Positions 1 through 26,216 of a stretch of DNA of 26,216 nt are shown here, piece by piece; position 1 is the stretch's first letter, and every line of letters starts with the position of its first letter. The notes under the pieces are model-generated. The model was not told the DNA's origin and searched no databases. It was given only the letters and a program-made list of their open reading frames with translations. The stretch covers positions 1 through 26,216 of IMG/VR virus record IMGVR_UViG_3300042888_000548; one strand, 5' to 3'. A program made the position numbers and the translations under genes. This DNA comes from a virus.

Positions 1-67
1 CATCAAGCAGATCCTGTGGTAACGATAATATACCATCTTCTTCAACAGTTAATGTCCAGGTATTCAT
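1..67 (-). CDS. Partial small conserved phage protein, AbrB-like start
   Basis: The first 22 codons of a gene running off the left edge, starting MNTWTLTVEEDGILSLPQDL. The start is set by an ATGA overlap with the stop of the gene before it. The opening (a W-T-x-T-V-E-E-D strand followed by a Leu-Pro segment) resembles short phage proteins with a swapped-hairpin AbrB-like fold. The DNA-binding half would lie outside the window, so this is recognition by eye on a fragment only. Confidence 0.5.
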   Translation of the reverse strand, partial: MNTWTLTVEEDGILSLPQDLLD

Positions 68-282
68 ATTATTGAATCTGACCTATCTCGCTCTTGCTTA
101 CGTTGTTGCTCTAATCTTTCTTTGATCATCTTTCTACATTCTGTTCTAACTTGGGGAGGTACATCAGGAAGAAAATCTATATCTCTGCAATTGTAATATC
201 TACCAGGAGTTCCTTCCCAATTGTTGATAACAATCAAAAACACTGCTATAAATGCTACAATGACTATCAAGATATTTTTCAT
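64..282 (-). CDS. Small single-pass membrane protein, conserved phage unknown
   Basis: 72 aa. Residues 3-20 form one strongly hydrophobic segment (ILIVIVAFIAVFLIVI) and the rest is a hydrophilic tail with an N-C-R-D-I-D-F-x-P-D-V-P-P block and a charged Lys/Arg/Glu/Gln C-terminus. It probably sits in the inner membrane with the tail on one side. I chose the ATG at 282 because it overlaps the upstream stop as ATGA; a longer reading from 309 would add nine residues. The Cys-containing block looks like one seen in other marine T4-type phages, from memory. Function unknown. Confidence 0.7.
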   Translation of the reverse strand: MKNILIVIVAFIAVFLIVINNWEGTPGRYYNCRDIDFLPDVPPQVRTECRKMIKERLEQQRKQERDRSDSII

Positions 283-479
283 ATATAGTCGCTGACCAAC
301 AGTTGACACATTAATCCTTCACGCTCATCCTTAAATAGAAAGTTCATGTAGCTGTCTGTTAACTCTGTGGTGTATTTGTCCCCAGGTAACCCAAATCTTT
401 CTATAATGCTTATAGTGATTTCATCCCAAATTGGGATACTACCTGCCTTGGGACTCCATGGTACATGTACAGTTATCAT
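279..479 (-). CDS. Conserved small phage protein, unknown function
   Basis: 66 aa, no membrane segment. A recognisable block is F-G-L-P-G-D-K-Y-T-T-E followed by a Phe/Lys/Asp/Glu-rich stretch, as in short hypothetical proteins of T4-type cyanophages (from memory). It overlaps both neighbours by ATGA, so its translation is probably coupled to that of the HIT protein gene before it. No catalytic motif is visible. Confidence 0.65.
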   Translation of the reverse strand: MITVHVPWSPKAGSIPIWDEITISIIERFGLPGDKYTTELTDSYMNFLFKDEREGLMCQLLVSDYI

Positions 480-853
480 TTTCTGTAGTTACCCTTTTCC
501 GGAATCACGTGGCGAACACCGCCTGTGGGGTCTTCCATATCACCTTTGCGTCTGGGAATCAAATGAACATGGGGATACGGAACAGTTTGCCCTGCTGCTT
601 CCCCCCAATTCATACCGATATTGAATCCGTCCCACTCACCACTGTTGACCTTTTCTTGACCAAGTCTAAGTGCATCAGAAAAACAATCTTCGATAACACC
701 TACAGCTGAGTATTTAGGCACAAACAACAAGTGTCCTTCTGTTACAGGATACTTGTCTTTAAAAATAGCAACATGAAAATCATCTTGTACAACATCGTCC
801 CATGGTGCCTGACCTGCATCTCGTGCATCATCTAATGAATAGTGTAGGTTCAT
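476..853 (-). CDS. HIT-family nucleotide hydrolase-like protein
   Basis: 125 aa, the usual length of a single-domain histidine-triad protein. The core is at residues 79-101: IGMNWGEAAGQT followed by VPYPHVHLIPR. The canonical triad is H-x-H-x-H; here the first position is Tyr93, while the presumed nucleophile His95 and His97 remain. The N-terminal part (F-K-D-x-Y-P-V-T-E-G-H-L-L-F-V-P, 31-46) and C-terminal GGVRHVIP (111-118) also fit the family. HIT enzymes cleave nucleoside phosphoramidates or dinucleoside polyphosphates, so a purine-nucleotide housekeeping role would suit the nearby phosphoribosyltransferase and GTP cyclohydrolase. The substrate cannot be told from sequence. Confidence 0.85.
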   Translation of the reverse strand: MNLHYSLDDARDAGQAPWDDVVQDDFHVAIFKDKYPVTEGHLLFVPKYSAVGVIEDCFSDALRLGQEKVNSGEWDGFNIGMNWGEAAGQTVPYPHVHLIPRRKGDMEDPTGGVRHVIPEKGNYRK

Positions 854-1077
854 CGTTGATATTCCTTTCTTTCTGTAGGCAATGCATCTTCACGAATGAC
901 AAATTCACGTCCACCTAGACTACCGACAAATGCTCGTGTGCGTTCTGTATAGACCAGTCGCAATTTAATTGTTTGAAATGCAACTTCTAAAAATGCTTTA
1001 GGCTTGTAACCTAGTACATGCATGTCAAAATCTTTGCCTGCATCTGTACAATGTACTTTGATTTTCGAATCAATCAT
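850..1077 (-). CDS. Conserved small phage protein, unknown function
   Basis: 75 aa, basic, with alternating strands and a Gly-rich turn (VGSLGGREFVI) near residue 52. It overlaps by ATGA with the phosphoribosyltransferase gene upstream and the HIT gene downstream, so the three are translated as a coupled set. No domain is recognised; I see no zinc-binding or catalytic pattern. Confidence 0.65.
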   Translation of the reverse strand: MIDSKIKVHCTDAGKDFDMHVLGYKPKAFLEVAFQTIKLRLVYTERTRAFVGSLGGREFVIREDALPTERKEYQR

Positions 1078-1613
1078 TTAGTCCACCAATCTTCCCAAGG
1101 AAAATCAATCCACACATCGTTTTCGGCTTTGTTGACTTCCATGCCAATATAATCCATTTTAACATTACACTTGCTGGCAAGATTATCTACCAATACAGCA
1201 AATTTAACATTATTGTTCCATACTTCTTCCCAGGCCGGATCGTCTGGAAAGCAACCACTAGGCCAATCCTGCATGATCCAGTTAAGTGTGGTACCTTGAT
1301 CGTTGATATCATCCACAATCAAAATGTTTTTAAAAGTAGTATCGCTATCAACTGCACGATCCTTGGATAGTGGGCCTAGTGCATCTTCAGCCATCCACAG
1401 ATTGCTTTCAGGCCCAATCTCACTGTCACGTAAACTTACGTTCAATGTATGTAATGGAATATTAAAATACTGACTGATCATAACAGCAGGAATCAATCCG
1501 CCTCGAGTAATACCTACAATATAATCGGGTCTCCACGTTCCTGTAGCAAGTTCTCTACAGATTTTGCCGACTAATCCGTTTACTTCATGCTGGTTGATTT
1601 TGAGTTTGTTCAT
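1074..1613 (-). CDS. Phosphoribosyltransferase (xanthine/hypoxanthine PRTase-like)
   Basis: 179 aa type I phosphoribosyltransferase fold. The PRPP-binding signature is clear at residues 97-109 (ILIVDDINDQGTT, two acidic residues then D-x-G-T-T), and the pyrophosphate loop is at 34-39 (GITRGG). The tail (W-I-D-F-P-W-E-D-W-W) resembles the C-terminus of xanthine/guanine phosphoribosyltransferase-like phage proteins. Such enzymes join a nucleobase to PRPP; purine salvage is the likeliest role, but the hood that sets base specificity is not readable. A good AAGGA ribosome site lies about 5 nt before the ATG, inside the cupin gene's 3' end. Confidence 0.85.
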   Translation of the reverse strand: MNKLKINQHEVNGLVGKICRELATGTWRPDYIVGITRGGLIPAVMISQYFNIPLHTLNVSLRDSEIGPESNLWMAEDALGPLSKDRAVDSDTTFKNILIVDDINDQGTTLNWIMQDWPSGCFPDDPAWEEVWNNNVKFAVLVDNLASKCNVKMDYIGMEVNKAENDVWIDFPWEDWWTK

Positions 1614-2052
1614 TTCTATCCTTGAGATATTGTTCGTGTTGTATCCATTTGTTGTTGACTAAAAATCCCCATTCACGTTTGTGAGGGCCTGGCATGAATA
1701 GGGTCCAAGCAGTTACTCCGGGTTTAAGTTCGATACGATGATAGCTATTAGAACCACAAATACGGAAGTGACCAGGACCACGCCAATGCTTAGTTTCTCC
1801 AACCATCTTGCCATCTTCAAAATTAGGAGTGTATTCATAGTAACCGCCTTTGAGTATTAGTGTAGCATACGGCCACGGATGATCGTGAACATCGTCCGGA
1901 TCACCTTTAAGAAATTTATGTAAAAATATGTTGAATGGAAAACGATTTCTTTCTTTCAAGAATAGATAGTACCGTTCGAGATACGGTTCGTTATTAACAC
2001 GATCAAAAATGATGCGTTTTCGACCTAGACGTTCAAGCAGTTTCAAAAACAT
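1585..2052 (-). CDS. Cupin-fold phage protein
   Basis: 155 aa. Cupin motif 1 is seen as G50-x5-H56-D-H58 followed about 10 residues later by Gly-Gly, and motif 2 as P-G-H-F...Y-H105-R-I-E-L. His56, His58 and His105 could bind one metal ion; the usual Glu of motif 1 is not obvious. Single-domain cupins include dioxygenases, isomerases and sugar-modifying enzymes, so the substrate is open. It overlaps the glycosylase-like gene by 20 nt upstream and the phosphoribosyltransferase gene by 29 nt downstream. Confidence 0.7.
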   Translation of the reverse strand: MFLKLLERLGRKRIIFDRVNNEPYLERYYLFLKERNRFPFNIFLHKFLKGDPDDVHDHPWPYATLILKGGYYEYTPNFEDGKMVGETKHWRGPGHFRICGSNSYHRIELKPGVTAWTLFMPGPHKREWGFLVNNKWIQHEQYLKDRNEQTQNQPA

Positions 2053-2452
2053 TATTAACTTCTTCCTTGAGATATCTTATCAATTCTTTATCCGTAGGCG
2101 ATACACTATAATTGTTCTTATAAAAAATTTCATAGCTGTCGCTGCCGTATTTTCCAATGCCATATAACATTGTAGCATCATTTCCGTCCCAAGTCAAGTA
2201 GTCTTGACTCATTCTAAGTAAACGGGTATATCGGACATTTACCATTCCCAAGGGTTGGATTATGCTTTTGACAAAGTCTTCGTCTGCGTGTAGCAATGCC
2301 AATGCTGTGGGAAACCAATATAGGAATTCGGGCAATGTAGTTTTTACTGCTTTTCGACCTGTTTGGTTTAACATAATCACACCAACAAAATGCTGCCAAG
2401 CATCATCTACCTGTTGTTGCACCATTAGGTCATCACGCAACGGCTTAATCAT
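2033..2452 (-). CDS. MBD4-like base-excision DNA glycosylase (HhH-GPD superfamily)
   Basis: 139 aa, corresponding almost exactly to the isolated glycosylase domain of eukaryotic MBD4. Residues 23-33 (VGVIMLNQTGR) match the MBD4 F-L-N-R-T-S-G-K segment, 66-70 give Q-P-L-G-M, 96-110 (LYGIGKYGSDSYEIF) form the helix-hairpin-helix, and Asp121 in S-P-T-D-K-E-L aligns with the catalytic Asp of MBD4 (H-P-E-D-H-K-L). MBD4 removes T or U opposite G. The start at 2452 is chosen from the ATGA overlap; a reading from 2473 adds seven residues. It may act on deaminated or modified bases in phage or host DNA. The assignment is from memory of the MBD4 sequence. Confidence 0.8.
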   Translation of the reverse strand: MIKPLRDDLMVQQQVDDAWQHFVGVIMLNQTGRKAVKTTLPEFLYWFPTALALLHADEDFVKSIIQPLGMVNVRYTRLLRMSQDYLTWDGNDATMLYGIGKYGSDSYEIFYKNNYSVSPTDKELIRYLKEEVNNVFETA

Positions 2453-2667
2453 TCTACACCTTCTCCGAACCAATCGTCTACTTGACGCTCTGCTTCATCT
2501 TGGGTCATTGCATGGACAAAAATTTTAGCAGATTCGCCAACAGTATGTTGAATATTAAATTTTACAACTCCTGCAGGAATAAGTTCCCAATCTCGTTCTA
2601 CAACAAACTCTTGTAGATTTTTAGCACGATAGATTAAGTTGTCTGTGATATCTTTCGCAGTATTCAT
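2449..2667 (-). CDS. Conserved small phage protein, unknown function
   Basis: 72 aa, soluble and acidic, with a predicted alpha/beta pattern and a C-terminal D-E-A-E-R-Q-V-D-D-W-F helix. It joins the glycosylase gene by an ATGA overlap and starts with an ATGA overlap on the Cys3His gene, so it belongs to the same coupled unit. No recognisable family. Confidence 0.6.
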   Translation of the reverse strand: MNTAKDITDNLIYRAKNLQEFVVERDWELIPAGVVKFNIQHTVGESAKIFVHAMTQDEAERQVDDWFGEGVE

Positions 2668-2858
2668 TGTTGACCTCGAATAATGTTCTTGTTCGCGACC
2701 TCGTCGTCACTGCGCAGCTGATCTTCCATGTACATCATCAATTGATGTTTATACATGTCTTCTGACAGACCGTGCCACCCAATACATTTTCCCGTTGGAC
2801 TACGACCGCACCCGCATTTACCGATATCGCTATCATTTTCTTGAACTCTAACTTGCAT
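2664..2858 (-). CDS. CDGSH-like Cys3His metal-binding small protein
   Basis: 64 aa. Residues 15-29 read CGCGRSPTGKCIGWH, that is C-x-C-x7-C-x3-H. Iron-sulfur CDGSH proteins have C-x-C-x8-C-x3-H with a Ser or Thr three residues after the second Cys; here Ser20 is in that place and the loop is one residue shorter. A 2Fe-2S cluster with three Cys and one His is therefore possible, but a small zinc site would also explain the motif. The C-terminal half is helical with a Met/Gln-rich stretch. No partner is evident apart from the coupled neighbours. Confidence 0.6.
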   Translation of the reverse strand: MQVRVQENDSDIGKCGCGRSPTGKCIGWHGLSEDMYKHQLMMYMEDQLRSDDEVANKNIIRGQQ

Positions 2859-2860
2859 AA

Positions 2861-3064
2861 TTAATCCTTAAAATAAATTTCCATTACTTCTAGCTTGTCC
2901 ATGTATTCGGAAATTTGATCTATTTCTTTTTCAATGGCACCCATAAGGTCTGTGTGATCATGGATAGCCATAGGATTGTTTAACATGATATCTACATTCA
3001 TTTTATGTTTTAGAATGTGTGCTTCAAAGTGTTGTTTTAGAACACCGATCATTTGTTGTCTCAT
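2861..3064 (-). CDS. Conserved small helical phage protein
   Basis: 67 aa, almost entirely helical by composition, with a His-rich first half (KQHFEAHILKHKMNVDIML) and an acidic coiled-coil-like second half (EKEIDQISEYMDKLEVME). It resembles a short protein found beside replication genes in T4-type cyanophages, from memory. Probably forms a helical bundle or oligomer. It follows the 167-aa gene by 4 nt. Confidence 0.6.
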   Translation of the reverse strand: MRQQMIGVLKQHFEAHILKHKMNVDIMLNNPMAIHDHTDLMGAIEKEIDQISEYMDKLEVMEIYFKD

Positions 3065-3068
3065 TTTA

Positions 3069-3572
3069 TTATTCCTCTGGTTTAGGGTTATCTATACTCC
3101 AAGGCCAGGAAGTTCTTGGGTCTGGTCTGGGTTTTAGTTTAATATTTTCTTCAATAACTGTGCCGTCATCTTCGCACAGATCTATTTGATATGGTGCAAT
3201 GATGTGTACCGCAGTATCTTCCTCCTGCCAATCGTGGTCTCCGTCGAACAACCATCCAGCATTACCTTCGTAGTAGGCCTGCCGAATCGCTTCTTGTTCT
3301 TCTTCACCAATGTCGTCGCTGAATTCGATTTCAATATTAATACTGTCATCAAACTCGCAACCCCAACCGCAATCTACTCGAGCATAGGCAACATCATCGC
3401 CTTCCCAAGGAAGATTGCAGTCTAGATCACCTTCTACAAATCCTTGTCCCCACCGATATGTTTCGTCGATATTGAACCAACTGATACTGCCATCGGCGTT
3501 CTCACGAAACATTTCTACATGATAGATAATGCTTTTCTTATGCAACGGTTTAATTACATATACTTGACTCAT
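3069..3572 (-). CDS. Acidic phage protein, unknown function
   Basis: 167 aa, strongly acidic and tryptophan-rich, with no membrane segment. Segments such as G-D-H-D-W-Q-E-E-D and F-S-D-D-I-G-E-E-E-Q-E-A-I suggest a beta-rich domain with an acidic surface. The ATG at 3572 has an AAGGA site about 6 nt upstream, in the short gap after folE. No family recognised. A DNA mimic is possible for a protein this acidic, but nothing in the sequence demonstrates it. Confidence 0.6.
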   Translation of the reverse strand: MSQVYVIKPLHKKSIIYHVEMFRENADGSISWFNIDETYRWGQGFVEGDLDCNLPWEGDDVAYARVDCGWGCEFDDSINIEIEFSDDIGEEEQEAIRQAYYEGNAGWLFDGDHDWQEEDTAVHIIAPYQIDLCEDDGTVIEENIKLKPRPDPRTSWPWSIDNPKPEE

Positions 3573-3580
3573 GATATTCC

Positions 3581-4327
3581 TTATCGTGGAGCAAAATCTT
3601 GTTGGAGTTTAATGTTATCAAAAAACTCTTTCTTTGTACCCATGTCGTCTTTAAACGCACCTTTGAGTACTGTGGTTTGTGTAAGACTACTATGTGCCAT
3701 AATGCCGCGATTCTCACAGCACCCATGCACTGCCTGAACATAAACACCTACATCTTTGGCATCAGTTGCTTTCATAATTTCGCGGGCAATATCGTTGGCA
3801 AGTTCTTCTTGCAGGGTACCGCGGCGAGCGCACCACTGAGCAATACGAGTGTATTTAGAAAGTCCGATAAGTTTTTGTGCGGCAATAAGGCCAATATATG
3901 CTACACCGGATACAGGCTGATGATGATGACTGCACATACTACGAAGCTCACTGCGAACAACCAGCATGCCTTCATATCTGTCCTCACTATCATTTGGAAA
4001 CGCTGTTGCGTCTGGTGCCGGGTCATATCGGCCACTCATGATTTCGTTAAAGTACATCTTGGCCAATCTACGTGCTGTGCCTTGACTATTAGGATCGTTC
4101 TCGCGATCAATTAGCAAACGATCTAGCACTTGTTCAAATGCTGGTGTTGCTTCGTCAATTAATTTTTCTATATCACCTTCGTATAGGTAATCGCTGATGT
4201 TATCACCTGCCCAGAAACGTTTGCCCTCACGTTTCATCTTAAAACGAATATGATCGCCTAGATATGCTTCTTGGTATCCGCCATCGCCTGCCATTGCGTC
4301 CAGGCCTGTTTCTTTTTTATCTGTCAA
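3581..4327 (-). CDS. folE: GTP cyclohydrolase I
   Basis: 248 aa; converts GTP to 7,8-dihydroneopterin triphosphate, first step of both folate/biopterin and 7-deazaguanine synthesis. The catalytic core is clear: Cys132-S-H-His135 and Cys203 in V-H-G-C form the zinc site, then LIGLSKYTRIAQWCARR (153-169) and a C-terminal T-T-V-L-K-G-A-F-K block as in bacterial FolE. The N-terminus is longer than usual by roughly 30 residues. The best start is a TTG at 4327 with GGAG 8 nt upstream; the next ATG (4294) has a poor ribosome site. With the QueD-like and DpdA-like genes of the same operon it probably feeds DNA base modification rather than folate. Confidence 0.93.
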   Translation of the reverse strand: MTDKKETGLDAMAGDGGYQEAYLGDHIRFKMKREGKRFWAGDNISDYLYEGDIEKLIDEATPAFEQVLDRLLIDRENDPNSQGTARRLAKMYFNEIMSGRYDPAPDATAFPNDSEDRYEGMLVVRSELRSMCSHHHQPVSGVAYIGLIAAQKLIGLSKYTRIAQWCARRGTLQEELANDIAREIMKATDAKDVGVYVQAVHGCCENRGIMAHSSLTQTTVLKGAFKDDMGTKKEFFDNIKLQQDFAPR

Positions 4328-4369
4328 TTCTAATTCTCCGAGTTAATGTCGTGGATGACATATATTATA

Positions 4370-5467
4370 TTATTTTAACATCTCTAATAGTTTATTACAA
4401 CTAAAAAAGTTTTCTTTTAGTATATCTACCTGTTTATTTAGGCTAGGCATACGAGTTCTGTAATTTTCCATATGTTCTATAATTGTTTTACAGATGTCTG
4501 GACGATACACAGTATAGGCGTCAAACGATTCAGTCCATTTGCTAGGATATTTAAACGTGTCTATAGCCATTTCACTGTAGCTAAGTCTATCTGGTACCAT
4601 AGGAATTGCACCTACTATAGCACCTTCATACCAACTGATGCCTAGTGTTTCTTGTAGGTTAGCACTAAACACCATTTTAGCTTCACCTAGTAAATTATGG
4701 TATTCATTTTTTGTTAGTTGTTGATCTTGACAAACAACAAACTCATATTGAGGTAAGTGTTCTTTTAGATCGCGGAAGATTTCGACCTGCTTCTCAGGAG
4801 CAATACGATGCGGGAACAAGATAAGATCACGCTTGGGCATATTCTTGTACATGAGTAGAGTATCGGTCATATACTCCATGGGCCATCCTGTGCGAACAAC
4901 CTTGTCGGTGAATAAAGTATCATCAAATACAGTCTTGTACATACTTACTTTACGATCCGGATCAGGTTGAATCAAATTCTCGTAAAACATATGAATGTGA
5001 AAGTCTGTGGCAAAGTAGTTGTGATCAAAAGCGTGGTAGAAACTCTTCTCTGCATGACGTACCCAGGGCTTATCTCCAACAAGACGTCCTAAGAAGTCCT
5101 GTGGATCATAACTGCCAGCATGCCATAAGCCATGTGTAGTTACAGGAATACCCAACAACTCACTCATGTACTTTAAGTTTATGATACCAGGATGCCAAGC
5201 ATCAGTAAAGATAAAGTGATCGCCGGGATGAACGGCTCCGTTACAAAATAACCGGCCCATCTGCTCAACTTGACTAGACTTGTATATATTGGTGCCACCA
5301 AAATTAAGAAAAGCACCAGGAGTAGTGGCTGAAGGAATATCTTCAGGCCCAGATATAATTTGAACATTGTGTCCTGCCTTTTTAAGTAACGCAGGCACAT
5401 GAGTTTTCCACTGACCTGTGTAACGTGTCTCAACTGCTTCTAGATCAATAAGGAAAACTCGTGCCAT
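4370..5467 (-). CDS. GT-B fold glycosyltransferase
   Basis: 365 aa. The C-terminal half is a typical GT4-like nucleotide-sugar domain: LILFPHRIAPEKQ (215-227) starts the second Rossmann domain, and E273-x7-E281 (ETLGISWYE) is the E-x7-E signature of retaining GT-B enzymes. The N-terminal half, with F-T-D-A-W-H-P-G near 87-94, would bind the acceptor. A GAGG site precedes the ATG. It lies directly before folE in the DNA metabolism operon and not among tail genes, so glycosylation of a modified DNA base is a reasonable guess; glycosylation of a protein or host envelope cannot be excluded. Confidence 0.85.
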   Translation of the reverse strand: MARVFLIDLEAVETRYTGQWKTHVPALLKKAGHNVQIISGPEDIPSATTPGAFLNFGGTNIYKSSQVEQMGRLFCNGAVHPGDHFIFTDAWHPGIINLKYMSELLGIPVTTHGLWHAGSYDPQDFLGRLVGDKPWVRHAEKSFYHAFDHNYFATDFHIHMFYENLIQPDPDRKVSMYKTVFDDTLFTDKVVRTGWPMEYMTDTLLMYKNMPKRDLILFPHRIAPEKQVEIFRDLKEHLPQYEFVVCQDQQLTKNEYHNLLGEAKMVFSANLQETLGISWYEGAIVGAIPMVPDRLSYSEMAIDTFKYPSKWTESFDAYTVYRPDICKTIIEHMENYRTRMPSLNKQVDILKENFFSCNKLLEMLK

Positions 5468-5470
5468 TTA

Positions 5471-5695
5471 TTAACCTCTCTTTTGAAAGTTTGGTCTGTT
5501 GCCTTGGTACGGCCGTCTTGGTCGCTTGCTGGCAAGATACGAACCATAGTTTTGAGAATCTCTACGATAGAGATCTGCAGGGTTAAAATCGCAGAGTTGT
5601 AATCTGCACCAATCGTGGTAGGCCTCAAGGTCTTCCCACACTTTCACAACGTCAGGACGATTTTCAAAGTACCTGTAGTCCTTGTAGTTTTTCAT
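5471..5695 (-). CDS. Conserved small phage protein, unknown function
   Basis: 74 aa with an aromatic N-terminus (M-K-N-Y-K-D-Y-R-Y-F-E-N-R-P-D-V) and a very basic, Arg/Pro-rich tail. The block A-Y-H-D-W-C-R-L-Q-L-C-D-F-N-P-A-D-L-Y is like one in hypothetical proteins of T4-type cyanophages, from memory. The basic tail could contact nucleic acid. AAAGGA lies 6 nt before the ATG, and the stop is 3 nt before the glycosyltransferase start. Confidence 0.65.
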   Translation of the reverse strand: MKNYKDYRYFENRPDVVKVWEDLEAYHDWCRLQLCDFNPADLYRRDSQNYGSYLASKRPRRPYQGNRPNFQKRG

Positions 5696-5706
5696 CGATG
5701 TTCCTT

Positions 5707-6096
5707 TTAGTATTTGATGAATGAACCATTTTCTCCGTCTTCGGAGACCTCAATCCAAATCTCGCGACCTGGATACTTATTGGAGATAGCGTCAAACAAA
5801 TCGCCTGACATCATCTCGCAACTCTTGTAGTCTAGTTGGAGTGTACCTTCTGCATACAGTTTTTCCAACCAGCGTTTAAACTGAATGAACTCGATATCGC
5901 GATCATCGTGTGTAACACCAATCCAAACTTTAAAATGGAAGATGTGTCGATGTGGATATCCTAGAAAACTTACATCATACTCATCACCTGTAGCAAGGTT
6001 AGCATCTGTAAGTGCGGCTGGATATTTGTGAATACCTTCTTTGCGGAAGGTAACCCAAATCATTTTGTTAGGTCTTTGGTCTTGTCTAATAATCAT
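5707..6096 (-). CDS. queD: QueD-like (6-carboxy/6-pyruvoyl-tetrahydropterin synthase fold) protein
   Basis: 129 aa, the size of a QueD/PTPS subunit. Three histidines fit the zinc site: His23 (V-T-F-R-K-E-G-I-H-K-Y-P, like F-S-A-A-H-R-L-P) and His49 and His51 in YPHRHIFHFKVWI, like H-G-H-N-Y. Then D-I-E-F-I-Q-F-K-R-W-L matches the M-V-x-D-F-x-D-L-K segment, and Glu119 in V-S-E-D-G-E-N-G fits the substrate-anchoring Glu. The catalytic Cys just before H-G-H in QueD is missing, so the reaction may differ. Its probable substrate is the FolE product. Start by ATGA overlap at 6096; Met12 is an alternative. Confidence 0.7.
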   Translation of the reverse strand: MIIRQDQRPNKMIWVTFRKEGIHKYPAALTDANLATGDEYDVSFLGYPHRHIFHFKVWIGVTHDDRDIEFIQFKRWLEKLYAEGTLQLDYKSCEMMSGDLFDAISNKYPGREIWIEVSEDGENGSFIKY

Positions 6097-6341
6097 TTTA
6101 CGTTCTTTGCAGTTATTGGGCCTTTGCCTTGAAGTCCAAAGTTTTCTTTAATTGCAGTTCCGCAGAGTGTGCGTTGATATGATGCACCTTCTGCAGGACC
6201 TTCTGTGGTAAATCTAAGTTCAAAACATATTTTAGCACATTCTTCAATGAGAAGTCTAGCGAATCTTTCCTGATCAACAACAGGAACGCCCATAATGTCG
6301 TCTGTTGACTTATTTAGAATTTCTTGAATCTGTGGATTCAT
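6093..6341 (-). CDS. Conserved small phage protein, unknown function
   Basis: 82 aa. The helical block Q-E-R-F-A-R-L-L-I-E-E-C-A-K-I-C-F is a pattern common in phage hypothetical proteins, and the C-terminal half is polar. ATGA overlaps on both sides couple it to the 129-aa unknown upstream and the QueD-like gene downstream. No motif suggests an activity. Confidence 0.6.
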   Translation of the reverse strand: MNPQIQEILNKSTDDIMGVPVVDQERFARLLIEECAKICFELRFTTEGPAEGASYQRTLCGTAIKENFGLQGKGPITAKNVK

Positions 6342-6727
6342 CTTAGACTCTCCATAGTGATGATCTTGGATAATTCTTCTCCAAGGTCTTTGTCGTCTGT
6401 GACTATATGTAGACTGTGACGGTGGTCGTCTCTTTGACGATCATATTTGGTAGTTTCGATAATAGTTCCGCCACCGGCACTATAGACATTTAATCTGAAT
6501 GACTGTGTTTGAATATTCGGGCCTTCTTCGTCAATGCTGATAGCATTACCGTACTCGGCTTCGTCGTTGTCGTTCATTAGCCAGTTGCGAATTCTTTGTT
6601 TAAATGTTAGTTTCATAGGTCTTTCTTCTACGTATTGTCTTGCACGTTTAACTGTATTAGCACCAGTAATCCTTGGAATCCTTCTTGGAACCTTTGCAGT
6701 TGATGCTACGGCGTATCCACCACTCAT
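6338..6727 (-). CDS. Conserved phage protein, unknown function
   Basis: 129 aa. A basic N-terminus (PRRIPRITGANTVKRARQ, 14-31) leads into KLTFKQRIRNWLMND (39-53) and a beta-rich C-terminal half ending D-D-K-D-L-G-E-E-L-S-K-I-I-T-M-E-S-L-R. From memory the second half matches a small protein conserved in marine T4-type phages that often begins at the internal Met38, so the first 37 residues may be an extension. The ATGA overlap at 6727 supports the long form. Confidence 0.6.
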   Translation of the reverse strand: MSGGYAVASTAKVPRRIPRITGANTVKRARQYVEERPMKLTFKQRIRNWLMNDNDEAEYGNAISIDEEGPNIQTQSFRLNVYSAGGGTIIETTKYDRQRDDHRHSLHIVTDDKDLGEELSKIITMESLR

Positions 6728-7257
6728 TTGATAATCTCATCTTTGCCATATTGATCCCAATTAGTGAAGCGATCTCTTCCTAATAGGTCCTGCAGGTTAT
6801 GGCACCACACCCCAGGATTAGTTGCGTTAAAATCTTTGTCATCTATCTTTAATGTAGCATTATAGCCCAGTTGATTTAGATAAGGCAATTTTACACTGAT
6901 CTGCGGAATAAATCTACGCTTTTCTGTAAGACCGCTTTCAAGCAGTCCTTCTGTTTCTTTAACATCAAAGTCTAAGGTACACCAAAATCCATCTTCAGCA
7001 TCGAGACATACATAAATCATATTCTCCCAAGGACGCCACGTTGCTGAATCATTGACGCCTAGCGTTTTGAAACTTTGATTAGCTCCGAAGTAGATATGTT
7101 CGCATTTATGATTTCTCGCCAGTTCCATGATTACATACGGATCATGTTCGCCGACAACAAACAGAGTTTTCATTCCGTATGCAGGTGTATGTTCGATTTC
7201 TATTCCAGTGAAGAAAGTGATAGCATCAGTAACACCTGACTCGTAATTTCTTTTCAT
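6724..7257 (-). CDS. Conserved alpha/beta phage protein, unknown function
   Basis: 177 aa, soluble. Several hydrophobic strands alternate with helices (K-T-L-F-V-V-G, H-I-Y-F-G-A-N-Q-S-F, M-I-Y-V-C-L-D, F-W-C-T-L-D-F-D-V, I-P-Q-I-S-V-K-L-P-Y, N-A-T-L-K-I-D-D-K-D-F), which suggests a Rossmann- or barrel-like alpha/beta fold. I remember similar proteins in cyanophages without an assigned function. It has no C-x3-C-x2-C radical-SAM motif and no S-G-G-x-D-S loop, so it is not QueE or QueC, although it sits between the DpdA-like and QueD-like genes. Coupled by ATGA to both neighbours. Confidence 0.65.
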   Translation of the reverse strand: MKRNYESGVTDAITFFTGIEIEHTPAYGMKTLFVVGEHDPYVIMELARNHKCEHIYFGANQSFKTLGVNDSATWRPWENMIYVCLDAEDGFWCTLDFDVKETEGLLESGLTEKRRFIPQISVKLPYLNQLGYNATLKIDDKDFNATNPGVWCHNLQDLLGRDRFTNWDQYGKDEIIK

Positions 7258-7400
7258 CGTTTAAACCAGTTTTTGATTGAGTTGAGTAGATTGAGATATC
7301 TAAAATGATAGTCAGTTAGGAACGGAGTTCTATGAGGACACCGACCTTGTTGCCAATCGCAGTTGGTTGCAACCTCTTGACCGCATGTATTACATTTCAT
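7254..7400 (-). CDS. 48-aa zinc-ribbon-like peptide
   Basis: A short gene filling what otherwise looks like a gap. It starts MKCNTCGQEV, with C3-x2-C6, and continues N-C14-D-W-Q-Q-G-R-C21-P-H-R, giving a four-Cys (plus His23) metal site, then an aromatic/basic helix ending N-W-F-K-R. Both ends are ATGA overlaps (start on the YdcH-like gene, stop on the 177-aa gene), strong support for a real coupled gene. The C-D-W-Q-Q-G-R-C-P-H block recurs in small cyanophage proteins as I recall. Zinc binding is inferred; function unknown. Confidence 0.75.
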   Translation of the reverse strand: MKCNTCGQEVATNCDWQQGRCPHRTPFLTDYHFRYLNLLNSIKNWFKR

Positions 7401-7624
7401 AGTTCCAGCCCGTTTCTTTTTGCTTCTTGTTCTGCCTGTGCTTCTTGCATCACTGCTTCGTGTTTATGTTTAAGTATAACAATATCGTCCTTTAAACGCA
7501 ACCTCTGTTTCTTCAATTCTTCTATTTTTAGATCATCAAAGATACCAGTTTTCTCCATAGTATCTATTTGTTTGTCCAAAGCACGATGCGCTTCTTCTAG
7601 ATGCTTTATTCTATTTTGATACAT
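7397..7624 (-). CDS. YdcH/DUF465-like coiled-coil protein
   Basis: 75 aa, charged and helical throughout. The pattern H-L-E-E-A-H-R-A-L-D-K-Q-I-D followed by I-E-E-L-K-K-Q-R-L-R-L-K-D-D-I matches the YdcH/DUF465 family (E-H-x-x-L-d-x-x-I ... L-K-K-x-r-L-x-L-K-D-x-I), small antiparallel helical hairpins of unknown role in proteobacteria. The ribosome site AAGGAG lies 5 nt before the ATG. It follows the DpdA-like gene by 9 nt. Confidence 0.7.
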   Translation of the reverse strand: MYQNRIKHLEEAHRALDKQIDTMEKTGIFDDLKIEELKKQRLRLKDDIVILKHKHEAVMQEAQAEQEAKRNGLEL

Positions 7625-7633
7625 GTCAACTCC

Positions 7634-9244
7634 TTATTCGGCTACAAGACTATTTAGGTCGTCATCATCTGGATTTGCAAAATCAATCTCTCCAGCTTTT
7701 TTACCATCATCAAACTCAAACAAACTGCCAAAAGTATTTGCGGCGGGCCCACCTTGTAGTCGAGCACCTTCTAATGATTTCAAGAATAGTCCAGCAGTCT
7801 CAATCATGTCAAATGCTTCTGCTTTAGTTTTAGTATTGAATAGTTCTTCAACGAATGTGCCAAAGTAAAGAATTTTGTTTGGAACCCAATCGCTGAATTC
7901 AATTTCTTTCTTACCTTCGATGCTCTTCATACGCCAGTCTGGTTTAAATCTAGCACATTCAATGTCCATTAACTGTTGAGCACGTTGTACAGCTTTAATA
8001 TGACATTCGACATTATGACCCATCATTAATGCATAACTGAAACTATCCCAACTGGTCTTATTTGGAATCTTGCCTAACTTGTTTAGTTTGGGCACAGTAT
8101 GATAGTGTTCTGGATTTAGATGATCGAATTTCTTACCCGCTAATTCTTCATCAGTCTTACGAACACCGTAATCGTAATAGGCAATATCACCCATGGTCAA
8201 TCGACTTGCAAACTCACTTTCAAAAGGAAACGGAATGTCGTGACGCCCAGCAAGTGCTTTATTATCCGGAGCCTTGTCCATGATCACTGACCAACGCTTG
8301 TTAGTATGTTGTGCATTTGTATACACAAGTCCGTGAGCAGTGGCAATGAACGGACTTGCACAGTCAAAACTGATAGTAAGTTCTGGATTGATATGTTTAC
8401 GTATTTGTCTTTGAATCTGTGTTAGATAGCATGACCAGTCTAGCTGTGCAGTACCCAAGAAGTGAATCCAGTTCTTGCCGTCTAGCATACCTTCGTCACG
8501 CATAGTCATTAGACGTTTGAGGGTGATATCCATCTTGCACATATTAGCACCACCAAATGCCCAACCTTCAGCTTCACGTCCTGCATACTTGCCTTTGGGG
8601 TCGCTAAACTCTTTAACGCCAGCATACCATTTCTCAGCAGTATCCCAGTCTCCGCCTTGCAGAACATTAAGCCATTTGGTTTGACCTAACCGATTCATTA
8701 AGAAGTAATCGTTATTGTAGCGAGTCTTTTCTAGACAGTCTTCGAATGTTTTCAATCCAGTCTTTGGACTGTGAATATGATCACATGCCCATGTTGGAAC
8801 GTCCAACATCATGGACCAGTCAGCTGTAAGTTCCAACCACTCAAGAATCTTTTGACGAGTCTTAGTAGCTTCTGGACCTTCAAAGTTCAACCAGTCAAAC
8901 TTAAGAACACCTTTACCAATCTGATATCCACCTGAATCACCTAAAATCATTGTATTAGGTCGATCACGGTCTTGTATCATTGATTCTTGAGTCATTGACT
9001 TTTCAAGATCTAACTGTGCGTGACCTGCTGAATACAGAGCATACTTGTAGGTAAAGTATCCTTGATCAGCATTTAAGAAGTTCATGCCTTCAATGCCACG
9101 ATCAAATCCCGCAGGAATTCGATCTTTAGAAACAAATTCTTCTAGTCGTTGTTTTGCAACATAAGTTGAATAGAAAGAACTGATAGCTGGCAAATACACA
9201 GCATAGTCTTTCTGTAAAGGTGTTAGGTCAATTGGTTGTTTCAT
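7634..9244 (-). CDS. dpdA: DpdA-like 7-deazaguanine DNA transglycosylase (TGT superfamily)
   Basis: 536 aa. Motifs of the tRNA-guanine transglycosylase barrel appear in order: D103-S-G-G-Y-Q (like D-S-G-G-F-Q), M-L-D148-V-P, V-L-Q-G-G (194-198), W-A-F-G-G-A-N (228-234), H-F-L-G-T-A-Q-L-D (261-269), and F-D294-C-A-S-P-F, equivalent to the F-D-C-V-x-P segment holding the nucleophilic Asp. DpdA enzymes exchange guanine in DNA for preQ0 or derivatives. A phage gene beside polymerase and clamp, and sharing an operon with folE and a queD-like gene, suits DpdA better than tRNA TGT; the TGT zinc motif is not evident. Residues 503-511 (NTFGSLFEF) resemble the polymerase's clamp-binding tail. Overlaps the previous gene by 17 nt. 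Confidence 0.8.
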   Translation of the reverse strand: MKQPIDLTPLQKDYAVYLPAISSFYSTYVAKQRLEEFVSKDRIPAGFDRGIEGMNFLNADQGYFTYKYALYSAGHAQLDLEKSMTQESMIQDRDRPNTMILGDSGGYQIGKGVLKFDWLNFEGPEATKTRQKILEWLELTADWSMMLDVPTWACDHIHSPKTGLKTFEDCLEKTRYNNDYFLMNRLGQTKWLNVLQGGDWDTAEKWYAGVKEFSDPKGKYAGREAEGWAFGGANMCKMDITLKRLMTMRDEGMLDGKNWIHFLGTAQLDWSCYLTQIQRQIRKHINPELTISFDCASPFIATAHGLVYTNAQHTNKRWSVIMDKAPDNKALAGRHDIPFPFESEFASRLTMGDIAYYDYGVRKTDEELAGKKFDHLNPEHYHTVPKLNKLGKIPNKTSWDSFSYALMMGHNVECHIKAVQRAQQLMDIECARFKPDWRMKSIEGKKEIEFSDWVPNKILYFGTFVEELFNTKTKAEAFDMIETAGLFLKSLEGARLQGGPAANTFGSLFEFDDGKKAGEIDFANPDDDDLNSLVAE

Positions 9245-9593
9245 ATTCTCTCGATAAAATTGCTGTAAGTTCTAATCTTGTTTTTGCCTGTTCTAGTTGT
9301 TCTAATGCGATACGAACTGCTTCATTAGATGAAGCAAGTTTGTACCAATCATTTTCTTCTTGGCGCTTTTTACGAGCCCATTGTATAATGTCTAGCACAT
9401 CTTGATCTAGGCTTACGGTAGCGTAACTGCTAGATATTGTTTGCCAATTTGATCCGTTAAACACTTCTAGTTCGGTGTTGTGGATACGCATCATCCCAGT
9501 CATTGGGTTGCTTGAGTTTGGACCGACATATGGTAGGGCGGTATTTCCGCCACCAACCGTAATGCCTGTTACGCCTTGTAAACCTTTGATCAT
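9228..9593 (-). CDS. Conserved phage protein, unknown function
   Basis: 121 aa. The first half is Gly/Ser/Asn-rich beta (T-G-I-T-V-G-G-G-N-T-A-L-P-Y-V-G, then MRIHNTELEVFNGSNWQTI), a style common in phage structural or tail-tip proteins. The second half is a long charged helix (DIIQWARKKRQEENDWYKLA and more) likely to form a coiled coil. Its place between clamp and DpdA-like gene does not look structural. No family recognised. Confidence 0.6.
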   Translation of the reverse strand: MIKGLQGVTGITVGGGNTALPYVGPNSSNPMTGMMRIHNTELEVFNGSNWQTISSSYATVSLDQDVLDIIQWARKKRQEENDWYKLASSNEAVRIALEQLEQAKTRLELTAILSREYETTN

Positions 9594-9595
9594 AT

Positions 9596-10333
9596 TTAGG
9601 CAGCTTGTGCTGGGATGATATATTTGTAAGTAGCAAGTCCGCTATCTAGAGTGATCTGAATAGCACCTTCATTGCTCAACGACATCTTAGTGGTGTTGGT
9701 ATCTGCAATCTTAAGTATGCTCAAGATTGGCAACACAGGCCAAGTCCAACCGCGATCTAGTTTGCCTGCAACATTCTGTGCAAACACAAACTCACCGCCG
9801 TGTGTCGATGCATCACCGAATGTAAATTTAAGATTGCCGCCTTCTGTCTTGGCAAGAAATGTTGGATGCTCTGAGTTAGCACCTGCTTGGAAGTTAAATC
9901 GGAGCACAGAAGTCACTGATGGCTCAATTTCAACATCCCACTTAACACCACGAAACTTCACAGTCTTCATCTTTTCATTGATGATTTCTTGATTCATAAA
10001 GCGATAGTCGTTTTTAAAGTCGCCGTCTTTGTTTTCAAAGTGTAGACCCACTGGCATAGTTTCACCGTTGCGTTCTGCTGTGGTAATACTGATCTTTGCC
10101 CCTTCTTTGTACTCTGCACCTTCCAAGAGATATTTCAACTTGTTCAGTTGCGGCATACCAAACACACCGATCATATCTGGGTATGGATTAGCAGTTTCTG
10201 CCTCCATGATAACTGAACGGTCATCGGCCATTGAGTTAACAGTTGTGCCTTTATCTGTGCCTGTTACCTTGACTGTGGTCAAGAAGCCTAGATTCTGCGT
10301 ATGGCTAACGATGTCTTGTAAAATATCTTTCAT
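9596..10333 (-). CDS. 45: Sliding clamp (gp45-like processivity factor)
   Basis: 245 aa. It lies directly after the polymerase gene. The sequence reads as a clamp: repeated beta strands, G-V-F-G-M-P-Q-L-N-K-L-K-Y-L-L-E-G in the middle of the first domain, and a C-terminal strand GLATYKYIIPAQA like the ends of gp45 and PCNA subunits. Length is close to T4 gp45 (228 aa), so it would work as a trimer encircling DNA. The polymerase ends in a peptide of the gp45-binding type, which supports the call. Identity to T4 gp45 looks low. AGGAG lies 8 nt before the ATG within GAGAATTCTC, a small palindrome. Confidence 0.75.
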   Translation of the reverse strand: MKDILQDIVSHTQNLGFLTTVKVTGTDKGTTVNSMADDRSVIMEAETANPYPDMIGVFGMPQLNKLKYLLEGAEYKEGAKISITTAERNGETMPVGLHFENKDGDFKNDYRFMNQEIINEKMKTVKFRGVKWDVEIEPSVTSVLRFNFQAGANSEHPTFLAKTEGGNLKFTFGDASTHGGEFVFAQNVAGKLDRGWTWPVLPILSILKIADTNTTKMSLSNEGAIQITLDSGLATYKYIIPAQAA

Positions 10334-10356
10334 TGAGAATTCTCCTGTATATTAAG

Positions 10357-10385
10357 ATTATATTTAGATCTTGAGTAAAAAGCAA
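10357..10385 (-). promoter_or_regulatory. Possible sigma70-like promoter before the clamp gene
   Basis: On the minus strand TATAAT (10362-10357) is preceded after 17 nt by TTGCTT (10385-10380). The -10 is perfect but the -35 matches only three of six bases. It lies in the 60-nt gap between polymerase stop and clamp start, where an extra clamp promoter would be useful. Overlapping CTAAATAT is an imperfect late box. Confidence 0.35.
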
Positions 10386-10393
10386 CCGCTAAA

Positions 10394-13063
10394 TTACTCA
10401 AAATCAAACAATTTGTTAAATGTATTATCCGACCTTGTTGAACTGATGTCCCATTCCAATACACCAATAAGGTTTCCTAACTTTTCATCGATCACAGTGG
10501 TTTCCATTTCGGCATCGTTGAAAGGCAGATCCTTGAACCACTGCGGTAATCTCAGTTCGTCCACAGGATAGGCCACAGAAGTATACCCCATAGGATTGTC
10601 TTTGATCTTGCACACAATCACTTTCATGCCATCTACTACCTGCATTGAGTACTTGTCGTCCATCATTCGCTTCAAAGTGTTCCAATTTAATGAAGCTCTG
10701 ACATGTCCGGGCATGTTAGTCTTGCCTGCCTTCTTTTCTTTGGCAGCGTATTCTGTAATATTGTTAGCACGTTTGGGACTACCTTTCTCCCAACCCGGTC
10801 GAGTTTTAAACTCTGTGCGGAAATCGGTGATATATTGTAGGATCTCTTCTTTGGTCACGCCAGTTAGTGTCTTAGTCAACACTTCACTCAAGAAGTCTTG
10901 TATAACAACCGGGGTATCTGAACGCTTGAGATCAAGCCCCATCGCTTTAATTTTTCCTGGTTTGCCTTCTGTGTCTGCTCGTTTACCTTCTTTGTCGTAG
11001 TAGAGCACTGCGTATCGCTTTTTGGTAATGAACAGTCCTTTGCTTGCAACAATTTCGCGACCTGCTTTGATGACCTCGGCTCTAGCTCGGGGGACGTGGA
11101 ATGCATCTTGCATGAATTTGACAAATGTGCCATTGACTGTATCTCCTATGGTATCATAAAGTTCAACAACTGATTCTCTGTTCCAAGGAATCAGGCCTTT
11201 CTCAATGTCTTTTTTCAGTGTAGCATACGCTGAAAAATAACAAGAGTCTGTGTCACCGTATATGACCGCTTTGCCTACGTGGTCATACTCTCCGGTGATA
11301 ATTTCGTTAACTTTTGATGCCATGTGTTTGGCAATTTGTCGACCAGTTAGTGTAGTTGACTGACCAATTCTGTTATCAAAGAATCTACAGCCCGGATTTA
11401 AAATCGCACCATATAGACTGTTTAACAGAATCTTCTTGACCAACTGTCGCTTGTCCCAGTATTCTTCTTCAATCTTGTTGCCAGCTTGGATACATTCTCT
11501 CAGCTTAGCCTGCATTTCCTTACGTTCTTTGTACCAACGAGCCAGCAGTCCTGAAATCACGCCTTCGGTTTCATATGTGAATATAGTACCATTAGCTGAT
11601 ATCATCCAAGGTTGGTTGCTGTCAAATATAAGATCGTAGGCCTGAGCCGCACTCAGCGTATCCGACCCGCCACCTTCCCAATCGATATTGATTTCACGTC
11701 CCACTTCTTTGTTCATCACAGCAGAATATTCAAGACTACCGAATATACCTTCCCAGGCAGACGCAAATGATTTTCCTTTAGACATTTCAGCTGCAATATA
11801 GTCCTTGGTTCCATCCTGTCGCAACTGACCGACGATGGTTTCAGGGCCCATATTCAACGCTCGAATAGCACTAGGATAGAGACTATTAATGTCAAGAGAG
11901 CCAATCCACTCATGTATACCTTTCTTTGGATATGCAACGTAAGCACCAGCAGCTTGTGTGTCTCCGTGCTCTTCCATCTTTTTGCGATTAGGAACTATCA
12001 TACCTCTGCGGTGAGCTTCGTTAATAATAGCTTGTTCAGTTACTGCCACTGCTCCCATAGTGGTTGCCACTAACACTGTGTTTTCGTGTGCAATGGTATT
12101 AGCTAAGTCGATAAATTTTAATTTTCTATCAAGTTTTTCAAGAAGCATGCAGTCATTGATGTTGTATTCGATGAATGTTTTAAAATCATTGTTGTACAAT
12201 TGATCCAACGTGCCTTCATACTGTGTTTTGCGCTCGCCTAATTCATATTCAGCAATAGCATCTAATCGATAAGTGTGACGTTCTTCGTATGTGTACTTGC
12301 GATATAATTCTAGACTATCGATATGAACACGACCAATGAAGTCATAGGTGGTAGCAGTTTTACCAAACTTTTCGTATTCACGTTTCTTAGGTAAACAGTT
12401 CCATAGACAAAATCGTTTGGTATCTTCTTTGCTGAGAACTTTAGTAACTCGATTAACAGTATATGGAATATCAAAGCCCTCTGAATTCCAACCACTTAAT
12501 ACATCCGACTCTTGTATTAGATCCAAGAAAGTATTCAACATGTCTGCTTCGTTGTCAAACAGCATAGTGTTAGGAAATTCTGCGACTGCTTTAGTTGCTT
12601 CTTCCATGCTCAGTGTCTTGGGAGGAATCGCCAAACACACCATGGTCTGCATCCATTGTAGGTAAACAGCAATTGCAGTGATGGGCATAAATGGATCATC
12701 AGGTGATGCATATCCACGTTCCGGATCAAAGTCTACCTCGATGTCGAAAAATGCTACATTCAGTTTAGGAGCATCTTGATTAAGATAGTGATCTTCTAGA
12801 CATCGATAGATAGGATTAATATCTGACTCGTAGAGCCGTTTGTTTGAATGTATGGCAAGTTCTTTGCGATGCTCTTTGACATTCTTAGAACTAACTCTAC
12901 TTAAGGGTTCGCCCTTGATGGATTGGAACTTGCCTTTGGGGTCGTTGTAATAGAATATATGTCTGGCAGGATAATCTTTGAAATGCCTCTGCCCTTTGTC
13001 GTCACGCTCAACGACACGTATAATGTCATTGTCGCGATCGTAGTATGCGTCCACGAAACTCAT
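10394..13063 (-). CDS. 43: Family B DNA polymerase (gp43-like)
   Basis: 889 aa, close to T4 gp43 (898 aa). The 3'-5' exonuclease motifs are present: FDIEV (106-110), SGWNSEGFDIP (190-200), YNIND (300-304). Polymerase motifs follow: A, DINSLYPS (391-398); B, KILLNSLYG (544-552); C, YGDTDS (602-607), with all catalytic Asp residues. The last residues, NTFNKLFDF-E (880-889), are like the C-terminal clamp-binding peptide of T4/RB69 gp43. I chose the ATG at 13063 because AGGAG is 5 nt upstream and a gp43-type hairpin precedes it; an upstream in-frame ATG at 13093 would lie inside that hairpin region. It replicates the phage genome. Confidence 0.96.
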   Translation of the reverse strand: MSFVDAYYDRDNDIIRVVERDDKGQRHFKDYPARHIFYYNDPKGKFQSIKGEPLSRVSSKNVKEHRKELAIHSNKRLYESDINPIYRCLEDHYLNQDAPKLNVAFFDIEVDFDPERGYASPDDPFMPITAIAVYLQWMQTMVCLAIPPKTLSMEEATKAVAEFPNTMLFDNEADMLNTFLDLIQESDVLSGWNSEGFDIPYTVNRVTKVLSKEDTKRFCLWNCLPKKREYEKFGKTATTYDFIGRVHIDSLELYRKYTYEERHTYRLDAIAEYELGERKTQYEGTLDQLYNNDFKTFIEYNINDCMLLEKLDRKLKFIDLANTIAHENTVLVATTMGAVAVTEQAIINEAHRRGMIVPNRKKMEEHGDTQAAGAYVAYPKKGIHEWIGSLDINSLYPSAIRALNMGPETIVGQLRQDGTKDYIAAEMSKGKSFASAWEGIFGSLEYSAVMNKEVGREINIDWEGGGSDTLSAAQAYDLIFDSNQPWMISANGTIFTYETEGVISGLLARWYKERKEMQAKLRECIQAGNKIEEEYWDKRQLVKKILLNSLYGAILNPGCRFFDNRIGQSTTLTGRQIAKHMASKVNEIITGEYDHVGKAVIYGDTDSCYFSAYATLKKDIEKGLIPWNRESVVELYDTIGDTVNGTFVKFMQDAFHVPRARAEVIKAGREIVASKGLFITKKRYAVLYYDKEGKRADTEGKPGKIKAMGLDLKRSDTPVVIQDFLSEVLTKTLTGVTKEEILQYITDFRTEFKTRPGWEKGSPKRANNITEYAAKEKKAGKTNMPGHVRASLNWNTLKRMMDDKYSMQVVDGMKVIVCKIKDNPMGYTSVAYPVDELRLPQWFKDLPFNDAEMETTVIDEKLGNLIGVLEWDISSTRSDNTFNKLFDFE

Positions 13064-13068
13064 TTGTT

Positions 13069-13092
13069 CTCCTATGCAATTTACGGCTTGCA
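13069..13092 (-). promoter_or_regulatory. Putative translational operator hairpin of the DNA polymerase gene
   Basis: In the mRNA, UGCAA (13092-13088) pairs with UUGCA (13079-13075) to make a 5-bp stem closing an 8-nt loop GCCGUAAA, followed after one base by the AGGAG ribosome site (13073-13069) and AUG at 13063. A 5-bp stem with an 8-nt loop directly before the Shine-Dalgarno is the architecture of the T4 gp43 operator, where the polymerase represses its own translation. Loop sequence differs from T4. Confidence 0.6.
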
Positions 13093-13132
13093 AATACCAA
13101 TGTGCGGTTTATGGCCACGCCTGCCATCTATA

Positions 13133-13426
13133 TTATAACTTACTTATCATGTTTATCAGGCCAACTGTATCTATAGTGGTCAACAGGATGTAGTTAGCCA
13201 ACATCCCAAATGATTTCCTAGTATAAGCAGCCCAACCATACAAAGCACAACCGAGAATCCAGATAGGATATAAAATAAGTAAAGGTGGAGTGGGAACTGT
13301 AAGAGCCATGACCAGGCTACACCCAATACTGATAGCCCAAGCAAGCAGCTCAATAATAAAACGGAACTTGTTACTGCGCCAATCATCTCGAATCCAATCA
13401 AAAGTTGGTTTTAATAATTCATTCAT
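13133..13426 (-). CDS. Small inner-membrane protein, three predicted helices
   Basis: 97 aa. Hydrophobic segments at about 24-43, 48-67 and 74-92, separated by short turns; the N-terminus (M-N-E-L-L-K-P-T-F-D-W-I-R-D-D-W) is amphipathic. From memory, similar proteins occur in marine T4-type phages near polymerase, without a known role. A small transporter or a replication membrane anchor are both possible. Coupled to the DsbA-like gene by an ATGA overlap. Confidence 0.65.
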   Translation of the reverse strand: MNELLKPTFDWIRDDWRSNKFRFIIELLAWAISIGCSLVMALTVPTPPLLILYPIWILGCALYGWAAYTRKSFGMLANYILLTTIDTVGLINMISKL

Positions 13427-13683
13427 TCAGGCAGTTTTTTTGTTACACCGAGGATCATTTCGATCTCGTTCCACTCTGCTTCGTGATCTTTCCAATTGTC
13501 TTTGTGTGCAATGCGGATTGCCTTGTTGATCCAACTAGGTTTGATCTGTAATTCTTCTGCGACAGCATTTACAGTTTCTTTGAGACCTTCTTGTAGATCT
13601 TCAACTTCTCGCAGAACATTTGATCCTTCGTTAATCAATCTTTCTAATTTGGCTTTTTCTTCTGGCCCGTACATTTTTGTCAT
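13423..13683 (-). CDS. dsbA: DsbA-like double-stranded DNA-binding protein
   Basis: 86 aa, helical and charged. The pattern L-I-N-E-G...E-V-E-D-L-Q-E-G-L-K-E-T-V-N-A-V-A-E-E-L-Q-I-K-P-S-W-I-N-K-A-I-R-I-A-H-K resembles T4 DsbA, a small protein that binds DNA near late promoters (there: ...I-R-A-K-D-E-L-G-V-D...F-N-R-L-L-x-L-Y-H-K). It is the first gene after a consensus promoter, with AGGAG 7 nt before the ATG, so it is probably expressed early and strongly. Similarity to T4 is modest; a general DNA-binding regulator is the safer reading. Confidence 0.6.
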   Translation of the reverse strand: MTKMYGPEEKAKLERLINEGSNVLREVEDLQEGLKETVNAVAEELQIKPSWINKAIRIAHKDNWKDHEAEWNEIEMILGVTKKLPE

Positions 13684-13703
13684 TTGTTCTCTCCTATACG
13701 ACT

Positions 13704-13732
13704 ATTATATAGCCATAAAAAAAGCCAGTCAA
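13704..13732 (-). promoter_or_regulatory. Strong sigma70-type promoter for the replication operon
   Basis: Minus-strand TTGACT (13732-13727), a 17-nt spacer, then perfect TATAAT (13709-13704); predicted start near 13697, about 14 nt before the DsbA-like ATG with its AGGAG site in between. The -35 box spans the loop and 3' arm of the terminator hairpin, and the terminator's T-run forms most of the spacer. No host-independent factor would be needed, so this is an early promoter read by host RNA polymerase. Confidence 0.88.
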
Positions 13733-13749
13733 CCTATGACTGGCCTTTT
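13717..13749 (-). terminator. Rho-independent terminator after the head-protein cluster
   Basis: Minus-strand GCCAGTC (13744-13738) pairs perfectly with GACTGGC (13730-13724) across a 7-nt loop; AAAA/TTTT pairs extend the stem beyond one A-C mismatch. Seven Ts (13723-13717) follow. It ends transcription coming from the gene that stops at 13767 and shields the early operon from late transcription. Confidence 0.9.
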
Positions 13750-13766
13750 AACACTTTTTGGTTAAA

Positions 13767-14636
13767 TTACTTTTGTGCTTCGCTTAGTACATCGTACATT
13801 TCAAATACGCCACCGTTGCGCTCATAAACTAACCCTGCATATAAATCGGCTTTCATGCCTTCGCCTAGTTTGTTTTGAGCTACACGTTCAGCCCATGTAA
13901 ACAATGCTTTGTCTACAGGATCGATCTGTTGTTGGCCACCGCTTTCTTGTACCAACTGTACCATCTGTTTGAAAGATAATTTTGTTTCTACACTTTCTTT
14001 TACAGGACGCTTTTTGCCTTTAGGCATCATTGCGCTTTCTGTTTTCTTACCAAAGTACTTGGCCTGCTTGTCGCTCATGCCTTTCTTGCCAGCTGGCTTG
14101 TCATCGCCTTTGTCAGCAGCAGCTTTTTTCATTGGCTCTTTCTTGTCGCCGTCTTTATCAACGTCCAAGAAGTCTGGCTTAGATCCTTCTGCCATCTTTT
14201 CTTTCTTAGCCATTTTCTTTTTCTTATCAGCAGCTTCTTCTTTCTTGGCTTCGACCATTTTCATGAACTTGCTTTTAAACTGAGGTTCTACACTTTCTTT
14301 CTTGGCTTTTTTCTTTGGCTTGTCATCTTCGTCATCAGCTTCTTTTTCTTCACTGCCGCCATAAGCCTTGCTGCTCTTATGAACAATACCTGTTTTTGTT
14401 TTTTCAACAGTCCCGGTAGCAATGTTTTTCTTATCGCCTACTTTCATGTCGTCTGCTTCTTTAACGTCTTCCTCAGCTTTCTTTTTAGCTTCGGCAACGT
14501 AAGTAGTACGGCCGCTTAGAACACGCAATTGTGCATCTTCATTTAATTGCACAGATTTTGGTAGTTCTGGTGCTTTTGGAGTATCGATCTTGCCGTCGAT
14601 ACTTTCTATCTTGCTGATTAACGATTTGAAGTCCAT
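13767..14636 (-). CDS. Lys/Glu/Ala-rich putative head-internal (core) protein
   Basis: 289 aa. Residues from about 45 to 210 are low-complexity, dominated by Lys, Glu, Asp and Ala. Within lies P-D-F-L-D-V-D-K-D-G-D-K-K-E-P-M-K-K-A, a D-x-D-x-D-G calcium-loop-like block common in phage virion proteins. Two similar segments (S-V-E...F-K-S-K-F-M-K-M-V-E and S-V-E-T-K-L-S-F-K-Q-M-V-Q-L-V-Q-E) flank the middle. The C-terminus D-V-L-S-E-A-Q-K contains an L-x-E/A site of the kind cut by T4-type prohead protease. I chose the ATG at 14636, 8 nt from AGGA; the ATG at 14642 is only 2 nt away. A late box lies upstream. Scaffold or packaged internal protein; virion place inferred. Confidence 0.7.
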   Translation of the reverse strand: MDFKSLISKIESIDGKIDTPKAPELPKSVQLNEDAQLRVLSGRTTYVAEAKKKAEEDVKEADDMKVGDKKNIATGTVEKTKTGIVHKSSKAYGGSEEKEADDEDDKPKKKAKKESVEPQFKSKFMKMVEAKKEEAADKKKKMAKKEKMAEGSKPDFLDVDKDGDKKEPMKKAAADKGDDKPAGKKGMSDKQAKYFGKKTESAMMPKGKKRPVKESVETKLSFKQMVQLVQESGGQQQIDPVDKALFTWAERVAQNKLGEGMKADLYAGLVYERNGGVFEMYDVLSEAQK

Positions 14637-14662
14637 GGTCACATTCCTAAAAGTGTATTATG

Positions 14663-14670
14663 TATTTATC
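14663..14670 (-). promoter_or_regulatory. T4-type late promoter box GATAAATA
   Basis: GATAAATA on the minus strand, one base from the T4 late consensus TATAAATA. The expected start lies near 14657, leaving room for the TAGGA ribosome site before the ATG at 14636. It overlaps the stop region of the preceding 61-aa gene. Placement fits late expression of the Lys-rich head protein. Confidence 0.7.
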
Positions 14671-14851
14671 TTTTTACTAAAGAGCCGCCAGTTAACAGAT
14701 TAGTTCCTTTAAGATCTAATGCGTTTTTTGCGGTTCCGTCTTTGTTTTTTGCCGTTTTTCCGGGTTTATTTTTGTATACAGCACCTATAGCGACATTACC
14801 AGCACTGGTAGCGCCTGCTGTTGCCGATTCTAGAATTTCTGATATTCTCAT
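14666..14851 (-). CDS. Small basic protein with head-targeting-like N-terminus
   Basis: 61 aa. Begins MRISEILESATAGATSAGNV, then a Lys/Asn/Gly-rich basic tail. The start MRISEIL belongs with the similar starts of neighbouring genes (MRASEFV, MRAKDFV, MLLREMF), which look like T4 capsid-targeting peptides; I-L-E-S would fit prohead-protease cleavage after Glu. The ATG at 14851 replaces a GTG at 14875 that would overlap the upstream gene. No ribosome site is visible; AATAAATA lies just upstream. Confidence 0.6.
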   Translation of the reverse strand: MRISEILESATAGATSAGNVAIGAVYKNKPGKTAKNKDGTAKNALDLKGTNLLTGGSLVKR

Positions 14852-14855
14852 ACTA

Positions 14856-15194
14856 TTATTTATTCTTTTTAGCACGGCCCGCTTTCATGTTAGCTAACCA
14901 ATGTGCCATGCGAGCTTTTTCGCCTGTGCTGCTTTTAGCAGTTTTTCTTAGGCTGCTAACACTGGCCTTGGTATTAACACCACTACGCTTTGCCAGTCCT
15001 TTGCGTCCGGGCTTTTTACCATCCGCAAAATTTTCATGCTCGATACTTTCCCCACCACCGTCTCCGCCTGCGGATCCGCCGTCACCACTATATCCAGCAT
15101 AGTATCCGTAGCCGCCGTAAGGACCCGGGCCGTAGGCAGCCCATCGAGGCCTACGCTTACGGCGTTTTTCTACAACAAATTCACTTGCTCTCAT
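14856..15194 (-). CDS. Gly/Tyr-rich basic phage protein, putative virion-internal
   Basis: 112 aa. N-terminus MRASEFVVEKRRKRRPRW, then a Gly/Tyr/Ser-rich low-complexity stretch (20-50), then a conserved basic module of roughly residues 56-110 containing D-G-K-K-P-G-R-K-G-L-A-K-R-S-G-V-N and M-A-H-W-L-A-N-M-K-A-G-R-A-K-K. I recall this last module from many phages, often beside head genes. The strong positive charge suits DNA contact in the capsid. Overlaps the secreted-peptide gene by 14 nt. Confidence 0.65.
   Translation of the reverse strand: MRASEFVVEKRRKRRPRWAAYGPGPYGGYGYYAGYSGDGGSAGGDGGGESIEHENFADGKKPGRKGLAKRSGVNTKASVSSLRKTAKSSTGEKARMAHWLANMKAGRAKKNK
14857..14864 (-). promoter_or_regulatory. 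Possible late promoter box AATAAATA
   Basis: AATAAATA on the minus strand overlaps the TAA stop of the 112-aa gene. If used like a T4 late promoter, transcription would begin at about 14851, the A of the next ATG, making a leaderless message. The gene has no visible Shine-Dalgarno, which fits, but A/T-rich stop contexts produce this octamer by chance. Confidence 0.35.
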
Positions 15195-15360
15195 CTAGAT
15201 TTCCTGGAGGGCAACAGAACCTAGGATCGCACCAATCATATTGTGGATCATAGTCTTGTCCGACATATCCAGCATAGGCTAGGCTCATGCTGATGCCATA
15301 AATTGCTAAACCTGTGATAAATTTATTACACAGGGCTGTAAGGGTTCTTTGGAGTGTCAT
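15181..15360 (-). CDS. 59-aa secreted Cys-containing peptide
   Basis: Short gene in an apparently empty stretch. Residues 1-30 look like a signal peptide: a positive start, then LAIYGISMSLAYA with a signal-peptidase-I-like A-Y-A end. The mature part would be about 29 residues, GYVGQDYDPQYDWCDPRFCC and so on, acidic and with three Cys. GAGG lies 9 nt before the ATG. The stop overlaps the start of the next gene by 14 nt. No family known; periplasmic location inferred. Confidence 0.55.
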   Translation of the reverse strand: MTLQRTLTALCNKFITGLAIYGISMSLAYAGYVGQDYDPQYDWCDPRFCCPPGNLDESK

Positions 15361-15403
15361 AACCGTCGTCCTCTGGATATACTGGGTAATTGTTTGGGTT
15401 CAT
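15326..15403 (-). CDS. Possible 25-aa peptide coupled to the Fe-S carrier gene
   Basis: Starts at an ATGA overlap with the stop of the A-type carrier and runs [20 protein letters not shown] before ending P-Y-S-P-V. It overlaps the secreted-peptide gene by 35 nt in another frame. Pro/Tyr/Asp-rich, no domain. The ATGA junction is like many real ones in this genome, but at this length chance is possible; it could simply keep ribosomes moving to the next start. Confidence 0.4.
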
Positions 15404-15726
15404 ACTGAAAAGCTACTGCCGCAGCCGCAGGTTGATTGTGCATTAGGATTAGTAATAACAAACTGACTGCCCATTGCTTCTTCTTTGTAATCAATAACAG
15501 CACCTTGTAGATACTGCATACTCATTGCATCGACAAACACATTGTATTGTTCGTTGATAGGAAATTCAAAATCGTCTTCGTTCTTTGTTTCGTCGAAGGT
15601 AAAGCCATAGCTGAAACCACTGCACCCGCCACCTTGTACAAATGTGCGTAATGCCAGCTTGGGATTATTCTCTTCTAGCAATAGATCCATTATTTTAGAT
15701 TTTGCTGATTCTGTTATCTCGACCAT
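15400..15726 (-). CDS. A-type iron-sulfur cluster carrier (IscA/ErpA/HesB family)
   Basis: 108 aa, the family's usual length. The three invariant cysteines are all present: Cys35 in [11 protein letters not shown], and Cys100 and Cys102 in T-C-G-C-G-S-S-F at the C-terminus. These bind iron or a 2Fe-2S/4Fe-4S cluster and pass it to apo-proteins. AGGA is 8 nt before the ATG. It sits among probable head-internal genes, downstream of a late promoter, so it may act late in infection or be packaged. Proteins of this family are known auxiliary genes of marine phages. Which host or phage Fe-S target it serves is unknown. Confidence 0.92.
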
Positions 15727-15728
15727 TT

Positions 15729-15935
15729 TTACTTTCCTACAGGTTTTTCACCAGTTAAGTATGGTTTACTAAACCACAGTTGAAACCATTCATCAGTGCC
15801 TGGTTTAATATTATGTTTTTTCATAAGTTCACCTTTTTCATTTCCGGTAATACTTATGTTGCTGCCACCATACGGCTGATAGCCTCGAAATTCGTTAATA
15901 CCTGCAAGTTTTTTAATTTCGTCTAATTCGTCCAT
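15729..15935 (-). CDS. Small conserved phage protein with LAGI-type N-terminus
   Basis: 68 aa. It opens [16 protein letters not shown], a helix found at the start of many marine phage proteins of this neighbourhood (memory), and ends with a conserved block, [20 protein letters not shown]. Possibly a virion-internal protein whose N-terminal helix is a targeting segment like those of its neighbours. No clear ribosome site; the gap to the upstream stop is 8 nt. Confidence 0.6.
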
Positions 15936-15943
15936 GATATTTT

Positions 15944-16120
15944 TTATTTTGAATTAGTATCTTGCTCTACATCTTCTTCAAACTGTTTCTGCTTGTGCTT
16001 GACATTGCCTTGTTTCTCTGCACGTTTTTTATCTTTGTGTGCGCCAGCACCTGCAGTCTTTTGATTCTTGGCTACAAAATTACGAGGTTTACTAGGCGGT
16101 ACAAAATCTTTTGCTCTCAT
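15944..16120 (-). CDS. 58-aa very basic protein with head-targeting-like N-terminus
   Basis: A gene hidden behind the end of the nucleotidyltransferase fusion, starting by an ATGA overlap at 16120. The sequence begins MRAKDFVPPSKPRNFVAKNQ and continues K-T-A-G-A-G-A-H-K-D-K-K-R-A-E-K-Q-G-N-V-K-H-K, a Lys/His-rich block I recall in other phage proteins, then an acidic end. Roughly one third Lys, Arg and His, so nucleic-acid contact is likely. Its start resembles MRASEFV of the gene at 15194. Confidence 0.7.
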   Translation of the reverse strand: MRAKDFVPPSKPRNFVAKNQKTAGAGAHKDKKRAEKQGNVKHKQKQFEEDVEQDTNSK

Positions 16121-17433
16121 ACAGTGATACCTCTTGACCTAATGCCACCTTTGCTTTTTATTTTACCTAGTTCTTCTAGAGCGTGGCGAATCTGTTCCAT
16201 ATTCATTTTTAGTTCGTCAAACTGACGAGCCATTAGTTGCCACTCGCCCGGACTGGCATTCTCAGCTCGACTGGCTAGATCTTTTAGTTGTCCGGCCGCA
16301 CGTAGCATGCGATACTTTAATTTAGCAGGATTGGCTTTATCATGACTGTGAATCATTGGATCCATTGGATCTGCTGGATCCATCTCGATAGGTGCTTCTG
16401 AAACACTTTCATTACGTCTTTTAGCTAATTCTTTTTTAGCATCGTCTTTATCGACCATAGGTCTCGGATGCTCGCCTGCTGCAACTTTTTGCAGATACGA
16501 TGTACTAAAATTACTTAGGTCTGGTGAATTCTTAGCAGGAGTTTTATCTAAATAGTCATTGTCTTTAGGTTTTACACGTTCAAGATTAAAATTGTAATAT
16601 TTTATACCTTTAGATTTTAAAAACTTTTCAAGAGCTTCTGAAGCTTCTCCTGGAGACTTATATGTTGTTCCTAAATTAATATCTTTGGTTATTTCTTTAC
16701 CGTCAACTTTAAACGTAACGTGTGCAACAATATCTGGAAGAAAGTCTTCGCCTGAACTTTGAGCGTAAGCCCCACCGCCACCTAGTGCAGCAGCACCTGC
16801 TAATGCAGCACCTGCAATTTTACTTTTCCACCCTTCTTCTACTTCTTCCTTAATGCCCATACCATTTCTCACAGCAGTGAACAACGGTTTGGCCAACTCT
16901 CCTGCGCCAGTGGCTTCTTGAAATCCTTCGAAATCATTATTCGCAGCGGCTGCTCTTGCACCGCTGGCACTGACACCTGCTACACCTTCGGCTCCGTCTT
17001 CACGGTCTCCACTGCTGGCAAAATCAATAACATCAAATTTATAGAACCCGTGTGCTTTGCCTTCTACACCGTTGTACTGTGTAAGAAGACTTTTCATATC
17101 TTCTAAACGATCCGACCCTGCTACAAATGTCACAGCGTTGTATCCCTGTTCGTGCAGATAGCTGGCTACTTTACCAATGGTGTTTAGTGCTGCATTCTCT
17201 ACTACATCCTTGGCGTACTGAGGAAACATTTCCTTAATGAATTTGATCTTAGTCACATAGTCCAGGGGATTTTTCTTTTTGTCTTGACTTTGACTGACAA
17301 AAATCTTCATTTCGCCACCTTGGCTTTTCATAGTATCTAATACCTGCTTGTGACCAATCGTAGGAGGATTCATTCTGCCAAAACAGAATGTCACATGCTT
17401 GGTTCCGTCTTCGAACAGTTGTTTTAACAGCAT
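16117..17433 (-). CDS. Nucleotidyltransferase (HxGH superfamily) fused to C-terminal phage domains
   Basis: 438 aa. Residues 12-175 are a cytidylyltransferase/NMN adenylyltransferase-like domain: FGRMNPPTIGH (18-28, a T-x-G-H form of the H-x-G-H motif), V-A-G-S-D-R (104-109), and V-S-A-S-G-A-R (154-160), the usual S-x-x-x-x-R partner. Such domains attach a nucleotide to a phosphate group (NAD or related synthesis). After it come a hydrophobic Ala/Gly segment (204-224), a small beta domain, and a helical end. The start MLLKQLFEDG resembles MLLREMF of the gene before and the T4 Alt N-terminus, so the enzyme may be packaged in the head. Start and stop both overlap neighbours. Confidence 0.75.
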   Translation of the reverse strand: MLLKQLFEDGTKHVTFCFGRMNPPTIGHKQVLDTMKSQGGEMKIFVSQSQDKKKNPLDYVTKIKFIKEMFPQYAKDVVENAALNTIGKVASYLHEQGYNAVTFVAGSDRLEDMKSLLTQYNGVEGKAHGFYKFDVIDFASSGDREDGAEGVAGVSASGARAAAANNDFEGFQEATGAGELAKPLFTAVRNGMGIKEEVEEGWKSKIAGAALAGAAALGGGGAYAQSSGEDFLPDIVAHVTFKVDGKEITKDINLGTTYKSPGEASEALEKFLKSKGIKYYNFNLERVKPKDNDYLDKTPAKNSPDLSNFSTSYLQKVAAGEHPRPMVDKDDAKKELAKRRNESVSEAPIEMDPADPMDPMIHSHDKANPAKLKYRMLRAAGQLKDLASRAENASPGEWQLMARQFDELKMNMEQIRHALEELGKIKSKGGIRSRGITV

Positions 17434-17768
17434 CAGTCGTAGTCGCCTTTTTCAATGTGACGTTCTTGCTCTTCAGCAATGCGTTTGGCTAAGTCTATGA
17501 GTTTATCTTTGGGGAATTTCTTATCTGCATCGTCTATGTCGAATTGATCACAATAGTGACTCATGCATTGTTCTAGTGGGCGGATATAAACTTTGAATAC
17601 ATTGGGATTGCCGCGGTGTTCACGATGGCGTTTCACAGCAGGAAAGAAATATTGATCTAACATTTTTGAATCGTTGTCGATGAAAAATTTTAGATCGTCT
17701 AAGTAATCAATTTCTTGCTGGTCGTCTTTGGGTGCGCCAATAGGCGAAAACATTTCTCTTAACAGCAT
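17433..17768 (-). CDS. Conserved phage protein, putative head-associated
   Basis: 111 aa, soluble and helical. N-terminus MLLREMFSPIG, then I-D-Y-L-D-D-L-K-F-F-I-D-N-D-S-K and Y-F-F-P-A-V-K-R-H-R-E-H, blocks I remember in small proteins of marine myophages near head genes. TAATG at its start and TGATG at its end tie it to both neighbours. No enzyme motif. Confidence 0.65.
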   Translation of the reverse strand: MLLREMFSPIGAPKDDQQEIDYLDDLKFFIDNDSKMLDQYFFPAVKRHREHRGNPNVFKVYIRPLEQCMSHYCDQFDIDDADKKFPKDKLIDLAKRIAEEQERHIEKGDYD

Positions 17769-18889
17769 TACCAGCTCCTACAAGACCAGTATCTGGCTTT
17801 ATGACGAGGTCCCGGATTAGCACAATTATGTCTAGCACGGAATGATTTTCTACGTGCTGGATTGGATTTTTTAATGCGCATCTTCTTGTCGCCAAAATTT
17901 ACTTTGACAACACGGCCTTGCGGATTCTTTACATATACTTTTGACTTCTTAACATCGCCGGCCATTTTTTTGCCTAGCTGTACTTTACGTCCTTGATACT
18001 CTGCTTCGTCAGTTTGAATATCTTCGGCATACTTATTGGACTTCATATAGTCGCGAGCAGTGTCGATATAGTCTACAGCTAGAGTTATTTTTTTCTGAAC
18101 CCATTCTGGAAGATTTTCGTTGGCATCAAGTATCGAATATAGTTCTTCAGCGGCATCATCGATAGTACGTAATTGATCTTTGGCCATATCGCCTTCACGG
18201 TCATATTCACCGTAGTTTACGGGAGCTTCTGGATTTTCTGGACCATGGTCTTCATTCTTTTCTTTGTTGTGTTGCTTCCATGCTGTGGCATAAGCAATAC
18301 CTTTTTCTTTCTTGGTCAGTTGGCCATCGTCGGCATACCCTTTCTTGATGTGCCTGACCATGCGTTCTGCTTTATCCCCTGGAGGTGCTTTTTCGGATAT
18401 GTCTAAAGATTCACCTACTTTAACACAGTTGTCTACGGTCTTGCCACCTTTCTGTTTAGTGCCCATGCGCTTGTAACCTTTCCAGCAGGCCTTGCCATCA
18501 ACACCTTTTTGTTTTTCTTCGGTAACTATTTCACCTTCTAAAAAGGTCAGTCCTTCGTTGGTCAACATTTCCATTGCAGCATCATCTAGTTCAATCACAA
18601 TACCATCTTCTAGAATGTCTATGATTGTGGTAGAAATTTCGTGATCTTCGGAAAAACTAATGCCAAACTCGTCTCCAATTTCAAAAGATTCTGAAAATCC
18701 TTTGGCTTTGGCCTCTTTTTCAAGATCGGATTTGCGCTGTATAATTGCTTGTTTGATTTCTGGATCTTGAGAAGCAACGGGATCCATTTGCAAATCCTGA
18801 AGGGCTTTGCGTTTAGCCTGAAGGTCTTCAGGATTTTTTAATTCTGTTTCGCTTACGATAGCGTCTAACTTAGATAACAAGTCTCTCAT
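17768..18889 (-). CDS. Modular phage protein, putative head-internal/structural
   Basis: 373 aa, first gene of the late cluster. It reads as a string of modules that I recall from many phage virion proteins: ACWKGYKRMGTKQKGGKTVD (ending in a Cys-containing N-C-V-K-V), K-A-E-R-M-V-R-H-I-K-K-G-Y...K-K-E-K-G-I-A-Y-A-T-A-W-K, a helical L-P-E-W-V-Q-K-K-I-T-L-A-V-D-Y-I, and a basic, Cys-containing end around R-K-S-F-R-A-R-H-N-C...Y-W-S-C-R-S-W. The N-terminus MRDLLSKLDAIVSE could be a targeting peptide. GAGGA lies 5 nt before the ATG. Exact role unknown; not an enzyme as far as I can see. Confidence 0.65.
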   Translation of the reverse strand: MRDLLSKLDAIVSETELKNPEDLQAKRKALQDLQMDPVASQDPEIKQAIIQRKSDLEKEAKAKGFSESFEIGDEFGISFSEDHEISTTIIDILEDGIVIELDDAAMEMLTNEGLTFLEGEIVTEEKQKGVDGKACWKGYKRMGTKQKGGKTVDNCVKVGESLDISEKAPPGDKAERMVRHIKKGYADDGQLTKKEKGIAYATAWKQHNKEKNEDHGPENPEAPVNYGEYDREGDMAKDQLRTIDDAAEELYSILDANENLPEWVQKKITLAVDYIDTARDYMKSNKYAEDIQTDEAEYQGRKVQLGKKMAGDVKKSKVYVKNPQGRVVKVNFGDKKMRIKKSNPARRKSFRARHNCANPGPRHKARYWSCRSW

Positions 18890-18912
18890 AGTATTCCTCG
18901 GGAGGTCATACT
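18890..18912 (-). promoter_or_regulatory. Possible start-site hairpin that depends on the transcript 5' end
   Basis: In longer transcripts AGTAT (18912-18908) can pair with ATACT (18894-18890), and CCT inside with the AGG of the ribosome site, hiding it. A transcript begun at the late promoter would start near 18908 and lose most of the first arm. This recalls T4 genes whose early read-through message is kept untranslated. The stem is short and partly interrupted. Confidence 0.35.
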
Positions 18913-18913
18913 A

Positions 18914-18921
18914 TATTTATC
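18914..18921 (-). promoter_or_regulatory. T4-type late promoter box GATAAATA
   Basis: GATAAATA on the minus strand in the gap between the putative virion protein stop (18934) and the cluster's first ATG (18889). The expected start near 18908 leaves a short leader with GAGGA. Best-placed late box in the window; it would drive the whole 18889-13767 cluster. Confidence 0.75.
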
Positions 18922-18933
18922 GTCTCAAACAGT

Positions 18934-19299
18934 TTAGTGATTATATCGGATTTCGGTGATTGTGCCCTGTTCCAACTGATAAGCCACACGTATAAACACA
19001 AATTTACCAGTAAATGTGCAGGCAGCGTTGGAAGTGACAGGTGTGCTGTCTATAGCAGTTAACACAGTGTCTGAGCTGTCAAGAACCACATCAAACCAGT
19101 CGTTAATGCCAGGATTTAGGTCTAGAGTGGCCTGTACTTTGATACTGCCCTTGAAATTATTCAGTTCAAAGGTCATAGTATGCACACCGTTACCGTTTTT
19201 GTAGTAGCCTGCACCTATGTGTTTTTCGCCGTACTGCCATGTAGAGGGCTGACTGTCGTCGGTAATATTTGATAATAATACTATGGTTTCTCTGCTCAT
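18934..19299 (-). CDS. Putative virion structural protein
   Basis: 121 aa, beta-rich, no membrane segment or signal. Blocks F-K-G-S-I-K-V-Q-A-T-L and F-T-G-K-F-V-F-I-R-V-A-Y followed by G-T-I-T-E-I-R-Y-N-H are typical of a small beta-sandwich repeated in cyanophage virion proteins (memory). The ATG at 19299 is used here; a TTG one codon earlier is possible. No ribosome site is visible, and a GATAAATA box ends 4 nt upstream. Confidence 0.6.
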   Translation of the reverse strand: MSRETIVLLSNITDDSQPSTWQYGEKHIGAGYYKNGNGVHTMTFELNNFKGSIKVQATLDLNPGINDWFDVVLDSSDTVLTAIDSTPVTSNAACTFTGKFVFIRVAYQLEQGTITEIRYNH

Positions 19300-19302
19300 C
19301 AA

Positions 19303-19986
19303 CTATTTATCGCATACTATAAAGTTATATACTCTACCCACAACGTCAGCACCACGCAGTTTCATCATTAATAGTGTGGATTCGTCTTCAACCAATACAT
19401 ATCTACGGTCCCAATTCCAATCTGTGACTAAAAACCAACGTTCGATAGCAGGAGTACAGGTTATTCTAGGGGACTGAGATTTCAACCAGTTCAAGTACCT
19501 CTGTTTGCCTTCACGATCTTTAGACATTTTGTGAGGCAATAGATACACACGATACTGATATTTGCCTTTGGGTAGCTTATCTACAGTAATAGAGTTCTGT
19601 GAATCTTTAAGAATTTCTACATTCGCTGCACTAGGTTGAAATCGATGTACTAATTCTAGTTGACACTGTATAGATAATGTTTCATAAAAATCTACATCAT
19701 TTGTATAGATGTCTAGTCGGCTGCGTTCAATTCTAAGAGAATACGTGTCTTTGTCGTATGCTGCTAAAAACTCACAGAGATTAATAATAGCCTCTTTGTT
19801 AGCCACGGCTTTACGGTAACTTACAAAATATGCAGATTTATCTTCGTTGTAATGATTTAGCATTTCTGGAATGTCTTCTACAGCATATGTTCGTAACATC
19901 ACACAGCCGTCCAACGACAGACTGACTTTGTACAACCATTTACCGTAGAACTTACGATTCGTTAGTTTGGTCTTCTGCGATAACAT
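19303..19986 (-). CDS. Conserved phage protein, unknown function
   Basis: 227 aa, soluble, rich in Tyr, Trp and Arg. Recognisable runs are K-W-L-Y-K-V-S-L-S-L-D-G-C, YQYRVYLLPHKM (143-154) and R-Y-L-N-W-L-K-S-Q. It begins inside the last 35 nt of clpA (AAGG upstream) so it is translated from the DnaJ-ClpA message. An adaptor for the unfoldase is conceivable from position alone; nothing in the sequence shows it. No family recognised. Confidence 0.6.
   Translation of the reverse strand: MLSQKTKLTNRKFYGKWLYKVSLSLDGCVMLRTYAVEDIPEMLNHYNEDKSAYFVSYRKAVANKEAIINLCEFLAAYDKDTYSLRIERSRLDIYTNDVDFYETLSIQCQLELVHRFQPSAANVEILKDSQNSITVDKLPKGKYQYRVYLLPHKMSKDREGKQRYLNWLKSQSPRITCTPAIERWFLVTDWNWDRRYVLVEDESTLLMMKLRGADVVGRVYNFIVCDK
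19304..19311 (-). promoter_or_regulatory. Possible late promoter box GATAAATA
   Basis: The octamer covers the last codons and stop of the 227-aa gene (C-D-K-stop). A T4-like start would fall at about 19298, right at the next ATG (19299), which has no ribosome site. Either a leaderless late message or chance from coding sequence. Confidence 0.35.
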
Positions 19987-22306
19987 TATCTTCTACCTTA
20001 GCAGCTTCTGCAAGTTTTTGCGCTCTAAGAGCTTTTCTTTCTTCCTTAGTCAGCGGTTTAGGAATTTCTACAACAGTAAAATCTAGTTTGTCATCAACTA
20101 TATCAACAGTCACTCTGCCACCGTTTACTAGATCACCAAACAACACTCTACGACTCAGTGGGCTCTTGATCTCGTTGTCGATGATCCTTGCCAACGGTCT
20201 TGCTCCCATCTTCTTGTCGTAGCCTCGATCAGCTAACCAACGTGTGGCTTTGGCATTGACTACAATCTCTATGCCTTTGTCTTTTAATTGACTATTGAGA
20301 TCAGCTACAAACTTTTTAACGATCTGGATAACAGTGTCGCCGCTGAGTTTTGAGAACTTGATCACAGCATCTAGTCTATTACGGAATTCTGGACTGAAAT
20401 GTTTCTTAATAGCTTTGTCATCTTCGCCATTTCGTTCCAGCTCACCAAACCCGATAGTGTTGAGTTCATTGTCTGCTGCTCCAAGATTACTGGTCATAAT
20501 CAGTATGGTGTTGCGACCATCAGCTACTTTACCATTGGATCCTGTAATAAAACCGTTGTCCATGAATGCTAGAAGAATATTCATGACATCTGGATGAGCT
20601 TTTTCGACTTCGTCTAACAGTAAGATAGCATTAGGTGTTTCTTGTAACTTGGTAATCAACATACCGGCATTATCTTCGTAGCCTACATAGCCCGGCGGAG
20701 CACCGATCAATCTTGCCACAGAGTGCTTTTCCTGATACTCGCCCATATCAAAACGTATTAGTTGCATGCCCATCTTATCTGACAATTGTTTAGCAGTTTC
20801 TGTTTTGCCGCAACCGGTAGGTCCAAGGAATAGAAACGATCCAATGGGCTTGTTAGGTGCCTTCATGCCAGCTTGACTTACAAAGATTTTATCTAACAAT
20901 GTATCTACAGCACCGTCTTGTCCGTAAACCACACCTTTCATTTGTGTGTCAAGGTCAGCAAGATTCTTACTTTCTTTCTGAGCTACTGTTTCCAAAGGCA
21001 TGTTGATCATCTTGCTGAGTTCATAGGTGACCTGTTCTATGTCAACGATCTGTGCTACTCCTTCCATGCCCTCGTCATCTTTTAGTTTATATCTAGCGCA
21101 GGCGCAGTCAATGATGTCGATGGCCTTGTCAGGCAGTTTTTTATCTGCCATGTACTTAACGCTGAGTTTAACTGCCTGCTCAATGGCTGCATCGCTGATT
21201 TTAACATTATGATGAGATTCGTAGTATTTCTTTAGACCTTTAAGGATCTTCACTGCCATGTCTGGTGCCGGTTCCTCAATGGTCACACGCTGGAATCGTC
21301 TCATCAACGCACGATCGCTTTCGAAGTGCTTACGATATTCTTCCCATGTGGTAGATGCTATCAGCTTGAGAACACCCTTGGTAAGTATAGGTTTCAACAT
21401 GTTAGCCATGTCGTTTGAACTTCCATTAGCAGCACCTGCACCGTTCATCATATGTGCTTCATCAATGAACAAGATGATCTTGCCTTTCTTTTCTAACGCA
21501 GCCAATACAGCTTTGACTCGTTCTTCAAAGTCACCACGATACTTAGATCCTGCAAGTAGGGCACTGATGTCTAGGGTGTAGACTTGATGGTCTTTGATAA
21601 ATTTCGGTACCTTGCCCTCGTGGATCTTGCGGGCAATGCCTTCGGCAATGGCAGTTTTACCTACTCCGGGATCACCTACCATTAATACGTTGGCTTTGTT
21701 ACGACGAGCCAGCACCAACTGTATTTTTTCTATCTCATCATCACGACCTATTACAGGATCAAGTTTTCGCTGCTTGGCCTTGAGGCTGAGATTAGTACAG
21801 AATTGATTCAGTATGCGATCTATCTGGGTGGTGTTGACTATGCGGGTTTCTACTTCTGCGTCTTCAGTTACCTGTACATTTTCTTGGAAATATTTTACAA
21901 ATTTTTCTTTAGTCACTCCAGCTTTGGTAAGAAAGTAGTAACCGAAACTGTTTTTCTCTGACAGCACACTGATAATGATATCTGCAATTTCCATACGCTG
22001 TCTGCCACTAAACAGCACTTGTGTAAAGCAGCGATTCAACACCCGCTCAACACTGTTGGTCTTTTTTGGTTTCGCATTAGCGTTAGTGGTTTTAATATCG
22101 TTGAGATTGTTTTTTAAATAGTGTTCGATATTTGTTTTGACGAATTTAGCATCAGCGCCAAAACTTTCTAACAGTTTATAAGAATCTTCATCCTCCATGA
22201 TGCCATATATGATGTGTTCAATGGTTATGTATTCATGGTTGAGAGTCTTGGCCATCTCTATAGATTTTTCAAAGATTTCTTGTAGACTCTTGCTGGGTTC
22301 AATCAT
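19952..22306 (-). CDS. clpA: ClpA-type AAA+ unfoldase
   Basis: 784 aa (E. coli ClpA is 758). Order: Clp N-domain (1-145); first AAA+ with Walker A GDPGVGKT (211-218), Walker B I-L-F-I-D-E (278-283) and pore loop K-Y-R-G (255-258); second AAA+ with GPTGCGKT (495-502), I-L-L-L-D-E (561-566) and G-Y-V-G-Y (539-543). There is no ClpB middle domain. Before the C-terminal arm residues N-T-I-G-F (616-620) match the I-G-L/F loop by which ClpA and ClpX dock on ClpP; no clpP is seen here, so host ClpP is the likely partner. It unfolds proteins using ATP. TAATG joins it to dnaJ. Targets unknown. Confidence 0.93.
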   Translation of the reverse strand: MIEPSKSLQEIFEKSIEMAKTLNHEYITIEHIIYGIMEDEDSYKLLESFGADAKFVKTNIEHYLKNNLNDIKTTNANAKPKKTNSVERVLNRCFTQVLFSGRQRMEIADIIISVLSEKNSFGYYFLTKAGVTKEKFVKYFQENVQVTEDAEVETRIVNTTQIDRILNQFCTNLSLKAKQRKLDPVIGRDDEIEKIQLVLARRNKANVLMVGDPGVGKTAIAEGIARKIHEGKVPKFIKDHQVYTLDISALLAGSKYRGDFEERVKAVLAALEKKGKIILFIDEAHMMNGAGAANGSSNDMANMLKPILTKGVLKLIASTTWEEYRKHFESDRALMRRFQRVTIEEPAPDMAVKILKGLKKYYESHHNVKISDAAIEQAVKLSVKYMADKKLPDKAIDIIDCACARYKLKDDEGMEGVAQIVDIEQVTYELSKMINMPLETVAQKESKNLADLDTQMKGVVYGQDGAVDTLLDKIFVSQAGMKAPNKPIGSFLFLGPTGCGKTETAKQLSDKMGMQLIRFDMGEYQEKHSVARLIGAPPGYVGYEDNAGMLITKLQETPNAILLLDEVEKAHPDVMNILLAFMDNGFITGSNGKVADGRNTILIMTSNLGAADNELNTIGFGELERNGEDDKAIKKHFSPEFRNRLDAVIKFSKLSGDTVIQIVKKFVADLNSQLKDKGIEIVVNAKATRWLADRGYDKKMGARPLARIIDNEIKSPLSRRVLFGDLVNGGRVTVDIVDDKLDFTVVEIPKPLTKEERKALRAQKLAEAAKVEDNVIAEDQTNES

Positions 22307-23145
22307 TAGATATTTCCTTGTTTGATCTGTTGTATTAAATTAATTTGTTCAGGATTTAGTATCTTTGGTATTGATACTTTTATCCGTATTAACATATTAC
22401 CTCGCTGCCGTGTGCGCATGTTAGGCAAGCCTTCACCTTTGCAGCTGAGTACTGTGTCTGGCTGTGTACCCGGCGGTAATTTTATGGATAGTGTTTTATT
22501 GTCTAATGTCTGAATATCAATGCTGGCGCCTAGTATGGCGTCCCATACATTTACTTCTCGCTCTATAATCAACGATGTGCCTTCACGACGATATCGACCG
22601 TGTTCTCTGACCACGATGTTTACTAACAGATCTCCTGGCTTAAGACCGGGTATCGAATCGTCGCCCATTCCTTCATATCTAATCTGCTGACCGTGTTCTA
22701 TGCCCGGGGGTATCTGAATGTTGATCATTTTGTTTCTGCCGGGTATAGAAACTTCCGCAGTGAAATCCTTGCCATTAAGCACATCTTCTAATGTAATTTC
22801 TACATTAACGTTGAGTGATCTATTTCTGCGCTGCGGCTGTCGACCAAACCCACCAAACCCAAAATTACCAAATATGTCATTCATATTTCCTGAGTTGAAA
22901 TGGAACTCAAATGGGCTCTGACCAAATCCTCCTGCACCTTGTTGTGCATTGGGATCACCTCCGAGGTCTATGATTTGTTTTTTCTGGGGATCGCTGAGAT
23001 ATTCGTATGCCTGAGAAATTTCTTTGAATTTCTTTTCATCACCTCCTCGATCCGGGTGATATTTCATGGCCATGCTTCGATATGCCTTTTTTATTTCGGC
23101 ATCGCTGGCGTTTCTTTGTATTCCTAAGGTTGCGTAGTAGTCCAT
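22306..23145 (-). CDS. dnaJ: Class B DnaJ/CbpA-type J-domain co-chaperone
   Basis: 279 aa. J-domain 2-60 with the HPD tripeptide at 30-32, Gly/Phe-rich linker 62-101, then two C-terminal substrate-binding domains (from about 108). There is no C-x2-C-x-G-x-G zinc finger, so it is a class B (CbpA-like) protein; CbpA has 306 aa. It would stimulate ATP hydrolysis by host DnaK and hand over clients, perhaps to the ClpA encoded next. The J-domain starts at residue 2, so the ATG at 23145 is fixed, yet no ribosome site precedes it and the promoter puts the transcript start at the same base. Confidence 0.94.
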   Translation of the reverse strand: MDYYATLGIQRNASDAEIKKAYRSMAMKYHPDRGGDEKKFKEISQAYEYLSDPQKKQIIDLGGDPNAQQGAGGFGQSPFEFHFNSGNMNDIFGNFGFGGFGRQPQRRNRSLNVNVEITLEDVLNGKDFTAEVSIPGRNKMINIQIPPGIEHGQQIRYEGMGDDSIPGLKPGDLLVNIVVREHGRYRREGTSLIIEREVNVWDAILGASIDIQTLDNKTLSIKLPPGTQPDTVLSCKGEGLPNMRTRQRGNMLIRIKVSIPKILNPEQINLIQQIKQGNI

Positions 23146-23151
23146 GTATAT

Positions 23152-23180
23152 AGTATATGATAAAAAAAGGACTGTGTCAA
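23152..23180 (-). promoter_or_regulatory. Consensus sigma70-type promoter of dnaJ-clpA
   Basis: Perfect TTGACA (23180-23175), 17-nt spacer, TATACT (23157-23152). The -35 hexamer fills the loop of the terminator hairpin and the T-run lies in the spacer. The predicted start is at about 23145, the A of the dnaJ ATG, implying a leaderless or nearly leaderless message. Confidence 0.88.
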
Positions 23181-23191
23181 GCAGTCCTTTT
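23162..23191 (-). terminator. Rho-independent terminator after the lysis region
   Basis: AAAAGGACTG pairs with CAGTCCTTTT as an uninterrupted 10-bp stem with a 7-nt loop, followed by more Ts (seven in all, 23168-23162). It ends transcription from the lysis and lipoprotein genes. On the plus strand the same hairpin is followed by TATTTAATT, so some bidirectional action is possible. Confidence 0.93.
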
Positions 23192-23215
23192 ATTTAATTA
23201 GAAATTTACTGAGCT

Positions 23216-23509
23216 TTATTTTTTCTTTTCAGGAACTGCTGTACCTTCGTGTTTTTCACGCACCTTAACATCCTTGCAGTTTTGTTTTGGTTTTTTAGTT
23301 TTAGGATCAATCACTGGCTTGCCATCTTTGCCTTGAACATCAACACAGACTTTTTTGGTCTTTGGTGTGTCTGCTTTGGCAGTTGCTGCTGGTGCTGCCG
23401 GAGCCGCCGCAGGTGTTGTAGCTGTTGATTTCTTTGGTTCTTCTTTTGCGCAGGCTGCTGTACCAAATGCTAACATACCTGCAAAAATTGCTGTGGCTAA
23501 TAATTTCAT
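23216..23509 (-). CDS. Small secreted protein or lipoprotein, Lys/Ala-rich
   Basis: 97 aa. Signal peptide MKLLATAIFAGMLAFGTAAC: the Cys at 20 follows T-A-A, an imperfect lipobox, and A-C-A would also allow signal peptidase I. The mature chain has a Thr/Ala/Pro linker (28-50) and a basic end with two Cys (K-V-C-V-D-V-Q-G-K-D-G-K-P and K-Q-N-C-K-D-V). It looks like a bacterial periplasmic protein more than a phage one. As the last gene of the lysis operon, it may alter the envelope late in infection; exclusion of other phages is one idea without direct evidence. Confidence 0.7.
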   Translation of the reverse strand: MKLLATAIFAGMLAFGTAACAKEEPKKSTATTPAAAPAAPAATAKADTPKTKKVCVDVQGKDGKPVIDPKTKKPKQNCKDVKVREKHEGTAVPEKKK

Positions 23510-23510
23510 T

Positions 23511-23633
23511 TTATTTTTCCTTTTTAGCTAACATGGCTTGAACTTTTTCTTGTATAGCTTTTGCCCAGAAAGGTTGTGGAAAATTCCACCCTACAAATGC
23601 ACCTACTGCTACCCATAATAATATATCTAACAT
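23511..23633 (-). CDS. 40-aa single-pass membrane peptide
   Basis: A short gene in the gap between holin and lipoprotein. It has AAAGGAG 7 nt before the ATG, the best ribosome site of this region, and stops one base before the lipoprotein start. Residues 3-16 (DILLWVAVGAFVGW) span or enter the membrane, then N-F-P-Q-P-F-W-A-K and a basic helix ending K-K-E-K. I recall similar peptides in marine phages. It could be a holin partner or antiholin. Confidence 0.72.
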   Translation of the reverse strand: MLDILLWVAVGAFVGWNFPQPFWAKAIQEKVQAMLAKKEK

Positions 23634-23646
23634 GTAAAATCTCCTT

Positions 23647-24150
23647 TTAAATTTCCGGTTGCTCTGGCTGAGCAGGCATAGGTTTGCCTGAACTGCTTAC
23701 TGCTGTAGCCGGCTTAGATGAGCTTCCAAAGCTGCTTCCGCCAAAGCCTGTTGACGGCACTGGCGATCCAAACGATCCTGCTCCAGTTGTTGCACTGCTA
23801 CCAAAGCCTCCTGCAGCTGGTGCTGGACTAAACGCTGGACTGGAATTTGTGGCGGTGTTAAGTCCTCCATTGTTAGCTCCTCCTAGTTTTTCTTGTGTAC
23901 GACCAAATGCCGCAATACCTAAAACTGCACCCATTGCAATGTGGAATAGACCAGCACCTTGTAGTGTTAGCGGATTCCATTGTGTGATAGCTGTGCCTGT
24001 AGAAGTTTGTAGTAGGCTCCACAAGATTGGAAATACGATCATATCCATGGTACATACCAACATGTACATCCACCCCATGGCTGGACGCCATTTGCTCTGC
24101 ATCCAATCTTCTTTTTTCTTTTCGCTTTCGCTTTTTACTTCTTCTGACAT
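23647..24150 (-). CDS. Holin-like membrane protein
   Basis: 167 aa. After a charged cytoplasmic start, K-W-R-P-A-M-G-W-M-Y-M (20-30) opens a first hydrophobic segment (about 24-48) and G-A-G-L-F-H-I-A-M-G-A-V-L-G-I-A-A-F-G-R-T (65-85) the second, a pattern of the holin family found in gene transfer agents and marine phages (R-P-x-x-x-W ... G-x-x-G-R). The C-terminal 80 residues are Gly/Ser/Ala/Pro low-complexity. TAGGAG precedes the ATG. Lying beside endolysin and spanins, it should form the membrane lesion that releases the endolysin. Family call by eye. Confidence 0.75.
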   Translation of the reverse strand: MSEEVKSESEKKKEDWMQSKWRPAMGWMYMLVCTMDMIVFPILWSLLQTSTGTAITQWNPLTLQGAGLFHIAMGAVLGIAAFGRTQEKLGGANNGGLNTATNSSPAFSPAPAAGGFGSSATTGAGSFGSPVPSTGFGGSSFGSSSKPATAVSSSGKPMPAQPEQPEI

Positions 24151-24177
24151 AGTTTTCGCTCCTATTTGTCTGCTGTA

Positions 24178-24798
24178 TTATTTAACTGATTCGAAGATTT
24201 TCTTCTGTTCCTTGTACCATTCTTGCCACATCTTTAATTTTTCTGCGTTTTCGTGGCAGGCTCCGTAGTTTTCGACGACTCTGTCGAGGAGACGACTGGC
24301 TTCAACTCCGCTGGGGGTTCCATCAGTTGACTCGGCACGCTGGGGAACTTCATTACGACTGGCGCTGTCGTGCAGGCTGATAGTAGACCTAGGCAAAGTA
24401 CACTGAGCATCAAGCTGCTTGCCCGCAACTTCTTTGATAATTTCTCTGTTGACATAGACATTTTCCTTAACTATTTTGATTTTTTCTACAATTTTAGTTT
24501 GTATCACTGTATTAACTTGCTGACTTTTTTCTTCAGCAACCTTAACTTTGGCTTCTAATTCTTTAACACGTTCGCGCCAAGCCATTTCTGTTCCATGGCT
24601 TCCGAACAAATAACTGCCTGCTACTAATAATACCACTCCGATCAGTTCTGCAGGTAACTTGTATTGAGAAATCAGCGGAATCCATGTAACTAACTTGCTG
24701 GCCACATACAGTCCAACACCAACAGCAATCAATAGATAAGTGATCCAAAGGAAGAAACTATCTGGAATTAACGACAGCACCCAATGAATCTGCCACAT
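24178..24798 (-). CDS. Rz: Inner-membrane spanin (Rz-like)
   Basis: 206 aa. Two hydrophobic segments (about 17-36 and 48-68) anchor it, followed by a periplasmic coiled coil (about 75-125) and an Rz-like end with Cys133 and Cys181 in Y-G-A-C-H-E-N-A-E-K-L...W-Q-E-W. Rz has one anchor, so the extra N-terminal helix is unusual. Spanins join inner and outer membranes and fuse them in the final lysis step. The outer-membrane partner is encoded inside this gene in another frame. Starts 2 nt after the endolysin stop. Confidence 0.82.
   Translation of the reverse strand: MWQIHWVLSLIPDSFFLWITYLLIAVGVGLYVASKLVTWIPLISQYKLPAELIGVVLLVAGSYLFGSHGTEMAWRERVKELEAKVKVAEEKSQQVNTVIQTKIVEKIKIVKENVYVNREIIKEVAGKQLDAQCTLPRSTISLHDSASRNEVPQRAESTDGTPSGVEASRLLDRVVENYGACHENAEKLKMWQEWYKEQKKIFESVK
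24234..24455 (-). CDS. Rz1: Outer-membrane spanin lipoprotein (Rz1-like), embedded in Rz
   Basis: 73 aa, wholly inside the inner-membrane spanin gene in a different frame. A lipoprotein signal, S-L-M-L-S-V-L-C-L-G-L-L-S-A-C28, ends in a textbook L-S-A-C lipobox. The mature part is Pro-rich (M-K-F-P-S-V-P-S-Q-L-M-E-P-P-A), as in Rz1. AAGGA is 8 nt before the ATG at 24455; an ATG at 24461 is too close to it. It would sit in the outer membrane and bind the Rz coiled coil across the periplasm. Confidence 0.85.
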   Translation of the reverse strand: MSTEKLSKKLRASSLMLSVLCLGLLSACTTAPVVMKFPSVPSQLMEPPAELKPVVSSTESSKTTEPATKTQKN

Positions 24799-24800
24799 CG

Positions 24801-25430
24801 TTAGTGTGCTCCAAAAATATGCAGAGCATGTTCGTAATGTTTAATACGATCTTCTAGACCGATGGTTCCACCGTTGATGCGTTTGGTTAGTGTGAGAATA
24901 TCACCCTTGTCTGCCCATTGATTGAGATTGTTTTGATCCCAGAAGAAGCAAGCACTCTGTACAGCGCCTTCAAAGGTCTGCAGATATTCTGATGCTTCTT
25001 CTACAGGCACATCTATGCTGGCCGCAAAGAATGTGTAATTGTCTTTACCAGTCAACTGAATCAGTCCACGACCACAGTAAGTCCAACCATCTCCCGACTC
25101 TTCTGGACCATTGCCCATACGATTAGCATAGACTCTGTTGGCAATTTTTTCAGGCTTATTGGCGTATGCGGCTGCGATAGCATCGTCTGGGAAGTATTTA
25201 GGAAATACTTTTCTAAGACTGGCCGCTTTATAGTTTAAATTTTCTTTAAGGAACACGAATCCACCACTTTCGTGAGCGCACTGTGCCAAGAAGGCCGCTA
25301 CACGTTGCGGTGTATTGATATCATATTCTGGGAGTATGGCATCTAGTGCATCATACCAGTTCTGTAGATATGGGTTCTTTGGCAGCATTTCTTTTAGCTG
25401 CGCTTTGGTAAAATCAAATGTAAAGCTCAT
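24801..25430 (-). CDS. GH19-type endolysin (chitinase-like lysozyme)
   Basis: 209 aa single catalytic domain. AFLAQCAHESGGF (46-58) holds the general acid Glu54; K-E-N-L-N-Y (62-67) the second Glu; Y-A-N-R-M-G-N-G (101-108) and YCGRGLIQLTGKDNY (118-132) are hallmark blocks of phage GH19 enzymes. It cleaves the glycan strands of peptidoglycan. No signal peptide or cell-wall-binding domain, so export needs the holin. AAGGA is 7 nt before the ATG. First gene of the lysis cassette. Confidence 0.93.
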   Translation of the reverse strand: MSFTFDFTKAQLKEMLPKNPYLQNWYDALDAILPEYDINTPQRVAAFLAQCAHESGGFVFLKENLNYKAASLRKVFPKYFPDDAIAAAYANKPEKIANRVYANRMGNGPEESGDGWTYCGRGLIQLTGKDNYTFFAASIDVPVEEASEYLQTFEGAVQSACFFWDQNNLNQWADKGDILTLTKRINGGTIGLEDRIKHYEHALHIFGAH

Positions 25431-25432
25431 TA

Positions 25433-26185
25433 TCAGATCCTTTTTAATAACATCGAACGTTCGCCGTTGTTGAACACGAATGTGTCACCTACTTTGTTTA
25501 TAGTGTAGTCTCCTAGCACCTTTGTGAGCCAAAATGCTTCGCTGGTAGCTGCTTGATCTACACTGTATCCATCTGTGATGCCTTCTAAGATAGATTCTGT
25601 GTTGCCGTCTTTAACGATTTCTAATCGCACTTGAGAACCGAACGGCTTAACTATAGTTATCACATTGCCGTCAAGACTAAGATCATCCATCAATGTCTTG
25701 CTGAAGAACTTTTTCACATCCTCAGTTCTGTTTCGATTTACAAACTCTTTGTATTCATTAACACTTGAGGGAATCTTGGCCTTGAGGTTGTCTGTGTTGG
25801 CTTCATGCACATGAGTTTGTTTGTAGTATTTGAATTTAAAGTCATCTAGTCCGGTGAGTCTCTTAACACCATAGGTTAGTTCCTGGATGTGTTCAGCCAG
25901 TTTAGGTGTTCTACTGATTTCCACAAATACAGAATATTCGCCGTTGTTGTCCTCACCACTGCTGACATCTGCATCTAGTACAAACTCATAGCCCTTTTCG
26001 ATGAACTCCATGAGATCCTTTGCAGGAGATCGATCTTTGACCTTGAAGCTGACCACGCAGACATCTTGATCTTCGCCCATTTTTGATCTAAATGAATCAA
26101 CTTCAAATACATCATGGACCATCTCTTTTAGGTCAGTGGCTCTTAGCCCTTCGTTAAGCTGCTGGTTGTTCTGCTGGTTGTGCAT
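25433..26185 (-). CDS. Conserved phage protein, unknown function
   Basis: 250 aa, soluble. The conserved start L-R-A-T-D-L-K-E-M-V...S-K-M-G-E-D-Q-D-V follows a Gln/Asn-rich lead (MHNQQNNQQLNEG). Several alternating strands and helices, with E-K-G-Y-E-F-V-L-D-A-D-V-S at 63-75, suggest an alpha/beta domain; I remember relatives in marine myophages without a role. AGGA is 8 nt before the ATG at 26185. The first 32 nt overlap the end of the previous gene in another frame, so the Gln-rich lead is partly dictated by that gene's repeats. Confidence 0.65.
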   Translation of the reverse strand: MHNQQNNQQLNEGLRATDLKEMVHDVFEVDSFRSKMGEDQDVCVVSFKVKDRSPAKDLMEFIEKGYEFVLDADVSSGEDNNGEYSVFVEISRTPKLAEHIQELTYGVKRLTGLDDFKFKYYKQTHVHEANTDNLKAKIPSSVNEYKEFVNRNRTEDVKKFFSKTLMDDLSLDGNVITIVKPFGSQVRLEIVKDGNTESILEGITDGYSVDQAATSEAFWLTKVLGDYTINKVGDTFVFNNGERSMLLKRI

Positions 26186-26216
26186 TTGCCATATCCTGTG
26201 CTTGTTGTTCTGCTGG
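26154..26216 (-). CDS. Partial C-terminus of a Pro/Ala/Gln-rich protein
   Basis: The last 20 codons of a gene entering from the right edge, reading P-A-E-Q-Q-A-Q-D-M-A-N-A-Q-P-A-E-Q-P-A-A then TAA at 26154. Ala/Gln/Pro/Glu tails of this kind are frequent on phage portal and head proteins, but the rest of the gene is outside the window, so no identity is claimed. The repeat unit CCAGCAGAACAAC occurs twice. Confidence 0.55.
   Translation of the reverse strand, partial: PAEQQAQDMANAQPAEQPAA

Follow-up and report, generated by a model that had tools for sequence, protein, structure and literature searches.

The stretch of viral DNA analysed here (the window) comprises 26,216 nt, positions 1 to 26,216 of IMG/VR record IMGVR_UViG_3300042888_000548, and its features of interest are collected in Table 1. 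The genes follow one another in the order polymerase, clamp, 121-aa ORF and DpdA-like gene, with the gene for GTP cyclohydrolase I (FolE) farther along within the window itself. Near the DpdA-like gene we also see a glycosyltransferase-like gene whose counterpart, judged by eye, adjoins dpdA in Pseudomonas phage PA5oct (gp167, with weak glycosyltransferase matches). A clamp peptide is not seen at either end of the window's glycosyltransferase-like protein, which could be a further modifier of the inserted base.

Table 1. Positions, strands and supporting evidence for the features discussed; the last row lists proteins of four genomes that share a peptide-like stretch.
Feature	Position	Strand	Basis
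GTP cyclohydrolase I (FolE), enzyme 1 of 7-deazaguanine synthesis	3581..4327	-	family match
Glycosyltransferase-like protein, neighbour	4370..5467	-	by-eye likeness to PA5oct gp167
DpdA-like protein, 536 aa, TGT fold	7634..9244	-	ORF and fold match, TGT Z 18.1, model residues 10-460
Conserved tail island 2 of DpdA-like protein, D526 D527 x x L530 x x L533	7646..7669	-	homologue entropies
Putative clamp-interacting peptide NTFGSLFEF, DpdA-like residues 503-511	7712..7738	-	sequence, conservation, model
121-aa ORF between clamp gene and DpdA-like gene	9228..9593	-	without family match
Sliding clamp, 245 aa, PCNA-type fold	9596..10333	-	predicted structure
Family B DNA polymerase, T4/RB69-like	10394..13093	-	family matches
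Polymerase C-terminal putative clamp-interacting peptide NTFNKLFDFE	10397..10426	-	sequence
FG[STNE]LFE[IV] proteins	G001 111044-114475; G002 110774-114196; W02 209364-212960; W03 290902-291561

By sequence, the DpdA-like protein has no family match in PHROGs, Pfam, NCBIfam or PADLOC, PDB sequence searches with this protein, its profile and the clamp return no match, and hhalign against the DpdA of phage 9g gives no usable probability. Its predicted structure (mean pLDDT 75, pTM 0.80) has the (beta/alpha)8 barrel fold of TGT: the top four Foldseek rows are TGT, and VIA-align places 298 residues of the model, in the range 10-460, on TGT 2pwv (Z 18.1, rmsd 4.6). Residues D103 and D294 are invariant in 59 sequences and are candidates for the catalytic aspartate pair of TGT. 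DpdA2 of Vibrio phage nt-1 likewise has no PF01702 match, and the DNA of that phage contains dPreQ0 (PMC6884629). This protein resembles ours in a weak local similarity over one conserved region (hhalign probability 4%) and in having a T4-like polymerase in its phage, but no clamp peptide is seen in its tail, from which the F-x-x-L-F form is absent.

The clamp model (mean pLDDT 91) matches PCNA with a Z of 18.5 over 225 residues (Foldseek E 1e-11). Its sequence has one match only, to an unnamed PHROG; for its Vibrio phage 2.275.O homologue the PHROG match is to the processivity factor (E 7e-5), and hhalign of the window clamp with T4 gp45 gives a probability of 0.2%. The polymerase is RB69-like. 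Across six related records, FolE and QueE-like genes are found in all six and QueD in five, with QueC clear only in Vibrio 2.275.O and weak in two. PA5oct, listed earlier with a deazaguanine synthesis/incorporation system (PMC7824862), has FolE, two QueD and a QueE-like gene; a search with PF06508 finds no QueC there, so that a base other than preQ0 may be the one inserted.

The tail peptide and its conservation

The earlier note had proposed that the DpdA-like enzyme carries a copy of the peptide with which the polymerase ends, and both strings are where it placed them, NTFGSLFEF at residues 503-511 of the minus-strand ORF 7634-9244 and NTFNKLFDFE at the end of the polymerase ORF. Two details need amending: the interval it gave for the peptide, 7634-7737, spans peptide and tail together (the peptide itself is 7712-7738), and the identity of the two nonamers, put at seven of nine, is six of nine by our count (N, T, F, L, F and F). 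The Glu-for-Asp position that it described does hold, and G/N and S/K make up the other two mismatches. Both strings have the spacing found in RB69, F-x-x-[LM]-F-acid-F, where gp43 ends SLFDMFDF (T4 gp43 ends SLDFLFG); the hydrophobic-aromatic pattern of RB69 gp43, F-x-x-M-F-D-F, thus reads F-x-x-L-F-E-F in the DpdA-like protein. The RB69 gp43 C-terminal peptide has been co-crystallised with gp45 (PMC3012046, PMC2988020) and the T4 gp43 peptide has been seen bound to its clamp (PMC12746103). The T4 gp43, gp55 and gp33 clamp motifs are interchangeable, the gp55 motif works internally in a fusion (PMC2988020), and T4 RNase H has an N-terminal clamp motif (PMC3012046). Unlike the C-terminal peptides of gp43, gp55 and gp33, the one considered here is on a putative base-exchange enzyme and lies 25 residues before the end. 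As had been noted, it comes after the barrel, the TGT fold match stopping near residue 463, and it lies outside the modelled core rather than buried in it: the segment that bears it (495-516) has pLDDT under 50 and is predicted to be a flexible terminal segment.

How readily does such a string arise by chance? For each genome we counted proteins with the motif F..[LM]F[DEGSTA][FWYVIL] within the last 50 residues and compared the count with shuffling, which leads us to expect 0.3-0.4 proteins of about 300-420 per genome (1.2 of 607 for Sinorhizobium phage Phosso). Since 1 to 4 are seen per genome, the likeness of polymerase and DpdA in one genome, taken singly, is only suggestive. The motif is present in both proteins in three genomes, in the polymerase alone of the pair in Phosso, and in neither in Vibrio 2.275.O. 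When each genome's predicted proteins (taken from greedy ORF sets rather than from annotation) are ranked as matches to the C-terminus of their own polymerase, the DpdA peptide is the best match in three of five genomes (first of 373, 448 and 557), with DpdA 41st of 494 in PA5oct and 122nd of 762 in Phosso. A stretch of the form FG[STNE]LFE[IV], 30-54 residues before the end, is common to proteins of four genomes (Table 1) and is either a decoy or another docking site. Because other proteins of these genomes hold so similar a stretch, we rejected the peptide string alone as proof of clamp binding.

We therefore turn to homologues, assembled from viral contigs as 141 loci (the best 80 of 587 matches plus 61 new ones among the best 80 of 596) that are 68-100% identical to the window protein, with many near duplicates. 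Complete tails number 138, the 3' ends of L060, L194 and L202 being cut. Whether homologues lack the peptide, a point on which the earlier note had let its proposal stand or fall, is answered in its favour among the loci listed: the core [FY]..[LIF][FYM] is in 120 of the 138 complete tails, with exact F..LF in 108, and 15 of the remaining 18 still have L-F (three lack any L-F). Counted over unique tails of the loci listed, the core is in 79 of 94, against a shuffled mean of 1.4 and a maximum of 8 in 1000 rounds. One of the six patterns in the first homologue search lies partly in the peptide, a source of bias; the second search used barrel patterns only, and 45 of 59 new complete tails among its listed matches hold the core.

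Position by position, 59 diverse sequences keep F505, L508 and F509 (entropies of 1.3, 0.7 and 0.8 bits) along with N503 (0.9 bits) and an acidic residue at 512 (1.2 bits), and vary at 504, 506, 507, 510 and 511 (2.2-2.8 bits). The island D526 D527 x x L530 x x L533 is conserved even better than the peptide (0.1-0.8 bits), and therefore the tail has another role too; by eye, the D-D-x-x-L-x-x-L island is also in PA5oct (INDEKLTELEQ). Among the loci listed, the polymerase C-terminus shows the pattern in 127 of the 129 with a complete 3' end (the two without it, L197 and L222, may be interrupted genes with an N-terminal piece as best match), and a clamp ORF lies on the same strand at most 1.3 kb from dpdA in 136 of 141. 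The two peptides also appear to vary together. Our covariation test covers only 74 distinct pairs with the core in both proteins, so defined that PA5oct, Vibrio 2.275.O and variant tails fall outside it; F..LF is altered in only two of these polymerases (L230 has F for L, L231 has Y for F), and both times the DpdA of that phage shows the same change (permutation p 0.0018, phylogeny ignored). The two departures may be non-independent, as the tails look related.

Distant relatives and the 9g-type enzymes

Farther away, the DpdA of PA5oct is about 43% identical to the window protein and that of Vibrio 2.275.O about 31%. PA5oct has the order polymerase, clamp, small ORF, DpdA; its polymerase ends HFDSLFGW and its DpdA has NSFNSLFDV, and its polymerase gene is in two parts, separated by a putative homing endonuclease gene (L082 5605-10831). 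In Vibrio 2.275.O the corresponding strings, NNTDLFDW in the polymerase and NNNDLFGW in the DpdA-like protein, both reach the last residue. The Phosso polymerase ends TFNDLFTF and its DpdA KIVEGLF, so that we rejected the F-x-x-L-F form for the latter; two relatives of Phosso DpdA end TIIGGIFS. The Phosso DpdA gene is away from the clamp gene, and because the protein still ends LF it blurs the use of distance from the clamp as a control. Viral contigs, when searched, gave no match to the PA5oct or the Vibrio 2.275.O proteins.

Peptides of the same kind are also seen on other proteins of these phages. An annotated glycosyltransferase of Phosso (L169 9663-10532; Phosso 223052-223924), weakly matching beta-glucosyl-HMC-alpha-glucosyltransferase (E 0.012), ends LSDLFDFG, like the clamp peptide of the polymerase. 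A Phosso protein of no named function, encoded between the FolE and QueE genes (L165 17598-18098; Phosso 153391-153894), ends LNDLFDFG and resembles the Phosso polymerase peptide more closely than any other protein of that genome does. In Vibrio 2.275.O, the gene next after the DpdA-like gene encodes an amidoligase-like protein (L124 2251-3360; 332034-333146; Pfam score just under the cut-off) that begins MFNELFDF.

The DpdA of phage 9g offers a comparison from a different replication system. Like the window protein, the DpdA enzymes of 9g and Seurat are TGT-related, go with preQ0 genes, have clamp and polymerase genes adjacent and bear a C-terminal LF motif; they differ in belonging to another subfamily, in the other family of their polymerase, in the bacterial-type beta clamp and in the shorter motif. 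We examined nine annotated records whose DpdA is in the 9g family or close to it. Six of these (9g, Seurat, MMDA13, R31B, Ssp-JY38 and RHEph06) have DpdA beside clamp and polymerase, separated from the clamp by at most two small ORFs, and show the LF end. In the other three, Bipper, Arbiter and Mufasa8, the 4.4-6.7 kb examined include no gene annotated as a clamp, and the LF end is absent. Likewise, nt-1 DpdA2 has no such LF end; none of the genes in the 25 kb around it is annotated as a clamp, and its own gene is about 20 kb from that of the polymerase.

In viral contigs we collected 83 loci of the 9g type, of which 80 have complete ends (L282, L314 and L345 were left out; the end of L265 is not readable). 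A clamp ORF is present in 77 of the 83, at a median gap of 3 nt. Of 60 unique ends, 54 have LF among their five final residues, against 1.9 by shuffling; when the ends are right-justified, no other position of the last 45 is as conserved as -2 and -1 (0.5 and 0.9 bits, the rest ranging over 1.6-3.6). The most frequent form is QELF (27 of the 60), and Q-x-L-F accounts for 41. The bacterial beta-clamp consensus is QL[S/D]LF, and E. coli DNA polymerase II ends QLGLF (PMC3716654); like that enzyme, the 9g-type DpdA would have its beta-clamp motif at the extreme C-terminus, but polymerase II is a polymerase and its Q-L-x-L-F motif is fuller. The full five-letter consensus does not occur in the listed 9g-type ends; they are predicted from sequence to be a shorter, degenerate beta-clamp-like motif, and because of that degeneracy the assignment is a prediction only.

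Proposed clamp docking and its alternatives

The earlier note knew of no description of such docking, and for the DpdA peptide our literature search, which covered titles and abstract openings with subscription papers mostly outside its scope, likewise found no account. In its wider sense the claim has to be qualified: a clamp-bound phage modification enzyme is already known, since T4 alpha-glucosyltransferase binds gp45 (PMC13216743, PMC6024577; the pull-down is in PMC13216743, with Sommer 2004 cited there). That enzyme is like the DpdA-like protein in being a phage DNA-modifying enzyme in contact with the phage clamp (a predicted contact for DpdA), and unlike it in enzyme and base. Residues 211-217 of T4 alpha-glucosyltransferase (L248 3625-4827, minus strand) read FYQMFDF, an internal string spaced like the clamp peptide of RB69 gp43; the main text of PMC13216743 uses neither the word peptide nor clamp-binding. 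What appears new is that DpdA carries such a peptide and that the peptide matches the type of clamp.

Docking of the DpdA-like protein to the phage clamp is a prediction for which sequence, predicted structure, conservation, covariation and the independent parallel in 9g-type enzymes give good support. Observed are the folds (as models), the peptide, its conservation and covariation, and the gene neighbourhood; from these we infer binding, base exchange and its timing, and we consider it probable that the enzyme docks by its tail and exchanges guanines on just-made DNA. The DpdA-like enzyme would be a DNA base exchanger with a TGT fold and a flexible C-terminal tail, whose peptide, of the polymerase's own clamp-interacting kind (F-x-x-L-F-acid-aromatic), would bind to the PCNA-type clamp at its hydrophobic pocket. 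On the clamp trimer the enzyme would either compete with the polymerase or take turns with it. Because the tail would tether the base exchanger to the clamp, guanines would most likely be exchanged for a 7-deazaguanine on the freshly made duplex that the polymerase leaves behind it; the phage would then modify its DNA while copying it. The 9g-type DpdA would act in the same way through a beta-clamp motif at its very C-terminus.

A different purpose for the same contact deserves consideration. Clamp binding may be real and serve local concentration, late or packaged DNA, or catalytic stimulation instead of modification at the fork: T4 clamps also serve late transcription (PMC2988020), and the extent of T4 alpha-glucosyltransferase modification is put down mostly to expression, clamp contact not being its main determinant (PMC13216743). 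The polymerase-clamp-DpdA gene order in both DpdA types points instead to the replication stage, and we regard these other purposes as unlikely, if worth keeping in view. We give much less credence to the idea that the tail motif is kept for a contact within the enzyme (a dimer or an active-site lid) or with another replisome protein, its likeness to the polymerase being convergent. The island D526-L533 does speak for a tail with more than one role, but neither an intra-enzyme contact nor another partner sits well with the same-phage covariation with the polymerase or with the matched, very C-terminal forms in Vibrio 2.275.O, and the low model confidence argues against a folded contact.

It is also improbable, to much the degree of a poor guess, that the enzyme is not a DNA modifier at all (acting on tRNA, for example), in which case a clamp contact would have another meaning; the lack of a Pfam, NCBIfam, PHROG or PADLOC match by sequence leaves room for this, and against it stand the polymerase, clamp and deazaguanine genes nearby and the listing of PA5oct with a deazaguanine synthesis/incorporation system (PMC7824862). 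We hold it to be hardly credible that the string is due to chance, or to common descent alone with close kin retaining it. The close identity and near duplication of the 141 listed loci, and the search pattern that contained part of the peptide, would favour it, but most neighbouring tail positions vary widely around the conserved F505, L508 and F509, the barrel-only search recovers the core in most of its new listed tails, and relatives as distant as PA5oct and Vibrio 2.275.O have strings of the same kind.

Although tail docking is the preferred explanation, the literature shows that not all DpdA enzymes need to dock on a clamp. In E. coli, where the host beta clamp could serve it, the 9g DpdA together with Gat-QueC brought plasmids to at most about 18% modified G (PMC6884629). 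Mycobacterium phage Rosebush has about 28% of its G modified (PMC6884629); it belongs to the genus of Arbiter, and the Arbiter DpdA lacks the LF motif. For 9g itself and for CAjan, which is in Seurat's genus, DNA modification has been measured by mass spectrometry, and the coliphage CAjan, grown on laboratory E. coli, loses its dPreQ0 when dpdA is deleted (PMC6884629).

We lean, with modest confidence, towards clamp docking as a general design of phage DNA hypermodification, with the clamp as a tool belt: at least two DpdA subfamilies have peptides matched to their own clamp (F-x-x-L-F-D-F with the PCNA type; Q-E-L-F and the like with the beta type), and there are other possible modifiers in related jumbo phages (Phosso LSDLFDFG, Vibrio 2.275.O MFNELFDF). 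The proposal bears on how phage DNA-modifying enzymes match the pace of replication and pick phage over host DNA. If docking of this kind is true, a type-matched clamp peptide would couple base exchange by DpdA to the phage's own replisome, and would explain why dpdA and clamp genes are so frequently adjacent.
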